A stretch of DNA of 64,000 nucleotides from Microcaldota archaeon (GTDB taxonomy: Archaea; Micrarchaeota; Micrarchaeia; Micrarchaeales; Micrarchaeaceae): the NCBI GenBank assembly GCA_021789815.1, contig JAJYIZ010000001.1:24001-88000 (forward strand). The letters are read 5' to 3'. Position numbers and translations under genes: made by a program. Each line of letters opens with the position of its first letter. Positions within the stretch are counted from its first letter, which is position 1. Positions 1-64,000 of the stretch are shown piece after piece. The notes under the pieces are model-generated. The model did not search any database, was not told the origin of the DNA, and saw only the letters and a program-made list of their open reading frames with translations.

Positions 1-463
1 TGTCTTCGATCAGCTTCCTGTAGAGCATTACCTGTGCCTTGTGCGAGAGTATCTGCGCGTCTGAAGGAAGGTTGTCGTTTCCTCTTGTCTTGTCTTCCTG
101 GACTATAAGCTCGTTGTCCTTTATCTCAAGCTGGTCTATCTTGCCTACAAGCTTGAATCCGTTTATTGCCCCGTAAATTTGCACCTCCCTTGTTTTCTTT
201 TTCTCTTGGAGGGTCTGCAGCGCCATGTAACTTGTGTAAAGTCCCTTGTACATCACATCAGAGTATGCTTTGGGCATCAGCACTATCGGCACGTTTGTTT
301 CGCTTTCAAGGTCTCCGTGGATCTGCCTGCCCTTCTTTATCTGCGCAGTTATCTTCTGGCCGTAGAGGTAGTTCAACTCCATCTGGCGCTCGCACCAGTA
401 CTGCGCTGCTATGTCAGATGCGCGTATGCTCGACTTCTTCAACTTGGCAAGGACGTTAATCAT
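1..463 (-). CDS. PD-(D/E)XK exonuclease, Exo5/Cas4-like (partial, C-terminus outside window)
   Basis: Reading the minus strand from ATG at 463 gives about 154 residues, open to the window edge. The N-terminus (SDIAAQYWCERQMELNYLYG) carries a cysteine of the kind that ligates an Fe-S cluster in Exo5/Cas4-type nucleases. Further on, GKIDQLEIKD and VQEDKTR form the PD-(D/E)XK core: Asp, then Glu-x-Lys, for metal-dependent DNA cleavage. An in-frame stop lies five codons upstream of the chosen start. The other cluster cysteines would be in the missing C-terminus. Exo5 versus a free-standing Cas4-like RecB nuclease cannot be decided; there are no CRISPR repeats in the window, which favours a repair role. 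Confidence 0.75.
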   Translation of the reverse strand, partial: MINVLAKLKKSSIRASDIAAQYWCERQMELNYLYGQKITAQIKKGRQIHGDLESETNVPIVLMPKAYSDVMYKGLYTSYMALQTLQEKKKTREVQIYGAINGFKLVGKIDQLEIKDNELIVQEDKTRGNDNLPSDAQILSHKAQVMLYRKLIED

Positions 464-569
464 CAGCCCGCCTACCTATCTTCACAGCCAAAGGCTCAGA
501 GATTACCTCGATCATCACTGTGCTTTTTTGGAATCGCATCTATAAATGGCTTTGCGATAAAGAAGGATG

Positions 570-1535
570 TCACGTCTTTGCATATCTCGTCGGTTGGACC
601 ATTATCATTGCATACGATAGGTCCTGGTTTGTCGTAAATATTTCTGTTCTGAAACCCGCATCTTGCAACATTGATATAAAGTTAGCTTCTGTAAATTTCA
701 AAGATTTACCAAGCGAGAGCACTTCTCCTTTGTCGAGATCAAAATTTTCTCTACCTATATGTACCTTTACATCTTTCAATAACTTTGTCCTGAATTCAAC
801 TTGGCTTTTGTGTTCATTCCATGTAGGTTCCCAATTCTTGTCGTTATGGCCTATTCCAATGCCCCCTAGAATGTTATCAAAGAAATCTCCGACTTCTTTT
901 TGCGAATAGTGCGACATTATCAGGCTTATTTTAGAATAATTTACGAATTGCATTCCAATCAAAAAGAAATCATTTGAGGTCATCGAATCTCTAACATTTG
1001 TTAGAACTCTTGATACATCGGCCATGTTTCCGAGAGTGCTTCCAAGAAACATTAATAGGTTTGTAGATCCGTCTTCCGACAGTTCGTATATCTTGTCTGG
1101 GAAATTCCCCAGTTCAAAGTCCATTTGTATTGGGTGCACCTTCAAGTCTCCAAATTTGCTCTTTAGGTTTCGAGTTGCAAGGTCTATCATTGTAGAACTT
1201 ATGTCCATAGGTACGTATCTAAACTTTATCTTCTGCCTCTGCAATTCCTGTATAATCGGAATTACCGGTTCACCGTTACCACATCCCATGTCTATGAGGT
1301 TAACTTCTTTACCTTTAATTCTGTCTATGAAGTATTTTCCCTTTTCTTTGAATATTTGCTCTTCAAGAGTATTGATTCCACCTTTTATTCCACCAGAACG
1401 TGCTTTCGCAATTTTATCCCAGTTCTTTGCACCTTCGCCGAGGTACTGAAGCTTCATAGGCACTTCTCCACGTCCCTTAATCGCCGTAACTAACTCTGAT
1501 TGCTGTCTCTTTGAAAGCAGTTCTTCTATCCGCAT
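570..1535 (-). CDS. EgtD-like SAM-dependent methyltransferase
   Basis: A 321-residue protein of the histidine-specific methyltransferase (EgtD-like, Methyltransf_33) type. SAM motif I is IDMGCGNGEPVIPII at about residues 101-115, and MFLGSTLGNMADV (about 163-175) matches the family signature LGSTxGN, whose Asn contacts the amino-acid substrate in EgtD. The length equals the family's catalytic domain alone. No EgtB or other ergothioneine gene is in the window, so the substrate is unknown. A TATA-like stretch (ATCTATTAAAATAG) lies about 30 bp before the ATG. The gene is monocistronic in appearance and more AT-rich than its neighbours, so recent acquisition is possible. Confidence 0.8.
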   Translation of the reverse strand: MRIEELLSKRQQSELVTAIKGRGEVPMKLQYLGEGAKNWDKIAKARSGGIKGGINTLEEQIFKEKGKYFIDRIKGKEVNLIDMGCGNGEPVIPIIQELQRQKIKFRYVPMDISSTMIDLATRNLKSKFGDLKVHPIQMDFELGNFPDKIYELSEDGSTNLLMFLGSTLGNMADVSRVLTNVRDSMTSNDFFLIGMQFVNYSKISLIMSHYSQKEVGDFFDNILGGIGIGHNDKNWEPTWNEHKSQVEFRTKLLKDVKVHIGRENFDLDKGEVLSLGKSLKFTEANFISMLQDAGFRTEIFTTNQDLSYAMIMVQPTRYAKT

Positions 1536-1592
1536 AGAACCAATTTTGTTATAGAACTATTTTAATAGATATCTTGTTTAAGGCTACTTAAG

Positions 1593-2231
1593 CTATTTTT
1601 TAATTTTTATTTTTCGCATAGAGAAGTGGTATATCAGGTATACAACGATTGCGAAGACCGCTATTGCGAAGAGGACAGCTATGGCGCTTGTAGATGATAA
1701 GAAATAGAATCCAAATGCTACAAGCACTATGTCCCATATCGTTGTGCCGAGTATGGACCATCCGAAGAACCTCTTTGGTTCCATTCTTGCGAAGCCCGCT
1801 GGGAAGCTCATCCATGTCCTGACTACTGGTATCAGCCTAGAAACAAAAACGGCCGCAGTGCCGTTCCTTGCAAACCAGTCATCGAACTTCTCGAGAGATT
1901 CCTTCTTTATGCGGAAGAATCCTAGGTGCTTGTACACGACCTGCTTTCCAAGGAAGTACCCTATGTAGTAATCGATTATCAGGCCACCTATGCTGCCGAG
2001 AATACCTGCGATGACGGCAAGATAGAAATTAAGGAAACCCTTTTCAGCAAGGAGCCCCGCTATAGGTAGGACAACCTCGCTAGGAACCGGGAGCGATGAC
2101 CCTTCCATAAGCATCAGTCCGAACACCGCTTCGTATCCGTACTTGCTTATGATTGACATTATCGTGGATTCTGAATGGGTGAATATCGCAATCAGGGTGC
2201 TCGCTATGCTGAATAACAAAGTATCACTCAT
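1593..2231 (-). CDS. DedA/SNARE-associated family membrane protein
   Basis: The 212-residue polytopic protein has the DedA family hallmarks: MEGSSLPVPSEVVLP near residue 42 (the family E-x-P-x-PSE motif), GSIGGLIIDYYIGYFLG, and FVSRLIPVVRTWMSFPAGFARM with the conserved R-x3-R...G. Four to five hydrophobic segments are visible. Members are thought to be lipid scramblases or proton-coupled transporters of undecaprenyl or archaeal lipid carriers; the exact substrate here is unknown. ATG at 2231 follows a TATA element (AAGTATTTAATTGG) by about 30 bp, divergent from pelota. Confidence 0.88.
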   Translation of the reverse strand: MSDTLLFSIASTLIAIFTHSESTIMSIISKYGYEAVFGLMLMEGSSLPVPSEVVLPIAGLLAEKGFLNFYLAVIAGILGSIGGLIIDYYIGYFLGKQVVYKHLGFFRIKKESLEKFDDWFARNGTAAVFVSRLIPVVRTWMSFPAGFARMEPKRFFGWSILGTTIWDIVLVAFGFYFLSSTSAIAVLFAIAVFAIVVYLIYHFSMRKIKIKK

Positions 2232-2278
2232 CTTCTCTCTCGCACCAATTAAATACTTTGCATGCTCACTCTGATCAT

Positions 2279-3304
2279 ATGAAGGTCATAAAGTTCTACG
2301 AGACAAGCGGGTCGCTTAAGGTGCGAGCGGACAGCATGGAAGACCTGTGGGCCATAGAGCGCATAGTGTTCGAGAACGATCTTGTTAAGTCTGAGAGTGT
2401 GAGAAGGTTCAAGGGCAGCGAGAAGGACGTAGGTGAGCTGAAAGAGGTTGTAATACGATTGAAGGTGGAGAAGGTCGAACTTGACAAGAGCGCTGTTCGG
2501 CTTAGGTTCATGGGCAAGATTGTTGAGGGTCGTCCTTTAGAGTATGTAAAGCTGAACAGTTATCATACGCTGAATATAGCACCTGGAGATACGTTGGAGA
2601 TAACGAAAAGTGCATGGCCGGAGTACCTTCTTCAAGTGGTAAAGAATGCTGTCAAGGATTCAAAGAAGCCCAAGCTTGGGATAATAGCAATAGATGATGA
2701 GAAGGCGCTTCCGGCATATCTTTACGGATATGGCCTTGACATAAAAGATGAAGTGTACAGCAGGCTCAGCAAAAGAATGAGCCAGAAGGAGTTCAAGGAG
2801 CAGCAGAACAAGTACTTCAACGAAATCATAGATATCGTAGGCAACATGAGCACAGATATTATAGTGATTGCAGGTCCCGGCTTCACCAAAGATGAACTAA
2901 AGAAGTATGCAGAAACAAAAGGATTGCTAAAAAAGATACCGAAGAAACTATTCTTCTTCAAGACAAGCAATGTGGAACGCTCTGGGATCTATGAGCTGAT
3001 AAAGAGCGATCAGGTATCAGAGCTCCTAGAAGGTGAAATTATACGCAAAGAATTCAAGCTCATGGGAGAGTTCCTTGAAGGTCTATCATCAGGTAAATCC
3101 AAATCTGGAATAGAAGCTGTAAAGAAAGCGATTGAAGACTACGATGCGAGGGTCATACTTGTCAATGACAGTGTGCTCAGCAAAGGTGAAGTAAGAGAGA
3201 TACTGAACGTAGCGGAGAAGAACAGGATAAAGATAGAGATCTTCAATGCAAACGATGAGATAGGAAGGCAACTACATTCTTTCAAGGACATAGGATGCAT
3301 CTGA
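2279..3304 (+). CDS. pelA: mRNA surveillance protein pelota (Dom34)
   Basis: About 341 residues, the normal archaeal pelota length. The N-terminal Sm-like domain begins MKVIKFYETSGSLKVRADSMEDLWAIERIV, a typical pelota start. The eRF1-like central (residues ~130-230) and C-terminal (~250-341) domains follow. Pelota with ABCE1 and aEF1A splits ribosomes stalled on broken mRNA. The start at 2279 is chosen over an upstream in-frame codon at 2258 because the conserved family N-terminus begins there. The central domain lacks the eRF1 GGQ motif, as expected for pelota. Confidence 0.93.
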   Translation: MKVIKFYETSGSLKVRADSMEDLWAIERIVFENDLVKSESVRRFKGSEKDVGELKEVVIRLKVEKVELDKSAVRLRFMGKIVEGRPLEYVKLNSYHTLNIAPGDTLEITKSAWPEYLLQVVKNAVKDSKKPKLGIIAIDDEKALPAYLYGYGLDIKDEVYSRLSKRMSQKEFKEQQNKYFNEIIDIVGNMSTDIIVIAGPGFTKDELKKYAETKGLLKKIPKKLFFFKTSNVERSGIYELIKSDQVSELLEGEIIRKEFKLMGEFLEGLSSGKSKSGIEAVKKAIEDYDARVILVNDSVLSKGEVREILNVAEKNRIKIEIFNANDEIGRQLHSFKDIGCI

Positions 3305-3311
3305 GCATTTC

Positions 3312-3812
3312 CTATCTCCTTTCTACTCCAATCTGTGAGAGAATCTTGCGGTCTTCTTGTGACGCTTTTAAGACCCTTTCTCTCTGTTCAGGCTCCTCAC
3401 GCGGCTTTCCGTAATACTGCGCGTAGTATCGAAGGTGTGATCCTGATTGCCCTTCTGCAAGTTCCAATGTAACATTTATGGCTACCTCTTGGTGTGTAAC
3501 CAAAACCTCCATCTCATTGACATCCCTTCGCTCTTTGAAACCTCTCATTACCTCCGCAATTACACTACCTATACTTTCATCTGGTTGACCTTCCTTTGCG
3601 CTATCAAAAATTTCTGTGTAACGGCCGCTTCTAGCAGTAAATCCGACTTTCATGTAGAATGGTCCCGAACGTGCCGTTATATCAAACATTCTCTGCTTTA
3701 CGAAAAGTTCCATTGCAGCAAGAGCACGATCTTTATCGGTTACATCTAATCTAAATTCTGTGAATATACTGCCGGTTCCTGGGATGCTCTTCGGTTGTGG
3801 CGGTCTGTCCAT
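3312..3812 (-). CDS. hypothetical protein (orphan)
   Basis: About 166 residues with no motif I recognise. It is mixed alpha/beta in character, rich in charged residues, with a Pro-rich N-terminus (DRPPQPKSIPGTG) and a basic, glutamate-rich C-terminal helix. No signal peptide or membrane segment. A TTG at 3827 is an alternative start, but ATG at 3812 sits about 28 bp after a strong TATA box (AAGTATAAATATCATT), fitting a short-leader transcript. The gene is convergent with pelota, with only 7 bp between stops. Confidence 0.65.
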   Translation of the reverse strand: MDRPPQPKSIPGTGSIFTEFRLDVTDKDRALAAMELFVKQRMFDITARSGPFYMKVGFTARSGRYTEIFDSAKEGQPDESIGSVIAEVMRGFKERRDVNEMEVLVTHQEVAINVTLELAEGQSGSHLRYYAQYYGKPREEPEQRERVLKASQEDRKILSQIGVERR

Positions 3813-3875
3813 ATGATCATCGTGCAATGCTCAGCCGTAAATGATATTTATACTTTGTTATTCTGAAGATTTACA

Positions 3876-5093
3876 CTAAGAGAGCCCTGTCAACCATTCT
3901 GGAGCAGTTTCTCTCCTCCAAGAGATAGGGCCTGGTTTTGGATGTCTCAATAGCCAATCAGGATAAGGCGAGAACTTGGCCCCTTCAGATGGCCTGCCAA
4001 AGACCAATACGTCTACAAACATCTTTAATGTAACGCGTTCTGGTGATAATGGCAAGGTATTATCCAGTATGGCGAATGCTTCGCTTACCATTCTTCTCTG
4101 AAGTTCACGTACTCTTTCCACAGCATCATAAGATTTCAGTATCTCTATAGCCCTGCGTATTTTCTGCGGTTCTCTTGTATGCTCTTTCAATATTCCCACC
4201 AACTCATCTCCTACTTCTTTTGGTGCTTGCTGAAGTGTGTATACTACAAGAAGGGATATCTTTCCTTCCGTTATATCGTCGCCTATCTTACCTTTTGAGG
4301 CTGTTACTCTGCTCTTTTCTAGGTTTAGAACATCATCCTGGAGTTGAAATGCAACACCGAACCTCGCGCCGAACCTACCCATAGCCTCTAGAACTTCATC
4401 ACTTGCACCTGCAAGTATGGCTCCTAACTGTGCAGCCATCTTCAACGTTCCGTTTTTGTCAAGTGCCATCTGTAGGTACTTCTCTTCTGTAATCTTACGC
4501 GGATCTACCTCTTGCCTGTGCCATACGATGTCGATTGCTTGGCCTATTGTTACTCTGGTTGTCTCTCTAGCCCACATCGCGAGCATTCTTTTCTTCGTTT
4601 TTTCATCGATCTTATCGCTATCTATCGTTGCAACTACCGGGAAGGTCTGCAGGAATACCCCAAGATTGCTGCCGATGTCTAATCCGAATTTCTTGTGCAC
4701 TGCATCTTTGCCCCTTCTTGTCTCGGATCCGTCTTGTATGTCATCAAGAATCAGCGTTCCGTTGTGGACGACCTCTGGAATAATCGCGAACTCTACCAAC
4801 CTGCGTGAGTCTCCACCAAGTGCATCTATGATGAACATCGTTGTAAGCGGCCTGACCCTTTTACCGCCGTCTAAGACCATATAAGATGAGGGTTCCATAA
4901 GTCCTTTGAGCAGGGCGCCGTGGTCGTAGACATAACCGCTCTTGTCAAACAGCCTTTCTAGGTTCCTGAGCGATTCGGGATCGCCCAGATAATTTTTAAG
5001 CGCATTCTCTATCTTCGCACGTTTATCTGGCAGCGTGTCTATTGTGCGTTCGACAGCCCTCTCTGGAACAAACCTAGCTTGCTTCAGGTCCAT
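3876..5093 (-). CDS. polyprenyl diphosphate synthase (first copy)
   Basis: An all-helical trans-prenyltransferase of about 405 residues. LDGGKRVRPLTTMFI is conserved region I; LILDDIQDGSETRRGKDAVHKKFG holds the first aspartate-rich motif DDxxD; FQLQDDVLNL is the second. These bind Mg-diphosphate of the allylic substrate and condense IPP units (farnesyl/geranylgeranyl-PP for archaeal lipids). It is longer than usual (family ~300-350) owing to N- and C-terminal extensions. GTG at 5102 is an alternative start; ATG at 5093 follows. A TATA promoter lies at 5118-5135. A second synthase lies at 8099. Confidence 0.9.
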   Translation of the reverse strand: MDLKQARFVPERAVERTIDTLPDKRAKIENALKNYLGDPESLRNLERLFDKSGYVYDHGALLKGLMEPSSYMVLDGGKRVRPLTTMFIIDALGGDSRRLVEFAIIPEVVHNGTLILDDIQDGSETRRGKDAVHKKFGLDIGSNLGVFLQTFPVVATIDSDKIDEKTKKRMLAMWARETTRVTIGQAIDIVWHRQEVDPRKITEEKYLQMALDKNGTLKMAAQLGAILAGASDEVLEAMGRFGARFGVAFQLQDDVLNLEKSRVTASKGKIGDDITEGKISLLVVYTLQQAPKEVGDELVGILKEHTREPQKIRRAIEILKSYDAVERVRELQRRMVSEAFAILDNTLPLSPERVTLKMFVDVLVFGRPSEGAKFSPYPDWLLRHPKPGPISWRRETAPEWLTGLS

Positions 5094-5117
5094 AGGTTTC
5101 ACAACTTAAGATGAGCT

Positions 5118-5135
5118 GTCCAGATATATATACTT
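5118..5135 (-). promoter_or_regulatory. TATA promoter identical to the one at 18683
   Basis: The minus strand reads AAGTATATATATCTGGAC, 18 bases identical to the promoter region of the TFIIB-like gene at 18721. It lies 16-35 bp upstream of the GTG (5102) and ATG (5093) start candidates of the prenyl synthase, the right distance for an archaeal TATA box with a short leader. Confidence 0.6.
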
Positions 5136-5203
5136 TTTAGACGACATCTTCGACGTAAACAGGTGACACATGTGTTATGCTCTCGTCTAAGTTGTACACA
5201 ATC

Positions 5204-5213
5204 TTTAAATATC
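5204..5213 (+). promoter_or_regulatory. TATA box for the structured leader/winged-helix transcript
   Basis: TTTAAATATC matches the TATA elements used elsewhere in the window. Transcription would start about 25 bp on, near 5235-5240, leaving a leader of about 165 nt before the start codon at 5406. No better TATA element is seen closer to that gene. Positions 5136-5203 upstream hold nothing I recognise. Confidence 0.5.
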
Positions 5214-5252
5214 TATTATACCGCAGAATAATGTAAGTACGCTTAAATGCGC

Positions 5253-5367
5253 AATGGAACTGTGATATAGATGCAATCGCAGACGCTGCAGATATGGAAG
5301 ACTCATTTTAGAGGCAGCGTCAGTGCTATGCCATACATGTGCATAGGCAATATATCGAAGTTCCATT
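5253..5367 (+). ncRNA. candidate structured RNA: three-way junction leader
   Basis: The region can fold into a closed three-way junction. The outer helix pairs 5253-5269 with 5351-5367 (17 positions, one mismatch and one G-U). Inside are two hairpins: 5282-5289 with 5314-5321 (GACGCTGC/GCAGCGTC, perfect 8 bp) and 5326-5331 with 5341-5346 (CTATGC/GCATAG). A TATA box lies upstream at 5204-5213. It matches no RNA class I recognise: no SRP, RNase P, C/D or H/ACA signatures. It could be a free-standing RNA or the 5' leader of the winged-helix gene. Confidence 0.5.
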
Positions 5368-5420
5368 TGGACGCGTAAAAACATCATATTTTTTGGGTGT
5401 TTTGTATGGTCCAAATGGAA
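5361..5420 (+). promoter_or_regulatory. 12-bp inverted repeat over the start codon, competing with the leader helix
   Basis: TTCCATTTGGAC (5361-5372) is a perfect complement of GTCCAAATGGAA (5409-5420). The right arm starts at the G of the ATG at 5406 and contains a second in-frame ATG at 5415. The GGGTG ribosome site (5395-5399) lies in the loop. The left arm is the same strand used by the outer helix of the three-way junction, so the two foldings exclude each other. It could also be a DNA operator for the encoded winged-helix protein. Confidence 0.5.
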
Positions 5421-5771
5421 GATGTAACTAGGGTAGGCCTTGGCGTTATGCTGTCAAGGCGCGAGCAATTGGTCATGTTAGAGATAGGTCTGGACAGCAT
5501 AGCCAGCGCCTCTTCTTTTGTGGAATACATGTGCGATAGTTATGGAATATCGAAGAGCTCAGTCTGGTACATACTCAAGAGACTGAAGGACAGGAATCTC
5601 CTCGACTTCGCAACAAAGGATGAGCCTGGGAAGATCCTTGGGTTGACACGCTACGGGAAGGATGCATTGCAGACTGTTGAGCGCAGCAAGATGGAGATAC
5701 TGAATTACTTCACAGACACGGCGATGCATGAGACGGTAGGGATACATAGGATAGGGATATATCCTGTGTAG
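5406..5771 (+). CDS. winged-helix transcriptional regulator (PadR/MarR-like)
   Basis: A 121-residue protein. The segment SFVEYMCDSYGISKSSVWYILKRLKDRNLLDF is a helix-turn-helix followed by a wing (EPGKILGLTRYGKDAL), the arrangement of PadR/MarR-type regulators. ATG at 5406 follows GGGTG at 7 nt; GTG at 5397 and ATG at 5415 are alternatives. The ligand or target is unknown. Its long leader contains inverted repeats, which suggests RNA-level control or autoregulation. The C-terminus is short for PadR dimerisation, so a single-domain regulator is likely. Confidence 0.78.
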   Translation: MVQMEDVTRVGLGVMLSRREQLVMLEIGLDSIASASSFVEYMCDSYGISKSSVWYILKRLKDRNLLDFATKDEPGKILGLTRYGKDALQTVERSKMEILNYFTDTAMHETVGIHRIGIYPV

Positions 5772-5804
5772 GGTTGTTGCAGCTTGGGCTGGCTTTCCAG
5801 CCCT

Positions 5805-6119
5805 TTATTTTTTAATCGCGCCCTCAGCCATAAGCATCTTTCTTTTGAGGCGTGTGCCTCCGGGCGCGGAATAGTTGCCAAGCGAACCATCGCTCTTTAT
5901 CACCCTATGGCATGGTATCTGCGGAGCAAGCGGATTTATGCTAAGTGCAGTGCCGACAGCCCTGTATGCCTTTGGATAACCTATCATCTTTGCAAGCTCC
6001 TTATAGGTTACCGTTTCGCCTTTTGGGATTCTCATCGTAGCAAGAAGAACCTTTATCTGAAAATCTGTGAATCCTTTCTTCTTCAGGATCTCCAATGCCC
6101 TGTCCCTGGTCAGCACCAT
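5805..6119 (-). CDS. ogt: methylated-DNA-protein cysteine methyltransferase (Ogt/MGMT C-domain only)
   Basis: A 104-residue protein containing the MGMT catalytic domain: IPKGETVTYKELAKMIGYPKAYRAVGTAL (winged helix that flips the base) and IPCHRVIKSDGSLGNYSAPG with the acceptor Cys in PCHRV. The N-terminal ribonuclease-like domain of Ada/Ogt is absent, giving a minimal suicide repair protein for O6-alkylguanine. The Cys is present, so it is not an alkyltransferase-like (ATL) protein. ATG at 6119 was preferred over an upstream in-frame codon at 6200 because TTATTAATCC, a TATA-like element shared with divergent ilvE, sits about 27 bp upstream of it. Confidence 0.9.
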   Translation of the reverse strand: MVLTRDRALEILKKKGFTDFQIKVLLATMRIPKGETVTYKELAKMIGYPKAYRAVGTALSINPLAPQIPCHRVIKSDGSLGNYSAPGGTRLKRKMLMAEGAIKK

Positions 6120-6181
6120 AAAGAGGATTGCGCCAAGAAGGATTAATAATCCTTTTTCTCGTTTTGGTATAAAGTGGTGAA

Positions 6182-7105
6182 TTGCCTTCAAAGAAAACAA
6201 AAAATCAAAAGGTCTGGCTTAACGGCCGTTTGATAAATTATAAAGATGCAACTGTCCCGATAATGACGCATTCTCTGCAATACGGCAGCGGCATATTCGA
6301 AGGGATAAGGGTTTATGATACGAAAGATGGGCCCGCGGTATTCAGGCTTGATGAACATATCAAGAGATTTCTGAGAAGTGCGAAGATCTATTCGATGGGG
6401 CTGGGTTACAAAGAGAAGGAGCTCGAGAAGGCAGTAATCCAAGTGATAAAGGCCAACGGACTGCGCCAGTGCTACGTCAGGCCCTTCGCGTTCTATAGTA
6501 CCGACAAGATAGGATTGTCAACTTGGGGAGCAAAGGCCGGCGTTTACATAGCGGCATTTCCTTTTGGTGCTTACTTTGGTGCTGGAAAGGAGAAGGGAAT
6601 ACGCTGCAAGATATCTTCATGGAGAAGAATCAATTCGAGTATACTGCCTGTCGAAGCAAAAGCTAGCGGTAACTACATCAACTCGATAATAGCGAACAAT
6701 GAAGCACGTGTTTCCGGATTCGATGAGACGATACTCTTGTCTGTGAACGGTTATGTTGCGGAAGGCGCAGGTGAAAATATCTTTCTTGTAAAGGATAGCC
6801 ATCTCATCACACCGGATGCCAGCGCGGACATACTTATGGGAGTGACAAGAGACTCGCTCATAAAGATTGCAGAGAACATGGGTCTGATAGTTGAACAGCG
6901 CGAGGTTCACAAGGAAGAGCTCTATTCTTCAGATGAACTTTTCTTCTGCGGAACAGCAGCAGAAATCACGCCGATCGTAAACGTTGACGGAATAAGGATC
7001 GGAAACGGAAAGCCGGGCCCGATAACAAGGATGTTATCAGAGAAGTATACCGAGGTCGTGCTTGGAGAGAACAAGGAGTTTGAAGACTGGCTTACGTATG
7101 TTTAA
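6182..7105 (+). CDS. ilvE: branched-chain amino acid aminotransferase
   Basis: A 307-residue fold-type IV PLP enzyme. WLNGRLINYKDATVPIMTHSLQYGSGIFEGIRVY is the IlvE N-terminal signature; the PLP-binding Lys is in VEAKASGNYINSI (about residue 159), and GAGENIFLVKD and GVTRDSLIKIAE follow. It transfers amino groups between Leu/Ile/Val and 2-oxoglutarate. It starts with TTG at 6182 after GGTG. The stop overlaps the end of the convergent orphan at 7102. No other branched-chain pathway genes are present, so a catabolic or salvage role is as likely as biosynthesis. Confidence 0.92.
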   Translation: MPSKKTKNQKVWLNGRLINYKDATVPIMTHSLQYGSGIFEGIRVYDTKDGPAVFRLDEHIKRFLRSAKIYSMGLGYKEKELEKAVIQVIKANGLRQCYVRPFAFYSTDKIGLSTWGAKAGVYIAAFPFGAYFGAGKEKGIRCKISSWRRINSSILPVEAKASGNYINSIIANNEARVSGFDETILLSVNGYVAEGAGENIFLVKDSHLITPDASADILMGVTRDSLIKIAENMGLIVEQREVHKEELYSSDELFFCGTAAEITPIVNVDGIRIGNGKPGPITRMLSEKYTEVVLGENKEFEDWLTYV

Positions 7106-7584
7106 ATTGTATGGGAAACCAGCGAGCTGCCGTTAGGTTGAGTAAAACTTGCAATTGCGTCGGTACGCGTTTGCCGTCTATCATAAACGGCATTTCCCAC
7201 CTCCCATCTGATTGAGGCTATGCCCGCTTTGCCTAGTGGGTCTGGTCTTACTACTCCCTCATAGGGCCTTACTGTTATAAGACGGGCCCTAACCATCGCA
7301 CGCAAAACCTCTTCTCCAAATTGTGCTTTGACAAAAGAAGTACCATTATCCACATAGTTGGTAACTGCAAGTAATCTGATTGCCTCTGGCCAATCTTCCC
7401 TGAGCCTTTCTAAAAGTCGGTCACCACGGGAGAGGCGCTTAAGATAAATCATTTCCTGGTGGTCCTGTTCGGATATGCCCGCTCTATCTTCATGGAGCCG
7501 TCTCCTTAATTTACTGAGGTCTTGTGTAAAGTGATATGCGGCCTCTCTTATAGAATCAATAGTCTGTTCTTTGGGTACTAACAT
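7102..7584 (-). CDS. hypothetical protein (orphan)
   Basis: A 160-residue protein with no recognised domain. The N-terminal half is strongly helical and basic (DLSKLRRRLHEDR, KRLSRGDRLLERLRED), the C-terminal half is mixed. No membrane segment. It has its own promoter: CATAAATATCATATC about 28 bp before the ATG, plus a GGGGG ribosome site. Convergent with ilvE with a 4-bp overlap of ends. Confidence 0.62.
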   Translation of the reverse strand: MLVPKEQTIDSIREAAYHFTQDLSKLRRRLHEDRAGISEQDHQEMIYLKRLSRGDRLLERLREDWPEAIRLLAVTNYVDNGTSFVKAQFGEEVLRAMVRARLITVRPYEGVVRPDPLGKAGIASIRWEVGNAVYDRRQTRTDAIASFTQPNGSSLVSHTI

Positions 7585-7636
7585 TGAAACCCCCTAAAAG
7601 GTATCTTGATATGATATTTATGGATATCGTTTTGCC

Positions 7637-8005
7637 CTAAAGGAGCTTGAGTTTGCTTGTAAATTGGTCTATCTCGCTGCTTCGCCAAGGACCAACCCCC
7701 AACGCCGTTGCAGTCCCAGGTGCAAGCTGTGTAAGCCCTGCGTCCTCAACAAGTGCGCACGGTATTTTCTTGTACTTGAACGCAGCATAAAGCTTCCTCA
7801 ATGATTCTTCATCATCTACCTTTAGAACTATCTTCTTCTGCCCTGTGTTGTACCATTCCTTTGCTATCTCCGGATCTGCCTTCCATACTTCGGAATTGCT
7901 AAGCAGCACTGCGTGTCCGACCTGGGCTGCAATTTTCCCGGTGCCCATGTCCAGGTCCTTTCTTACGATTATTACCTGCTTTATTTCATCCTCTTTGGCT
8001 GCCAT
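7637..8005 (-). CDS. pth2: peptidyl-tRNA hydrolase, archaeal/eukaryotic type (Pth2)
   Basis: A 122-residue protein with the Pth2 signature KQVIIVRKDLDMGTGKIAAQVGHAVL, then KIVLKVDDEESL, DAGLTQLAPGTATALGVGPW. It releases peptides from prematurely dropped peptidyl-tRNA. The start ATG at 8005 is preferred over 8014 because CATAAAAATATGC, a TATA box, lies about 28 bp upstream. It is divergent from the second prenyl synthase gene. Confidence 0.95.
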   Translation of the reverse strand: MAAKEDEIKQVIIVRKDLDMGTGKIAAQVGHAVLLSNSEVWKADPEIAKEWYNTGQKKIVLKVDDEESLRKLYAAFKYKKIPCALVEDAGLTQLAPGTATALGVGPWRSSEIDQFTSKLKLL

Positions 8006-8098
8006 AGAGACCATTCGGAAAGCATATTTTTATGTGTTTATGACGAAGAAACGTTAAGACTTATAAATGGGGTTAATGATAACCTTTGGGGTGATTCT

Positions 8099-9121
8099 GT
8101 GGAGTTCAAGGATTTCGTTGACAAGTACAAGGATGACATTTACAAGAAAATATGCGAGTACGTTCCATTGAAGGAACCTATGGGACACTACCAGATAATG
8201 CGCGATTACATAGACAGACGCGGCAAGTACAGAAGACCTGGACTTCTTCTGCTTACGGCTCATCTTTATGGAGGTACGCTCAAAGATGCCCTGCTCCCTG
8301 CTGCTGCACAGCAGCTCTCAGAAGATTGGATACTGATGCAGGATGATATCGAAGATGATTCAGAACTGCGTAGAGGCAAACCTGCAGCGCAGAAGATATA
8401 CGGCTGGGTAAACGCGCTTAACGCAACCAACACCGGGCATATAGCAATGTGGAAGATGCTCAAGGATTACATACTGCAGGTTGGCTCGGATAAGGGCAAC
8501 CGGCTCTACAACAGGTTCTACGATATGCTCGAATGCACGGTTGAGGGGCAGTACATAGAGAACACATTCATACACTACACAAAAGACCTGAACAAGGCTG
8601 ATGAAGCCACATACTTCAAGATTGTCTATGCAAAAACCGCGTATTATACGGTATTTGGACCCATGGTGCTGGGCGCCATTGCTTCTGGTGCAAAGGACAG
8701 CGATCTCCAGATGCTCAAGGAGATAGGCGAGAAGACCGCTTACGCTTTCCAGATAGTTGATGACATACTTGACCTGACAGCCGATGAGAAGACGTTCGGC
8801 AAGAAGAACAATGGTGATCTCTTTGAGGGCAAGATAACCATACCTGTTCTTCATGCATACAAGAATGCGAATAGGGAAGAGAGGGAAAGGATGAATTCAA
8901 CGTTCGCGAAGCAGCGCAAGGACAAGACGAACGATGAGATAATGTTCATAAGGAGCCTTATGGAAAAGTACAAGAGCATAGAATACGCACAGACTATGGC
9001 AGAGAGGTATGGTGAGGAAGCCCACAAGCTCTATGATAAATACAAAAACCAACTGCCGAACAACGAGTACAGGGACGTGCTCCTGTCTGCAATAAACGAG
9101 CTTTACATCAGAAACAAGTAA
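8099..9121 (+). CDS. polyprenyl diphosphate synthase (second copy)
   Basis: A 340-residue trans-prenyltransferase. RGKYRRPGLLLL is region I; LMQDDIEDDSELRRGKPAAQKIYG is the first Asp-rich motif and AFQIVDDILDLTADEKTFGKKNNGDLFEGK the second with the flanking Lys. The open frame continues upstream to 7913, but GTG at 8099 has GGGGTGA just before it and a TATA box (TTATAAATGG) about 30 bp upstream, and earlier residues do not resemble the family. It is divergent enough from the 3876 copy to suggest a different chain length or a geranylfarnesyl/geranylgeranyl split of work. Confidence 0.9.
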   Translation: MEFKDFVDKYKDDIYKKICEYVPLKEPMGHYQIMRDYIDRRGKYRRPGLLLLTAHLYGGTLKDALLPAAAQQLSEDWILMQDDIEDDSELRRGKPAAQKIYGWVNALNATNTGHIAMWKMLKDYILQVGSDKGNRLYNRFYDMLECTVEGQYIENTFIHYTKDLNKADEATYFKIVYAKTAYYTVFGPMVLGAIASGAKDSDLQMLKEIGEKTAYAFQIVDDILDLTADEKTFGKKNNGDLFEGKITIPVLHAYKNANREERERMNSTFAKQRKDKTNDEIMFIRSLMEKYKSIEYAQTMAERYGEEAHKLYDKYKNQLPNNEYRDVLLSAINELYIRNK

Positions 9122-9145
9122 ATATCTCAAATAAAGAGTGCATTT

Positions 9146-9664
9146 ATGGGGGAAGAGATTCTAGATATCGTTGACAGCAACGACGTCGTCATAGGAAAGG
9201 CAAGCCGCAACGAGGTTTATGACAAGAAACTTACGCACAGGATAGTCCACGTTTTTGTCATAAACGACAACAACGAGGTCTACCTTCAGAAACGCTCAGA
9301 TGAAGTATCGTACATGCCCGGAGCCTGGTGCACCTCAGCAGGTGGACACGTGCTTAGCGGCGAAACGTATGAGCAGGCTGCAAGGAGGGAGCTCGACGAG
9401 GAGCTTGGCATAAAGCCGAACATACTCTTCTCTGTTGGAAGCAAGTTCGTCTTTCGGATAGCAGACCAGGACCGTTTCATCAGAGTGTTTGTAACGCTTG
9501 CCTCAGATATACCAACGCAGAGCAACAAAGAGGTATCCGGAGGCGAATTCCTTGCAAAAGAGAAGGCCGAGCAGATAATCAAGAGCGGCGAGAAGATACA
9601 CCCACAACTTGCGCCGTGCTTCGACCTGCTTCTGCTTGATGATCAGATGATAAGCCTGGCTTGA
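9146..9664 (+). CDS. Nudix hydrolase, IPP-isomerase-like (YfcD type)
   Basis: A 172-residue protein with a complete Nudix box, GGHVLSGETYEQAARRELDEELGI (G-x5-E-x7-RE-x2-EE-x-G). Overall it resembles type I IPP isomerase/YfcD proteins (VDSNDVVIGKASRNEVYDKKLTHRIVHVFV). The position of the isomerase catalytic Cys (SVCGH in bacteria) is SAGGH here, so Cys is replaced by Gly, which argues for a hydrolase rather than an isomerase. It lies 24 bp after a prenyl synthase, so a link with isoprenoid diphosphates is still possible. Start ATG 9146. Confidence 0.82.
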   Translation: MGEEILDIVDSNDVVIGKASRNEVYDKKLTHRIVHVFVINDNNEVYLQKRSDEVSYMPGAWCTSAGGHVLSGETYEQAARRELDEELGIKPNILFSVGSKFVFRIADQDRFIRVFVTLASDIPTQSNKEVSGGEFLAKEKAEQIIKSGEKIHPQLAPCFDLLLLDDQMISLA

Positions 9665-9793
9665 TGCATACTGCGTTCTATAGAACAAGTTACCGCAACA
9701 ATCCCTTAACCCGTGGCTTACATAGGCTTTATGTTGTACTGCATTTAAATAGAATTAAATGAATACGATAATTAACGTGCTTTGGTTTTCCTT

Positions 9794-10942
9794 ATGCCTC
9801 TTGATGAACGCTCAAAGAAGATAGCCGGGGACCTTTTCAAGAGGTACTACGAGAAGGCAGAGCTACCTATAGAGAGCATAAACGAGCGGGAGTTCGGCTT
9901 CGGCGACTTTGAGAAGAAGATTGCATTCCGGCATTATTCATTCAAGGACCCTGCAGCGTTGAAGAGGTATCTTGTTGAGAACGCACCTGCCTTTGCATCA
10001 TACTCTAGCTCTCTTTACAAATACCCTGACGCAAGGCCTATGGAGAAGAAGCTCTGGAAGGGCTCCGGCCTGATATTCGACCTTGATGCTAGTGACCTGC
10101 ATCTTAAGTGCCAGACCGAGCACGGCAGATCCTGGGTCTGCCAGAACTGCTTGGACAGCGTGAAGCGCGAGGCGATCAAGCTAATGGAGGATTTTCTTAT
10201 GCCGGATTTCGGTTTCTCAAAAAACGAGATAGGCATAAACTTCAGCGGCAACAGGGGATACCACGTCCATGTCAACAGCAAGGAGATCTTCCTGCTCAAT
10301 TCACAGCAAAGAAAGAGCATAAGCGACTACATAGCTGGAGCTAACATAGACATAACTAGATTCTTCCCGACGCTCGGCATGAAAGGAAAGCGCCTTGTTG
10401 GGCCGAAGCCGTCAGACTTCGGATGGGGAGGAAAGCTGGCGAATGCGATGGTAAGCGCTCTGAACAAGGGCGTAGACTCGCTTACTTCTTTGGGAATAGA
10501 CCCGAAGATCGCAAGGAAGCTTGCTGCGAGCAAGGCAGACGTCATATTCGGGATAACGACAGGCAACTGGGACAAGGTGAACATTCCTAAGAAAGCGGAA
10601 TTCTGGAGCAACGTAATGTCTAGGGTCGCGATAGCGCAGAGCGACTCCATAGACAAGAACGTCACAAACGACATACACCATCTCATTAGAATACCAGGCA
10701 CAATACACGGGGATACTGGCCTTGCTGGCAAGGTCATCCCACATGCATCGCTAGACGCGTTTGATCCGATGAAAGACGCTATAGTATTCCGGCAGGGTGT
10801 CATGAAGATACAGACCGACAAGGTGCCTGCGTTCGTTATGCATGGAGAGCAATACGGGCCGTACGACAATCAAACGTTGGAGCTTCCCGTCTACGCTGCT
10901 ATGTACCTTGTTCTCAAAAGAGTTGCAAGACCGGTAGACTGA
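9794..10942 (+). CDS. priS: DNA primase small (catalytic) subunit PriS
   Basis: About 382 residues, usual for archaeal PriS. GLIFDLDASDLHL carries the catalytic aspartates; CQTEH...CQNC provides the zinc-binding cysteines typical of the knob; FSGNRGYHVHV is the conserved nucleotide-binding SGxRGxH segment. It makes RNA/DNA primers together with PriL, which is not in this window. A TTG at 9782 is an alternative start; ATG at 9794 is preferred. TATA-like TTTAAATAG lies about 45 bp upstream, giving a short leader. Confidence 0.95.
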   Translation: MPLDERSKKIAGDLFKRYYEKAELPIESINEREFGFGDFEKKIAFRHYSFKDPAALKRYLVENAPAFASYSSSLYKYPDARPMEKKLWKGSGLIFDLDASDLHLKCQTEHGRSWVCQNCLDSVKREAIKLMEDFLMPDFGFSKNEIGINFSGNRGYHVHVNSKEIFLLNSQQRKSISDYIAGANIDITRFFPTLGMKGKRLVGPKPSDFGWGGKLANAMVSALNKGVDSLTSLGIDPKIARKLAASKADVIFGITTGNWDKVNIPKKAEFWSNVMSRVAIAQSDSIDKNVTNDIHHLIRIPGTIHGDTGLAGKVIPHASLDAFDPMKDAIVFRQGVMKIQTDKVPAFVMHGEQYGPYDNQTLELPVYAAMYLVLKRVARPVD

Positions 10943-11002
10943 GAGACACCCTTTTATTTTTATGTTATCGAATATTTAGTTGACTCTTTGTTGTGTGTTC
11001 AG

Positions 11003-13336
11003 ATGGAAAACCCGCCGTTAATAGACGCTAAAAGGACCAATGCTGAGATGCACATCCCAAAGCAGAAAGGCAGGATAGCAAGCACTCTGTCTGGCTACAG
11101 GAAAAAAGTGCACAAGAAACACATAATCGCCGGTCTGATTTACACACTCATAGCCTTGGTCATATTCTATCCAATAACAGCGAACATGAAGTACGTTGCT
11201 CCAGGAACTGGTGGCGATCTCTATTCGAACCTCTGGGGCATATGGTGGGCGTCTTACACGGTCTTCCAGACGCACGGCAACCTGTGGTACACCTACCTGC
11301 TCTTCTGGCCTGTGGGCGCAAACGTCGCATACTTCACATTCTCGCCTATAGGCGCAATACTCACCGCTCCGTTCCAAGCTATCAGCGTTACCTTCGCTTA
11401 TGACGTGATATTCTTCTTAGGGTTCCTAATCTCCGGGATAGGAATGTTTGTCCTTGCAGATTATTTTGTCAAGAACACTTATGCAGCATTCTTCGCTGGC
11501 ATCGTCTTTGCGTACAGCGCGTTCCATGTTGCAGTAGCAATAGGCCATCTTGACTGGATGGTTATTGGTTGGGTTCCTATAGCGCTGTACTTCTTCATAC
11601 GAATGCTGAAGGACGAGCACAAGTACCAGTACGCGATAGGACTTGGTGCCTCATTTGTCTTTGCCATGTTTATGGGCGATGTAGAGCAGGGCATAATGAT
11701 TCCCGTAATACTCGCTGTTGTGTTTGTGTGCTATCTCATCTATCCCGGCACAAGATCCCTTTTTAAAGAGAAGAGGTTCTGGGCTTCTCTGGTTGTTGCA
11801 ATTATCGCAATGTTTGTGATAGGCTTCTGGGGGCTTATTCCAGTGATTCATGGTTTCACTGCACCTGGAGCCTCATCAAACATCAACAGCAGGAACAACC
11901 TGATAAATGACGCGGAATGGAGCAGTCCCATACTGTCGTTCCTGTTGCCGAGCCCGTACAACGGCCTTCTGCACGGCCTTACGAACAGCTACAGCAGCAT
12001 TTACTCTGGCGACCCCAATGAGAGAATAGCGTACATAGGCTACAGCGCGCTCCTTCTCATAGCTCTCGGCGTATGGAAGAACTTCAAAGCAGTGAGACTC
12101 TGGCTCGTTGTAGCAGTATTCTTCGGATGGATGGTTCTCGGCCCCTACATTGAAGTGGGGCAGTACAACCCTGCGAACATAAGCAGCTATGTGCCAGGCA
12201 TCTATTACGCGTATCATTCAATACCAGGTTTCAATGTACTGCAGGAGGCCGACAGGTTCTACGTTGCATTCAGCATAGGAGCCGCGATGCTCGCTGCGTT
12301 TGGAATGAAATCCTTGATTGAATACTTCCAGAAGAGCTCAAAGAACCGCAACCTGGTGTTTGCAGTTGTTGGAATCTTCACAATAGCATTCCTCGCAGAA
12401 AGTGCTGGGGTTATGACCGGCTCTTTTGCAAAGAGCACAACAACATACGTGACAGTACCGCAGTTCTACAACGAGCTAGGAAAGGTACAGGGCAACTTCT
12501 CTGTGCTGCAGCTGCCGATAATACTTAACAATTATATACAGTATCCGGATCTTGCAGCGGGTCAGGTGACCTTCTACACAAGCGCGTCGCGCAAGCCCGT
12601 ACTTGGTGGTTATGGCGGCCGCATGAACACCACGCAGCAGCTCTCGCTGCTTTCCATACCCTTAGCTGTAGCGGTCTACAACCTGCAGCTCGGCAACTTC
12701 ACTTACCATTCACCGGTAAATGAGAACTACACCGCGGAATCCCTATTAACAATGTACAACTACAACACCGCTTTCGTTGTACTGAACGAGCAGGCATTGA
12801 CGCAGAGCCAGCTTGCCCAACTGGAGAGCTATTCTGTGAAAACATTTGGCAATCCGATATACGCTGACAACAGCACGGTAGCGTTCGGCACACGCACAGC
12901 GATCAATCAATCAATATTCAGGCAGTACGTATCATATCCGTTTGTGCCTGACTGGCAGGGCTACGGAGCGTTCGTAAATGGAACAAACGTCACGCTCTGG
13001 GTGCCTATAAACCCTGGAGAGATCTCTGTATTCGCCCCATACGTGAACAAGACCGACATAATAAACAAAGCCTACTCAAACGCAGTCTACACAATCAATA
13101 CGACAGTGACAATGTATGGCCTTACAAGGAATGGGCCGAGCACCATACTTGTAGAAGAGGCCACATCGCAGAACCAGTATCAGACTATAGCTACAATAAA
13201 CCTTACGAGCAGCATGTCAAGGTATAGCTTTACTGTACCTATGGTGTCGGGGCCACGTGGCAACCCCCTGCTCTTCGTTCCTGAAGGCTCTGGGATATCC
13301 ATGCTGGCTGGCATAAGCTTCAGTGAGACCCCATGA
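11003..13336 (+). CDS. polytopic membrane protein, GT-C glycosyltransferase-like
   Basis: About 777 residues. After a basic cytoplasmic N-terminus (to ~40) there are 10-12 membrane helices to about residue 480, followed by a ~290-residue outside domain rich in Asn-x-Thr/Ser sites (for example NLTSS, YNLQLGNFT). The first outside loop has GTGGDLYSNLWGIWW, whose Asp could be the catalytic acid seen in the first loop of GT-C enzymes. This suggests a polyprenyl-phosphate-sugar transferase for surface glycans, but family membership is inference. The stop overlaps the XPF gene by 4 bp (ATGA). Start ATG 11003 rather than TTG 10988. Confidence 0.7.
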   Translation: MENPPLIDAKRTNAEMHIPKQKGRIASTLSGYRKKVHKKHIIAGLIYTLIALVIFYPITANMKYVAPGTGGDLYSNLWGIWWASYTVFQTHGNLWYTYLLFWPVGANVAYFTFSPIGAILTAPFQAISVTFAYDVIFFLGFLISGIGMFVLADYFVKNTYAAFFAGIVFAYSAFHVAVAIGHLDWMVIGWVPIALYFFIRMLKDEHKYQYAIGLGASFVFAMFMGDVEQGIMIPVILAVVFVCYLIYPGTRSLFKEKRFWASLVVAIIAMFVIGFWGLIPVIHGFTAPGASSNINSRNNLINDAEWSSPILSFLLPSPYNGLLHGLTNSYSSIYSGDPNERIAYIGYSALLLIALGVWKNFKAVRLWLVVAVFFGWMVLGPYIEVGQYNPANISSYVPGIYYAYHSIPGFNVLQEADRFYVAFSIGAAMLAAFGMKSLIEYFQKSSKNRNLVFAVVGIFTIAFLAESAGVMTGSFAKSTTTYVTVPQFYNELGKVQGNFSVLQLPIILNNYIQYPDLAAGQVTFYTSASRKPVLGGYGGRMNTTQQLSLLSIPLAVAVYNLQLGNFTYHSPVNENYTAESLLTMYNYNTAFVVLNEQALTQSQLAQLESYSVKTFGNPIYADNSTVAFGTRTAINQSIFRQYVSYPFVPDWQGYGAFVNGTNVTLWVPINPGEISVFAPYVNKTDIINKAYSNAVYTINTTVTMYGLTRNGPSTILVEEATSQNQYQTIATINLTSSMSRYSFTVPMVSGPRGNPLLFVPEGSGISMLAGISFSETP

Positions 13337-13995
13337 AAGAATCTCTCAAGGTGATAGTTGACGAGCGGGAAAGGAACCCGGACCTTATAGAAGGGCTTGA
13401 GTCGAATGGCGTTCAGGTTGATCAGAAGACTATACATATAGGCGACTACGTCATATCTGAGAAGGTCTGCATTGAGCGCAAGACCGTATCTGATTTCGAA
13501 AGCTCCCTAATGAACGGCAGGCTCTTCGACCAGGTAAGAAGACTCAAGGAGAACTACCAGCTGCCGATAATAATAATTGAGGGAAGCAGGGACGAGTTCA
13601 GGCTCGGAAGAAATGTCATAACCGGTGCGCTCGTTGCACTGTACGTTGACAACGGAATAGAAGTGATAATGTCAGAAGACGCTGGAGAGACTGCAGAGAT
13701 TATAACGACAATCGCAAAGCACGAGCAGATGCATAACAACAGAGAACCAACTCTCAAAGGAGGGAGGCGTGCCTACACTGTGTCGCACTTCCAGGAGTAC
13801 ATGATAGGAAATCTTCCTGGGATAGGGCCAAAGCTTGCGCGATCTCTGCTAAAACATTTCAAGAGCATAAGGAATATCGCTAACTCTGAGATAAAGGAAC
13901 TGATGAACGTTGAGAAGATAGGAAAGAAGAAGGCAGAGGCGATACATAAAACCCTGAACGAGGCCTACAAAGAGATTGAGGAATTAGAGCCTTGA
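13333..13995 (+). CDS. xpf: XPF/ERCC4-type structure-specific endonuclease
   Basis: A 220-residue short archaeal XPF. The nuclease motif GD-x8-ERK-x3-D is visible in GDYVISEKVCIERKTVSDF (residues ~37-55), with VIVDERERNPDLI before it. The C-terminal tandem helix-hairpin-helix is at YMIGNLPGIGPKLARSLLKHF and LMNVEKIGKKKAEAI. The Hef-type helicase half is absent, as in crenarchaeal and many DPANN forms that work with PCNA. It cleaves flaps and stalled-fork DNA. It overlaps the membrane protein gene by 4 bp, implying translational coupling of unrelated functions. Confidence 0.95.
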   Translation: MKESLKVIVDERERNPDLIEGLESNGVQVDQKTIHIGDYVISEKVCIERKTVSDFESSLMNGRLFDQVRRLKENYQLPIIIIEGSRDEFRLGRNVITGALVALYVDNGIEVIMSEDAGETAEIITTIAKHEQMHNNREPTLKGGRRAYTVSHFQEYMIGNLPGIGPKLARSLLKHFKSIRNIANSEIKELMNVEKIGKKKAEAIHKTLNEAYKEIEELEP

Positions 13996-14454
13996 CACAG
14001 CCATCTTCTGCATGATAAGAACGTCAAGCTCTTTTTCTGCCTTTAGACCAAAGCTCTTTGCTATCGTGTGTGACCTGCTAGCGTTTTCTTTGTAATCTTT
14101 TGCCTTATCAAGAAGGTCTTTCATTCTCATATAGGCCTTCTTGTCGCTTGCGAATAGGATGAAGTGCTTAGCGGATCTGGCTCCCATAATCCTTATCGCG
14201 TCGTTTATCTGCCTTGTCATAGCTGCGAAGAGCAGCATCTCTGTAGCGATGCCCTTTGATATGTTCGCATTTGATTCGAAAGCAAGAACGGAATCCGCGT
14301 ATGCCCCTGCAAGGTGTGCCCTGCTTATGACAAAATTTGGGTTGAAAATCTGAACAACGGTGTTGCCACTGTTTATTCCCTGAACTCTTTGGAGCAGCTC
14401 TTCAAGCTTGAACCGCGAGCTCGCCTCCTTTATGATTACCTTTGGCATCCCCAT
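13984..14454 (-). CDS. cgi121: KEOPS complex subunit Cgi121
   Basis: About 156 residues. The stretch NISKGIATEMLLFAAMTRQINDAIRIMGA is the Cgi121/TPRKB core (TE-x-LL-x8-RQI-x2-A-x3-G), and VVQIFNPNFVISRAHLAGAYADSVLAF matches the N-terminal sheet. Cgi121 recruits tRNA 3' ends to the KEOPS complex, which makes t6A37. Sua5, which supplies the threonylcarbamoyl-AMP, is at 28557. The start is ATG 14454 or 14448 (MPKVIIKEAS); both overlap the end of a small upstream ORF. Convergent with xpf by 12 bp. Confidence 0.88.
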   Translation of the reverse strand: MGMPKVIIKEASSRFKLEELLQRVQGINSGNTVVQIFNPNFVISRAHLAGAYADSVLAFESNANISKGIATEMLLFAAMTRQINDAIRIMGARSAKHFILFASDKKAYMRMKDLLDKAKDYKENASRSHTIAKSFGLKAEKELDVLIMQKMAVSRL

Positions 14455-14641
14455 TTTCGTAAACGTCTCTTGCATACGATTCGAGGTATTGTAAGGTAGA
14501 TAATATTATCTTATGCCCTCTTGGCCGTATCTCAAGCGCGCGTGCGTCTTCCCTAAGCCACCCTTTGAACTCCTGTTCAACCCTAAGAAGAGGAACCCCG
14601 GGAGTGCGGAGCCACGTAGGCCAACTGCTGCTGTAGGCCAT
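14402..14641 (-). CDS. possible small protein overlapping cgi121
   Basis: A 79-codon frame beginning WPTWLRTPGVPLLRVEQEFK, then a helical region and a Lys/Gly-rich tail. No domain is recognised. Evidence for reality: ATG at 14641 lies about 27 bp after GAATAAATAAACG, a TATA-like element, and no other gene uses that promoter before cgi121. Its last ~50 bases overlap the start of cgi121 in another frame, which would couple the two. Positions 14642-14706 beyond it hold only this promoter. Confidence 0.5.
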   Translation of the reverse strand: MAYSSSWPTWLRTPGVPLLRVEQEFKGWLREDARALEIRPRGHKIILSTLQYLESYARDVYENGDAKGNHKGGELAVQA

Positions 14642-14706
14642 ATATCGGCTGTCTTTTTCGTTTATTTATTCATTTGCATGGCTTACGCTATCTGTTGTAG
14701 ACAACA

Positions 14707-14736
14707 AAAAGAAGAAGGAAGAAGTTTGCAAAAGTT
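14707..14736 (+). repeat. second copy of 23S processing-stem 3' strand
   Basis: AAAAGAAGAAGGAAGAAGTTTGCAAAAGTTA-like sequence, an imperfect direct repeat of 15027-15056 (differences are one-base insertions and a substitution). In the rRNA sense it could pair with the 5' processing strand at 17889-17904, just as the proximal copy does. It also overlaps the stop codon of the small membrane ORF and gives a T-rich minus strand that could act as a terminator. Confidence 0.7.
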
Positions 14737-15028
14737 ATTTTCTTTTATAGAATCCTAGAGCGGCCAGAGCTATCCCGATCACTGTCAGTATTATGCCTAA
14801 AATAAATGTAGAGGTAGCAATCCTCTGTGGACCAACATAACACGTCGCTCCTAAAGATGGATTGCAAGGTGGAACAGGAATAAGATAGGGTATCAAAAAG
14901 GCTAGTAAAATTGATATTATACCGGCTATCAGGAAAGAAATTCCGATTTTTTTATATGTATTAGCTTTTATGTTGATCGGAAACCTCTCTAAGCTAAACC
15001 TTTTAAAGCAATAGCTTACCGTGAACAA
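14735..15028 (-). CDS. small membrane protein downstream of 23S rRNA (start uncertain)
   Basis: An open frame with two membrane helices: IGISFLIAGIISILLAFLIPYLIPV and FILGIILTVIGIALAALGF, ending in FYKRK. The frame runs back to 15079, but that part lies inside the rRNA processing region; TTG at 15028 is the next start codon. It is framed by two copies of the processing-strand repeat. No family is recognised. It could be a small real gene or an open frame in a duplicated segment. Confidence 0.45.
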   Translation of the reverse strand: MFTVSYCFKRFSLERFPINIKANTYKKIGISFLIAGIISILLAFLIPYLIPVPPCNPSLGATCYVGPQRIATSTFILGIILTVIGIALAALGFYKRK

Positions 15029-15035
15029 AAGAAGA

Positions 15036-15051
15036 GAGAAGAAGTTTGCAA
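15036..15051 (-). repeat. 23S pre-rRNA processing stem, 3' strand
   Basis: In the rRNA sense this reads TTGCAAACTTCTTCTC, the exact 16-base complement of the strand at 17889-17904 on the other side of 23S. After two mismatched positions the pairing continues for three more base pairs (TAA/TTA) towards the mature rRNA. Archaeal 23S precursors are closed by such a stem and cut by the splicing endonuclease. Confidence 0.8.
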
Positions 15052-15054
15052 AGT

Positions 15055-17885
15055 TAGCCTTTAGTAATGGAATGTTCACAGGTCGCGTGAGCTCCCTGCT
15101 TGCGCACCCATCCTATCAAAGTCCTATAATTGGACCGGCCTAGTGCCTCGTTTCGGGTACAGCTTCGTCCTTAGATGCTTTCAGGACTTATCCGTTTGGC
15201 GCGTGGCTACCCGGCGATGCTTTCACAACCGGTACACTAGAGGCGCCGATCCCCTGTTCCTCTCGTATTAGGGGGATCTTATCCTCTGGCACTTGCACTC
15301 CCAGTAGATATTACCGTACTGTCTCGCGACGTACTGAACTCAGCTCGTGTTCGTTTTTAATGGACGAGCAGTCCAACCATTGGCGGCTTGTGCACCGCCA
15401 GGATAACGAAGGCCCATATCGATGTATCAATGCGCGAGGTCGATGTGAACTCTCACCCGCGACGAATCGGTTACCTCCAGAGTAACTTGTTTGACAGCTT
15501 GGACCCCCATTAAAAAGGGTACCAACGTTCGTTAAGCCCCACTTTCGTGTCTGCATCCCACGCTTTTCGAGATACAGTCAGCCCTGCATTTGCCTTTGCG
15601 CTTACCGCCGGGTTTCCAACCCGGCTAAGCAGAGCATTGGTCATTTTCGTTTCCTTATCGAAAATAACCGTCCAGTCTAACTATCCACCTGCAGCTGTTC
15701 CCTTCCGGGTTAGCTGCGAAACAGACTAAGAGTTGTGTTACATTGTCGCTCCACGGGGGCCGCAGCCCCCGCTTCGACGCTCCAACTTACGCTATGCATA
15801 ATCCATTGCACAACAACTACAGGCTATAGTCAAGCTTCATGGAGACTTCATTTCCCACTGAGAGATCGCGGCATATTCACCGCGCAGTAAGTTCACCGGA
15901 TCCGTTGTTGGGACAGTGGAACAATCGTTACGCCATTCATGCAAGTCACCTATTAAGTGACGAGGTATTACGCTACCTCAAGAGAGTCAGTGTTACTCCC
16001 GCTCTTTGCCGGCGCTTACTCCCCTTGAAAAGGGCATTCACGTACCGGCGGTGAGCAGGCGTCACCCACTGTACTTGGCCTTTCGGCTTTGCGGTGAGTT
16101 GTGTTTTTGATAAACAGTCGTTGTTCCCTTGTAAATGCTATCTGCGCATACCATACGCAGACATGGCTTGTCGATAACTTACGCCACCAATTTGCCGATT
16201 TCCCTAACTACGGTTATTCCGTCACACCTTGGCCTTTTCAGCCAGCAGCACTTGTACTAGATCTAGGTACGGAGCGACATGATCGTTGCAGATTCCCTTT
16301 TCACTGGCTCAGGAACTCATCCCAATGTTCATTTAGCTGCTTCTCCTCATAACGAGACTCCGCAGCCGTTTGCACTTTCTTGCGGGACTATCCCCAAACG
16401 TCAGAAATCTGCCTTGTGTTGCCACGCCTACATGTCGCGGGCTGGAATATTAACCAGCTTCCCTTTTGAAATATGGTGATTGGCCTATTTCTTAGGATCG
16501 CCTAACTCTCCGCTGACGAGCGTCGCGAAGAAAACCTTGTGCTTTCGGTGTATGGGATTCTCACCCATAGATGCTGTTACTAATACCAGGATTTTCACTG
16601 CTACACGGTCCATGTTCCCTTTCGGGGACACTTCGTGCCGTGCAGCACGCCCTCTTACCAGACTTTCGTCTCCAAGGTATCGGTACCTAGTTTAGCCCCG
16701 TATATTTTCGGTCAGATGCCCCTCAACTGGTACGCTATAACGCGTTTTTTAAAGGGTGGCCGCTTCTGAGCCTACCTCCCAGCTGTCTTAAGAGCTTCTA
16801 ACCTTTGTTACACTTAACTAGGATTTGGGGACCTTAACCTTGGTCACTATCTTTGCAGTCTCGCCACGCTAGCTTACCCAACATGGCCGACTCCCGGCAT
16901 CTACGCAGCGCGCGCATTCGGAGTTTGATAGGCTGGTGGGTCCTTTCGGGCCCATACCAGTCAATCGGTAGCTCTACCGCGCACGCAAGCTCCGCCGGAG
17001 CTATCCTAAAGATACTTCAGAGGGGACCCGCTATTGCCGCGCTCGAGTGGTATATCGCCGCTACTCGTAACTCACCCAACAGGACATGCCATGACAGGTT
17101 GCGGGCCTCCACCAGGCGTTAGCCTAGCTTCGCCCTGGTCACGAGTAGTTCGCAGCGGCTTCGGGTCGTATGAATGTGACTCTGGCACTTTCGTACCATG
17201 CTCCTCAATGTATGCGAGCTCTCGCTTTCGCTACGACTTTCGTCTCGCCACACCCAGACACTCCCTGGCTCTTGCTTCAAGAAGAATGATAGGACACTGC
17301 TCCATGCTCTTCGATGTTTCCTCTCGGAACTTCTCTTAGGAGCACTTCAGCGCTTCCGCGCCCTACCTTCGTGTCACCACCTAGTTTCAGATCTTTTCAA
17401 TCCCATGCGTATGGGTTCTTTTCAGCTTTCGCTCACGCTACTTGTTCGCTATCGGTCTGTAGTCAATATTTAGGGTTGGAGTTTAATGCCCCCGTATTCA
17501 TTCTCCGTATTCAGGGAGAATTACTCTTTTGCTGCAATCTCCAAAGATTTTTCGTCTACGAGGTTGTCACTCTCTATGACCGTTCTTTCCAGAACGTTCG
17601 ACTATTTCTCTGGATGAAACACAGCGCCACATCTCCTTCATCGTTACCAACAAAGGATTCGGTACGCCCTCTATGGCTTTCAATCGCTTTACTTACCATA
17701 TCGCTAATGCTTTCTTCTCCTCCGGGTACTAAGATATTTCAGTTCCCCGGGTATGCTTGCGTATTGCTACGCACAGTTAGGAAATCCCAGGTTCAGAGCC
17801 CGACATGCGGCTACCCTGGGCTTATCGCAGCTTGCCACGTCCTTCTTCGCTGCTACAGCCAAGCCATCCCCTAGGTGGTTTGTTA
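15055..17885 (-). rRNA. 23S ribosomal RNA
   Basis: The minus strand contains large-subunit rRNA landmarks: the 5' region GGATGGCTTGGCTGTAGCAG...GAAGGACGTGGC near 17870-17820, and near the 3' end the sarcin-ricin region complement (position ~15250, CCTCTCGTATTAGG on the plus strand is the classic TACGAGAGG reversed) and AAGCATCTAAGGACGAAGC. Ends are placed from the flanking stem and are approximate. At about 2.83 kb it has no room for an intron and is at the short end for archaea. No 16S, 5S or spacer tRNA is next to it, so the rRNA genes are unlinked here. ORFs in this region are shadows. Confidence 0.96.
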
Positions 17886-17888
17886 ATG

Positions 17889-17904
17889 TTGCAAACTTCT
17901 TCTC
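17889..17904 (-). repeat. 23S pre-rRNA processing stem, 5' strand
   Basis: RNA sense GAGAAGAAGTTTGCAA, directly before the mature 23S 5' end and exactly complementary to 15036-15051. The region 17905-18060 upstream is the rRNA leader; apart from this stem I see no gene in it. Confidence 0.8.
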
Positions 17905-18062
17905 CTCAAATCAATTGTCAAACAGACAATATCACGTGCGACAGAGAGATTACAGACTCTAGGACAGTATTTTCATCAAGCAGAAACAGCTTTCAAATAC
18001 AGAAAAGAGCCTATAAGAGCTCGGCTGCCATAATAGCACCAAGCAGTATTTACGTTAAAAAA

Positions 18063-18074
18063 GGTATATATAGG
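18063..18074 (-). promoter_or_regulatory. TATA promoter of the 23S rRNA gene
   Basis: The minus strand reads CCTATATATACC, with a T-run after it. It lies about 160 bp before the processing stem and 27 bp past the end of the ParB-like gene, so it is the likely rRNA promoter, with transcription starting near 18040. Confidence 0.55.
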
Positions 18075-18100
18075 TTGCGATTTTTTGCGATTATAGGGGT

Positions 18101-18598
18101 TTAGTGTTCTAGAATGTATGCCCTGCATTTGAAGCCGAATCCTTCCTTCATACTTTTTGCTATTATTCTTCTATTCCCGTCTATAATCTCGTATCCACCA
18201 GTATCAACACTCCTAATTACAATGGGATATCTGACAAGATTGAGCTCCCTTCTGTGATGTACGCCCATTTTCGCGTACCAGCTTAGTTTCTTGTTTCTGA
18301 ATAGACGTGTAGCTCTAGGTTTCAACAATTTGACTATTTCTTCTAGAGTAAAAAGGTTATTGTTGTATCTTTTCCTAGATATTCCTAGGGGCTTGTATAT
18401 CCCGTAATATGGAAAATCTTTTGAGCTATTATATGTATGATGATACACATAAAGTCGTTTTATCTGTCTTGTACTGAGGTTACATAATTTAAGCCTGCTG
18501 TAAAGTTTTTGATTGTAGACTCTATCTATCCATTTCTTGTCAAGCGTGTTGAGATGTGAGTACAGAGACCTTCTGCTTACCTTTCTCCCTTTCATCAT
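18101..18598 (-). CDS. ParB-N/sulfiredoxin-fold domain protein
   Basis: About 165 residues, very basic. The C-terminal part YPIVIRSVDTGGYEIIDGNRRIIAKSMKEGFGFKCRAYIL matches the ParB N-terminal/sulfiredoxin fold, with DGNRRI in place of the usual DGxHR nucleotide-binding motif. The N-terminal ~100 residues are rich in Lys, Arg, Tyr and Asn and match nothing I know. It is AT-rich compared with neighbours, which suggests acquisition. ATG 18598 or 18595 lies about 27 bp after CCTATTTATAAG. There is no ParA nearby, so a plasmid-partition role is not supported; a CTPase or nucleic-acid enzyme is possible. Confidence 0.65.
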   Translation of the reverse strand: MMKGRKVSRRSLYSHLNTLDKKWIDRVYNQKLYSRLKLCNLSTRQIKRLYVYHHTYNSSKDFPYYGIYKPLGISRKRYNNNLFTLEEIVKLLKPRATRLFRNKKLSWYAKMGVHHRRELNLVRYPIVIRSVDTGGYEIIDGNRRIIAKSMKEGFGFKCRAYILEH

Positions 18599-18682
18599 AT
18601 TGGCTTTGGAACGTTGAGGACTTATAAATAGGTTATGCTTTAGCAACATTTTAACCTCTTATAGACGACAGGCACCGACGAC

Positions 18683-18700
18683 AAGTATATATATCTGGAC
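18683..18700 (+). promoter_or_regulatory. TATA promoter of the TFIIB-like gene
   Basis: AAGTATATATATCTGGAC, identical over 18 bases to the promoter at 5118-5135 (other strand). It lies 21-38 bp before the GTG at 18721. Confidence 0.6.
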
Positions 18701-18720
18701 GGACTGATAGCCTGCTGCGG

Positions 18721-20592
18721 GTGAACAGGTTGCCACACAGACTAGATAGCCAGAAGGCGACAGCAATGTGGGCGAAGCGAGACGCCGTGAAGGAGGACCC
18801 AAAGATAGCCCCTCTTTTGGATACCGCTACGCAGATAGCGCGAGCTTCTGGAGGTTCGCCGCAGTCCAGCATAGCGTTGGTCGCAAGAGTGGTTACTGTT
18901 AGGGAATTAGCCCCAGATATGGAAGCTAAGATGACGGTTGCTGCTGCAACCGTTCTTGAACTGAGGGACAGGAGAAAGAGGCCTGATTTTCAGCTAATTT
19001 CACACAGGTTTGAGGTTTCTGCAGATGAATTGAGGGCCGTGAGCAAGGCGCTAGAGGAGCAAAGGGACTCTGCCAAGAAGGGCATCCTGCGCAGCGAGCC
19101 TGGACTTGCAATTTCTATGCCAAAGCCCAGGGTTCCAAACCAGAAGAAGGCAGACGCCCAGCAGGCCATACTGAGATTTGCAGTTAGTGAGGAGTGGAAA
19201 GAGCCTATAAAACAGGCTACAGATTTCTTGGTGAGCTTGAAGTTCAAGAGGCAGGCCAGCAGGGGTGTCGCAGCTCTCGCCAAGGCGGCCTACGATGCCG
19301 GGCTTGTAGAAGGCAGGAGTCCTGCAGTTGTTACTGCTGCAGCAGCATCCATAATAGCTGTAAAATACGGCAAGAACCCTGGCGATTGGTCGAGAATTGC
19401 CGACAGATTAAACTTGGAGGATTCCGAAGAGCTGAAGGCTACAGCAACAAGCATTGTAGCAAAGATGCAGTTTCCAACAAAAGTGTACAGGTTCTTCGGA
19501 ATAGATAGGGGCCGTGTGAATGTACCGATATCTGAAGAGGAGAAGAAGGCCATCCAGACACCCCACTCAGAGAGGGATCTTGGGAAAATGATTCGCAGAA
19601 GGACCGAAGAGATAGCAGCCGGGCTTGTAGAAAAGACCCAGAAATCGGTTACAGATACATTGTCAGAGAAAATTGGCAAGGAGGCTCGAGGGCTAGCCAG
19701 AAGGCTTTCAAGGGAGTTCGATCGAACTGTACGCTCTGCTGCAAGGCAGACCGCACGCGAGCTAAAAAGACAGGTTACAGAGCTTGCGGAGCAGATTAAG
19801 GCGGAGAGGCTCGAGGAGCTGAAGAAGGGACTACTAAGAAGTGCACCGCTCAGGGGGTCGGAGAGCGGCACACCGATCAACGCCACACTGCCGAACAGGC
19901 TAAGCATACAATTGCAGCAAACATCATTGGAGCGCGAGGTCAGGACCATTAACGGTATCGGAATGCTATCAGAGCTTGCAGGAAGGCTCAAAAAGACCGA
20001 CCATATCCCAGAACATCTGGAGTCGATCGCCGGGGATATGATTGGCAAATATTATGCACTTGACAGGTTTGTACCACAGGCTGAGGGTGGCAACGGCGAT
20101 ACCATGGCCATAGCGGCCGCTGCCATCTACTATGCAGGCCATAGGACCCACATGAAAGTAGGTGTAGACAAGATAATATCCGTGGCAGGGATATCGAAAA
20201 ATGAGATGTATTTGGGGCTCTCTACATTATCGGAGGTGTTACGGCTCGACATACTGCCGGACGTGACCGAGCGCGGTCTGAAGGAGCTCGCAAAACGCTT
20301 CCACACCGGAGAGGATACTACGCTGAAGGCCAGATCCTTCTTCATGACGGCATTGAACCGCGGTGCGGTCACTGGTGATAACGAACAGGCAATGTTAGCT
20401 GCGTCCTACTTTACAGCTGCAAAGATAGTAGACTCTGGAATAAAGAAACAGCCGGGGCAGAAATACCCAGAAGTGGATAGGGACGAACTCATCGACCATA
20501 TGTCGATAAAGGCGGTAGAGTTGAGGGAAGCGATAAGAAAGCTCGTCTTTGCTGTTGATATACCAGAAAAGCACAGGGCCCTGGTACTCTAG
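18721..20592 (+). CDS. TFIIB-like protein with four cyclin-type repeats and a central coiled coil
   Basis: A 623-residue soluble protein. Residues ~145-245 (DFLVSLKFKRQASRGVAALA..., AGLVEGRSPAVVTAAAASIIA) look like a TFB core cyclin repeat: helix, then G-R-S-P, then AAA-x-Y/I-x-A. Similar five-helix units are seen at ~25-110, ~410-500 (NGDTMAIAAAAIYYAGHRT... VAGISKNEMYLGLSTL) and ~510-610. Residues ~265-390 are a long charged helix, probably a coiled coil. The N-terminal zinc ribbon and B-reader of TFIIB are missing: no Cys pairs at all. So two TFB-like cores joined by a coiled coil is the reading; transcription function is inference. GTG 18721 start; ATG 18766 is an alternative. Confidence 0.7.
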   Translation: MNRLPHRLDSQKATAMWAKRDAVKEDPKIAPLLDTATQIARASGGSPQSSIALVARVVTVRELAPDMEAKMTVAAATVLELRDRRKRPDFQLISHRFEVSADELRAVSKALEEQRDSAKKGILRSEPGLAISMPKPRVPNQKKADAQQAILRFAVSEEWKEPIKQATDFLVSLKFKRQASRGVAALAKAAYDAGLVEGRSPAVVTAAAASIIAVKYGKNPGDWSRIADRLNLEDSEELKATATSIVAKMQFPTKVYRFFGIDRGRVNVPISEEEKKAIQTPHSERDLGKMIRRRTEEIAAGLVEKTQKSVTDTLSEKIGKEARGLARRLSREFDRTVRSAARQTARELKRQVTELAEQIKAERLEELKKGLLRSAPLRGSESGTPINATLPNRLSIQLQQTSLEREVRTINGIGMLSELAGRLKKTDHIPEHLESIAGDMIGKYYALDRFVPQAEGGNGDTMAIAAAAIYYAGHRTHMKVGVDKIISVAGISKNEMYLGLSTLSEVLRLDILPDVTERGLKELAKRFHTGEDTTLKARSFFMTALNRGAVTGDNEQAMLAASYFTAAKIVDSGIKKQPGQKYPEVDRDELIDHMSIKAVELREAIRKLVFAVDIPEKHRALVL

Positions 20593-20611
20593 AACAACCG
20601 TTCGAAATCCG

Positions 20612-20992
20612 TCATTCTAGAATGACAGGTGAAGATGTACTGTTTGGAGAATCCACAGTAGTACTCACCGAGTCCAAATGACGACTTGTTTCTCTAAGTT
20701 TTTCTAGCAAGGTCGTAAGTGTTTTGTTATGGTCTCCTTTCGGATCTAACTCTATATCGAAAACTAATTCTCTAGCCATCTTCCTTACTTCACGTACCTC
20801 TTTACCTGGCTCTTCGGGTAGCTGCGGGCCGACTACTCTTTTCTCTGCTTCGTTTACAAAGTTCCTTAGCAATGATGGTAAACCCGTAGGATGGGTTCTG
20901 TAGAGATCTACCTGGGCGGTAAGTGTGCCGACACTACTTCTAAGCGCAGATATGCTCGTTTCATCCGGCTTTAATTCTATCAATGATGGCAT
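20612..20992 (-). CDS. hypothetical protein (orphan, helical)
   Basis: About 126 residues: MPSLIELKPDETS then predicted helices (ALRSSVGTLTAQVDLY, LLRNFVNEAEKRVV, KEVREVRKMARELVF, LTTLLEKLRETSRHLDSV) and a Ser/Pro tail. No family is recognised. The open frame extends to 21079, but a strong TATA box (CGTATAAATATC, about 21044-21055) would sit inside such a gene; ATG 20992 fits a start site about 25 bp after the TATA. Convergent with the TFIIB-like gene. Confidence 0.6.
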   Translation of the reverse strand: MPSLIELKPDETSISALRSSVGTLTAQVDLYRTHPTGLPSLLRNFVNEAEKRVVGPQLPEEPGKEVREVRKMARELVFDIELDPKGDHNKTLTTLLEKLRETSRHLDSVSTTVDSPNSTSSPVILE

Positions 20993-21133
20993 TTTTGCTG
21001 ATGGTGTTGACAATCTATCTACCGGAGCCCTATCGCGGAACATGATATTTATACGTATCTTTTCGAGGTATTGTCCCATTCACAGCGTTAATGACTTAAT
21101 ATTAGCCTTCCAAGATATCACTGCGTGTTATCG

Positions 21134-22366
21134 ATGCTTAGAATGGCCTCTAGCAGGGGCATCTCAGGAAAGATAAAGGAAATGCCAGAGGATTTTGTGG
21201 TAGAGGAGATAGCGAAGAACGGGAAGGTGCTTACGCTCAATGAAAGGGTTAGCAGTGATGCGGTTGGCATGCATGCCTCTCAGGCAGGAAAATTCTCTGT
21301 TTTTGTAATGCAGAAAAAAGACTGGAATACCATCCAGGCGTTGAAGGTACTTGCTAAGAAGGCGGGCCGAGGGATAAAGTCTACAGCATTTGCCGGCACA
21401 AAGGACAGGGCATCTGTATCGACACAGATTTGCAGTATATTTGGGGCAAGAGCCGACAGGCTTGCAACCCTACATGTAAAGGATATCGCGATAAATGGGG
21501 CGTGGCAGAGCGACACCGGGGTTGAGCTTGGCGACCTCCTGGGTAACAGATTTACGTTAACAATTAAGGAGAGCGACGCCACACAAAGTTCAATACATGC
21601 CATTGAAAAAGAGCTCAATGGATTGTTTCCAAACTACTTTGGAGAACAGAGATTCGGCTATCGTGGAAACAACTTTGAGATTGGCCTTGCGATAATAAAG
21701 GGTGAGTTCGAAAAGGCGGCTATGGAATTCCTTACAAATACGAACAACGAAAGGAACCTTGATTCTATAGAAGCTAGGGAAAGGCTCTCCAAAGAGCTTG
21801 ATTTCAAGGCGGCGCTCGATTATTTTCCGCAGTATCTAAAGTATGAGCGTATAGTCCTGGAGTACCTTGCAAAGTACCCTACAGACTACGCAAATGCGAT
21901 AAGGAGGCTTCCAAGACAGCTATCTCTCATGATGGTGCATTCTGTTGAAGGGTATATATTCAACGAAGAGGTGGAAGCCAGGCTCGGCGTACATGAAATA
22001 AAGCCCGGGAGCGATGACCTGTTCTGCAACCCAGACATGCACGGGTTTCCGAATCTTTCTACGATTAAGAACGCAAAAGAAGCAAAGCACGAACACGCAT
22101 CCTTCCTCGTGGGCAACATAATAGGGTATGATAGTGAAGCGTTGAATGAGGCAGAGAAGGAGATACTTGAAAGGATGAACATAACAAAAGAAATGTTCAA
22201 GATACAGAGCATGCCGGAGCTCAGCTGCAGGGGCAACTACAGAGTCCTTTTTGCGCCGTATACGGGCTTCTCAAGCCATGTTAGCGATAACTCTGCAGTT
22301 CTCTCGTTCTCCCTGCCTGCCGGCTCCTACGCCACGGTTCTACTGAATGAGTTTGTCAGGGACTAG
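21134..22366 (+). CDS. truD: tRNA pseudouridine(13) synthase TruD
   Basis: About 410 residues. GKIKEMPEDFVVEEI is the TruD N-terminal signature, FAGTKDRASVSTQICSIFG holds the catalytic Asp in GTKDR, and FPNYFGEQRFGYRG is the NxFGxQRFG motif. The TRUD insertion domain follows and SCRGNYRVLF closes the fold. It makes pseudouridine 13 (and in archaea 35 of tRNA-Tyr). GTG 21125 and ATG 21143 are alternative starts. Confidence 0.95.
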   Translation: MLRMASSRGISGKIKEMPEDFVVEEIAKNGKVLTLNERVSSDAVGMHASQAGKFSVFVMQKKDWNTIQALKVLAKKAGRGIKSTAFAGTKDRASVSTQICSIFGARADRLATLHVKDIAINGAWQSDTGVELGDLLGNRFTLTIKESDATQSSIHAIEKELNGLFPNYFGEQRFGYRGNNFEIGLAIIKGEFEKAAMEFLTNTNNERNLDSIEARERLSKELDFKAALDYFPQYLKYERIVLEYLAKYPTDYANAIRRLPRQLSLMMVHSVEGYIFNEEVEARLGVHEIKPGSDDLFCNPDMHGFPNLSTIKNAKEAKHEHASFLVGNIIGYDSEALNEAEKEILERMNITKEMFKIQSMPELSCRGNYRVLFAPYTGFSSHVSDNSAVLSFSLPAGSYATVLLNEFVRD

Positions 22367-22375
22367 TGTGTGTAT

Positions 22376-23050
22376 TTATTGCCCGGCTTTCTGCTGTGGT
22401 TGACCCATCTTCTTTTTGGCATCTCTTGGTCTCTTGGCTACAAAGTAGTATATGAGTGGGCCGATTATGCCGATGAAGAATATTACTAGAATCCATACAA
22501 CCTTGTTCTCCTCTTGGCGCTTTATGCAATCTATGAGCATCCATATGAAGAGCACAAAGGCTAAGATGATTATAGCGGCGTATACCACAAGTATCGTGAG
22601 TCCGACTGCAGCAAATCCCGCAGGTGTTACCAATAAGCTTTGAGAGGATGCCCCTGTACTATATGGTGTTGCTGCAGGTGTGCTTCCAGATGTTGACGCC
22701 GCAGTAGATATTATCGCTGTGAAATAGGCGCACTGTGTTCCAATCCCGCCGTTATGGGCTAGGTATTCACCAGGGTATTCGTTCGGGGCAGACCATACTG
22801 GAATTGTTTCCCCGTTCAAGCACGAATAAGAGGGATTGTCTGTATAAAAGTTTGTAAGGTTTCCAACCACTACCGCATCAGGCAGGTTTTCAATCGATGT
22901 GTTGGTATGTATTGTCACAAGATTTACTGTTTGGCCTTGCCATACTCCTGTCCAAGTGCCAGAATGGTATGGAGTTTGCGCGCTAGCTAACTGGAATGCG
23001 AATGCGAACAGCATTAATGCTATCCCTATAGATTTGATTTGGGTGGACAT
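22376..23050 (-). CDS. exported membrane protein with PLDc_N-type C-terminal segment
   Basis: A 224-residue protein. Residues 1-24 are a cleavable-looking signal (IALMLFAFAFQLASA/Q). The ~110-residue outside part has Cys pairs (YSCLNG, GTQCAY) and Asn-glycosylation-type sites. A Ser/Thr-rich linker leads to two helices, LTILVVYAAIIILAFVLFIWMLIDC and KVVWILVIFFIGIIGPLIYYFVAKR. The second pair matches the phospholipase D N-terminal (PLDc_N) membrane motif W-x-L-x2-F-x4-G-x2-Y. No catalytic HKD motif. TATA AGTTTAAAAGC lies ~27 bp before the ATG. Confidence 0.72.
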   Translation of the reverse strand: MSTQIKSIGIALMLFAFAFQLASAQTPYHSGTWTGVWQGQTVNLVTIHTNTSIENLPDAVVVGNLTNFYTDNPSYSCLNGETIPVWSAPNEYPGEYLAHNGGIGTQCAYFTAIISTAASTSGSTPAATPYSTGASSQSLLVTPAGFAAVGLTILVVYAAIIILAFVLFIWMLIDCIKRQEENKVVWILVIFFIGIIGPLIYYFVAKRPRDAKKKMGQPQQKAGQ

Positions 23051-23131
23051 GGTTATGCATCTTTGCTAAAGCTTTTAAACTTTTATGATATTTGGCGCCG
23101 AGCCCGAAAGATCGATCGTTCGGTATTCATC

Positions 23132-23905
23132 TTATACGGACCGGCCCATTATCATCTTTATAAGCTCCTTCGTCTCCTCCGGGCCGCTTACTTGTATGGA
23201 ATCAACGCCAGTTTGTTTGACTGGATAATCGTTGCCCCCTTCATAGAGTGCATCGCCGATGAAGAACATTTCATTTATTTTGTATCCAAAATATTCGCTT
23301 ATCTTGTTTATTCCATAGCCCTTATCTATTCCGCCTTTCGTTATGTCTATTGTGTTTGTACCGCCTATCTTGACATCGAACTCCGGTATGAGCAGGTTGA
23401 GGTGTTCCTTTATCTTCAGCCTCTTCTTGTGGTCTGGATCCCACTTACTTTTCACCTCAAGCGGTGCGAGCTGGCCATTTGCCGAGAACGATATCTGGGT
23501 GCCCCTATCTTCTATAACAGTGCCGTACACCGTTTGGGGCATCTCGAAATCTACGTTCTTTAGCGCGGTCTCTATCGCGCCCATTATCCTATTCTTCTCG
23601 CTCTCTTCAAGGTTCTCAGCATAGACCTGCTTCCAGCCATTGCCGTTATGCCTATAGAGAGTCGTAGCGCACGTAGGGAAAAGGTAGAGCCTTGAGAGGT
23701 GGTCGTGATCTGCTGCCAGGCGTTCTACAAGCTGAGTTTGGAAGAGAGAATATTTACCGCCACCAATGACAGCAAACTCCTTGTGTTCCAGCAGCTGGTC
23801 GATCAGTTCGGACATCTCCTGATCCATAGGCTGCTTACTCAGCGTAAGGGTACCATCCATATCAGCCACAACGATCTTCTTCTTCTTGAAGTCTATCAAA
23901 CTCAC
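23132..23905 (-). CDS. HAD-IIB phosphatase/mutase, phosphomannomutase-like
   Basis: A 257-residue HAD protein. Motif I is VVADMDGTLTLSK (nucleophile Asp and DxDxT), GGGKYSLFQTQL is near motif II, GGTNTIDITKGGIDKGYGI contains the motif III Lys, and FFIGDALYEGGNDYPV is motif IV. The cap and the GGNDYPV end resemble eukaryotic-type phosphomannomutase (GDKTxxGGNDxEI), so mannose-6-P to mannose-1-P conversion for glycan precursors is the best guess. Starts at GTG 23905. It lies next to GT2 and the GT-C-type functions of the region. Confidence 0.78.
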   Translation of the reverse strand: MSLIDFKKKKIVVADMDGTLTLSKQPMDQEMSELIDQLLEHKEFAVIGGGKYSLFQTQLVERLAADHDHLSRLYLFPTCATTLYRHNGNGWKQVYAENLEESEKNRIMGAIETALKNVDFEMPQTVYGTVIEDRGTQISFSANGQLAPLEVKSKWDPDHKKRLKIKEHLNLLIPEFDVKIGGTNTIDITKGGIDKGYGINKISEYFGYKINEMFFIGDALYEGGNDYPVKQTGVDSIQVSGPEETKELIKMIMGRSV

Positions 23906-24016
23906 TAATTCGCTGTCTATTGAATCACTCTTCTAGCATGGCTGCGCCAGAGGCAGGTATATGACTTTTTTGACATTAATATAGATTTCTTTTGTGCGAA
24001 ATCACCATAAACGCTT

Positions 24017-24140
24017 CGCCGGGGTAGGGATTTGAACCCTAAAGCCCCGAAGGGCACCGGTTTTCTCTTCGCATCACAGATCAGCTCTCGATGTTTTGTA
24101 AACTCGAGACCGGCGCGATACCAGATTCTGCCACCCCGGC
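24017..24140 (-). tRNA. tRNA-Ser (CGA), with 40-nt intron
   Basis: Acceptor GCCGGGG/CCCCGGC closes the molecule, with discriminator G (typical of Ser). The anticodon stem CCGGT/ACCGG flanks a loop CTCGAG...A; a 40-base intron between positions 37 and 38 interrupts it. A long variable arm GCCC-TTCG-GGGC and T arm TAGGG-TTCAAAT-CCCTA follow. The intron's TCGAGA can pair with TCTCGA around the anticodon, as in bulge-helix-bulge substrates. Mature length would be 84 nt. No CCA is encoded. Leu is excluded by the anticodon and discriminator. Confidence 0.9.
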
Positions 24141-24220
24141 ACGAAGAATATCTATAGCTATTTAAGAGTTATTACTAAATAGCTAATACTAAACCCTTTC
24201 CGTTATAAAATTCCAGATTG

Positions 24221-25777
24221 ATGATGATGCAGCGAATACCGATTACATGGGGGCTCGTTATCAGGTTCTGCACAGTCGCGATTTTTGTGCTGCTGTCTGT
24301 TGCGAGCCTGATGTTCTCCGCGTACTTGTTTGTAACCGTTAATTCTACATACACCTTTGTTTTAGCATGCGCTTTCCTAGGGCTCTCCCTATTCGCAGGG
24401 TTCTTCAACTTCTATGCGTCTGTATCATACTTCAGGTCTTACTTCTACGACAGGTACATAGATGCAATAACGGCAAGGCTAAAACCGCTCAAAAGACTAC
24501 CGACCGTTGCTGTGATAATGCCGGTTTACAATGAGGATACAGAAGTGGTGCAGAAGGATATGAAAAGGCTTCTTGATTTAGATTATCCTAAAAACAAGAT
24601 AAAATTCTACATGGTTGATGACTCTACAACTAGGGGTACAAAAGAGAAACTTGAACGCTTCTGCAAGAATAATGGCGTAATATTCTTCCACAGGGATAAC
24701 CGGAAGGGGTACAAAGCCGGCGCGGTAAACAACATGCTCAAACATTCGAAGGAGGAGTTCGTCGCTATAATAGATGCTGACGAATATCTTATAAATACTG
24801 GCTTCCTGAAAGACCTTCTGCCTTACTTCAGCGACGATAAGGTCGCGTATGTCCAGACGGAGAAGAGGTCGCAGAAGGGCACGTTCTTCTCAGAGGCTGT
24901 GGACCTTTTCGATGGCTTTTTCTTCAGATTCATACAACCTCATAGGGCACTCAATAACACCGCGCTGTTCGCTGGTTCGTGCGGAGTGATAAGGAGATCT
25001 GCGATAGACGTGGTGGGGGGCTTCCCGGAGTATGTCATAGAAGACACGTTCTTCAGCCTTGAATCCGACATGCACAACTACAAGAGTATATATGTGCCGA
25101 AGGTTTACGCACTTGGGAAGCCTATGAAGACGTACACAGCGCTGGTGAAGCAGCAGTGGAGGTACAATTACGGTGATACGCAGTTCATAAGGTACTACGC
25201 AAAACGCAGCATGGAATCCAAGAGGCTAAGCCCGTGGGCGATGCTAGATTATATAGGCCACGGCTTTGGTCTCAATTATCTGTCGCTTGTGCTTATCGCG
25301 TTTACCGTACTGTCTGTTTTTGTGTCGTTCTCCACCCTGCCGTTCGTCCACATGACGATAAAGCAACTCATACAGGCTACGTACATAAGCAGATACCTTG
25401 AGGTATTTGGCGGAATAGCATTTGTTCTGTCGATGATCGCCCCCGCGGTACTCACAAAGGTCTACTTTGGTTCGTTGAAGAAAGGCTTTATGATATTCTT
25501 CCTTAACTTCGCGCTCGCGATAGCGAGATCGAAGGCGGCTATTGCTGCAATCACACACAAGAGCTCTTCGTGGAAACCCCTTAGGGCTGGAACCACTAGG
25601 AGCCACGACATACGCTACGCGATAATGAACACCAAGGCAGAGATAGTGATGTCAGCGTCGTTGCTCTCAATGGGCTTCTTCGCAATGATGACCAGCAACA
25701 TACCAGGAACGGTATGGCTCCTTACATATGGGGTGCTCTACCTTTTTGCAACTGTATTGATCTACAAATATGGGTAA
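24221..25777 (+). CDS. family 2 processive glycosyltransferase (cellulose/hyaluronan synthase-like)
   Basis: About 518 residues. Two N-terminal membrane helices, then a GT-A domain: VAVIMPVYNEDTEVV, MVDDSTTRGT, IIDADEYL (DxD metal site), YVIEDTFFSLE (catalytic ED) and QQWRYNYGD (the Q-x2-RW-like motif of processive synthases). At least four more helices follow, including SLVLIAFTVLSVFVSF. It probably builds or extrudes a surface polysaccharide. A TATA box (TTATAAAATTCC) lies 17-22 bp before three consecutive ATG codons (24221, 24224, 24227). Confidence 0.9.
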   Translation: MMMQRIPITWGLVIRFCTVAIFVLLSVASLMFSAYLFVTVNSTYTFVLACAFLGLSLFAGFFNFYASVSYFRSYFYDRYIDAITARLKPLKRLPTVAVIMPVYNEDTEVVQKDMKRLLDLDYPKNKIKFYMVDDSTTRGTKEKLERFCKNNGVIFFHRDNRKGYKAGAVNNMLKHSKEEFVAIIDADEYLINTGFLKDLLPYFSDDKVAYVQTEKRSQKGTFFSEAVDLFDGFFFRFIQPHRALNNTALFAGSCGVIRRSAIDVVGGFPEYVIEDTFFSLESDMHNYKSIYVPKVYALGKPMKTYTALVKQQWRYNYGDTQFIRYYAKRSMESKRLSPWAMLDYIGHGFGLNYLSLVLIAFTVLSVFVSFSTLPFVHMTIKQLIQATYISRYLEVFGGIAFVLSMIAPAVLTKVYFGSLKKGFMIFFLNFALAIARSKAAIAAITHKSSSWKPLRAGTTRSHDIRYAIMNTKAEIVMSASLLSMGFFAMMTSNIPGTVWLLTYGVLYLFATVLIYKYG

Positions 25778-25784
25778 TCGCTTG

Positions 25785-26090
25785 ATGTACGTGAAGATTC
25801 ACGAGACAGATAACGGCAAGATAGTTGCAATGTGCGATGAGTCGCTTATAGATAAGGTCCTCGAAGAGGGCAAGGTTCTCCTTGACATAAAAAGATATTC
25901 TGATTTCTACAAAGGATCGCTCATAACGGCAGAGCAGTTCTCCGAGATGTCCAAAGAGGACATAGTGTCAGCCAACGTAGTTGGGAGCGAGGCAGTCAAT
26001 GCTGCGATAGTGAACAAGGTAATACAGAGGGGTCACGTCAAGAAAGTCAAGGGCGTCCCATATGCGCACGCTTACAAGGTCGACTACTGA
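25785..26090 (+). CDS. DUF424 family archaeal protein
   Basis: About 101 residues starting MYVKIHETDNGKIVAMCDESLI, then EGKVLLDIKRYSDFYKGSLIT, SANVVGSEAVNAAIV and RGHVKKVKGVPYAHAYKV. This is the archaeal DUF424 pattern. The function is unknown. The upstream ATG at 25770 overlaps the stop of the glycosyltransferase; ATG 25785 gives the usual family N-terminus. The two genes are probably one operon. Confidence 0.85.
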   Translation: MYVKIHETDNGKIVAMCDESLIDKVLEEGKVLLDIKRYSDFYKGSLITAEQFSEMSKEDIVSANVVGSEAVNAAIVNKVIQRGHVKKVKGVPYAHAYKVDY

Positions 26091-26177
26091 CTGAACCGGT
26101 TTACAGAATGTAAACTTTTTTCAAACAATTTGATACATTTAGCACTGCTTAAATATCTTGGACCACGCTAATCTATC

Positions 26178-27440
26178 ATGTCTAATAGAGATGCTTCAGC
26201 GCAAAAACCCAGCGTAAATCTGCTTAAAGAGATACCAATTAGAGAACTGGTGGAACCCTCTTACCTGGAAAAACTGACTGCTGAACGTGTCAACCCAAAG
26301 ACACACTATAGGGTGCCTAAGGATATATACACGCGCATAATGAATTGGACCGACCTGCCGTGCATAGACAACTGGATATTTGACGTTAACACTGGGAGGG
26401 TTCTTGTCTCGATTCGTAACTATCAAGATTCGACGCCTGGTGCATTATGGCCCGCGCCCGGAGGCCGTATGCAGTTTGGAGAGACAACGGCAGATACGAT
26501 AGCAAGGCTTTTCCATGATGAACTCGGCATTAAGGTTAATTTAACAAGTTCTGAAATGATTGCCATAGGCTACGGGGTTTACTGGTATAATGGCCGCAGA
26601 CAGACACCAAACTATACATTCGTACATAGGATGAAAGTTCCGCATGATTTTAAGATACAGGACAAACAGCACTTCCTAGGGTATACCTGGGTAGGACCCG
26701 AGGATCTGCACAGTCTTAGAGAGAATACCGCTACCGTTTATCCATATGTCGTCCAGATGCTTGAAGCGATATTCAGTGGGATACCTAGAACTAGCGGCAC
26801 ACTTTATCATAACGAGGAGACAGGCATAAACGTTCCGGAGAACCGCAAGCTAGCAAATGTTGGCGAGGCGCAGAAAGACCTTAGAGTAAGGTTGGTGGGC
26901 AGGACCACAGAGAGACCGGACGTCGCTTTCCAAAGGTACATAGACACGCATATTCCGCGCGCCATGCTGGAAGCGATAGTACTAAAGTCTGGAGGCGGAA
27001 GGCCGCAGATGCTGTTCAGGAATGCACCAAACGGTGTTGCGCCAGTGATAATCTATGAGAGGCAGCCTTATGATGAGACACCAGAAACAGCCACCCTTAG
27101 GCTAGCATATGAGAGAACAGGGGTAGAATTCACAAATCCATACACCATAGGGGTTAAGAACGAGATACAGAAGAGGCATGACGGTACTGTAATATCGCAT
27201 GATGTCGTGCAGGTGAGGACAATTATGCCGGCTTTCAGCCAGCTTAGAGACCCGTTGCACGGCTGGATGGACCTGGGCTTGGCGATGCCGAAGCTTGAGA
27301 AAGCTGACCCCACCCTCGCACATATTTTAAGGCATAGCGGTCTTCTGGAGGGAAATGTCCATGGACCCACCAGGATAAATGACTTCATTAATACGGTTGA
27401 TAGGGATGAATCAGAGCTCCTTATCAGCCTGAGAAGATAA
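26178..27440 (+). CDS. tandem Nudix-domain protein, GDP-mannose hydrolase-like
   Basis: A 420-residue protein. Domain 1 (residues ~55-185) reads GALWPAPGGRMQFGETTADTIARLFHDELGI, like GDP-mannose mannosyl hydrolases, but the Nudix box has RLFHDELG in place of REUxEExG: the first Glu is lost. Domain 2 (~255-390) has only a trace of the box, DETPETATLRLAYERTGV, with E-x7-R kept but EE changed to ER. Activity is therefore doubtful; it may bind nucleotides. TATA GCTTAAATATCTTGG is about 25 bp upstream of ATG 26178. Confidence 0.75.
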   Translation: MSNRDASAQKPSVNLLKEIPIRELVEPSYLEKLTAERVNPKTHYRVPKDIYTRIMNWTDLPCIDNWIFDVNTGRVLVSIRNYQDSTPGALWPAPGGRMQFGETTADTIARLFHDELGIKVNLTSSEMIAIGYGVYWYNGRRQTPNYTFVHRMKVPHDFKIQDKQHFLGYTWVGPEDLHSLRENTATVYPYVVQMLEAIFSGIPRTSGTLYHNEETGINVPENRKLANVGEAQKDLRVRLVGRTTERPDVAFQRYIDTHIPRAMLEAIVLKSGGGRPQMLFRNAPNGVAPVIIYERQPYDETPETATLRLAYERTGVEFTNPYTIGVKNEIQKRHDGTVISHDVVQVRTIMPAFSQLRDPLHGWMDLGLAMPKLEKADPTLAHILRHSGLLEGNVHGPTRINDFINTVDRDESELLISLRR

Positions 27441-27444
27441 GTGG

Positions 27445-27786
27445 CTAACTCTTTAGGGAGAGTATTGCCTGTGCTATATCCCCATTAGCTTCCTCCAATG
27501 CACGTACCACAGTCTCTTTATCGGATACACCGGTCTGCTGCATCACCGTACTTATATCATCTTCAGTTACCACGACCGTATCTGAAGCGACACTCTCGTT
27601 CACCTGGCCTGCCACCTGGAAGCTCACAGCCCCTTGTGCCTCTATCTTCGTAACCTGGGGGCTCGTTATAACTATGTCCTTGTCAGAGCAGTGAATGGTG
27701 ACGCTCTGAGCGTCTATCTCTGTTGTCTTAATCCCCATCTTAGCCATCATGTTCTTTAGCTGCTTGGGGTCAACATTTGGCATCAT
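27445..27786 (-). CDS. nac: nascent polypeptide-associated complex protein (NAC alpha)
   Basis: A 113-residue protein. MPNVDPKQLKNMMAKMGIKTTEIDAQSVTIHCSDKDIVI is the archaeal NAC domain start, followed by a beta-barrel and a C-terminal UBA domain (DKETVVRALEEANGDIAQAILSL). As a homodimer it binds ribosomes and nascent chains. Convergent with the Nudix gene, 4 bp between stops. ATG 27783 is an alternative start. Confidence 0.95.
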   Translation of the reverse strand: MMPNVDPKQLKNMMAKMGIKTTEIDAQSVTIHCSDKDIVITSPQVTKIEAQGAVSFQVAGQVNESVASDTVVVTEDDISTVMQQTGVSDKETVVRALEEANGDIAQAILSLKS

Positions 27787-27856
27787 CGAATCCCTATTAT
27801 TTACATCACAAGGGATATATTACTTCTAGATAAACTATTGCTCAGCAAGTGGTCGA

Positions 27857-28540
27857 ATGGCAGATAGGCTTGTACTGATAGATGTGAACAACACCATTGT
27901 TAGGGACCAGAGAGATGTCTCTGATTATGTTTTCGAAGCAATAAGGAGCAGATACGGACTGGAGCCTCAGTTCAACCTTCAAGATTATGAAGGAGTGCCT
28001 GCTCAGCTCATGCTCAAGGACATACTGGAAAAGAACGGGGTCTCCGCTGAAGAGATAAAGGCTCGCCTGGAGGGTTGCGCGGAGGAGCTGGGCTATTCCT
28101 ACTACAACGTGACAGGCAGGGAGGCAATAGGCGTGCTGAACGGCGCAAAGCAGCTCCTTGAAGAGCTTACAAAAAAGGGCGTGCTTGTGGGTATAGCTAC
28201 AGGAGACATAGAGGATGTGATAAAGAACAAGCTCCAGAGGGCAAACCTTACAGAGTACTTCAAGTTTGGTGAGTATGGAAACAAAGAAGTGGACTTCAGG
28301 GAGATAATCAAAAAAGCAATCGAGCGGGGTAAATCCGAGTTCGGGCTATCCCCTAGCGCGACCACCTGCGTCATAGCAAACTATCCGCAGATCATAAAGG
28401 CCGCAAAAGAGATTGGTGTAAAGACCGTTGGGATATCCTCAGGTGGCTATTCAAAAGAAGAACTAAAGAGTGCAGGAGCTGATGAAGTAGTTGGCGGGGT
28501 CAACGAACGTGGCAGGATATTAGGCCTTGCAACAGGATGA
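27857..28540 (+). CDS. HAD-superfamily protein with altered catalytic motif
   Basis: A 227-residue phosphoglycolate-phosphatase-shaped protein. Motif I is LIDVNNTIV: the nucleophile Asp is present but the +2 general acid/base Asp is Asn. Motif II is VGIATGD (Thr), motif III Lys is in RGKSEFG or NKEVDF, and motif IV reads CVIANYPQII instead of GDxxxD. So two of four catalytic elements are changed and normal phosphatase activity is unlikely. It precedes sua5 with a 16-bp gap, so probably one transcript. Confidence 0.75.
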   Translation: MADRLVLIDVNNTIVRDQRDVSDYVFEAIRSRYGLEPQFNLQDYEGVPAQLMLKDILEKNGVSAEEIKARLEGCAEELGYSYYNVTGREAIGVLNGAKQLLEELTKKGVLVGIATGDIEDVIKNKLQRANLTEYFKFGEYGNKEVDFREIIKKAIERGKSEFGLSPSATTCVIANYPQIIKAAKEIGVKTVGISSGGYSKEELKSAGADEVVGGVNERGRILGLATG

Positions 28541-28556
28541 TTCTTTCGGTGCGTAG

Positions 28557-29615
28557 TTGAAGACAACTGTTCTGAAGATAGATCCGGTAAAGCCAGAGAA
28601 GAGTTTGATATCCAGGGCTTCGCGCATACTCAAGGCCGGCGGCCTTGTTGTCTTCCCAACAGAAACGGTCTATGGGATAGGTGCAGATGCACTCAACGAA
28701 GAGGCGTGCAGCAGGATCTTTGATGTGAAGGGCAGGCCAAGGGACAACCCGCTTGTTGTGCATGTTTCATCTGTGGAAAAGGCACGCGAGATAGTGGACA
28801 TTCCGGAAAAATACATGAAGGTTATAAGGAGAATATGGCCCTCTCCAATAACGTTCATTGCAAAACTGAAAATAGGTCTTCCGAAAGTAGTAACGGCAGG
28901 TCTATCAACAGTTACTGTAAGAATGCCAGCCCACCCCGCAGCACTCGCATTGATTAAAGAGGTTGGGCTGATAGCTGCGCCTAGCGCCAACCCGTCTGGT
29001 AAACCGACCGCAACAAATGGGAAGCAGGTGATAAGCTATTTTGACGGCAAGGTTGATTGCATAATAGACTCTGGAAGAACCTTCCTAGGGATAGAATCGA
29101 CTATAATAGACCTTGAGAGATTTGAGCTGCTCAGGCCAGGGCCCTTCACCCCAGAAGAGATCGAGAAAGCGTTCGGGATGAAACCGAAAATAAGCGATAT
29201 TACTAGGGGTATGGCGGTCGTTGATAAGACACTCAGCCCGGGCACAAAGTATGCACACTATGCCCCCCACACAGAGCTCTACATGTTCGATGGCAAAGTT
29301 TCATCTCTTGTGAAGGTGCTGGATCTGGCAGAGAGCCTTTCGCCTTTCGGTTTCATAGGTTCAGAGGAATCCTGCAATGTGATGTCTGATTCTTTCGGCT
29401 GCAGCACGATAAGCCTGGGCTCTAAGAAGGATATCTACGACATAGCGAAGAACCTTTATGATGGCCTCATTGCTCTGGATTCCTTGAAAGTGAAATTCGG
29501 CATAATAGAGTCTTTCGATGAGAAGGGCATAGGCCTGGCGATAATGAACAGGATAAGAAAAGCATCTTCTGGAAAAGCTTTCAGAAACATTGAAGAGTTT
29601 GAGAAGCTACTTTAG
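28557..29615 (+). CDS. sua5: threonylcarbamoyl-AMP synthase Sua5
   Basis: A 352-residue, two-domain Sua5. The YrdC domain has GGLVVFPTETVYGIGADAL, FDVKGRPRDNPLVVHV and APSANPSGKPTATN; GTKYAHYAPHTELYMF is the linker-to-Sua5-domain signature. It uses Thr, bicarbonate and ATP to make TC-AMP for tRNA t6A37, transferred by KEOPS (Cgi121 at 13984). TTG at 28557 directly follows an in-frame stop and has GGTG upstream, so it is the first possible start. Confidence 0.95.
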   Translation: MKTTVLKIDPVKPEKSLISRASRILKAGGLVVFPTETVYGIGADALNEEACSRIFDVKGRPRDNPLVVHVSSVEKAREIVDIPEKYMKVIRRIWPSPITFIAKLKIGLPKVVTAGLSTVTVRMPAHPAALALIKEVGLIAAPSANPSGKPTATNGKQVISYFDGKVDCIIDSGRTFLGIESTIIDLERFELLRPGPFTPEEIEKAFGMKPKISDITRGMAVVDKTLSPGTKYAHYAPHTELYMFDGKVSSLVKVLDLAESLSPFGFIGSEESCNVMSDSFGCSTISLGSKKDIYDIAKNLYDGLIALDSLKVKFGIIESFDEKGIGLAIMNRIRKASSGKAFRNIEEFEKLL

Positions 29616-30158
29616 CATCTTGTTGATGTAAGAATTCTCTTTAACGTTGACCTTGATGAAGTCCTTGTTGTAGAGTCTATAAACATCGAATATGTTGCCT
29701 ATTGGTCTGCCCTTCAGTCTCAGTTTCTTCCATACAGATTTGACATGCCTTTTTGACTTTCCCTCTATCTCCATGAAAGGAGGTATTCCGGGCCATTTGT
29801 TGATAGTTATTTCAGCCCCGTCAAGAGTGTATTCATCCCTATCACTCTTGACATATGCTTTCAGATTATTGGGAAAGACCTTCAGCATCATCTTTCCCAT
29901 CTCCTTGAAATCGCTTACATCTATTTCGTGTTCGTAAACATTCTCTTTCATGCCTCGGTTCTCCTTGATTGCAAATCTTGTGGTTCTTCCATCGGTTCTG
30001 AGCCTTATCCATCTTTTCAGCGTTGGGTTTGCAATAAGCCGTACCTCAACCCGCTTGAACCTTCTGAATGCAACGTGCCTTGCATGAATCTCTCTCAGTC
30101 TCTTTACAGCCTCATTTCTATTGATATCAACGATTCTGAGTTCTATCTCCTTCTGCAT
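29607..30158 (-). CDS. CYTH-domain protein (class IV cyclase/triphosphatase fold)
   Basis: About 183 residues from ATG 30158: MQKEIELRIVDIN carries the ExExK/R motif; FRRFKRVEVRLI, WIRLRTDGRTTRFAIKEN and YEHEIDVSDF give the charged strands of the triphosphate tunnel; WPGIPPFMEIEG is the late Glu motif. Archaeal members are mostly triphosphatases of unknown substrate. The frame extends to 30233, but a TATA box (TTTTTATACC) about 27 bp before 30158 favours the shorter form. Its end overlaps sua5 by 9 bp. Confidence 0.85.
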   Translation of the reverse strand: MQKEIELRIVDINRNEAVKRLREIHARHVAFRRFKRVEVRLIANPTLKRWIRLRTDGRTTRFAIKENRGMKENVYEHEIDVSDFKEMGKMMLKVFPNNLKAYVKSDRDEYTLDGAEITINKWPGIPPFMEIEGKSKRHVKSVWKKLRLKGRPIGNIFDVYRLYNKDFIKVNVKENSYINKMLK

Positions 30159-30215
30159 GTTGAGATTACGGAAGAGGGTATAAAAAGAGTAACATAGATA
30201 CAGAAGAGTCGACCT

Positions 30216-31454
30216 ATGGCCAGAGGACTGCACTATAGTTGGATGTATACAGTAATACCTTATGCGGCGATAGGCAGCGGACTTTCGATTATAATACCGC
30301 TTCTGATACTCTCGCTCAACGGAACCGTGTTTGATGTAGGGATTGCCATAACCGCTTACTACATAGTGAGCATACCATCATCGATTCTTTGGGGCGAGCT
30401 GATCGATAAAATAGGAAAAACAAAATGGTTCATACTCTTCTCCATCCTTGGGACGATTCCTGTACTTCTGATACTCTATCTGATGGGACACGTTGCAGTT
30501 CTGCAGCTCGATTACGGACTTTACGCCTTGGTGGCTACGGCTGCATCACCAGCAATAAACATACTTGTGATGGGCACGCGAAGGAACCCTTCGCTTCCGA
30601 AATATTTCAGCAGGTACAGCGTGATGGGCATGGTCGGAGGCCTTATAGCGTTCTTCGCAGGCCTCTTCATCTCATATCACTCTGTTGTCTATTATCTCGA
30701 CTTCATGCTTGTGCTGAACGTAATTGCGCTTGCCATGGCCTATTTTGTCGTGAGAAAGCTTCCCAAACGCATACTGTCCAAGGAGCGCATGGAGCTTGCC
30801 CACAGGACCTTCCCTTTACTTAAGGCGCTGGGCATACACCCACACCTTACAACAGGCATGTCCCTTATCGAGAACATACATAAATCCTTGAGAAGGAAGC
30901 GAACCAGAAGCATCTACCTGCTGCTTTCTGCCATCTTTCTGTTCAATCTCGGGTTAGTGATGTTCAACACTTCGTACATACCATATCTTAGGGCATACGG
31001 ATTGACGTACAGCGATGTATTTCTGATAAACGTACTGAATGGGTTTGCGCAGCTTACGATATACGCCCTGGTCCTTTACTTCGTGACTTACGTAGCCCTG
31101 AAGAGGTACTATGCGATAGCGACCCTTGCGAGAAGTGTATCGTACTTCCTGGCTATACTTCCGGTCTTTATCTTCGCCAATCTCTTCTTCCAGATTAACG
31201 TGATTGTTTATGTTATAGCTGGGCTTGCATATGCTTATTGGAACATCTCCTCATCGGTTATGGTCTATGACCATGTTAGGGGCAGGCACAAGGGCTACTA
31301 CGTTGGCATTTGGAGCGCGCTCATCGGGTTATCTGCGATAGTAGGGGCGTTCTTCTCCGGAGTGGTATCCGCTTCGCTGGGTTACTCCTACACGTTCGCG
31401 ATAGGGATACTCCTTAACGTCTTCTCTGTAGCTATATTCTGGAGGTGCTACTGA
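30216..31454 (+). CDS. MFS transporter
   Basis: A 412-residue protein with about 12 hydrophobic helices. GELIDKIGKTKWFILFS is the loop 2-3 MFS motif (G-x3-D-x2-G-x4), and VRKLPKRILSKERM with the following polar stretch forms the mid cytoplasmic loop. The second half includes YDHVRGRHKGYYVGIWSALIGLSAIVGAFFSG. The substrate is unknown. Divergent from the CYTH gene; stop shares a base with the next start. Confidence 0.85.
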   Translation: MARGLHYSWMYTVIPYAAIGSGLSIIIPLLILSLNGTVFDVGIAITAYYIVSIPSSILWGELIDKIGKTKWFILFSILGTIPVLLILYLMGHVAVLQLDYGLYALVATAASPAINILVMGTRRNPSLPKYFSRYSVMGMVGGLIAFFAGLFISYHSVVYYLDFMLVLNVIALAMAYFVVRKLPKRILSKERMELAHRTFPLLKALGIHPHLTTGMSLIENIHKSLRRKRTRSIYLLLSAIFLFNLGLVMFNTSYIPYLRAYGLTYSDVFLINVLNGFAQLTIYALVLYFVTYVALKRYYAIATLARSVSYFLAILPVFIFANLFFQINVIVYVIAGLAYAYWNISSSVMVYDHVRGRHKGYYVGIWSALIGLSAIVGAFFSGVVSASLGYSYTFAIGILLNVFSVAIFWRCY

Positions 31455-32326
31455 TGGCAGGCCCCTACGCTGAATACTCTTTGTTCTTTATACTTGCTTT
31501 CTCTGTCTATCCGCTGCTAGTAAGGAACTACATAAACAGACTAGATTACAAGAGATTTGTTTTCATATTCACGCTCTTCAATGCGGTTGGTGCAATAGTG
31601 GTTGCATACCTGCTCGGCAGCACGTTCAGCTTCACAATTCCGTTTCTTTTCATCATCGCTTTCCTGGGCTTCCTGAACGTTCTGGGTTTCTACTGCAGTT
31701 TCTACGCTTATGAGAACGAAAGGGCATCGATAGTTCTACCAATAGTGGCGTCGCAGTTCCTTTTTATATCATTGATAAGTGGGCTTCTCAGGCAGGGGCT
31801 GGCCATTTCTACGGTCGTGTCCCTACCATTGCTCTTTGTTGGCATACTTCTCGTATCCAGAAAGAGAGATAATAGAATGAATAGGGCGCTCCCCCTCGCA
31901 GTTGCTGCTGCTGTTACCGCAATGCTTGCGTGGTCGCTTATGTGGGTGCTTTTTGGATATCTCCTGGGACAGGCGCAGCCTCTTGGGAACTATGCGCTTC
32001 TGGCACTCTTCTCTTTTGCTTGGAGTGCATTGGCAACTATGCTATTAGTCTCGAAGGTGAAGAACACAAAAATGAAGAGAGTTATTGCAAGGGGCAGCGA
32101 GCACGCGATTGCGCCAGGGCTGCTGAACGGCGCAGGAACCGTAATCTTCTCTGCTGCTTTTGCGGTCAGCTCTGTTGAGACACCACTGCTTGCGCTTGCA
32201 TCAAGCCCTATTGCGATTATCTTAGCAATAGCAATACTGAAGGAGCGTGCAAATAAATACGAAATAGCTGGCATAGTTGTGATACTTGCAACTCTTGCCA
32301 TTGTTGCTTTTGGAGCTAAACTATGA
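31454..32326 (+). CDS. EamA/DMT-superfamily transporter
   Basis: About 290 residues, ten hydrophobic helices in two repeats. The end of the second repeat, SVETPLLALASSPIAIILAIAILKERANKYEIAGIVVILATLAIVAFG, is the typical EamA C-terminus (P-x-A-x-I-x-E-x3-EI-G-x3-I). Substrate unknown. ATG 31454 overlaps the stop of the MFS gene by one base, and its own stop overlaps the MazG-like start (ATGA), so the three genes form one operon. Confidence 0.85.
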   Translation: MAGPYAEYSLFFILAFSVYPLLVRNYINRLDYKRFVFIFTLFNAVGAIVVAYLLGSTFSFTIPFLFIIAFLGFLNVLGFYCSFYAYENERASIVLPIVASQFLFISLISGLLRQGLAISTVVSLPLLFVGILLVSRKRDNRMNRALPLAVAAAVTAMLAWSLMWVLFGYLLGQAQPLGNYALLALFSFAWSALATMLLVSKVKNTKMKRVIARGSEHAIAPGLLNGAGTVIFSAAFAVSSVETPLLALASSPIAIILAIAILKERANKYEIAGIVVILATLAIVAFGAKL

Positions 32327-32643
32327 GTGATGCAATGAAATACGACAAACTGGTAAGGGATAACATACCCGACATGATGGAAGCGCAGGGCAAGAAGGCG
32401 ATAACGCACGTAGCAGACGACCAGGAATACGAAAGAAGACTTCGAGAGAAGCTAAAGGAAGAAGCAACAGAGTTCTATGTGAGTGGTAGGGAGGAAGAGC
32501 TTGCCGACATACTTGAGGTCTTCTACGCGATATTAAAATTCAAGGGGACGACCATCGAGAAGGTCGAACATGCTAGGAAGAAAAAGGCAGAAGAGCGTGG
32601 AACGTTCAGCAAACGTCTTATTTTGGATGGGGTAGAGGGTTAG
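32323..32643 (+). CDS. MazG-like nucleotide pyrophosphohydrolase
   Basis: A 106-residue single-domain protein. YDKLVRDNIPDMMEAQGKKAITH is the family start; LKEEATEFYV and EELADILEVFYAIL provide the E-x2-E...E-x2-D metal motif of the all-alpha NTP pyrophosphatases. It probably hydrolyses non-canonical or excess NTPs. Overlaps the transporter gene by 4 bp. Confidence 0.88.
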   Translation: MSDAMKYDKLVRDNIPDMMEAQGKKAITHVADDQEYERRLREKLKEEATEFYVSGREEELADILEVFYAILKFKGTTIEKVEHARKKKAEERGTFSKRLILDGVEG

Positions 32644-33932
32644 CTTCTTTTGCTCCTTGTTTTTGATGATGACGGATCAAAAATGGGGCCATCTGCCCTC
32701 TCTGTGCGCGTTGGCGCTTCTTTGACCCAAGCCGCAAAGTCTCTTTGTGTAGGTATGCCGGCTTGCCGGTATACCTGCGTCATTAGATCCACAAACTGTT
32801 GCATCTGTTGGTCGTACCTCTGGCCACCACGATGTTCTATACCTGTGAAATTCTGGTTGCCGAGCGCTCTTTCATTCCTTGCATAAAGCACAACATCGAA
32901 GGTATCCGCAAGCTTGACTATCTTTGCCTCTATGGTGCTCCTCTCACGTTCTTCTACAACAAGAGCAACAAGTTCATAATACATCTTTGGATTTCTAGTA
33001 CGTTCAAAAAGTTTCCTGAGGCTCTTGTCGCTTATGCCCCTAAGTGCCGCCCTCAATTGATCAGAATGGCCTCCGAAATCCGCCTTGGCGCTCTGCGGAA
33101 GGTCCCCTGTGAACGCTTCGTCAACATCATGCAGAAGTGCCATAAGCGCGACCTTGCCTGTGTCGTTCACAACTCCAATTGAATTAAATGTCTGTGATAT
33201 CATTACGGCAAACAGCGCCGTGTCGTATAGGTGCTCTGCATCGCTCTGCTTGCGCAGCGTCTGCTCACCTGCATAACGCTGTACGTTTGCCAGGCGGGTA
33301 GCCATCTGTGAAACGCTATCAAGCAGTTCGTTAACAAGTGCTGGTATTTCGACAGCCGGATTCTGCATCCAAGAGAGTGTTGCGGGTAGACCACCAGCGT
33401 TAATTTCTTTAGACTCCCTGACCTTAAACCTACCAGGATACCATCTGTTCTCTTCGCTCTTCTCTTCTGGAGTGCCTTTCAGTAACGGCTCTGGCGTATA
33501 TGTTTTTTCCTTTCCTGTTGCAGAATAGCTCAGTCTGTAGAGGCTACCATCAGAATGGTTAATCTTTGCCTCTGCCCTTAGCGCTAGGCCTTGTCTTGAT
33601 GCTCTGCGCATTACAGAGTAGAACGTTGCTGCAGCTATAGTTGGAGACATACGTTCGAAAGCTAGCGTTGTATCATATGGGCCTAGAGCGGCATCGTTTG
33701 CCACGCCGGTCTTCGAGCTCCTGAACGTATATGGCCACTTTACCCAAGGTTCCTGTAGCATTGTATGTAATGCCTTGCGAGTATCTTCATCTCGGGTCAT
33801 TACGGTGACTTCGGCTGTCGGCCCCAGAAGATCCGTGCCGTCATCGAAATACTGGAACATCTGAGAATTAAGTGTGTCAAGCTCTGAAAGCGACCTCACT
33901 ATGGTTGCTTTGACAACTCTTCCTTTCCCCAT
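32640..33932 (-). CDS. HD-domain phosphohydrolase (YfbR/HDDC2-like) with unknown N-terminal half
   Basis: A 430-residue protein. The HD domain is in residues ~225-370: DAEHLYDTALF (His), MALLHDVDEAFTGDLP (HD, then E-x2-x-GD as in 5'-nucleotidases YfbR/HDDC2) and VKLADTFDVVLYA (last Asp). The N-terminal ~200 residues match nothing I know; the C-terminal tail is basic and Ser-rich. TATA CATATTTATATC lies ~27 bp before ATG 33932. The stop overlaps the MazG-like gene by 4 bp; both may act in nucleotide-pool cleaning. Confidence 0.78.
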   Translation of the reverse strand: MGKGRVVKATIVRSLSELDTLNSQMFQYFDDGTDLLGPTAEVTVMTRDEDTRKALHTMLQEPWVKWPYTFRSSKTGVANDAALGPYDTTLAFERMSPTIAAATFYSVMRRASRQGLALRAEAKINHSDGSLYRLSYSATGKEKTYTPEPLLKGTPEEKSEENRWYPGRFKVRESKEINAGGLPATLSWMQNPAVEIPALVNELLDSVSQMATRLANVQRYAGEQTLRKQSDAEHLYDTALFAVMISQTFNSIGVVNDTGKVALMALLHDVDEAFTGDLPQSAKADFGGHSDQLRAALRGISDKSLRKLFERTRNPKMYYELVALVVEERERSTIEAKIVKLADTFDVVLYARNERALGNQNFTGIEHRGGQRYDQQMQQFVDLMTQVYRQAGIPTQRDFAAWVKEAPTRTERADGPIFDPSSSKTRSKRS

Positions 33933-34026
33933 GGTGAGCGCTGTGTTGCATGTGATATAAATATGTTTTGACAGAAAGATTGTTCGCTAATGAATTTGAG
34001 GAAATGATCCAGTGATAAAATCCATA

Positions 34027-34668
34027 ATGAATAAGCTCGTTAGGGATGGTTCAAAACTACCTATAAGCAAATCCAACATGGCAAAGAAGAAGGATATCAA
34101 GAAGGAGCGCCTTGCTCCGCAAAAGGATGCCCCAGACATTTATACAAAGGGGATATACAGAACGCCGGCGCAGATGAGCAAGGTAAATGCCTTTGGATCC
34201 CATTTCATATCGCCTGCACACCAAGGCGGAATAAAGCACGCTGTCGATTTTTACATGCCAAAAGGCACAATGGTTATTGCACCGGCTTCTGGGACTATAT
34301 CTGCGATAAAGCAGGATTCAAACGTGCATGGATTAACAAAGAAATACTGGGCGCAAGGAAATTTTGTGCAGATAAAGTGCTCTAATGACGAGTATGTATC
34401 GATGGAGCACCTTTGCCACAATTTTGCAAGAGTTCTCGGAATAAAGATTGGTCAAGGGGTGAAGGTGGGGGATATTGTCGGCATAAGCGGCATGACCGGC
34501 TTTGCGGAATTTCCGCACACACACATGGAGGTGCTTGTGTACACAGGTCCTAGAAATTCTAAAAGGGCGATGCAGAACTGGAGGAATTATGTGACTAGAA
34601 AAATAAGATTTAACAAAAAGGATATCCCCTTCAATCTTTATGCAGAGGAAGGCAAAAAACTTGTGTAG
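34027..34668 (+). CDS. M23-type (LytM/lysostaphin-fold) metallopeptidase-like protein
   Basis: About 213 residues. HAVDFYMPKGTMVIAPASGTISAI holds H-x2-D, the first zinc ligands; EYVSMEHL and PHTHMEVLVY give the H-x-H motif. All four M23 zinc/catalytic positions seem present. The N-terminus is basic (MAKKKDIKKERLAPQK) and has no signal peptide. M23 enzymes usually cut peptidoglycan, which archaea lack, so the target is unclear. GTG 34012 and ATG 34078 are alternative starts. It shares a nearly symmetric TATA region with the divergent HD gene. Confidence 0.75.
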   Translation: MNKLVRDGSKLPISKSNMAKKKDIKKERLAPQKDAPDIYTKGIYRTPAQMSKVNAFGSHFISPAHQGGIKHAVDFYMPKGTMVIAPASGTISAIKQDSNVHGLTKKYWAQGNFVQIKCSNDEYVSMEHLCHNFARVLGIKIGQGVKVGDIVGISGMTGFAEFPHTHMEVLVYTGPRNSKRAMQNWRNYVTRKIRFNKKDIPFNLYAEEGKKLV

Positions 34669-34745
34669 AGATTATTTCCATCTTTATACGATTATTTTAA
34701 ATACCTAGTGCATGGTTAGTATTTCACAGAAAAATAAAATAAGAA

Positions 34746-35522
34746 GTGAAAAGCGGAGAAATGTTAGGGACCCGACCAAGCGCGCCGACCGAGACAACGG
34801 CCTTTGAAGTAAAGGTATATACCTCTAGGAATGCAGAGCAGCTAACAGCTGAGAAAAGGGACCAGCTGGCGGATATGTACATACAGAGATATTCTTCTCC
34901 TAAATGGAGCCTGCCTCCAGAACAGCTTGATAGAAAATCCTTAGCAGAGGAGATAGGCTACGCAATGAAAGCAAAAGACGGAATGATAATAACCATTGAA
35001 GACAATGCCGGAAATATAGTTGGTTTCAGGCTTGCATTAGGGTTCTCAAACGTCATGGCGGCTGCTGGCAGAGACAATGGAATAAGGCAGACCGTAAGGG
35101 CTATGAGAAAAGCTGTTGGCTATGATCTAGGTCAGGCCAGCTACACCGTAGATACTTTGGTCCTAAAGGAACACGAAGGCGAAGGGCTTGCACATGCGAT
35201 GATGCAGGCGCACATCAGGCTTGCGAGAGAAACTGGTGCGCCAGCCATAATAGGCTGGACCACAGATATCAATGCAAGGATGATAAGGTTATACGATCGG
35301 AACGGGTACACACCTATGGAAGGCCTTACAAGCGTAACGACCGGTTCTGACTACAACGTTTTCTTCCAGAACAACGGAAAACCTTCGTTTGTTTCCATGG
35401 AGTACCAAAGGCTGACTTGGAGGCATCTGCTACTACAAGAACCCTTAGTTAGCGAGCCGAAAGATCTTGTAAGGCGCGTTGGCGGTGTATCAGTAACTCC
35501 ACCGGAAAACCTTATCAGGTAG
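34746..35522 (+). CDS. GNAT-family N-acetyltransferase
   Basis: About 258 residues. The acetyl-CoA-binding region is at ~120-190: YTVDTLVLKEHEGEGLAHAMMQAHIRLARETGAPAIIGWTTDINARMIRLYDRNGY, with E-x-G-x-G/A replacing the Q/R-x2-G-x-G/A loop. The N-terminal 60 and C-terminal 60 residues are unlike any subfamily I recognise. GTG 34746 is the first start, ATG 34761 an alternative; TTTAAATACC is the TATA element. Substrate unknown. Confidence 0.75.
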   Translation: MKSGEMLGTRPSAPTETTAFEVKVYTSRNAEQLTAEKRDQLADMYIQRYSSPKWSLPPEQLDRKSLAEEIGYAMKAKDGMIITIEDNAGNIVGFRLALGFSNVMAAAGRDNGIRQTVRAMRKAVGYDLGQASYTVDTLVLKEHEGEGLAHAMMQAHIRLARETGAPAIIGWTTDINARMIRLYDRNGYTPMEGLTSVTTGSDYNVFFQNNGKPSFVSMEYQRLTWRHLLLQEPLVSEPKDLVRRVGGVSVTPPENLIR

Positions 35523-35556
35523 AAAGTCTTTAATAGAGAAAAACTAACTAGTCTTT

Positions 35557-35964
35557 ATGAAAAAAGCAAATGGGCTGAGTAAGGAGGAGATAGCTGCAAT
35601 GAAGGACTATCTCAAAGAAAAAAATTCTAAAGAAAACAACGAAAACACAGTACTAGCTGCTATTTCCAAGATGCCAGAACCTGACCGGTCCTTAGCCAAA
35701 CGCATACATGCCATCATTACGAAGAACTTCCCCAGCTTTACATGCAAAACCTGGTATGGATTTCCGGCGTATATGAAAGGCGATGAGATGGTCTGCTTCT
35801 TTCAATATGCCTCTAAATTCAAAGCAAGGTATTCAACTTTGGGCTTTAGCGACAAGTCAAACCTAGATGAAGGAAATATGTGGCCAGTGACGTATGCGGT
35901 AACAAAACTGACAGCTTCGGAAGAGGCAAAGATCGTAGCGTTGGTGAAGAAAGCGGTGAGTTGA
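35557..35964 (+). CDS. DUF1801 (YdhG/Fra-like) protein
   Basis: A 135-residue protein. VLAAISKMPEPDRSLAKRIHAIITKNFPSFTCKTWYGFPAYMKGDEMVCFFQ and KARYSTLGFSDKSNLDEGNMWPVTYAVTKL are the DUF1801 pattern. Bacterial relatives have been linked to iron handling, but the role is not established. It is more common in bacteria, so transfer is possible. Confidence 0.85.
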   Translation: MKKANGLSKEEIAAMKDYLKEKNSKENNENTVLAAISKMPEPDRSLAKRIHAIITKNFPSFTCKTWYGFPAYMKGDEMVCFFQYASKFKARYSTLGFSDKSNLDEGNMWPVTYAVTKLTASEEAKIVALVKKAVS

Positions 35965-35994
35965 GGGATTTACCCATTGTTTGATTCCCTTAAG

Positions 35995-36066
35995 TGGACT
36001 CTGCGGGAATCGAACCCGCAACCTTCCGCTTGCAAAGCGGACGCTCTACCATTGAGCCAAGAGCCC
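35995..36066 (-). tRNA. tRNA-Ala (TGC)
   Basis: 72 nt without intron. Acceptor GGGCTCT/AGAGTCC contains a G3-T70 pair, the alanine identity element. D arm GCTCAATGGTAGAGC, anticodon stem CCGCT-TTGCAAG-CGG with TGC, T arm GCGGG-TTCGATT-CCCGC, discriminator A. No CCA is encoded. Confidence 0.97.
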
Positions 36067-36129
36067 TTTGTATACAGAATATGAAGCAACATATAAATAA
36101 CTCTTTTGAGCGGTGCATTATGTGAGAGT

Positions 36130-36258
36130 ATGGCGAAACGTAGAACCTCTAAGAAGACGTCAAAGAAGATGGATATGTGCTGCACCAACTGCTGCGGGTG
36201 CTGCGATTGCGGCAAATGCAAGGGAAGAAAAATGAAGTGCAACTGCGACTGCTGCTAG
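36130..36258 (+). CDS. metallothionein-like Cys-rich mini-protein
   Basis: A 42-residue frame, too short for the usual ORF cut-off. The first 16 residues are basic (MAKRRTSKKTSKKMDM), then CCTNCCGCCDCGKC, a KGRKMK spacer and CNCDCC: 12 Cys, arranged as C-x-C and CC groups, typical of metal-cluster proteins. A TATA box (CATATAAATAAC, ~36089-36100) lies about 30-40 bp before ATG 36130. It sits alone between tRNA-Ala and a convergent gene. It likely binds Cu, Zn or Cd; this is inference from composition. The antisense frame here is a shadow. Confidence 0.75.
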   Translation: MAKRRTSKKTSKKMDMCCTNCCGCCDCGKCKGRKMKCNCDCC

Positions 36259-36267
36259 AATTAGTCG

Positions 36268-36612
36268 TTATCTCCTTTTCTTGTGCTTTTGCGCAGATCT
36301 CTTAGGCTTAGCTCTTACTTTATGGGCTGCGTGCCCCCTTTGCGGCCTGCTTGCCTGTCTTCTTTTTGCTTGGACAGAAGTAGCCTGAGTGGTGAGCTTG
36401 TTTATGTCTATTATGTCCCTGTTCCTCTCCCGTTCTGTCATTATCTTGCCCAGCATTTCATCGACCATGCTGTCCGGCATGGTTTCGTTGTCCTTGGCCG
36501 AGTTTGCCAACAGGGCGTTCTCCATGTCGCTCGACTTGAGCATGGAGTTTATCGACTTGAGCATCTTTATCTGCTCAAGCTCCTTCGAATACTTTCCTCT
36601 TTTTTCCTTCAT
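36268..36612 (-). CDS. hypothetical basic protein
   Basis: A 114-residue protein. The N-terminal half is helical (KELEQIKMLKSINSMLKS, VDEMLGKIMTERERN) and the last 35 residues are almost all Lys/Arg/Gln/Ala/His (QAKRRQASRPQRGHAAHK, KPKRSAQKHKKRR), suggesting nucleic-acid binding. No family recognised. A TATA-like GCATAAATAGG is ~48 bp upstream. Overlapping plus-strand frames are judged shadows because their composition is unlike protein. Confidence 0.6.
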   Translation of the reverse strand: MKEKRGKYSKELEQIKMLKSINSMLKSSDMENALLANSAKDNETMPDSMVDEMLGKIMTERERNRDIIDINKLTTQATSVQAKRRQASRPQRGHAAHKVRAKPKRSAQKHKKRR

Positions 36613-36702
36613 TGAATGAACCTTCCCACAAGGCTATTGTGGTTGTTGCTTCGTGCGCCTATTTATGCCTTTGGTAGGCATACGATACTTGTATACTGAG
36701 AA

Positions 36703-38013
36703 TCAGACTTCGTACGATTCTTTTATCAATGGAACCTTTGCCTCCCATTTCCTTGAGGCGTACTCCCTGAGCTCCTTTGACTTGCTTATCTCTCCGTGCA
36801 CTATCATTACATTCTGCAGTCCTTTTACCTTGTTCATAAGGCTTTCCAGCTGTGGCCTGTCAGCGTGCGCAGACAGGTGGAATGTATTCACGTTCATCTC
36901 TATTCTCATCTCCTTACCGTTCATGAAGATGCTCTTCGAGCCCTCTTGCAGCGCTCTCCCCATTGTGCCTACAGCTTGATATCCTACAAGAAGCATCTTG
37001 TTCAATGAGTCTTTTGCAAGTTTCGAAAGGTAGAACATGACAGGCCCACCAGTGAGCATCCCGCTCGTTGTCACTATTATTGCAGCCTCTTGGTCGTTTA
37101 CGATCTTGTTCCTCGTACCCTTCGTTTCTACTGGAACGAAGTTGGGGCTCTTGAATGGATCATAATCGCTCATAAGGATCTTGCTCTGCAGTTCCTTCCT
37201 GCAGTATATGACGTTGTGCCTGTATATTCTCATGACCTTGTTTATCATCCCATCAACGTATACTGGCACCTTGGGCAGCACGCCGGAGTTTATGTAGTCG
37301 TCAAGGAGGAATAGTACTTCCTGGGCTCTTCCCACTGCGAAGCTCGGCACTATCACCTTGCCGCCAGCTGTTAGAGTGTCCTTCATGCTCTTCGCCATGT
37401 CCCTTGTTACCAGCTTCTCGTTAGGGAATACATCACGCTTTGCTGCGTATGTGCTCTCTGTGATGAGCGTGTCCGCTGTGATGTTTCTTACGTCTGCGCC
37501 CTCCAATAGCCTTGTCTTAGAGAGGCTTATGTCACCAGTATATGCGACCCTGCTCTTGCCGTCGCTTACTTCTATTAGCGCGCTTCCGAGTATGTGCCCC
37601 GCAGGTATGAACTTTATTGACAGGTCTCTGAACCTGAATTCTTTATAATATTCAACTATCTTTGAATGCCTGGCCTGCTCTGCAAGCCCCTTCTTTGTGA
37701 CGCTTACAGGATTAGACAAGCGAATGTAGTCGCTTATCATGACGTTCGAGACTTCTATTGTAGGCTTTGTTGCGAAGAAGTGCCCCTTATACCCAGCAGA
37801 GTATATGTGAGGCAGGAAGCCAACGTGGTCTAGGTGTGCATGCGACAGGAATATTCCGTCCATATGCCTTAGCTGATCCTCAGATATCTGAGGGTACTCT
37901 ATCTTCTCGCCCAGTTTCACCCCAGCATCAAGCAATATGTTTGTATTCTTGGTGCTTACCATTATGCAGCTTCTGCCCACTTCGCCTGCTGCTCCAAAAA
38001 ACGTAATCTTCAT
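36703..38013 (-). CDS. beta-CASP metallo-beta-lactamase RNase (aCPSF2-like)
   Basis: About 436 residues. FLSHAHLDHVGFLP is MBL motif 2; PAGHILGSALIEV, YTGDIS and ESTYAAKRDVFP (beta-CASP motif A), FAVGRAQEVL, VTTSGMLTGGPV and LSAHADRPQLE (motifs B/C) follow. There is no KH domain, so this is the short archaeal aCPSF2 type rather than aCPSF1. It would act in RNA 3'-end formation or decay. ATG 38013 gives the family start MKITFFGAAGEVGRS. A related gene is at 54449. Confidence 0.92.
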   Translation of the reverse strand: MKITFFGAAGEVGRSCIMVSTKNTNILLDAGVKLGEKIEYPQISEDQLRHMDGIFLSHAHLDHVGFLPHIYSAGYKGHFFATKPTIEVSNVMISDYIRLSNPVSVTKKGLAEQARHSKIVEYYKEFRFRDLSIKFIPAGHILGSALIEVSDGKSRVAYTGDISLSKTRLLEGADVRNITADTLITESTYAAKRDVFPNEKLVTRDMAKSMKDTLTAGGKVIVPSFAVGRAQEVLFLLDDYINSGVLPKVPVYVDGMINKVMRIYRHNVIYCRKELQSKILMSDYDPFKSPNFVPVETKGTRNKIVNDQEAAIIVTTSGMLTGGPVMFYLSKLAKDSLNKMLLVGYQAVGTMGRALQEGSKSIFMNGKEMRIEMNVNTFHLSAHADRPQLESLMNKVKGLQNVMIVHGEISKSKELREYASRKWEAKVPLIKESYEV

Positions 38014-38035
38014 GAATAACACTTAATTCTGTAAC

Positions 38036-38722
38036 TTACTGTGATGACTGTTTGTCCTCCTTCTTCTTTATTACTACTATGTCTTCTAGATTTATCTCTT
38101 GCGATTGCTGCTTCTGCTTTGGTGCCTGCACCTGGCTCTTTGGCCTGCGCTTCTGTATGCCAAGCGCGGATCTTATTCCTGCGTACAACACGTCGAGCTT
38201 GCCATCGAGCTCTGTTATCTGCGTTACTACCTCATTCAGGGTCTTCTGGTACTTCTCTATGTCACCAGAGACGAGCCCGTGCTTCCTTGTGAGCCTCTCG
38301 AGTTTCAATGCTTCTTCTATCTGGGCGTTTATTTCGCCTATCTTCATGGCCATTGCACGTTCCTGGGCGAGCGAGAGCGATTCCGTAGATATCTTGAATT
38401 CTATTGAATGCCTGAGCCTCTTCAGCTTCACCATGTTCTCCTTTGCGTGCGAGCTCTTTGCCTTCTGCCTCTCCATTTCGACTAGCTTTGCAATCGCCTC
38501 CTTCTCAGCTGTTTTGTATCCCAACCTGTATTGGCTTTCACGCATCCTTGCAACAAGCACGGCACGCTTCTTCTTCAGCTCCTCTATCTGGCCCCTTAGC
38601 TCCTGGACCTTGGGGTCTGTAGAGCTCTTTATTAGATTGTTGAGTGTGCTCTCCCCCTTCTTGCCGTCCTGGGCATTCTGCCTTGTACGGCTAACTTCAT
38701 TGGTATTATGATTGCTGCCCAA
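38036..38722 (-). CDS. coiled-coil protein
   Basis: A 228-residue protein. Residues ~40-185 are nearly continuous charged helix with heptads (VQELRGQIEELKKKRAVLVARM, EKEAIAKLVEMERQKAKSSH, IGEINAQIEEALKLERLTRK), followed by a Gln/Lys-rich tail. No catalytic motif. It lies between the beta-CASP and GT4 genes on the same strand with short gaps (22 and 41 bp), so probably in one transcript. Function unknown. Confidence 0.75.
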   Translation of the reverse strand: MGSNHNTNEVSRTRQNAQDGKKGESTLNNLIKSSTDPKVQELRGQIEELKKKRAVLVARMRESQYRLGYKTAEKEAIAKLVEMERQKAKSSHAKENMVKLKRLRHSIEFKISTESLSLAQERAMAMKIGEINAQIEEALKLERLTRKHGLVSGDIEKYQKTLNEVVTQITELDGKLDVLYAGIRSALGIQKRRPKSQVQAPKQKQQSQEINLEDIVVIKKKEDKQSSQ

Positions 38723-38763
38723 ATTCTCTTCCAGTAAATCGCCTTTCTTTATAAGACTTTCAA

Positions 38764-39930
38764 TCAGAAACTGTCCCTAGAGAGTATCCCTCTATAGACA
38801 TTCAGTAGCATATCGGTTGTGCTCCTTACAGAGTATCTCTCCGCAGTCTTCACCGTCTCTTTATATGCTGAGGGCTTATTTAAAACCTTTTCTATCTTTC
38901 GCGCGCAGTCCCTCGCGTTGCCGGCCTCGAACCTTTCGCCGTTCCTGCCGTTCTTTATTATATCCCTTATAGCCAGGTAATCGGCACCGACAACCGGCTT
39001 GCCCGCTGCCATTGCCTCCAGAAGCACTATTCCCTGGGTCTCGAATGTGGACGCAGTGCAGAACAGGTCTGAAGCAGCATAATACCTTGGCAGGTCATCC
39101 TGGTCCGCAAACCCGACAAACCTTATGTTCTCCTTTAGCCCCAACCTTATCGCCATGTGCTGATAGTAATGGATATATGGCCCTGTTCCGACAAATACGA
39201 ACTTGATGTCCTTTCTCTGTAGTATGGCCGCTGCCTTCAGTATCACATCTATACGCTTCTCGCGGCTTATTCTCCCTACATATAGGACTATCTTATCGCG
39301 CTTGCCAGTGACTATTGCCTTCCTTATCTTTGCACCGCTGACCCTTGGGTTGAACTTTTCTGTGTTTACCCCGTTCGGCACAGTCACAGCGTTTGGTATG
39401 CCGTGCCGCTTTAGAACCTTTGTTGCCACATCGCTTGGTGCTATTACAATATTGCACTTATTGTAGAAGAACTTTGCGTATGGCCATGCTGTTTTCTCCA
39501 TTACCTTCTGCGTCGTTTTGCTAGAGCCGCCGTACTCTGCCATGACGTTCTTGTGTGTGAAGAACGTATGGAATGTTCCTACAAGAGGTATCCTGTTTAT
39601 CTTTGCCATTGCCAGTCCGGAGAACCCCATCATGAATGGCGTGTGCACATGCACTATGTCCGGCTTTATCTGGTTGAGCTTTGCTGCAGATAGGAAAGGA
39701 AAGAGCGCCAGCCTGTACTGCGGGTACTTCCTGAACTTGACGCCATGAACTGCGTAGACATTCTTCTCAAGCTCGACTACGGGCTTCGACATCGATGCCC
39801 CGCTCGTGAAAATGTATACCTTATGGCCTCGCTTCTCGAGCTCCCTCTTTGTGTTGATTATTGAAGTTACAACACCATCGACAGCCGGTAGGTATGTATC
39901 TGTGTAAAACGCGATCTTCAGTGCTTCCAT
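38764..39930 (-). CDS. family 4 glycosyltransferase
   Basis: About 388 residues with two Rossmann halves (GT-B). IAFYTDTYLPAVDGVVTSIINTKRELEKRGHKVYIFT is the N-domain start; VHVHTPFMMGFSGLAMAK, VLYVGRISREKRID, and ASTFETQGIVLLEAMAAGKPVVGADY (E-x7-E retaining motif) follow. Closest in pattern to the alpha-mannosyl/glucosyl diacylglycerol transferase group, so glycolipid or surface glycan synthesis is likely. It follows the ribosomal L30-L15 pair by 19 bp. Confidence 0.9.
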   Translation of the reverse strand: MEALKIAFYTDTYLPAVDGVVTSIINTKRELEKRGHKVYIFTSGASMSKPVVELEKNVYAVHGVKFRKYPQYRLALFPFLSAAKLNQIKPDIVHVHTPFMMGFSGLAMAKINRIPLVGTFHTFFTHKNVMAEYGGSSKTTQKVMEKTAWPYAKFFYNKCNIVIAPSDVATKVLKRHGIPNAVTVPNGVNTEKFNPRVSGAKIRKAIVTGKRDKIVLYVGRISREKRIDVILKAAAILQRKDIKFVFVGTGPYIHYYQHMAIRLGLKENIRFVGFADQDDLPRYYAASDLFCTASTFETQGIVLLEAMAAGKPVVGADYLAIRDIIKNGRNGERFEAGNARDCARKIEKVLNKPSAYKETVKTAERYSVRSTTDMLLNVYRGILSRDSF

Positions 39931-39949
39931 GCCCAACCCTTGGGGCTGT

Positions 39950-40351
39950 TTATTCTATTACTATTGCCTCTCCACCGGCAGCCTTTATCTTTTCCGTGGC
40001 TGCCTTTGAGAAGCCTGCTGCCTTTATTGTTATCGGCTTGCTCAATGAGCCATTGCTCAGGACCTTGCAGTTGCGCAGCTCTATCTCCTGCTTGCCACCA
40101 TTGGAATGCAGCATGCTGTTTATCTGCGATAGTGTCATTTCGTCTAGGCGTTTCCTGTTCCAGGGATGGAAGCCCTTCTTGTGCATCAGCTCTCTTGCCT
40201 TGCTCGTCATGTACGTGAATTTGTGCTTCCTTGCGCCTGCCCTTCCAACGCCTCCGCGGTCTCCTGCACCCCTTGCATTCTTTATGTTGCCGACTCCCCA
40301 ACGACGTGTTCCGAGGTACTTGCGGTTGCGTTTCTGCCTTCTGACTACCAT
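39950..40351 (-). CDS. rpl15: ribosomal protein uL15
   Basis: A 133-residue uL15: N-terminal RRQKRNRKYLGTRRWGVGNIKNARGAGDRGGVGRAG is the Gly/Arg-rich rRNA-binding tail and ITIKAAGFSKAATEKIKAAGGE the globular signature. Its first base overlaps the stop of uL30, giving the standard archaeal L30-L15 order. SecY, normally next, is absent; a GT4 gene follows instead. Confidence 0.95.
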   Translation of the reverse strand: MVVRRQKRNRKYLGTRRWGVGNIKNARGAGDRGGVGRAGARKHKFTYMTSKARELMHKKGFHPWNRKRLDEMTLSQINSMLHSNGGKQEIELRNCKVLSNGSLSKPITIKAAGFSKAATEKIKAAGGEAIVIE

Positions 40352-40773
40352 TACTTCACCATTCTCTGAATTAATCCGTTTATTGCCGGTCCCATGTACC
40401 CGAGAGCACCGCCTTGCTTCACGCTCCTCTTTATGCTCTTGTAGCCTCTTCTTGGAGGGTGCAGCCTGAATGGAAGATTCTTCCTGAGTTCCTTCATGTT
40501 GTACTTGCCTGACATTACTTCCTTCGGGTCTATCTGAAGCCCAGAATTCTTTATCAATCGCTCCATTGTCTTTTCGTCAACCTCACCGTATGTTATGTAG
40601 TTGCTGCACTCCTTTATCATGCCCATCAGAGAGTCATCGACCTTTGCCACTATGCAGTTGTTCACCCTCTTTAGGCGCAGCCTGTTCAATGTTTCGGTTA
40701 TGTCGTGCCTGACATTGACCCTGCCGCGGACTCTGACAGCTGCTATTATCTTATCGTTCAATTCGCTTGGCAT
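40351..40773 (-). CDS. rpl30: ribosomal protein uL30
   Basis: A 140-residue archaeal uL30. IIAAVRVRGRVNVRHDITETLNRLRLKRVNNCIVAKVDDSLMGMIKECSNYITYGEVDEKTMERLI is the full L30 domain; the C-terminus FRLHPPRRGYKSIKRSVKQGGALGYMG is the archaeal/eukaryotic extension. Translationally coupled to uL15. Confidence 0.96.
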   Translation of the reverse strand: MPSELNDKIIAAVRVRGRVNVRHDITETLNRLRLKRVNNCIVAKVDDSLMGMIKECSNYITYGEVDEKTMERLIKNSGLQIDPKEVMSGKYNMKELRKNLPFRLHPPRRGYKSIKRSVKQGGALGYMGPAINGLIQRMVK

Positions 40774-40870
40774 AAAATACGCTCCTGTAAACTAAATCAA
40801 AAATATGCTAAATGTAGAGCTTACACTCTACATATTAGCAAAGAAAGGCTTTAAAGGTATCCTTTGCTCG

Positions 40871-41245
40871 TTAGCCCTTGTACACTAGTGCGAGTATTCC
40901 TCCTACAAGGCCAAGTATGAAGCCTAGTATGAAGCCACCTCCGCTTCCGAGGCTGATTATCGAGAACACCAGGCCTATTATGCCCCAGGTCTTGATAGCT
41001 GAAGTCTTTGTGTATGCCATTATTCCAGACACAAGCATCAGCAAGCCGCAGATTACTCCAAGTGCTCCAAGCGCTATTCCGATAGTTCCTACTGCTCCGC
41101 CAAACAGACTGACCCCGGTAATCCCACTCGAACTTGCGATCGAGTTAACCGCTAGGCCGCTGGCGAGGAGGGTTCCTCCGCCTCCAAGTACTATTATGCC
41201 GCCTATTAACAGCAACACAAATGCCGCTGTTGGTTTTGATGCCAT
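40871..41245 (-). CDS. small four-helix membrane protein (paralog of 41309)
   Basis: About 124 residues with four hydrophobic, Gly-rich helices: AAFVLLLIGGIIVLGGGGTLLAS, IGIALGALGVICGLLMLVSGIMAY, TWGIIGLVFSIISLG, FILGFILGLVGGILALVY. The segment KTWGIIGLVFS also occurs in the next gene. DUF4064-like in appearance. CAGTATAAATCGG lies ~25 bp before ATG 41245, which is preferred over 41269. Function unknown. Confidence 0.72.
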   Translation of the reverse strand: MASKPTAAFVLLLIGGIIVLGGGGTLLASGLAVNSIASSSGITGVSLFGGAVGTIGIALGALGVICGLLMLVSGIMAYTKTSAIKTWGIIGLVFSIISLGSGGGFILGFILGLVGGILALVYKG

Positions 41246-41308
41246 TTTGTACACCGATTTATACTGCATACGCTTTATTTAAAAAGGTTTCGCAACTGAC
41301 GGCGTGTG

Positions 41309-41656
41309 TCAGTGCTTGTATGTAAGAAGCAGTATAGCACCGATTAACGCAAGGGCGGCTCCTATGTAGCTGCCTGAAAGTAGACCAATTGCTGAAAAGA
41401 CAATTCCTATTATTCCCCATGTCTTAGCTCTTTCTGGTTTCTTAGAAACCATAACACTTATGGCAAAGAGCACAACACCGCAGACTATGCTGATCGATCC
41501 AAAGAGAATGTTACCATTCGGAGTCAATCCGTTGATTGTAGTATTTGTTTGACTACCAAGAGCAAGCGATATAGCAATTCCGCCAGCGCCTCCAGCAAGC
41601 AGGGTTATTCCTCCAAGTAACAGTAGTATAAGTGCTATAGTTTGCTTTTGATTCAT
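41309..41656 (-). CDS. small four-helix membrane protein (paralog of 40871)
   Basis: A 115-residue protein with the same plan as the neighbour at 40871: IALILLLLGGITLLAGGAGGIAIS, a short polar loop with Asn/Thr, ILFGSISIVCGVVLFAISVMV, KTWGIIGIVFSAIGLLSG and ALALIGAILLLTYKH. Tandem duplication followed by divergence. Function unknown. Confidence 0.72.
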   Translation of the reverse strand: MNQKQTIALILLLLGGITLLAGGAGGIAISLALGSQTNTTINGLTPNGNILFGSISIVCGVVLFAISVMVSKKPERAKTWGIIGIVFSAIGLLSGSYIGAALALIGAILLLTYKH

Positions 41657-41797
41657 TTACACACACTTTATACTCTTAAATCGTCTTTAAAACACTTTTG
41701 ACATTATGAAACTGAACCAAAACTTCCGCTTTTGCCACCTACAGATTAACTTTTTAAATACTCGCAGCACTTCTTAGATTGCGACCGGTAGATAAAT

Positions 41798-42145
41798 TTG
41801 TATTACAGCGAATATGCAAGAATAAGGAGAATAGAGAAGTGGCTGGAACGACTTGCCTACATATCTGTAGGCCTGGACTTCTTCATTGCACTGGCGTCCT
41901 TCCTTGTCCTTAGGGGCACTTCATTCTCTACAACTATGCTGACAATAACCGGAGACCTGATGATGTTCGAGATGGTTATAATAGGCGTGCTCTTTGCTGC
42001 TTTGGTAGGGTTAAAGCACTATGGCGGCATAATCGATGGCTTTGCAAGGGCAAGATTCAGGAACAAGTATAGAAGAAACATCTATGCGTACAGGAAAGCA
42101 ACATGGAGCCCGTTGGTATATGTAAGAAACGCGCTGTCGATCTGA
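41798..42145 (+). CDS. hypothetical membrane protein (two helices)
   Basis: A 115-residue frame: amphipathic N-terminus (YARIRRIEKWLERL), helices YISVGLDFFIALASFLVL and MMFEMVIIGVLFAALVGL, then a strongly basic cytoplasmic tail (RARFRNKYRRNIYAYRK). TTG 41798 is the only upstream start codon in frame; TTTTTAAATACTC is a TATA element ~45 bp upstream. Convergent with EndoQ with no gap. Confidence 0.62.
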   Translation: MYYSEYARIRRIEKWLERLAYISVGLDFFIALASFLVLRGTSFSTTMLTITGDLMMFEMVIIGVLFAALVGLKHYGGIIDGFARARFRNKYRRNIYAYRKATWSPLVYVRNALSI

Positions 42146-43402
42146 TCAGAGCATCCTCTGTCTTCTCTCTTCTATCTTCTCTTTGCCCTTGCTCCTGTTA
42201 AGCAGGTCTATCTCACCGAATATCCCTGCGTAACCCGGCTTTATTGTTATGTTCCCTGAGCGCATATTGGATATTGCCTCGGCGATCTCCTTCGTTGACC
42301 TTTTGGCGATTGACCCGATATCTTCATCGAGCAGAACGTCGTATTCTGTTTTTGTGGATGTAAGCTCTTTGTAGATGCGGTCAACTGCAACAGAGTACGT
42401 TCCCTTTTGTGTCACGTCGGCTATGACCTCCTTCAAAGGTACTATCTTTGCAAAGGGAATAGGATTTGGCGGGACAAAACCTACAGGCCTGTCGGCAAGG
42501 TTGTTAACTCTGTGTAAAACACCGTTCAGAAGCTTCTTCCCACACACGGGGCACTTCGTTATGCTGCTTGTTTCTGGGTTCACCGAGAACTTGCAGTCCT
42601 TGTGGCCGTCGAAGTGATACTTGCCTTCCTCTGGATAGAACTGTATTATCTTCTTGATTACGCTGCCGTCTTTTTTCTTTATCGCATTTGTTATTGAATC
42701 ATAAGATAGTTTCTCTTCATCCATCTCAAAAACGTTTGCCGATCTCCCGAGCTTCTCAAGCGAGTGCATGTCGCTGTTCGAAAGCAATGTATACTTATCA
42801 AGCGCGGATATCCTCCAGTTCATCGGCGAATCGCTCGATAGTCCTGTCTCGAGCGCATAGATATGCTTCTCTTGGTCTTCATATGCTTCCTTCATAGAGT
42901 TGAAGCCAGAAAGCGAGCCGAAGACTCCAAAGTAGGGGGTCCATGCGTGCGCAGGAAATACAAATGCATTTTTCTCAACTTCAAATACGGTTTCTACCAG
43001 TTGCGCAGCACTGATGGACAATGTTGGTCTTCCATCAGATGGAAGACTCCCGTACTTTGCGAGCCTATCGTTAAGCGCCTGCACTGATTCTATGCTTGGC
43101 ATCAGCAGAAGATTGTGCACCTTCTTCGTTGCACCCTTATGGTTGAATACCGTAGATACTTCGGAGCTCAGGATGAATCTTACTTTGCTTGATGAACCTT
43201 TGAGCTTGAAAAGGCCGGTCCCATTATGCTCTTCGAGATCCTTCTTTATTTCAGACAACCAATCCGGATGGGTGAAGTCTCCGGTTCCCACAAGCGTTAT
43301 GCCCTTTGTCTCTGATGCCTGCACAAGCCCATGCAGATTAATGTTTGCGCTGCACGCCATCGCGAACCTAGAATGTGTATGGAAATCCGCTATAATTTTC
43401 AT
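42146..43402 (-). CDS. nucQ: endonuclease Q (PHP-type deaminated-DNA endonuclease)
   Basis: A 418-residue protein, the size of Pyrococcus EndoQ. The PHP domain starts IIADFHTHSRFAMACSANINLHGL with H-x-H metal ligands, VGTGDFTHPDW, ILSSEVSTVFN, PAHAWTPYFGVFGS and LLSNSDMHSLEKLG. A zinc-binding region CKFS...TKCPVCGKKL and a helical C-terminus follow. EndoQ nicks 5' of uracil, hypoxanthine and abasic sites. It lies 9 bp downstream of an EndoIII-type gene on the same strand. EndoQ is known from Thermococcales and few others, so its presence is notable. Confidence 0.88.
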   Translation of the reverse strand: MKIIADFHTHSRFAMACSANINLHGLVQASETKGITLVGTGDFTHPDWLSEIKKDLEEHNGTGLFKLKGSSSKVRFILSSEVSTVFNHKGATKKVHNLLLMPSIESVQALNDRLAKYGSLPSDGRPTLSISAAQLVETVFEVEKNAFVFPAHAWTPYFGVFGSLSGFNSMKEAYEDQEKHIYALETGLSSDSPMNWRISALDKYTLLSNSDMHSLEKLGRSANVFEMDEEKLSYDSITNAIKKKDGSVIKKIIQFYPEEGKYHFDGHKDCKFSVNPETSSITKCPVCGKKLLNGVLHRVNNLADRPVGFVPPNPIPFAKIVPLKEVIADVTQKGTYSVAVDRIYKELTSTKTEYDVLLDEDIGSIAKRSTKEIAEAISNMRSGNITIKPGYAGIFGEIDLLNRSKGKEKIEERRQRML

Positions 43403-43411
43403 CTGACCAGC

Positions 43412-44068
43412 CTAGAGCCTCTTTGTAACTCCGTTCTTTGGGCATATGTTTTGGACAGGGCATTTGCTGCATATTGGAACCTTATCGCAAAGCGCCTTAC
43501 CGTGTCTCTTGAATATGTATGTAATGTTGTGCCAGTATTTTTTGCCGATCGTCTTCATCAGGTCTTGCTCTATCTTATCAGGATCCTTGTTGACACTCAA
43601 GCCTAGTCTGGGCGCAAGCTTTATGACCCAAGTATCTACAGGTATGCCAACGACTATGCCGTATGCGTTTATGAGTATTGTATTTGCGGTTTTCCTGCCT
43701 ATGCCGGGAAGCTCGAGGAGCTCTTCCATCTTGTTTGGCACTTTGCCGTTGTACTTTTCGTTTACAATCTTCATTGTGCTGATTATGCTTTTTGACTTGT
43801 TGCCACCGAAGCTGACCCTGCTAATGAGACTGTAGAGTTCTTCTGGGTCGGCATTTGCATAGTCTTTAGCGGTTTTATATTTCGCGAAAAGTTTTGGTGT
43901 AACAGCGTTTGTGACTTCATCGCGCGTTTGTGCAGAAAGTATCGCAGCAACAACAAGATCTATAGGTGTTTTAAAATCCAGATAGTACTTTGCGTCCTTG
44001 TAAGTTTTGCTTAAACCCTCGACAAGTTTGTTTGCATCTGCTACTGTAAGAAGCTTCACCCCTGCCAT
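43412..44068 (-). CDS. nth: endonuclease III-type DNA glycosylase (copy 1)
   Basis: A 218-residue HhH-GPD glycosylase. AAILSAQTRDEVTNAV, LPGIGRKTANTILINAYG (HhH with catalytic Lys) and GIPVDTWVIKLAPRLGL (catalytic Asp) are clear. The Fe-S cluster motif is C-x5-C-x2-C-x5-C (CDKVPICSKCPVQNIC), one residue shorter than the usual C-x6. It removes oxidised pyrimidines. Same strand and 9 bp upstream of EndoQ. Confidence 0.9.
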   Translation of the reverse strand: MAGVKLLTVADANKLVEGLSKTYKDAKYYLDFKTPIDLVVAAILSAQTRDEVTNAVTPKLFAKYKTAKDYANADPEELYSLISRVSFGGNKSKSIISTMKIVNEKYNGKVPNKMEELLELPGIGRKTANTILINAYGIVVGIPVDTWVIKLAPRLGLSVNKDPDKIEQDLMKTIGKKYWHNITYIFKRHGKALCDKVPICSKCPVQNICPKNGVTKRL

Positions 44069-44119
44069 AAAGCTAGATTGCAGTATAAGTATTTATGGCT
44101 AACCTGACAAATCGATAAG

Positions 44120-44692
44120 ATGCAACAGCTTATTCTTGTCACGCACAATAGGGGCAAGCTACGCGAGGCAAACCGAGTCGCAAGAAGGTACGGAATAAGC
44201 TTGAGCACCCCTAAATACATAGGAAAATTCGAGATACAATCCGATTCCCTTGCAGAGATATCTGGGTATGCAGCGAAAGAGGCATACAAACACATCAAGA
44301 AGCCGCTTCTAGTTGATGATACGGGAATGTTCATACACGCTCTCAATGACTTTCCAGGAGTATATACATCACACGCGCTCGAGCGCATAGGAAATGGCGG
44401 CCTCCTGAAACTAATGGATGGAATAAAGAACAGATCTGCAGATTCAAAATGTGCGCTCAGCTTCTATGATGGAAAGACATTCAGGTGTTTTGTAGGCAGG
44501 ATGGACGGCAGCATATTAAGAAACCAGAAAGGAAACGGTGGTTTTGGGTTTGATTCGATATTCTCTCCAAAAGGTTACAAAGGAAAGAGCCTTGCAGAGT
44601 TGGGCATGGATGACAAGAACAGGGTATCACACAGGGGCAAGGCCTTTGAAGCGTTCTTTAGATGGTATTCCAATGAGAAGAAAAAGTGCTGA
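44120..44692 (+). CDS. rdgB: XTP/dITP diphosphatase (RdgB/HAM1)
   Basis: A 190-residue HAM1 protein: LILVTHNRGKLREANRVA, LLVDDTGMFIHALNDFPGVYTS (E/D metal region, here DDTG), KGNGGFGFDSIFSPKGYKGKSLAEL and VSHRGKAFEAF. It cleans dITP/XTP from the nucleotide pool. It overlaps the second EndoIII gene by 20 bp. Together with EndoQ, which cuts at deoxyinosine, it covers purine deamination both before and after incorporation. Confidence 0.93.
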   Translation: MQQLILVTHNRGKLREANRVARRYGISLSTPKYIGKFEIQSDSLAEISGYAAKEAYKHIKKPLLVDDTGMFIHALNDFPGVYTSHALERIGNGGLLKLMDGIKNRSADSKCALSFYDGKTFRCFVGRMDGSILRNQKGNGGFGFDSIFSPKGYKGKSLAELGMDDKNRVSHRGKAFEAFFRWYSNEKKKC

Positions 44693-45320
44693 ACCTAAGA
44701 TCAAGCTGATTATCTCAAGGCTCAAGAAGAGATATCAAAAAGAGATGCAGACGTTGCTAGATCACACCAATGCTTGGGAACTGCTTGTAGCTACTATGCT
44801 TTCTGCACAAACACCAGATGCACAGGTAAACAAGGTAACGCCTGCTCTCTTCAAAAGTTACCCAAACGTAAAGAGTTTTGTTGGACTAAAGCCAAAGCAG
44901 CTCTATCCTTATCTGAAGAGCCTGAATTTTTACAAAACAAAGTCAAGAAATGTGATAAAGACTGCAGAGTACATACACGAAAACTTCAATAACAAGGTAC
45001 CAAGCACTTTGGAGGAACTGGTGCAGCTATCTGGAGTTGGAAGAAAGACAGCGAACGTGGTATTGGCCAACGCTTTTGACAGGCATGAGGGCATCGCGAT
45101 AGATACACATTGCATAACAGTTGCAAGAAGACTCTTTCTTTACAAGACAGATGATGCTGCAAAGATAGAGCAGAAAGTTATGGAGATAACACCTAAGAGC
45201 GAGTGGGGCAACATCAACCATCTCTTCATAGCGCTCGGAAGAGATGCATGCACAGCAAGGGCAAAGCATTGCGAAGGATGTGTGCTGAGCGACATATGTC
45301 CTTCAAGTACAGTTAAATAG
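44673..45320 (+). CDS. nth: endonuclease III-type DNA glycosylase (copy 2)
   Basis: A 215-residue enzyme: ELLVATMLSAQTPDAQVNKVTPALF, LSGVGRKTANVVLANAF (HhH, catalytic Lys), GIAIDTHCITVARRL (Asp, VDTH-type) and a standard Fe-S motif C-x6-C-x2-C-x5-C (CTARAKHCEGCVLSDIC). This copy matches classical Nth better than the 43412 copy. The frame is open back to 44538, but that part is the rdgB shadow; ATG 44673 gives a normal N-terminus. Confidence 0.92.
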   Translation: MRRKSAEPKIKLIISRLKKRYQKEMQTLLDHTNAWELLVATMLSAQTPDAQVNKVTPALFKSYPNVKSFVGLKPKQLYPYLKSLNFYKTKSRNVIKTAEYIHENFNNKVPSTLEELVQLSGVGRKTANVVLANAFDRHEGIAIDTHCITVARRLFLYKTDDAAKIEQKVMEITPKSEWGNINHLFIALGRDACTARAKHCEGCVLSDICPSSTVK

Positions 45321-45347
45321 TTTTAGAGAGCATTTTGTAGGGGTTAA

Positions 45348-45998
45348 ATGAAGATAATGAAGTTTCTGCATTCCTGTATATTGATTGAGGAAAATGGTAA
45401 ACGGTTGCTTATAGATCCTGGAAACCTCTGCTTTGTTGAGAAACGCTTAAAACCAGAGGACATAGGGGGCGTGGATGCGATACTTATTACGCACAAGCAT
45501 GCTGACCATTATTTCCCTGAAGCGCTGAAGAAGCTTAATTCCATAAAACCCATAAAGGTATACACGAACAGCGAAATCGGAGAGCTGCTGAAAAAGGAAG
45601 ATCTGCAATACGAAGCGCTGAAAGGTGGTGATAAGAAGGATATTGCGGGGTTTGACGTAGAGGTATTCGATCCGAAGCACGGCCAGATACCTTATCCACC
45701 TCCTATGAATCTTGCTTTCTTGATAAACAAGAGATTCCTGCATGCTGGCGACTCGTTTGAAGAGAAACCGTTCGGTAATGTTGATATCTTATGCTTGCCT
45801 GTCTTTGTCCCGTGGGCTAGATTGGTTGATATGCTGGAGTTCGCCAAGAAGGTCAAGCCAAAGAAAGTGATACCTACGCATGACGCACCTCTAAAAGATT
45901 TCCAACTCGAGGCAACCTATAGGATATTCAAGGAGAAGCTTGCCGAGCTAGGTATTGAATTTGTACCGATTGGGCTAAACCAGAAGGTTGATCTCTGA
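45348..45998 (+). CDS. MBL-fold hydrolase (UlaG-like/UPF0173 type)
   Basis: A 216-residue metallo-hydrolase: MKFLHSCILIEENGKRLLIDPGN, AILITHKHADHYFPEAL (HxHxDH), KHGQIPYPP, FLHAGDSF (motif 4) and VIPTHDAPLKDF. This is the small single-domain type without beta-CASP or rhodanese parts. Substrate unknown. Starts 27 bp after the nth gene, same strand. Confidence 0.85.
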   Translation: MKIMKFLHSCILIEENGKRLLIDPGNLCFVEKRLKPEDIGGVDAILITHKHADHYFPEALKKLNSIKPIKVYTNSEIGELLKKEDLQYEALKGGDKKDIAGFDVEVFDPKHGQIPYPPPMNLAFLINKRFLHAGDSFEEKPFGNVDILCLPVFVPWARLVDMLEFAKKVKPKKVIPTHDAPLKDFQLEATYRIFKEKLAELGIEFVPIGLNQKVDL

Positions 45999-46010
45999 TT
46001 TTGTGAATGC

Positions 46011-46676
46011 ATGATAGCTGCACTTTACAGCGGTGGGAAGGATTCGACACTTGCAGTACAGAAGATGCGCGACCAGGGCAAGGACGTTGAACTGCTCATA
46101 TCGATGATATCAGAGAATGAATTTAGCTATATGTTCCACAGGCCGAACATAAAGTGGACAGACCTTCAGGCGGAAGCGATGGGAATAGAGCACGTCTTCG
46201 CCAAGACGAAGGGCGTAAAGGAGAAAGAACTTGCCGATTTGGAGCAGGCGTTGAAGGACAACGAGGTCACAGAACTCATCACAGGCGCAGTTGCAAGCAG
46301 GTATCAAGCTGATCGGATAAATGACATATGCAAGAAGCTCAATATAGAGCATTATGCGCCCCTTTGGGGCATGGATCCTCTAACTGAGCTTAACGAAGTA
46401 TCAAAGGAATTCAACGCGATAATAACTAGCGTCTCTGCCGCTGGTCTTGATGAAAGCTTTTTGGGACGGAGAATCGATTCTGGAACTGTAGATGACCTTG
46501 TTGAGGCCAACAAGAAATACAAGATTAACCTGTCGTTCGAAGGTGGTGAGGCCGAATCGTTTGTGCTTGACGCCCCGCTCTTCAACAAGACAATCGCAAT
46601 AGTAAAGGCACATAAGACATGGTCGGGCACTTCTGGAACTTATATAATTGATGACGCAGATCTAGTAAGTAAGTGA
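46011..46676 (+). CDS. dph6: diphthine-ammonia ligase (Dph6, PP-loop)
   Basis: A 221-residue DUF71 protein. AALYSGGKDSTLAV is the PP-loop; MFHRPNIKWTDLQAEAMGIEH, ITGAVASRYQADRINDICKKLNIEHYAPLWGMDP and FEGGEAESFVLDAPLFNK are family signatures. It amidates diphthine on EF2, the last diphthamide step. Short gaps on both sides (12 and 4 bp) suggest an operon from rdgB or the MBL gene through the aminotransferase. Confidence 0.93.
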   Translation: MIAALYSGGKDSTLAVQKMRDQGKDVELLISMISENEFSYMFHRPNIKWTDLQAEAMGIEHVFAKTKGVKEKELADLEQALKDNEVTELITGAVASRYQADRINDICKKLNIEHYAPLWGMDPLTELNEVSKEFNAIITSVSAAGLDESFLGRRIDSGTVDDLVEANKKYKINLSFEGGEAESFVLDAPLFNKTIAIVKAHKTWSGTSGTYIIDDADLVSK

Positions 46677-46680
46677 AACT

Positions 46681-47910
46681 ATGGGAATTCTCTCTAAGAG
46701 AAGCAAGTTCGCACAGAATCCTATAAGGGAGGATGACAACACTGCAGACAAGCTTGCAAGAAAAGGCAGGAAGATAATAAAACTAAGCACCGGAGACCCT
46801 CCGGCGTACATCCCAACTCCAAAATACATCGTTGATGCATACATTGATGCGCTCAAGAATGGAAAGACCGGCTATTCGAGGTCTGAAGGAATATACGAGA
46901 TGATAAATGCAGTCATTGGCAGATACAAGCGCATGTATGGAGTTAACCTCAATGAAAATGATGTTGTATCTACGCAGGGCATCTCCGAAGGGCTACACAT
47001 AATGAATAGCGCCCTTGTAAACGATGGAGATTACGCAATAACGTTCAAACCATACTTCCCAGCATACGCATCAAATCTCTACCTTTCTGGTGGAAGGTTC
47101 ATCTTCCAGCAATATAACGAGAGCGACAGGTGGAACATAGACGCTGACGCCGCATCAAGGTCTATAGCAAAAATAAGGAAGACCAGCAGGGGAAAGCATC
47201 TGAAATATCTGCTCCTGGCCAATCCGAACAATCCTACCGGGACAGTGCTTCACAGACCTGCCCTTGAAGAGATTGTGGAAATCGCTAACAACAATGATCT
47301 TCTGCTCATAAGCGATGAAATCTATGATGAGATTGTCTACAATGGGGCAAAGTTCACAAGCATGTCAAAGCTCGCTAAAGGGATTCCGCATGTAATACTA
47401 TATGGTGCATCGAAGAATTATCAGGCAACTGGATTCAGAATCGGCTTTATGATAGTTCCAGAAAGCGACAGGGTCTCTGCAAAGGTAAAGGAGACGTTTG
47501 CGGATTATGCCCGGTCGCGTCTTTCCATAAATACACCTGCACAGTATGCTGTTGCAGAAGCAATGAACAACGTAAAGGAGCACAGGAGAGCGATAAAGAA
47601 TCTGGTAAAGATCGTATCCCAAAGGACAAACTACGCTGTTGACAAGCTTGAAAGGAATACTTACATGAGTACAGTAAGACCGAACGGCGCTTTCTACATT
47701 CTTCCAAAAGTCGACATGAAGGAGCTTAAGCTTAAGAACGATGCAGAGTTCGTTTCAAAACTTCTTATGGAAGAGAACATCCAGATAATAAGGGGCTCTG
47801 GCTTTGGTGCGCCAGGCCATATACGCATCGTGAGCCTGGCTCCAAAAGAGATATTAGGCTATGCAATAGATAGGATAAATGCTTTCTGCGAACGGCACGC
47901 AAAGCGCTGA
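46681..47910 (+). CDS. class I/II aminotransferase (Asp/Ala type)
   Basis: A 409-residue fold-type I PLP enzyme: KIIKLSTGDPPAYIPTPKYI, TGYSRSEGIYEMINAV, LLANPNNPTGTVL, LISDEIYDEIVYNG and YGASKNYQATGFRIGFMIV, with the Schiff-base Lys in SKN and Arg in the GFRIGF region, then PNGAFYILPK and GSGFGAPGHIRI. Substrate is probably Asp, Ala or aromatic amino acids. The tRNA-Val starts 4 bp past its stop. Confidence 0.9.
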   Translation: MGILSKRSKFAQNPIREDDNTADKLARKGRKIIKLSTGDPPAYIPTPKYIVDAYIDALKNGKTGYSRSEGIYEMINAVIGRYKRMYGVNLNENDVVSTQGISEGLHIMNSALVNDGDYAITFKPYFPAYASNLYLSGGRFIFQQYNESDRWNIDADAASRSIAKIRKTSRGKHLKYLLLANPNNPTGTVLHRPALEEIVEIANNNDLLLISDEIYDEIVYNGAKFTSMSKLAKGIPHVILYGASKNYQATGFRIGFMIVPESDRVSAKVKETFADYARSRLSINTPAQYAVAEAMNNVKEHRRAIKNLVKIVSQRTNYAVDKLERNTYMSTVRPNGAFYILPKVDMKELKLKNDAEFVSKLLMEENIQIIRGSGFGAPGHIRIVSLAPKEILGYAIDRINAFCERHAKR

Positions 47911-47914
47911 ACGC

Positions 47915-47986
47915 GGGCCTGTCGTCCAACGGTCAAGACGCTAGCCTTACACGCTTGAGACTGGAGTTCGACTCTCCACAGGCCCA
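47915..47986 (+). tRNA. tRNA-Val (TAC)
   Basis: 72 nt. Acceptor GGGCCTG/CAGGCCC, discriminator A, anticodon loop CTTACAC with TAC, T arm TGGAG-TTCGACT-CTCCA. The anticodon stem CTAGC/GCTTG has one T-T mismatch at 28-42. No intron. Transcription probably reads through from the aminotransferase. Confidence 0.93.
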
Positions 47987-48035
47987 TTTTAAGAAAAGCT
48001 TATAAAGAATCTTTGAGCAACAGTAGTGTGGTGGG

Positions 48036-48530
48036 ATGTACAAGGTAATAAAATCACTAGACAGGGTACTGAAATTTGATACGGTGCATGCGCACTGCGA
48101 CATTCCTTGCGGAATATATGATCCATACACGGCGCAGGTAGCAGCCCATACTGTCATAAGGATGGACATGCTCATCGATGAGCTTACAAAGAGCAACGAC
48201 ATGAGCCCCGAAGGCAGGAACAAGATGATCAGATACACTGCAATAAAGGAGCAGCATGCCGAGATATGCAAGCATGAGATTCGTGTCCTCTGGGGCGACT
48301 ACTTCAAACCAGACCACGCCAAGACAAGTCCAGAACTCCATGAACTTGTTTGGAACACTCTGAAATCTGCGTCAAAGGCAAAGCAGAGTACCAACCTTGC
48401 TGACGCCCAGGTTCTACTTGACAACGTACAGAAGATAGCTGAGATCTTCTGGAAGACAAAGAACATAGAAACGCATAGGGTCAAGTCCCCTTATCCTACG
48501 GAGCGGACGGTAGTACTGCCAAAGCTTTAA
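48036..48530 (+). CDS. sodN: nickel superoxide dismutase (NiSOD)
   Basis: A 164-residue protein. HCDIPCGIYDP at residues 20-30 is the nickel hook: after removal of a 19-residue leader (ending VHA) His20 becomes the N-terminus and Cys21/Cys25 bind Ni; Tyr28 lines the site. AQVAAHTVIRMDMLIDEL and HKHEIRVLWGDYF-type helices form the four-helix bundle. It dismutates superoxide. A TATA box (CTTATAAAGAATC) and GTGGG precede ATG 48036. The maturation peptidase follows 7 bp later. Confidence 0.95.
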   Translation: MYKVIKSLDRVLKFDTVHAHCDIPCGIYDPYTAQVAAHTVIRMDMLIDELTKSNDMSPEGRNKMIRYTAIKEQHAEICKHEIRVLWGDYFKPDHAKTSPELHELVWNTLKSASKAKQSTNLADAQVLLDNVQKIAEIFWKTKNIETHRVKSPYPTERTVVLPKL

Positions 48531-48537
48531 GCCTTGA

Positions 48538-48849
48538 ATGGTAACGTTTACTATGCCATTCGCAGTCTTCAAGGTTAAAGACAGGAGCATGGAACCCACA
48601 ATAAAGGATGGTAGCTATGTGCTCGTGAGCTGGCTAGGCTACTACATCTGGAACCCGAAGGTTGGCGACATTGTCGTGCTGCGGCACCCATACAGAAAAA
48701 TCCTGCTCCTAAAGAGAGTAACAAAAGTGACAAGTAAGGGCTATTTTGTAACCGGTGACAACAAAAAAAACAGCGAAGACAGCAGGAGGTTTGGACCTGT
48801 TGGGAAGGACAGGATAATCGGCAAGGTTATCTCCGTTTTTAGCAAGTGA
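48538..48849 (+). CDS. sodX: NiSOD maturation peptidase SodX (S26 family)
   Basis: A 103-residue S24/S26-type peptidase. FKVKDRSMEPTIKDGSYVLVS has the catalytic Ser in SMEP, and KILLLKRVTKV the catalytic Lys; GDNKKNSEDSRRFGPV is box E. Next to sodN this is the classical SodX arrangement and would cut the 19-residue leader. There is no membrane anchor, as in other SodX. ATG 48553 is an alternative start. Confidence 0.92.
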   Translation: MVTFTMPFAVFKVKDRSMEPTIKDGSYVLVSWLGYYIWNPKVGDIVVLRHPYRKILLLKRVTKVTSKGYFVTGDNKKNSEDSRRFGPVGKDRIIGKVISVFSK

Positions 48850-48853
48850 GTCC

Positions 48854-49621
48854 TTGAAGAGTGTAGACGAAGTTATAGACAGTTTCTCAGGTATGATAAC
48901 AAGAGAGCAGGCTACGGCGATAGCGAATGGTGATGATCCTCAGGACCCGCCCGGCGAGACAGAAAGTGCCGCAGGTCTTTTGGAGTTTGTGAAGACAGTA
49001 AAGGGCAGCAAGAAAAGAGAGGATATCGTAAAGGTCTACATGGTGGACATCGAAGACGTCATCTACAGAGTATTCAACGAAGTAGTATACAAACAAGGCG
49101 CAAAGACTTCCAGAAGGCGTACAGTCACGCTCGGAAGAGATGGCAATACTATAAACATTGTGCTCTTCGACCGTCTTTCTGAACAGATAGACGATGAAGG
49201 TTTCGAGAGGGGATGCCGCATGGTGGCGAGGAACGCTTCTCTCGACGTTCTCAAAGAATCGCTTCTCGGAACAAAGAACACAGCGGTTAGTAGGCTTAGT
49301 CCCTCTGGTTCCGCGATAACAGATTTCTCGAAATTGCACGAAGGGGATAAGAATGTTGACATTCTGGGCAGAGTTATAGAGGTAAGCCCAGTAAGGTATG
49401 TCACCCAAATCGGAAGAAACGGTCAGACGCCCGTTTCGGATTGCAGACTAACGGACTCTAGGAACAGTATTGACGTGAATTTGTGGGGCTCTAGTGCGCT
49501 CATTGTAGAGCGTATGCATGTAAACGATACTGTGAAGATAGAGTTCTGCAGCGTAAGGAACCTTGGAGCAAAGCTGCAGATATCCGCCAACGACCTATCT
49601 AGAGTCTTAATCATGAGATGA
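48854..49621 (+). CDS. RPA-like OB-fold single-strand DNA-binding protein
   Basis: A 255-residue protein with a helical N-terminal region (MITREQATAIANGDD) and one clear RPA-type OB domain near 165-250: LHEGDKNVDILGRVIEVSPVRYVTQIGRNGQTPVSDCRLTDSRNSIDVNLWGSSA, like euryarchaeal RPA/ssDNA-binding proteins. The central part (80-150) may be another degenerate domain. No zinc finger. TTG 48854 start, preceded by GTGAG. It is convergent with the Cdc48-like gene with no gap. Confidence 0.85.
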   Translation: MKSVDEVIDSFSGMITREQATAIANGDDPQDPPGETESAAGLLEFVKTVKGSKKREDIVKVYMVDIEDVIYRVFNEVVYKQGAKTSRRRTVTLGRDGNTINIVLFDRLSEQIDDEGFERGCRMVARNASLDVLKESLLGTKNTAVSRLSPSGSAITDFSKLHEGDKNVDILGRVIEVSPVRYVTQIGRNGQTPVSDCRLTDSRNSIDVNLWGSSALIVERMHVNDTVKIEFCSVRNLGAKLQISANDLSRVLIMR

Positions 49622-52393
49622 TTATCTCTCGCCGTACTTTGAGTAGAAAGATAGGTACTGGGCCACAACGGATTCCGGCGCAGACGGTTTTGTCTTCTGC
49701 AATGCATTCTCTATATCATCCATCATGACCTTTGACTCCTCTCCGCTCTTGACCGTCTTGTCTAGCGCAGCGGTCTTTGCTTCCCTGCATACATGATAGA
49801 TGTCTGCGCCAGTATAGCCGGATGATTTTTCTGCGAGTTCATTGAAGTCAACGTCATCCCCCAGAGGGACGCCCTTTAGGTTGTCCTTGAATAGGGTTGA
49901 CCGCTCTGCCTTGCTCGGCGGCCTTACAAAGACCAGCTTGTCGAACCTGCCAGGCCTGAGCGCAGCAGAGTCTATAGCGTCGGGCCTGTTTGTCGTGCCT
50001 ATGACTATAACATTTGTAATCTTGCTAGCAGAATCCATCTCTCTGAGCATTGTGCTCGTTACCTGGGCTGAGAACTCGCTCGCGGATCCTCTCTTAAGAA
50101 TGAGTTCTTCCACTTCATCAAGGAGTATAACGGCAGGGGTGTTGCTCTTCGCCCTGTCGAAAGTTTCGTTTATCGTTGCTGTAGCGCGCTCTATGCCCTG
50201 GTCTACCAGCTCAGCTCCGTTGAGCTCGAGCATCGTTATTCCCTTCATCTCGCTCTTTATCGCGTTGACGAGCATGGTCTTTCCTGTACCTGGAGGCCCG
50301 AATATGAGTATTCCGTTAACGGACTTTATGTTGTACTTCTTAATGAGATCAGGATGGGCGAGCGGGAGCTCTATCGCATCCGATATCGCCTTCTTCGCTT
50401 CTTCCAAACCCACAACGTCGCGCATGCTGGTCTCCTGGCCTTCTGCCTCTTCGCCTTTCTGTCCGTAGACGCTCCTCTCGAAGTCCAGCCTGAATTTCCT
50501 GTATTGCTCTATCTGCGACATGCTGACTGACGGCTTTGTGGCCTTGATCCTCTCCATTATGTCCTCTTCTGTTATTTCAAGCACGGTGTGCCTGGTTGAT
50601 GCTTCCTGGGCAACCTTCTGCGCCGTGGTCTCGCACAGCACCTTTATGTCAGCGCCGGTGTACCTTTCTGTCTCTTCTGACAGTTTGTCAAGATCTATGT
50701 CCTTTGACACAGGCAGTTTACCCAGATATAGTTGGAAGATTTGCTTCCTTGCGTTGTAGTCCGGTGGTGGTAGATATATGACTTTGTCGAATCTGCCGGG
50801 CCTCATCACAGCAGCATCAAGGAGGTTCGGAGCGTTCGTAGCCCCTACAAGTATTACATTGCTGGTCTTCTGGAACCCGTCCATCTCGACCAGAAGTTGT
50901 GAGAGCGCCTGCCTGTTCACGTCGCCCACGGCAGCCCTTGACCTTGATGGTGCTATCGAATCTATTTCGTCGAAAAAGAGCACGCACGGAGAATTCTTCT
51001 TTGCTATAGAGAAGATGTTCGAGAGCATCTTCTCGGTTTCTCCAGGGAAAGCAGATATGAGATTTGAGGCCTTCACGTAGAAGAATCCTGCATGTATCTC
51101 GTTTGCGAGCGCCCTCATCATGAGCGTCTTTCCTGTTCCCGGAGGTCCAAAGAATAGTATTCCCTTTGCTGGCCTGACGTTGTATGCCTTGGATATTGCG
51201 CGCTCCTCTATTGGCGCGAGCACGGCATCTATCAGCTCTCGTTTTGTTGCAGCATAGTTGGCTATGTCATCGAAGGTTTCGTTGACGTTGCCGGCCTCTA
51301 GGTCCTCGAATGCCTCTCCGAACTTCATTCTCAGGTCCTGCTTCCTTATGTCAAGTATGTTCACTATCTTTATGTTGTTGAATTCTAGAAGGTAAAGGAT
51401 TATTGGTGCTATAGCATAGCTGATGGCTGCGAAGTAGTATGGTATGCTCTGCTCAGTTGCAAGTGATAGGGCAACAGCAACGAGCGGGTACGCCGCGCCT
51501 ATTACGCTAGAGTGAGAGCCCCTGAACTTCGACCTGCTTGCGTACGCAAGGCTGTCTATCCCGAAGGCCATCACTATCAGGACTATCATTTCCGCAGCGT
51601 ATGGTGCGGGTGTGACCCCGAATGCGCCGACTATAGAGCCCGTAACCTCTGTCGTGCTAGATACAACAGGATTGCCAGTGAATGTGGAGTATGCCTGGCC
51701 AAAGCCGCTTGCGAAGTTGAATATGTTGAGGCCAGGTTTTGATGGGACTACAAACGGCTCTACAAACTGTGACACGACCTTTGAATGCGCATACGTAGCG
51801 TTGTATATAATGTATGAGGAGTTCTGCACTCCCGTTACTGCAGACAGGCTGACGATGGCTATGATGAGCAGAACGGACATTATCATGGCTCGCTTGTAGC
51901 CTATTACCAGTACGGCTATGATGAAGAGCGGCACAGTTGCTATGAGCCCTGCAGCAGAGAATGATAGAGCCACAAGGGCGTACATGAAGAATAATGTCCT
52001 GTAGTACCTGAAACCATAGATTAGAGAGCCTGCTATGATCAGGAAATATAGCCAGGCTAGCGCTGGCATCTGGTATATCAGCATGGGTGCTATCAATCCT
52101 ATTAGGATTATCAACCCCAGGAATGGCTTCTTCACTGTCGCTGCAAAGAGGCCTATTGCCAGTATTGCAATGAGTATCAATGGGTAGAAGCTCAGCGCGT
52201 CTGCGGCGGCGAGGAATGCTATTACGGCGAGTATTCCATCGGTAAAGCCTGGAGAGCTTACAAGCTGGGTGATCCGTGCAGTGAGTCCGTATACCGCTAT
52301 AGTGTGCTTTCGCTGCTTCTTCACGTGCGTTATTGCCTCCTGCACGTTTGTGCTTGTTTGTTTTTTTAGGTCGGACTGACTCTGCTGTGGCAT
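49622..52393 (-). CDS. membrane-anchored double AAA ATPase, Cdc48-like
   Basis: A 923-residue protein. In place of the Cdc48 N domain, residues ~50-340 contain about ten membrane helices with one ~70-residue outside loop (190-260). Then come two AAA modules: D1 with GPPGTGKTLMM (~416), LFFDEIDSIAPSR, ATNAPNLLDAAVMRPGRFD; D2 with GPPGTGKTMLV (~690), ILLDEVEELI, GTTNRPDAIDSAALRPGRFDK. D2 Walker B reads DEVEE rather than DEIDS but keeps the catalytic DE. Probably an ATP-driven unfoldase or extractor acting on membrane proteins; coupling to a protease is not evident. Confidence 0.88.
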   Translation of the reverse strand: MPQQSQSDLKKQTSTNVQEAITHVKKQRKHTIAVYGLTARITQLVSSPGFTDGILAVIAFLAAADALSFYPLILIAILAIGLFAATVKKPFLGLIILIGLIAPMLIYQMPALAWLYFLIIAGSLIYGFRYYRTLFFMYALVALSFSAAGLIATVPLFIIAVLVIGYKRAMIMSVLLIIAIVSLSAVTGVQNSSYIIYNATYAHSKVVSQFVEPFVVPSKPGLNIFNFASGFGQAYSTFTGNPVVSSTTEVTGSIVGAFGVTPAPYAAEMIVLIVMAFGIDSLAYASRSKFRGSHSSVIGAAYPLVAVALSLATEQSIPYYFAAISYAIAPIILYLLEFNNIKIVNILDIRKQDLRMKFGEAFEDLEAGNVNETFDDIANYAATKRELIDAVLAPIEERAISKAYNVRPAKGILFFGPPGTGKTLMMRALANEIHAGFFYVKASNLISAFPGETEKMLSNIFSIAKKNSPCVLFFDEIDSIAPSRSRAAVGDVNRQALSQLLVEMDGFQKTSNVILVGATNAPNLLDAAVMRPGRFDKVIYLPPPDYNARKQIFQLYLGKLPVSKDIDLDKLSEETERYTGADIKVLCETTAQKVAQEASTRHTVLEITEEDIMERIKATKPSVSMSQIEQYRKFRLDFERSVYGQKGEEAEGQETSMRDVVGLEEAKKAISDAIELPLAHPDLIKKYNIKSVNGILIFGPPGTGKTMLVNAIKSEMKGITMLELNGAELVDQGIERATATINETFDRAKSNTPAVILLDEVEELILKRGSASEFSAQVTSTMLREMDSASKITNVIVIGTTNRPDAIDSAALRPGRFDKLVFVRPPSKAERSTLFKDNLKGVPLGDDVDFNELAEKSSGYTGADIYHVCREAKTAALDKTVKSGEESKVMMDDIENALQKTKPSAPESVVAQYLSFYSKYGER

Positions 52394-52516
52394 TCCACCA
52401 ATCTACCCCACTCCCAAACTAATATTCTGTTTTTCTGATTTTTATACTTTCTTGGGAGCAGTTATCTCTATAAACACACGGAACTTATTAATATTGTGAG
52501 TGCTGTAAAAATAATA

Positions 52517-52603
52517 CCCGTTGTAGCTCAATGGCAGAGCGGCCGCCTGTAGTATGAATGTGTTGAAAGCGGCAGGTTGGGCGTTCGACTCGCTCCAACG
52601 GGA
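52517..52603 (+). tRNA. tRNA-Tyr (GTA), with 15-nt intron
   Basis: Acceptor CCCGTTG/CAACGGG has the C1-G72 pair typical of archaeal tRNA-Tyr, discriminator A. Anticodon stem GCCGC/GCGGC; loop CTGTAG then a 15-base insertion (TATGAATGTGTTGAA) then A38. D arm GCTCAATGGCAGAGC, T arm near TGGGCG-TTCGACT-CGCTCCA. The intron is at the canonical 37/38 site. The HIT gene starts 10 bp downstream. Confidence 0.92.
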
Positions 52604-52613
52604 TAGTGATGCT

Positions 52614-53060
52614 ATGGAAGACTGCATATTCTGCAAGATTGTTTCCGGAGAGATACCATCGTACAAAATCTATGAGGATGGTTTTGCCGTAGCGGTTCTA
52701 GATCTATTTCCGAATATCAAGGGGCAGACCCTTGTGATACCCAAAAGACATATCGACAGCTACATCTTTAACGCAAAAGATGAAGACATGGTAAATCAGA
52801 TGAGAAGCACAAGAAGTGTGGCGAAATTACTTGAGAAAAAACTAAAGGTCAGGAAGGTGAATCTTGTTTTTGAGGGCGAGTTCGTAGCTCATCTACATTC
52901 AAAAGTGTATCCGTTGGTGGAAACCGGCAAGGGATATCAAAGCGAAGGGCAGGACGCCACCCACTTCGATTCGTATCCAGGATTTGTTACCACACTAAGA
53001 GGACCAAAAGCGAGCGATGACGAGCTAAGAAAAATACAGAAGGAGATAACCGGCAAATGA
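52614..53060 (+). CDS. HIT-family nucleotide-binding hydrolase
   Basis: About 148 residues from ATG 52614: MEDCIFCKIVSGEIPSYKIYEDGFAVAVLDLFPNIKGQTLVIPKRHI. The histidine triad reads VAHLHSKVYPLV: H-x-H-x5 where the canonical HxHxHxx has Ser-Lys-Val in place of the third His, so the active-site triad is altered. A pair of N-terminal Cys (CIFC) could bind Zn with later His. The frame is open upstream into tRNA-Tyr, but that part is tRNA. Confidence 0.85.
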   Translation: MEDCIFCKIVSGEIPSYKIYEDGFAVAVLDLFPNIKGQTLVIPKRHIDSYIFNAKDEDMVNQMRSTRSVAKLLEKKLKVRKVNLVFEGEFVAHLHSKVYPLVETGKGYQSEGQDATHFDSYPGFVTTLRGPKASDDELRKIQKEITGK

Positions 53061-53094
53061 AGTCCTTTTAATTTGTTCTACATATTACTTACAA

Positions 53095-53167
53095 GCCTTG
53101 GTAGTGTAGAGGTCTAGCATGCGACCCTGTCACGGTTGCGACTCGGGTTCGAATCCCGACCAAGGCG
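53095..53167 (+). tRNA. tRNA-Asp (GTC)
   Basis: 73 nt without intron. Acceptor GCCTTGG/CCAAGGC, discriminator G (Asp identity), anticodon loop CTGTCAC, stem CGACC/GGTTG, T arm TCGGG-TTCGAAT-CCCGA. No CCA is encoded. Confidence 0.97.
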
Positions 53168-53177
53168 TTTTGTTTAT

Positions 53178-53726
53178 CTAGGCAAGCGCCTTCATTTTCT
53201 TCTTTACCTTCTTTCCGGCCTTCTTTGCTGCTTTTGCAACCTTTTCTCCTGCCTCCTTTCCTGCATTCTTGCCAGCGCCAACTGCAGTTCCTACACCACG
53301 CATCGCTGTCCTGGCCTTGCCCATCGTCCTCTTGCTGGGCTTGCTGCCAACTATTCCTTCTATCTCTTTTACTATTCCGTTATGGACGTACTGTGTCCAT
53401 ATCATCTCCGGAACGTCAACAACCAGGAAGAGTTCCGACAATAGTACTGCTTCAGCAGCTGCAACTCCGAGGTTCTGCACCATCTTTCCTACGCCTACTC
53501 TTACGGAGAAGTCATCCGGCTTGCCAGCCAGCGCTATCGTGAATGCTCTGTTTGCGGTTATTATGTCGCGCAGCACTCCTGCCTTTTTGGCCTGTATGAT
53601 TATGTTGTCCCTGGAGACGTTAGACTGCACGTCGTAGCCCTGCTCCATCAGTTTGTGCTCTATCTGTCCAGATAGCTTTTCTAGATCCCAACCCGTGCCC
53701 TTATATTGCATTGTTTCATCCATCAT
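53178..53726 (-). CDS. hypothetical protein with histone-H1-like lysine tail
   Basis: A 182-residue protein. Residues 1-130 are an alpha/beta domain (WDLEKLSGQIEHKLMEQGYDV, RDNIIIQAKKAGVLRDIITANRAFTIALAG, AVLLSELFLVVDVPEMIWTQYV). The last ~45 residues are Ala/Gly/Lys repeats (GKNAGKEAGEKVAKAAKKAG) ending in KKVKKKMKALA, like an H1-type tail that binds DNA or RNA. No family recognised. Ends 10 bp from tRNA-Asp. Confidence 0.62.
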   Translation of the reverse strand: MMDETMQYKGTGWDLEKLSGQIEHKLMEQGYDVQSNVSRDNIIIQAKKAGVLRDIITANRAFTIALAGKPDDFSVRVGVGKMVQNLGVAAAEAVLLSELFLVVDVPEMIWTQYVHNGIVKEIEGIVGSKPSKRTMGKARTAMRGVGTAVGAGKNAGKEAGEKVAKAAKKAGKKVKKKMKALA

Positions 53727-53847
53727 GCTTCCACCCCTAGCACTAACAAATCCAGTTTATAAAAAGCCTTGTTTATGCTTCGGTTTGATTGCGGCTTTCG
53801 CGTGCGAAAAATATTTAAATTCACCATAATAAATAAAAACGGTCATT

Positions 53848-54441
53848 GTGGTCGTGATTAAGGGAGTAGTTGTTGCTTCGGTCTTAGTCATAATTGCCGT
53901 AGATCTTTTTGCCATTATAGCAAATGGCATACAGACACAGAATCAGATCGCTTTTGTCAGATGCTGGATGCCAGGCGACTGCGGCGGCGGATACAGCACA
54001 ACAACCATAAAACCAACGACCACAATAGCAAGCACGACTACAGTACAAACAAGCACAACAACCATAGCATCGAATACGATTTCACAATATCCATTCTGTA
54101 ACAGCTTCAAAACTTATGTGACGAACTATTACTCAGGTAGCGGTTTCTGCTCATCTGGTCCCGGAGGATTCTTTGCAGTTAGAGGTGTGACAGGTCAGTC
54201 AACATCGCTGCAGGTCTGGGTTTACAATCAGAACCAAAACAGTGCTGTTCTTTTCAATGGAAGTCTTGCCTCCCCCCAATGCAACGAGGTAGGGATAATC
54301 AATGTAGCGCCAGGGTCTGGAGGGGGCAGCGGATTTGTAGCGCCAGCTAATTCGATCTTGAATGTATTTGTTCTTATCTCAAACCAAATTACAACTGCTT
54401 GCGGTAACACAATTGCATATGCAAACCTGACGTATACATAA
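53848..54441 (+). CDS. membrane-anchored, Thr-rich surface protein
   Basis: A 197-residue protein. One N-terminal helix (VVVASVLVIIAVDLFAIIANG) with a short basic start resembles a pilin/class III signal or a simple anchor. A Thr/Ser linker (STTTIKPTTTIASTTTVQTS) leads to a ~120-residue outside domain with four Cys (FCNSF, GFCSS, PQCNE, TACGN) likely forming disulfides. GTG 53848 start; GTG 53854 possible. Probably an S-layer-associated or pilin-like protein; no homologue recognised. Confidence 0.68.
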   Translation: MVVIKGVVVASVLVIIAVDLFAIIANGIQTQNQIAFVRCWMPGDCGGGYSTTTIKPTTTIASTTTVQTSTTTIASNTISQYPFCNSFKTYVTNYYSGSGFCSSGPGGFFAVRGVTGQSTSLQVWVYNQNQNSAVLFNGSLASPQCNEVGIINVAPGSGGGSGFVAPANSILNVFVLISNQITTACGNTIAYANLTYT

Positions 54442-54448
54442 TGTAGAG

Positions 54449-55702
54449 TCAGTCTATGTTTATTGTATCTCCTAGTTTTGGAGCTACAGCAGTAAATCCC
54501 TCTTCGCTTAGGCTGTCTGCCAGCGCCTTTGCGTTGTCCTGGCTGCCGTGGACGCATACGACCGTGTTCGGCGAGCTCTTCTTTGCATATTCGTGAAGGT
54601 CCTTCTTGTCTGCATGCGCAGAAAGGTCGTAGAATGTTACAGGAGAAGTTATCTTTGTCTTCTGTTCATTCAGAGTTATGTAGCCGTGGTCCATAAGCGT
54701 TCTTCCGTTCGTTCCCTCAACCTGGTATCCTGTTAGAAGTATTCGTGAATTCTTGTTCAGTTTTGTTATGTAGTCTAGGACAGGACCGCCGTTAAGCATT
54801 CCTGCAGTAGTGACTATTACGGACGGTCCTTGCAACGCATCTTTCCTTGCTCCCCGTTCATCTATCCACGTTGTTTCGCTAATTGCGCTCGCGAGCACAT
54901 CCTTGTTCCTTATGAACTTTGGATGGTTCATCACTATGGTGGTAGCTTTTCTGGCCATACCGTCTATGTACGTTGATGGAGTTAATCCGTTCTCGTATAA
55001 TATCGCAAGTACTTCCTGCGCCCTTCCAACTGCGAAGACAGGCAGAAGCGCATTACCACCATTGTCCAGCACTTCCTTGATATCGTGCACCATTTTCTTT
55101 ATTGTCTGGTCTCTGCCAGGGTGCTCCTTCATAGCATATGTTGATTCCATGACAAGAACATCACTCTCTACCACTTCCGCACCTGCATGCAGTGTCTGCT
55201 CGCTAAGCTTGAAATCTCCTGTGTAAAGCACACGCTTGTTCCCCTTTGCGTGTGGTTTCTCTATTAAGGTAAGCGCACTGCCGCTTATGTGCCCTGCATC
55301 GAAGAACTCTATGTCAAAGCCTCCCAGATGGGCTTGTGTATGGTAATCGAGGCTAATGTACCTGCTTAGCATGGCTCTTATCTGTCTTTTATGGAAGTGC
55401 GGCTTGTTGTGCTGCTTCTTCGCTATGTTCAATGCATCTTCAAGCAGCAATGTCGAGAGATCCATTGTCGGCAATGTTCCAAAAGTAGGTATGCTAAATT
55501 CGTTGTAAACGGCAGCGGAATATCCGCTGTGGTCAAGGTGTGCGTGGCTTATGATCAGTGCATCCATCTTCGGTATGCTCGATGGATACTCTATCTTGTG
55601 ATCGAGCTTTATGCCAAAGTCCATCATGAGCGTTCGGTCATCCTTCAGCATTATCGCTGATCTTCCAACCTCTTGGGCCCCACCCAGGAATCTGAGCTGC
55701 AT
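54449..55702 (-). CDS. beta-CASP metallo-beta-lactamase RNase (second copy)
   Basis: A 417-residue protein: MQLRFLGGAQEVGRSAIML, IISHAHLDHSGYS, DAGHISGSALTLI, YTGDFKLS, ESTYAMKEHPG, FAVGRAQEVLAIL, VTTAGMLNGGPVL and LSAHADKKDLHEY, i.e. MBL motifs plus beta-CASP A-C. No KH domain. It resembles the 36703 copy closely enough for an old duplication. Two aCPSF2-type enzymes suggest divided RNA-processing work. Confidence 0.92.
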   Translation of the reverse strand: MQLRFLGGAQEVGRSAIMLKDDRTLMMDFGIKLDHKIEYPSSIPKMDALIISHAHLDHSGYSAAVYNEFSIPTFGTLPTMDLSTLLLEDALNIAKKQHNKPHFHKRQIRAMLSRYISLDYHTQAHLGGFDIEFFDAGHISGSALTLIEKPHAKGNKRVLYTGDFKLSEQTLHAGAEVVESDVLVMESTYAMKEHPGRDQTIKKMVHDIKEVLDNGGNALLPVFAVGRAQEVLAILYENGLTPSTYIDGMARKATTIVMNHPKFIRNKDVLASAISETTWIDERGARKDALQGPSVIVTTAGMLNGGPVLDYITKLNKNSRILLTGYQVEGTNGRTLMDHGYITLNEQKTKITSPVTFYDLSAHADKKDLHEYAKKSSPNTVVCVHGSQDNAKALADSLSEEGFTAVAPKLGDTINID

Positions 55703-55799
55703 CTAATGCCTCAAAACAAGAAGCGCGCGTTCTCTATTCAGAATTTTCGATGAATCTATATAAAGATTTGCATCGATAATAACAGATTGGGCTGTTTGT

Positions 55800-56543
55800 A
55801 TGGCGGACGAACCAAATTTTCTCGACCTTGCTGCGCTTAGCAAGATTACCCCAGATCTGGTAGTCGAGAAGTTCGGTGGCCGAATAAACTCTTCATTCTT
55901 CGATGGTTCAAACATTCTTGGGGGGCTTCGCCTCAAGAACCTGATCGATTTCACTGCAAACTTTCCTGGTCAGAGCGTCATCACTATAACAGATACAGGC
56001 AAGCAGCTCCTCAAAGAAGCATCCGACAAAGCAGCCATGCCATTCGATTCTATCGACCTCTCTATACTGCAACAGCTGCAGACAGGCAAGCGTTCCTATG
56101 TTGATATAGGTAATGCGGTTAACCTTAGGCCTAAGGACCTTGCGCTCCGCCTTTACAAGCTAGACCAGCAACAGTACGCTGTATATGAAATAAAGAACGG
56201 CGTGCTTGACATAATGCTGACTGAGAAGGGCCTTATGCAGGCCAAGGCTGGGATGCCGATGGCCGCACAGCCAGGACAGGAGATGCAGATGCAGCAACCT
56301 ATGGAGCAGGTGCAGATGCAGCAGCCGATGGAGCAGGTTGAGGCTGCGCAAATGCAGATGGATCCCACCCAACAGATGGAATCCTTCGAGCAGATACAGA
56401 AGCGCGCAAGGGGGTCCAACCGGATGAAGTACTACAAGGCTATCGCTGTATTGATGACGTTCATAGGCGCAGTGCTTTTTGTGTTGATAAGGAAGGGCTA
56501 CATAGTAATCAGCCATGGTGGGATAGCCGTAGTTGGGTTATAG
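55800..56543 (+). CDS. winged-helix protein with Met/Gln repeat and C-terminal membrane anchor
   Basis: A 247-residue protein. Residues ~80-150 form a winged helix (DLSILQQLQTGKRSYVDIGNAVNLRPKDLALRLYKLDQQQYAV). Residues ~155-200 are Met/Gln/Pro-rich with two 9-residue units, QMQQPMEQV. One membrane helix (YYKAIAVLMTFIGAVLFVLI) ends the protein, so the DNA-binding part is tethered inside. The stop overlaps the frame of acdB. It may regulate or scaffold that operon; this is inference. Confidence 0.7.
   Translation: MADEPNFLDLAALSKITPDLVVEKFGGRINSSFFDGSNILGGLRLKNLIDFTANFPGQSVITITDTGKQLLKEASDKAAMPFDSIDLSILQQLQTGKRSYVDIGNAVNLRPKDLALRLYKLDQQQYAVYEIKNGVLDIMLTEKGLMQAKAGMPMAAQPGQEMQMQQPMEQVQMQQPMEQVEAAQMQMDPTQQMESFEQIQKRARGSNRMKYYKAIAVLMTFIGAVLFVLIRKGYIVISHGGIAVVGL
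56286..56339 (+). repeat. 27-bp tandem repeat (two units) coding QMQQPMEQV
   Basis: Unit 1 is 56286-56312 and unit 2 is 56313-56339. They differ at three positions (two third-position changes and the last base). The repeat is in frame and changes only the length of the Met/Gln linker. Confidence 0.85.
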
Positions 56544-56544
56544 A

Positions 56545-57159
56545 GTGCTTGTCGATTACTACGCTGCAAGAAAAATGCTCGACAGGTATGGGATAAGAAA
56601 CGTTGAGAGCACTTACGTTACAAACGAAGACTCTGCTCTATCTTTCTGGAACAAAAAGGGACCTATCGTACTGAAGGTCCTCTCGCCAAAAGCACTGCAC
56701 AAATCGAAGAGCGGTCTTGTTGCTGTGCGCCTGGACAGCGAGCAAGAGATAAGGAATGCGTTCAAGAGCATGCAGAAGAGTGCCTCAAAGCTGAAACCCT
56801 ACAAGATGATAGCTCAGAGAATGGTCGCTAATGGGATTGAGATAATAATAGGAGGTAATGTTGACGTACAGTTTGGGAAGATGCTGCTGCTAGGCCTTGG
56901 CGGAATCTACGTTGAGACATTCAAGGACTTCGCCCTGAGGCGCTGCCCGATAACAAAATACGATGCAGGGTCTATGCTCGAACAGCTGAAGTCGAAAAGG
57001 GTAATTGCACCAGATAGGAGATCTGAAGAGATGATAATCAACCTGCTGCTTAAGGTATCGAAGATGTTCGAAGATAATTCGTTCAAGGAGCTTGATCTCA
57101 ATCCGATAATCCTGCACGATGGAACATACGATGCGGTTGATCTTAGGATATTGAAGTGA
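56545..57159 (+). CDS. acdB: ADP-forming acyl-CoA synthetase, beta (ATP-grasp) subunit
   Basis: About 204 residues: VDYYAARKMLDRYGI is the ATP-grasp start, PIVLKVLSPKALHKSKSGLVAVRL has the conserved His/Lys (HKS), MVANGIEIIIGGNVDVQFGKMLLLGLGGIYVETFKDFALRRCPI and FKELDLNPIIL follow. With AcdA it turns acetyl-CoA, ADP and Pi into acetate and ATP, the main substrate-level ATP step in fermenting archaea. TTG 56533, overlapping the previous gene, is an alternative start. Confidence 0.92.
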   Translation: MLVDYYAARKMLDRYGIRNVESTYVTNEDSALSFWNKKGPIVLKVLSPKALHKSKSGLVAVRLDSEQEIRNAFKSMQKSASKLKPYKMIAQRMVANGIEIIIGGNVDVQFGKMLLLGLGGIYVETFKDFALRRCPITKYDAGSMLEQLKSKRVIAPDRRSEEMIINLLLKVSKMFEDNSFKELDLNPIILHDGTYDAVDLRILK

Positions 57160-57163
57160 ATGC

Positions 57164-58549
57164 ATGAAGTACGCTAACATTGCACCAATGATGAATCCTA
57201 AGAGCGTAGCTGTAATTGGCGCTTCTGAAACGCCAGGCAAGGTAGGCTATGCGATAATGCAGAATTATGTTGATGTGGGTTTCAAAGGGGAGATCTATCC
57301 GGTAAACATAAACGCGATGGACAAGATAATGGGATACAAGGCTTACAAGAGTGTAAGCGAAATCAAAAAGCCGATAGATCTTGTTGTGGTGTGCACCCCT
57401 GCAGAGACCGTCCCAGGTATACTTTTGGAGTGCGGAAAGGCTAAGGCTAAAGGTGCGGTAGTGGTGAGCGCTGGTTTTGCAGAGGTAGGCAATGCAAAAC
57501 TTGAGGAGAAGCTTGTTGCTGCTGCAAAAAAATACAATTTGCCAGTGATAGGACCGAACTGCCTAGGCGTTATGGATCCAAGAACCGGAAATGATACGCT
57601 CTTCCTGCCTACGTACAAGATAGACAGGCCAAAAATGGGTGGCGTCAGCTTTGTATCACAGAGCGGATCGATAGGAAGTTCTATACTCGATCTTATAAGC
57701 GCAGAGGGCTTTGGACTTGCAAAGTTCATTTCGTATGGAAATGCGTCTGTTGTTGATGAAGTAGACCTGCTCAACTACCTTGCGCACGATAAGGACACAA
57801 AGGTCATCGTCTTTTACATAGAAGGGGTCAAACGCGGAAAGGAGTTCGTAGAGCTGGCTAAGAGTGCAACTAAGCTCAAGCCTGTAGTGATACTCAAAGG
57901 GGGCATAACTCCATCGGGAGCCATGGCTGCGCATTCCCATACAGCATCGCTTGCAGGCAGCAGCGAAGCCTACAAGGCAATCTTCAAACAGTTCGGATTT
58001 GTAACCGCAGAGAATCTCGAAGACCTGCTCTATTTTGCTAAGATATTCGATACGCAGCCATTGACTACAGGAAATAGAATAGGCGTAATAACAAATGGAG
58101 GTGGCCACGGTGTGCTTGCAACAGACGCCCTGTACGAGAACGGGCTTGCAATGCCGGAACTCGGAAAGGAGACCCAAAAGGAACTCAGAGCAAAGATGCC
58201 TCCGATAGTGAATATACGACTGCCGCTGGACATAGGCGGTGATGCAGGCAAGGATAGGTTCGACGCTGCGCTTGACGCGCTTATGAACGACCCTAGCGTT
58301 GATGCGATAATGTCAATAACGCTATTCCAGACGCCCGGAGCCGACGAGAGCGTAGCTGCAACGATAATAAACCACGCCTCAAAGAAGATAAAACCTATAG
58401 TGGCGGTGAGCACAGGCAGCAAGTACACCACATCGCACGTCCAAGTCATGGAGAGTGCTGGAGTACCAGTATACGAGTCTCCAACCTCAGCGGCAAGGGC
58501 GCTTGCCGCGCTCGTAGCCTACTCTAGGTACAGGAAGAAACTCGTCTAG
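57164..58549 (+). CDS. acdA: ADP-forming acyl-CoA synthetase, alpha subunit
   Basis: A 461-residue subunit: MMNPKSVAVIGASETPGKVGYAI (CoA-binding Rossmann), PVIGPNCLGVMDP, VSFVSQSGSIGSSILD and AAHSHTASLAGSSEAY, where the His phosphorylated during catalysis lies, then ITNGGGHGVLATD. Separate alpha and beta genes, in the order beta-alpha, 4 bp apart. Acetyl versus indoleacetyl specificity cannot be told. Confidence 0.94.
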   Translation: MKYANIAPMMNPKSVAVIGASETPGKVGYAIMQNYVDVGFKGEIYPVNINAMDKIMGYKAYKSVSEIKKPIDLVVVCTPAETVPGILLECGKAKAKGAVVVSAGFAEVGNAKLEEKLVAAAKKYNLPVIGPNCLGVMDPRTGNDTLFLPTYKIDRPKMGGVSFVSQSGSIGSSILDLISAEGFGLAKFISYGNASVVDEVDLLNYLAHDKDTKVIVFYIEGVKRGKEFVELAKSATKLKPVVILKGGITPSGAMAAHSHTASLAGSSEAYKAIFKQFGFVTAENLEDLLYFAKIFDTQPLTTGNRIGVITNGGGHGVLATDALYENGLAMPELGKETQKELRAKMPPIVNIRLPLDIGGDAGKDRFDAALDALMNDPSVDAIMSITLFQTPGADESVAATIINHASKKIKPIVAVSTGSKYTTSHVQVMESAGVPVYESPTSAARALAALVAYSRYRKKLV

Positions 58550-58629
58550 CATCAAAAGATATTAATAGGTTATCCGACAATTACTAGTGCTTAGGCAGGC
58601 TAATCCTTTTGCTCTAAGTCGGTATTGCA

Positions 58630-59046
58630 ATGGCTAATGTATATGACGTTAAAGGCTCCGCGCTCGTGAAGCTGGCAGCCGAGAGGCTGAAGGAGAAGAT
58701 AAAGAAACCAGACTACATGAATTACGTAAAATCAGGAGCAAACAAGGAGAGGAATCCGAACGATCCGGATTTCTGGTACTTAAGGAGCGCATCGATACTT
58801 CGTCAAGTTTATCTCAATGGTCCGATAGGGGTCGAGAGGCTCAGGACAAGATACGGATCAAGAAAGGAGCACGTCGTCCACAGGAGGCACCGCGCAAAGG
58901 CCGGTGGGAGCATAATAAGGGACTCGATGCAGTCGCTTGAGAAGATAAACTTTGTCAAGAACACTAAGAGCGGGCGTGTTATAACCCCGCAAGGAAAGTC
59001 CTTCCTTGACAAGATATCAAAGGAGCTTGCCACTGTAAAGGCGTGA
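58630..59046 (+). CDS. rps19e: ribosomal protein eS19
   Basis: A 138-residue S19e: VYDVKGSALVKLAAERLKEKIKKPDYMNYVKSGANKERNPNDPDFWYLRSASILRQVY and RTRYGSRKEHVVHRRHRAKAGGSIIRDSMQSLEKINFV. It opens an eight-gene information operon running to ftsY. Positions 58550-58629 contain the promoter region (ATTAATAGG). Confidence 0.96.
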   Translation: MANVYDVKGSALVKLAAERLKEKIKKPDYMNYVKSGANKERNPNDPDFWYLRSASILRQVYLNGPIGVERLRTRYGSRKEHVVHRRHRAKAGGSIIRDSMQSLEKINFVKNTKSGRVITPQGKSFLDKISKELATVKA

Positions 59047-59050
59047 TGCT

Positions 59051-59359
59051 ATGGCCTATGAAGAGGAGGAGGGCGAGCAGAGAAAGGCAAACAGGAGGCT
59101 CGCTTCAGCGATAAAACAGATGCAGATAGAACAGCAGAAGAAGGAAGCAATGAAGCAGCTGCTCGAGACAAAGGCTTATGAACGTCTAATGAACATACGT
59201 GTATCGAATCCAGAGCTTTACAACCAGGTAGTCAATGTTATAATATCCCTTGCACAAACAAACAGGCTGCAGGGCAAGATGAGCGAGACACAGCTGCTCG
59301 CCATACTGGAGAAAGTGACGGTAAGGAAGGAACCAACAATAAGCTTCAAGCACAAGTGA
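59051..59359 (+). CDS. PDCD5-related DNA-binding protein
   Basis: A 102-residue protein of the archaeal TF-1/PDCD5 family: RLASAIKQMQIEQQKKEAMKQLLETKAYERLMNIRVSNPELYNQVVNVIISLAQTNRLQGKMSETQLLAIL. It sits between eS19 and eL39 in the normal archaeal order. Role unknown; the family has been linked to chaperonin and nucleic acid binding. Confidence 0.93.
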   Translation: MAYEEEEGEQRKANRRLASAIKQMQIEQQKKEAMKQLLETKAYERLMNIRVSNPELYNQVVNVIISLAQTNRLQGKMSETQLLAILEKVTVRKEPTISFKHK

Positions 59360-59363
59360 TGCT

Positions 59364-59525
59364 ATGTCAAAGAAATCCAATCTGAAGAAGCAAAGGCTCG
59401 GGAAGGCGCTAAAGAAGTCTAGGCGCATTCCTCTATTAGCCATAGTGAGGACCCATAGGAAAATCCAATCAAACAACTTTGCAAGGAACTGGAGAAGGAC
59501 AAAGTTGAGGATAGAAGATGATTAA
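59364..59525 (+). CDS. rpl39e: ribosomal protein eL39
   Basis: A 53-residue frame below the usual cut-off: MSKKSNLKKQRLGKALKKSR then RIPLLAIVRTHRKIQSN and FARNWRRTKLRIEDD, the L39e pattern including NxxRRxWRRTKL. It fills the gap between PDCD5 and eL31, and its TAA is adjacent to the next ATG. Confidence 0.95.
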   Translation: MSKKSNLKKQRLGKALKKSRRIPLLAIVRTHRKIQSNNFARNWRRTKLRIEDD

Positions 59526-59858
59526 ATGGCAAGCCGTATGCTCCTTACAATAAACATGCGAAGGTACCTAGTTACGCAGCCCAGGAACAAGAGGAAGTAC
59601 AAGGCCGTCAGGTACCTAAGAGAGAGGATCTCGCATTACACAAAGACAGACATAGATAACGTGATACTGACCCAGGATCTGAATTCGCTTGTACTGAAGA
59701 GAGTAGCGAAGAACATGGCACCGGTTAAGCTGACGGTCAAGATAGACAACGGCAAGGCTACTGCAGAGCCGTTCACAGCGGAGAAACCACAGGCGGAAAA
59801 GGCAAAGGAACCAGAGAAGAAGGCGGGACCGAAGAAGCAGCCTGAACCCAAGAAGTGA
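59526..59858 (+). CDS. rpl31e: ribosomal protein eL31
   Basis: A 110-residue L31e: NMRRYLVTQPRNKRKYKAVRYLRERISHYTKTDIDNVILTQDLNSLVLKRVAKN. The last 30 residues are a Pro/Glu/Lys-rich extension (KPQAEKAKEPEKKAG...) beyond the usual end. Starts directly after eL39. Confidence 0.95.
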   Translation: MASRMLLTINMRRYLVTQPRNKRKYKAVRYLRERISHYTKTDIDNVILTQDLNSLVLKRVAKNMAPVKLTVKIDNGKATAEPFTAEKPQAEKAKEPEKKAGPKKQPEPKK

Positions 59859-59867
59859 CGTGTTTTG

Positions 59868-60539
59868 ATGGAAGCTGCTAAGTGCCAGATGAATGGCAGC
59901 GATTACATAGGTGCTTTCGCTACTACAACAGATAAATACACATTCGTGCCGTTCGGGCTGCCAGACAAGACACGATTGCTTATCGAAAAGACTCTCAAGA
60001 CCGCGTGCATAAGCATACCGATAAGCAGCACAGACCTGATAGGCCTATTCTCTCGCGCAAATTCTAACGGCATTGCGATATCTGACATAGCCTCCGAAGA
60101 TGACGTCAGAAGAATCAGGGACCTGAACCTTGGCATAAATGTGGAGATAATAAAGAGCAACATAAACGCTTTAGGAAACGCCATACTCGCGAACGACAGG
60201 ATAGCGATAATAGACCCAGAGTATACGGAAATCGAATCAAAACAGATACAGGACGTGCTTGGCGTCGAGGTAATACGCGCAGAGATAGGTGGCTTTAAGA
60301 CTGTTGGTGCAACAAATATACTGACAAATGTGGGATGCGCCATGAACAACCATGGCACAGACAAAGAAAAGAGCGAGCTTGATAAGATGACGGGATTTGA
60401 CTGCACAAGGACAACTGCAAACAAGGGATCACTGAGCATAGGCCTTGCATCAATAGCGAACACGAACGGCCTGCTTGTTGGCGATGAAACAACGGGCTTT
60501 GAGATGAACAGGATAATAGAGGCTCTGGGAGGGGATTAA
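59868..60539 (+). CDS. eif6: translation initiation factor 6 (aIF6)
   Basis: About 223 residues with the five-fold pentein repeat: YIGAFATTTDKYTFVPFGLP, IGLFSRANSNGIAISDIAS, ALGNAILANDRIAIIDPEYT, TVGATNILTNVGCAMNNHGTD and TTANKGSLSIGLASIANTNGLLVGDETTGFE. It keeps ribosomal subunits apart. ATG 59868; TTG 59865 overlaps it. Confidence 0.95.
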   Translation: MEAAKCQMNGSDYIGAFATTTDKYTFVPFGLPDKTRLLIEKTLKTACISIPISSTDLIGLFSRANSNGIAISDIASEDDVRRIRDLNLGINVEIIKSNINALGNAILANDRIAIIDPEYTEIESKQIQDVLGVEVIRAEIGGFKTVGATNILTNVGCAMNNHGTDKEKSELDKMTGFDCTRTTANKGSLSIGLASIANTNGLLVGDETTGFEMNRIIEALGGD

Positions 60540-60725
60540 ATGGCCAAGAAAACGCAGAAGTATGTTGTTACGGGGAATATAAAGAAAGGTGATAAGAGAA
60601 AATTCAGCCTCGAGGTTAGCGCTGAGAGCGAGGGGCACGCATCAGCGCTTGTAAAGACAATACTCGGCAGCAAGCACGGGCTTAGGATCACAGCCTTTGA
60701 GATACTTGAGATAAAGAAGAAGTGA
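60540..60725 (+). CDS. rplX: ribosomal protein LX (eL20)
   Basis: A 61-residue protein: KYVVTGNIKKGDKRKFSLEVSAESEGHASALVKTILGSKHGLRITAFEILEI. This is the archaeal LX (L18a/L20A) pattern, next to aIF6 as in most archaea. Its ATG shares no base with the aIF6 stop (TAA directly before). Confidence 0.94.
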   Translation: MAKKTQKYVVTGNIKKGDKRKFSLEVSAESEGHASALVKTILGSKHGLRITAFEILEIKKK

Positions 60726-60729
60726 TCGC

Positions 60730-61158
60730 TTGGGAGAACAACCCTCTGGTAGGACGCGCGAAGAGGAGCTTTACACTCTCAGTTACCTACAACAACTGTA
60801 CCAGAACCAGTATACAGCAGTATCGAACGACATGAACAGGAGCGTCCAGTACATGAATGATCTTAATGCAGCACAGAAGAGCCTTGAGAACTCGGGCATT
60901 ATAGGTGGCAGGGAGGCACTGGTAAGCCTTGGTGGTGGAGTCTACATCACATCAAAGACAAAGAAGCTCGACAACGTTATTGTTGGTGTTGGTGCAGGTT
61001 ACATGGTTGAGAAGAATGTTGAGGAAGCCAAGAGGTTCGTTGCAGACAGGATAGAGAGGGTAACAAACGTCTTCAACAGGCTTATGAAGAGCAGGAACGA
61101 CCTCCGCGACGCTATAATGGAAGTGACCTACAAGATCGATGAACTGAACCGCAAATAG
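60730..61158 (+). CDS. pfdA: prefoldin alpha subunit
   Basis: A 142-residue protein: N-terminal coiled coil (LYTLSYLQQLYQNQYTAVSNDMNRSVQYMNDLNAAQKSLENS), a beta-hairpin core ALVSLGGGVYITSKTKKLDNVIVGVGAGYMVEKNVEEAKRFV, then a C-terminal coiled coil. Passes unfolded proteins to the chaperonin. TTG 60730 start. Gene order LX-pfdA-ftsY is conserved. Confidence 0.93.
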   Translation: MGEQPSGRTREEELYTLSYLQQLYQNQYTAVSNDMNRSVQYMNDLNAAQKSLENSGIIGGREALVSLGGGVYITSKTKKLDNVIVGVGAGYMVEKNVEEAKRFVADRIERVTNVFNRLMKSRNDLRDAIMEVTYKIDELNRK

Positions 61159-61168
61159 GTACTTGATT

Positions 61169-62224
61169 ATGTTCGATGAACTGCGAAAGAAGATCTCAAA
61201 TGCGGTAAAGAACCTGATAAAGAAGGAGGAGAAGGAAACAAAGGAGGAGGTTGCAGCTGCAGAACAGATTGCAGAGCAGCAGGTCTCAAAAGAGAAGACG
61301 GATAGTCCACTTGAGGTAAACACCTCTGTTGCGACTAAGATAAAGGGCGCGATACTCGGAAGCGTGAGGCTCACAGAACCGGAGATAGACGGATTCATTG
61401 AAGATCTGAGAAAATCTCTATTGCAGGCCGATGTATCTTACAATTCTGCAGATGAGTTCACAAAGATTCTTAGGGGAAAGCTCATTGACACGCGCTTCAA
61501 GGCCAAGGACATAAACAGTGAGATGTTTGAGAATGTGCGTGGGGCGCTATTGGAACTATTGGGTACATCAAAGCCAGGCATCGATATCATTGACGCAATA
61601 CGTACAAGGATTGGCTCCAACGACATACCGGTAAGGATACTCTTTCTGGGGCCCAACGGCACAGGCAAGACGACCACCATGGGAAAGATAGCAAGCATGC
61701 TCAAGAAAGAGGGTATAGGAAGTGTGTTCTCTGCTAGCGACACCTTCAGGGCAGCAGCAATAGAGCAGACAGAGCATCACGCGAAGGTCCTTGGCATCCC
61801 TGTGATAAAAAGCACCTACGGAGCAGACCCGGCAAGCGTTGCCTTTGACGCGATAGCGTACGCAAAGGCGCACAAGATACCAGTTGTGCTGATAGACACG
61901 GCAGGTAGGCAGGAGACAAACAGAAATCTAATAAATGAGATGATGAAGATGGTGAAGGTGTCTAAGCCCGACATAACGATATTCATCGGAGAGAGCACGG
62001 CAGGCAACGCGCTCTCGAATCAGATAGAAGAATTCTCAAAACACATGAAGATCGATGGGATAATACTGACAAAGCTTGACTGCGATGCAAAGGGAGGCAA
62101 CGCAGTCTCGATCGCGCAGGCAACAGGTATACCAATACTCTTCTTTGGCGTAGGTGAATCCTACGATGCACTTGTCAGATACACTCCGGAGTTTGTAGTC
62201 GACTCCATACTGCCGAACAACTGA
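61169..62224 (+). CDS. ftsY: signal recognition particle receptor FtsY
   Basis: About 351 residues: acidic/basic A domain (KKEEKETKEEVAAAEQIAEQ), N domain (PEIDGFIEDLRKSLLQADVSY), G domain with GPNGTGKTTTMGKIA (G1), SASDTFRAAAIEQTEHHA (G2), VLIDTAGRQETNRNLINEM (G3), ILTKLDCDAKGGNAVSIA (G4) and FFGVGESYDAL (G5). Receptor for SRP-ribosome complexes. ATG 61169; TTG 61163 upstream. Confidence 0.96.
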   Translation: MFDELRKKISNAVKNLIKKEEKETKEEVAAAEQIAEQQVSKEKTDSPLEVNTSVATKIKGAILGSVRLTEPEIDGFIEDLRKSLLQADVSYNSADEFTKILRGKLIDTRFKAKDINSEMFENVRGALLELLGTSKPGIDIIDAIRTRIGSNDIPVRILFLGPNGTGKTTTMGKIASMLKKEGIGSVFSASDTFRAAAIEQTEHHAKVLGIPVIKSTYGADPASVAFDAIAYAKAHKIPVVLIDTAGRQETNRNLINEMMKMVKVSKPDITIFIGESTAGNALSNQIEEFSKHMKIDGIILTKLDCDAKGGNAVSIAQATGIPILFFGVGESYDALVRYTPEFVVDSILPNN

Positions 62225-62279
62225 TTATGGTGTTACTATCAATAAAGAACTTAAACGCGTTAGAAAAGAAACTAGGAAC

Positions 62280-62606
62280 ATGCTCTTTAATGGAGTATTC
62301 GCCCTTTTGACTTTGTTTATCCCATCGCTCCTCTACAAAGAGGTATTGCTCACAAGCGCGATACTAGGTGTATTTGCAGTTGCGTTTTTTGTTTACTATA
62401 GATCGCCCGTATTGGTTCCCATCTTTATTTTTTCCATGCTGTTTGGTGGTTTGGCGGAAATATTCTCAGTAAGCAGGGGTGCCTGGACCTACGCCTTCCC
62501 TACATTTTTTGGTGTCCCGCTTTGGCTCTTCTTTGTTTGGGGTAATGCGGGGTTATTTCTTTACAGAACAGGTGTAGAATTTGAGAGGTTAGGCTTCCAC
62601 AAGTGA
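62280..62606 (+). CDS. conserved-looking membrane protein (three to four helices)
   Basis: A 108-residue protein, almost wholly hydrophobic: GVFALLTLFIPSLLY, VLLTSAILGVFAVAFFVYY, PVLVPIFIFSMLFGGLAEIFSVSRGAWTYAFPTFFGVPLWLFFVWGNAGLFLY. The segment SRGAWTY-x3-F-x2-FFGVPLWLF-x2-WG recalls the carotenoid-biosynthesis/DUF2878-like membrane proteins. Function unknown. Confidence 0.65.
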   Translation: MLFNGVFALLTLFIPSLLYKEVLLTSAILGVFAVAFFVYYRSPVLVPIFIFSMLFGGLAEIFSVSRGAWTYAFPTFFGVPLWLFFVWGNAGLFLYRTGVEFERLGFHK

Positions 62607-62607
62607 A

Positions 62608-63168
62608 CTATCTACTTTGCCCATCAGTTATTTCGGCAAGTAACTGCTCTGGTGGTTTCCTTGCGTCGTGTATTCTTACTCTTTTAGAATCTATTAACGA
62701 TGCAAGTCTCATAACAGGATTCATTACCACAGCATAAACAACTGATGTTGCTACTTCTGCATCGCTTGTACCAAATGGATTTCCTTTCCTGTCCTTTAGT
62801 CTTTGTGGCACCAGTACAGCAGGCAGATTAAGGTATTCGATGCGCTCAAACTCACCTTTTGAAATCATACGTAATAGGTCTCTTAGATTCGGAGGGGTTG
62901 CCCCATACAACCTAGCTCCTGGCTTTTCATCTGTCTGCTTATGAATTTCACCCCAGTCAAATCTAGGTGAGTAAGTTCTTAAAAGTTTGAGAAATGATAC
63001 ACCTTCTGGTAGTTCGCCTTCCTTTCTACCCCAACCGAGCATTTTGCGATCGTCTGTATTTATTGTAGGTGAGCCCGACCTTCTATCAATTTCCTCCAAT
63101 GTGCTTTTTCCAGAGCCAGGACTACCAGTAATAAAAACTCGTTCCTTCACGATCATACCTTCTCTCAT
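62608..63168 (-). CDS. P-loop kinase-like orphan
   Basis: A 186-residue protein beginning MIVKERVFITGSPGSGKSTLEEIDR with a perfect Walker A (GSPGSGKST). INTDDRKMLGWGRKEG may replace Walker B; the rest (NLPAVLVPQRLKDRKGNPFGT, KRVRIHDARKPPEQLL) matches no kinase I know. A TATA box (CGTATATATC) is ~25 bp before ATG 63168; ATG 63156 is an alternative. Confidence 0.65.
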   Translation of the reverse strand: MREGMIVKERVFITGSPGSGKSTLEEIDRRSGSPTINTDDRKMLGWGRKEGELPEGVSFLKLLRTYSPRFDWGEIHKQTDEKPGARLYGATPPNLRDLLRMISKGEFERIEYLNLPAVLVPQRLKDRKGNPFGTSDAEVATSVVYAVVMNPVMRLASLIDSKRVRIHDARKPPEQLLAEITDGQSR

Positions 63169-63307
63169 AATAGTATTTCCCTTCTTAGATATATACGTGT
63201 TCTAAGTTGTTGGACTGGCGTCAAATGATATTTACATATTTCTAGACAGCGTGACAGGCGTCTAATCAAACTTATTATAGCTTTTCATCGATTTGTAATG
63301 TGATGTG

Positions 63308-64000
63308 ATGAAGAACTCCACCTACGAGATAGAGCTCAAGGTGCTGAAGTATCTTGCAGGTAAGTTCGCCAGCGTCACAGACCCTAAAAGAAAGAGAGAC
63401 CTTGTTGGATATGCAGCAAAGACAATAAGTCCCGGCGTATCAGAAGATGAGATAAACGAGATATTCACTGACATAGAGAACTTCACTCCTCTTGGTGAAT
63501 ACCTTAGCGATGAGCTTGTAGAAGATATAATGGTAAACAGCATCAACAATATATTTGTCTATAAGTCAGTTGAAGGTGAGCAGAAAGTTGATAAGAAGTT
63601 TGAAAATAAGGAGCAGTTGGCCGCCTTCGTAGACAAGATGCGGCTATATTCGACAAGCGAGGTAGCTCATGGAAACATAGCGGATGTGCACCTGCCGAAC
63701 GGCAGTAGAGCAAACATTGTATCATCACCCCATGGATACAACGTCACAATAAGGAACTTCAGGCAGAAGGCGCTCAGCGTACTCGACCTGATAAACCTAG
63801 GTGCAATCGACTATCAGATAGCTGCAAGACTCTGGATTTACATGGATGGTTTCTCTGTGAGACCGGCCAACATTCTTATAGGAGGGATGCCCGCGTCTGG
63901 GAAGACATCGCTCCTCAATGCGATGTTCTCATACTTCAGACCAGAAACAAGGGTCGTTGTGATCGAAGATACTTATGAGCTGAACACAGAGACCCAGGAG
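63308..64000 (+). CDS. type II/IV secretion system ATPase (TadA/VirB11/GspE family), partial
   Basis: 231 codons to the window edge. Residues 1-90 are an N-terminal helical domain; EYLSDELVEDIMVNSINNIFVY is the family N2 start; GNIADVHLPNGSRANIVSSPHGYNVTIRNF is the ring-forming strand region; ILIGGMPASGKTSLLNAM is Walker A and VVVIEDTYELNTETQE the Asp box. It would power an archaellum-, pilus- or secretion-type machine. The C-terminus lies beyond 64000. Confidence 0.9.
   Translation, partial: MKNSTYEIELKVLKYLAGKFASVTDPKRKRDLVGYAAKTISPGVSEDEINEIFTDIENFTPLGEYLSDELVEDIMVNSINNIFVYKSVEGEQKVDKKFENKEQLAAFVDKMRLYSTSEVAHGNIADVHLPNGSRANIVSSPHGYNVTIRNFRQKALSVLDLINLGAIDYQIAARLWIYMDGFSVRPANILIGGMPASGKTSLLNAMFSYFRPETRVVVIEDTYELNTETQE

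Follow-up and report, generated by a model that had tools for sequence, protein, structure and literature searches.

A TFB-derived protein with four predicted cyclin folds and no zinc ribbon in a micrarchaeal genome

The 64,000-nucleotide stretch of DNA analysed here (the window) encodes a 623-residue protein that is apparently an undescribed variant of the TFB kind, real and structurally well supported. It is not TFB proper, as both the zinc ribbon and the B-reader are absent, and sequence comparison supports its descent from TFB well. TFB-type cores are usually understood as a single repeat pair joined to a ribbon that binds polymerase; in this protein the core stands free of any ribbon and is present more than once. 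We tentatively propose, at chances a little short of even, that this TFB-derived protein acts as a competitor of TFB at a subset of promoters, or as an occluder of them.

Gene, predicted folds and relationship to TFB

The gene belongs to a genome of 679 kb in 29 contigs (G000), and in codon-position GC it is like the window's other genes (Table 1). A TATA sequence lies ~30 bp upstream of the GTG, which would suit a transcript with little or no leader, and a similar element was found upstream of a 243-residue and an 864-residue relative in two sister genomes (G210 and G209, respectively). The protein as a whole has a pI of 9.7. Of its parts, the N-terminal pair of folds (pair 1) has a pI of 9.8, the linker 10.4 and the C-terminal pair (pair 2) 7.0; the TFB core has 9.6.

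Table 1. Features of the locus and single-lobe TBP genes of the same genome (window positions unless a locus is named).
Feature	Position	Strand	Remark
23S rRNA gene	15042..17898	-	divergent from the 623-aa TFB-like gene
TATA-region element AAGTATATATATCTGGACGGACT	18683..18705	+	unique in window, 0 in shuffles
623-aa TFB-like protein gene	18721..20592	+	intact ORF, GTG start, four predicted cyclin folds
Cyclin fold a (predicted), residues 30-124	18808..19092	+	pLDDT about 65-94 by block; related to fold b
Cyclin fold b (predicted), residues 160-248	19198..19464	+	TFB repeat-2 type
Long amphipathic helix (predicted), residues 308-368, in basic linker	19642..19824	+	pLDDT about 50, 93-96 degree period
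Cyclin fold c (predicted), residues about 412-507	19954..20241	+	TFB repeat-1 type
Cyclin fold d (predicted), residues 514-611	20260..20553	+	TFB repeat-2 type
TruD-like pseudouridine synthase gene (presumed)	21125..22366	+	conserved neighbour, synteny anchor
Single-lobe TBP gene, 105 aa	L094:1453-1770	+	motif YEPEQFPG
Single-lobe TBP gene, 117 aa	L095:1453-1806	-	motif YEPEQFPG

When the protein was modelled with AlphaFold2 from two aligned sequences only, 30% identical, four five-helix units were predicted with pLDDT mostly 70-95, close to the intervals (20-120, 140-245, 405-500 and 505-612) that the first-pass annotation had read as two pairs of cyclin-type repeats. Pair 1 modelled alone had a mean pLDDT of 80. 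Foldseek searches of the PDB returned an archaeal TFB core as the best match of the full model (1ais_B, E 1.5e-4, probability 1.00) and a TFIIB core as the best match of pair 1 alone (5wh1, E 3.3e-5), and in both searches CDK-type cyclins ranked below TFB/TFIIB; the structure-prediction check against the TFB core that had been proposed thus came out in favour of cyclin folds. The TM-scores of the best matches did not exceed about 0.43, a low value explained by the uncertain position of the repeats with respect to each other (pTM 0.37 and 0.48). Repeat orientation in these models is unreliable, and the claim of four folds rests on the repeats and not on their arrangement. With two routes in agreement, the predicted fold is well supported.

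The two pairs are separated by a linker of 126 residues (263-388) with one helix predicted at low confidence. We found a significant hydrophobic period of 93-96 degrees in the linker (peak 95 degrees, 0/500 shuffles), and no heptad period, the moment at 102.9 degrees being only 0.07. The coiled coil of ~120 residues described earlier holds in part only: the linker is there and has a predicted helix, but its designation as a coiled coil is unproven. A match of the linker to DUF445 (E 1.8e-4, below cut-off) was read as a match of helix composition.

The TFIIB-like assignment was upheld by profile searches as well as by the first Foldseek matches, all TFB/TFIIB cores. PF00382 (Pfam TFIIB) matched two stretches of the protein with 29.7 bits (cut-off 23.6, E 6.5e-7) and four stretches of the 864-residue relative with 35.9 bits, and the NCBIfam TFB model matched residues 463-571 with E 5.9e-9, short of the 384 bits set as cut-off for this model. 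Against a reference profile of the TFB core built from 39 canonical TFBs of the phylum, pair 2 (about 412-611) was collinear with both repeats in R1-R2 order (hhalign 97.1%, E 6e-11, spanning positions 16-182 of 186), as was the third pair of the 864-residue protein (95.4%, E 2e-8). Taken singly, fold c matched TFB R1 (94.1%) and fold d TFB R2 (65.6%), while fold b matched R2 (85.8%, i-E 2.5e-7) and not repeat 1. Fold a gave no direct match to any TFB repeat; it matched fold b (90.3%), and its counterpart in the 864-residue protein matched the b-type repeat profile at 3.7e-9. The b-type profile itself had matches in 257 of the 301 phylum genomes, those listed being TFB-sized frames, and a profile of the two full-length proteins had matches in 254 of the 301, those listed beyond the two queries being TFB-sized frames aligned to columns about 480-608, that is, to pair 2. 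By direct and profile matches, therefore, all folds trace to TFB. The two pairs are not alike: on these alignments pair 2 is the better-kept TFB core, and pair 1 consists of two mutually similar R2-like repeats.

Missing ribbon and reader, altered contact residues and the TBP partner

The zinc ribbon of TFB/TFIIB proper is absent, as the first-pass annotation had reported: no ribbon pattern was found in the protein, and none is possible because there are 0 cysteines in its 623 residues. The pattern was missing in 3 of 56 TFB-core-bearing frames, namely the two members of this family and a frame that a contig start truncates. The B-reader and B-linker are likewise absent, with about 25 residues ahead of fold a, and matches to TFB models and PDB chains were confined to the cyclin regions. 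The loss of both ribbon and reader excludes the usual route of RNA polymerase recruitment.

We then compared contact residues with those of the 39 canonical TFBs, in which KKEIGR and PRT of repeat 1 and VTIR of repeat 2 are invariant or nearly so. At these sites pair 2 has KNEMYL, KVG and VELR, with VGV in place of RTL. The recognition helix of fold d retains V599 and R602, corresponding to canonical V167 and R170 (both in 39/39 TFBs); the 864-residue protein has V and H there. We take the V and the R of repeat 2 (human V283/R286) to be BRE contacts, the human TFIIB residue numbers having been placed on the archaeal sequence by us. In fold c, K493 is the K188 equivalent and H474/R475 fall in the region of human TFIIB R169; at the R169 position itself there is an H with an adjacent R, the 864-residue protein has an R, and the other KKEIGR/PRT residues are mostly lost. 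In TFIIB, R169E and R169E/K188E lower binding to TBP (PMC6004067). Since the V, the R and the K188 equivalent are kept and the rest is lost, docking of pair 2 on DNA or TBP is possible but would be weakened or altered, and TBP binding may be gone because KKEIGR and PRT are mostly lost. The earlier suggestions that the protein binds two BRE/TATA sites or serves as an alternative TFB are speculative.

An ordinary TFB with a ribbon is encoded elsewhere in the genome (contig C9). This reduced genome, which keeps a single ordinary TFB, offers a natural test of how a TFB core acts when it does not recruit polymerase. Canonical TFB is present in the other genomes of the genus except the incomplete G209 and except G206 (rated 88% complete), which gave no TFIIB-family match; the latter absence may be an assembly gap.

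The ribbon-less cores occur in a phylum in which TBP, too, is divided, into proteins of one lobe each. A comparison of 40 genomes of the phylum showed a normal two-lobe TBP in some families, a pair of single-lobe genes in the present one and one such gene in others; within the genus, the pair was found in 8 of 9 genomes and one gene in G209 (57% complete). In the source genome the two genes are unlinked. Both products carry the same motif, whose glutamates are presumably those that contact TFB, so that a TBP dimer could have two TFB docking sites. A multi-core protein without a ribbon might then be bivalent, capping the second TBP site or clamping two promoter complexes, a long shot in our estimate; if true, it would set the direction or strength of transcription and form a new class of promoter factor. 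Half-TBPs alone do not explain the TFB-like family, because they are far more widespread. Single-lobe archaeal TBPs have been mentioned before, and two glutamates in the C-terminal TBP lobe are known to contact TFB (PMC7221094).

Relatives, locus and rate of change

Full-length relatives beyond the genus were not found among 301 phylum genomes; the only full-length matches were the source genome and G209, and wide occurrence of the family in the phylum was accordingly rejected. A scan of genome contigs with the single 623-residue protein gave no match, and one with the alignment matched the G209 contig alone. The closest publicly named relative is Candidatus Micrarchaeota MAG contig DAHXLV010000007.1. 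The 864-residue protein of G209 has three pairs. The 243-residue protein of G210 has one, which matches the third pair of the former (E about 1e-5), and in a 354-residue protein of G211 two b-type repeats flank a helical linker; G211 also has a second paralogue at a contig end. Cyclin folds in the G210 and G211 proteins are putative, being assigned by alignment. The number of folds therefore appears to vary in four sister species (about 2 (1+1), 2, 4 and 6). Found only in one genus and missing from several of its genomes, the family is not essential to the lineage.

The gene lies beside one that we take to encode a TruD-like pseudouridine synthase, which is located about 1-6 kb from the 23S gene in 6 of 9 genus genomes, the source genome counted. 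In G000, G209 and G210 the TFB-like gene is found in the interval from the 5′ end of 23S to the TruD-like gene and diverges from 23S, and the same stretch is without such a gene in G204, G206 and G208. Gene order within the stretch varies, a GDSL-type gene being found on different sides; the argument that the G210 gene occupies this same locus therefore comes from its upstream region, where the local score of G000/G210 was 65 (G000/G209 36, G209/G210 38) and unrelated window genes scored at most 20. G204 and G210 have an intact GDSL-type hydrolase gene in this stretch, of which an apparent remnant was seen in G209 (L034, about 11380-11660). Two further ORFs flank the TFB-like gene in the window, both on the minus strand and both without a relative among the loci compared: an AT-rich 182-aa frame between it and the 23S gene (18101-18649), with a weak ParB_N match (E 0.0034, below cut-off), and a 155-aa frame just 3′ of it (20612-21079), with no family match.

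The family changes fast. The TFB-like proteins of G000 and G209 share about 30% identity and their TruD-like neighbours 69%, and dN was 0.25 for the neighbour and 0.81-0.87 for the TFB-like pairs; synonymous sites were saturated in this comparison, hence no dN/dS ratio is given. For canonical TFB, identity reaches 93% in the comparison of G000 with G210. For the G211 paralogues dN/dS was about 0.31 (0.37/1.18; 91 codons). The gene is thus fast-evolving and apparently under selection.

The two G211 copies look like a duplication involving a tRNA gene, as a complete tRNA-Ile (L035:245-322) precedes the first and an apparent partial tRNA-Ile copy (L091, about 1360-1500; not called by ARAGORN) the second. 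The first locus also holds a 703-aa thioredoxin-reductase-like frame (L035:2437-4548, plus strand) with a long insertion after its CATC motif, and this insertion (CLTPSS...VHNC, then DGPFF) looks like an intein.

Possible functions and related factors

The closest known structure is the archaeal TFB/TFIIB core (1ais, 1d3u, PF00382), with which the protein shares the cyclin fold, the R1-R2 order and, in pair 2, the V and R of the R2 helix, but from which it differs in its two pairs and long helical linker, the missing ribbon and B-reader and the mostly lost KKEIGR/PRT. Sulfolobus TFB3, a truncated paralogue of TFB for which competition has been proposed as the mode of action, is like our protein in being rearranged and unable to fill a normal initiation role; it retains its zinc ribbon and is without the BRE-reading HTH, whereas the 623-residue protein is the opposite (PMC2246294). 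Brf1/Brf2, Rrn7/TAF1B and AtBRF5-type factors are also divergent TFIIB relatives with an altered domain plan, and AtBRF5 is without a ribbon (PMC7865254), but they have at most one cyclin pair and none is described there with two or three. A literature search, with subscription journals mostly outside it, found no paper on such a protein, in line with the first-pass statement that no family with a two-pair, ribbon-less plan was known.

Our preferred reading is a lineage-specific offshoot of TFB in which ribbon and B-reader were lost and the DNA- and TBP-binding core was multiplied; a core that sits on promoters but brings in no polymerase is the simplest model. Pair 2 would dock on TBP-DNA or on BRE-like DNA, and pair 1 with the basic linker may provide a second contact to DNA or protein; lacking the ribbon, the protein would not recruit RNA polymerase and could compete with TFB at some promoters or occlude them. 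The predicted folds and the descent of pair 2, the missing ribbon, the ordinary TFB elsewhere, the retained contact residues, the basic pI of the whole protein, pair 1 and linker, the conserved promoter region, purifying selection in the paralogue pair and the TFB3 precedent were counted for this competitor model. Counted against it were the mostly lost KKEIGR and PRT, the neutral pI of pair 2, unlike a DNA-binding core, the restriction of the family to part of one genus and the unreliable repeat orientation. The rRNA promoter and the gene's own promoter would be the first candidate targets, guessed from the divergent position. A dedicated regulator of the 23S promoter would suit the divergent arrangement in three genomes, but we consider it improbable, as three others lack the gene in the 23S-TruD stretch, its position relative to the GDSL-type gene differs and the G211 copies lie elsewhere. 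Without ribbon and reader, a competitor or occluder is more likely than an initiation factor. That the protein is a true alternative initiation factor, contacting polymerase by a route other than the ribbon (the helix or pair 1), is rather hard to credit in a genome with a normal TFB, given the absence of ribbon, reader, linker and cysteines, even though VITF-3, a non-canonical TBP/TFIIB pair, forms a ring with a different mode of recruitment (PMC12917281) and TAF1B/Rrn7 is without the TBP-contacting Arg (PMC7221094).

An unlikely but more substantial alternative is that the protein binds DNA or serves as a scaffold in chromatin, replication or segregation rather than in transcription, its long helix spanning the two pairs, by analogy with Orc6. 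The latter has two TFIIB-like cyclin boxes without a ribbon that bind DNA in replication, and in some species an insertion between the folds (PMC3791464); it differs in having only two folds and an ORC-binding C-terminal region, and the likeness is offered as a functional analogy only. The loss of most TBP-contact residues and the variable number of folds are no harder to reconcile with such a scaffold than with a promoter factor, and pair 1 and the linker are strongly basic. On the other hand, pair 2 is specifically an R1-R2 TFB core with V599/R602 of the BRE-reading helix kept, and the weak ParB_N match in the adjacent ORF was the sole sign of a gene for replication or segregation in the vicinity. 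If the protein were a relic of TFB fragments, or a near-neutral duplicate of them on which constraint is weak, its very fast divergence and patchy presence would be accounted for; we give this reading little credence, because frames of 623 and 864 codons are intact with codon-position GC like that of other window genes, the TATA surroundings are similar in three genomes, the folds are predicted with confidence and dN/dS is about 0.3 in the G211 paralogues.

A role in defence was rejected, as PADLOC gave no match, and so was a viral or plasmid origin: plasmids and viral contigs gave no match to the protein, and phages gave 12 weak matches to Rhodococcus phage DNA polymerase (E about 0.06). PHROG 20431, which carries no assigned function, matched with E 3.7e-7, and the named BFVD matches among the best were mostly ordinary viral TFIIBs and cyclins.
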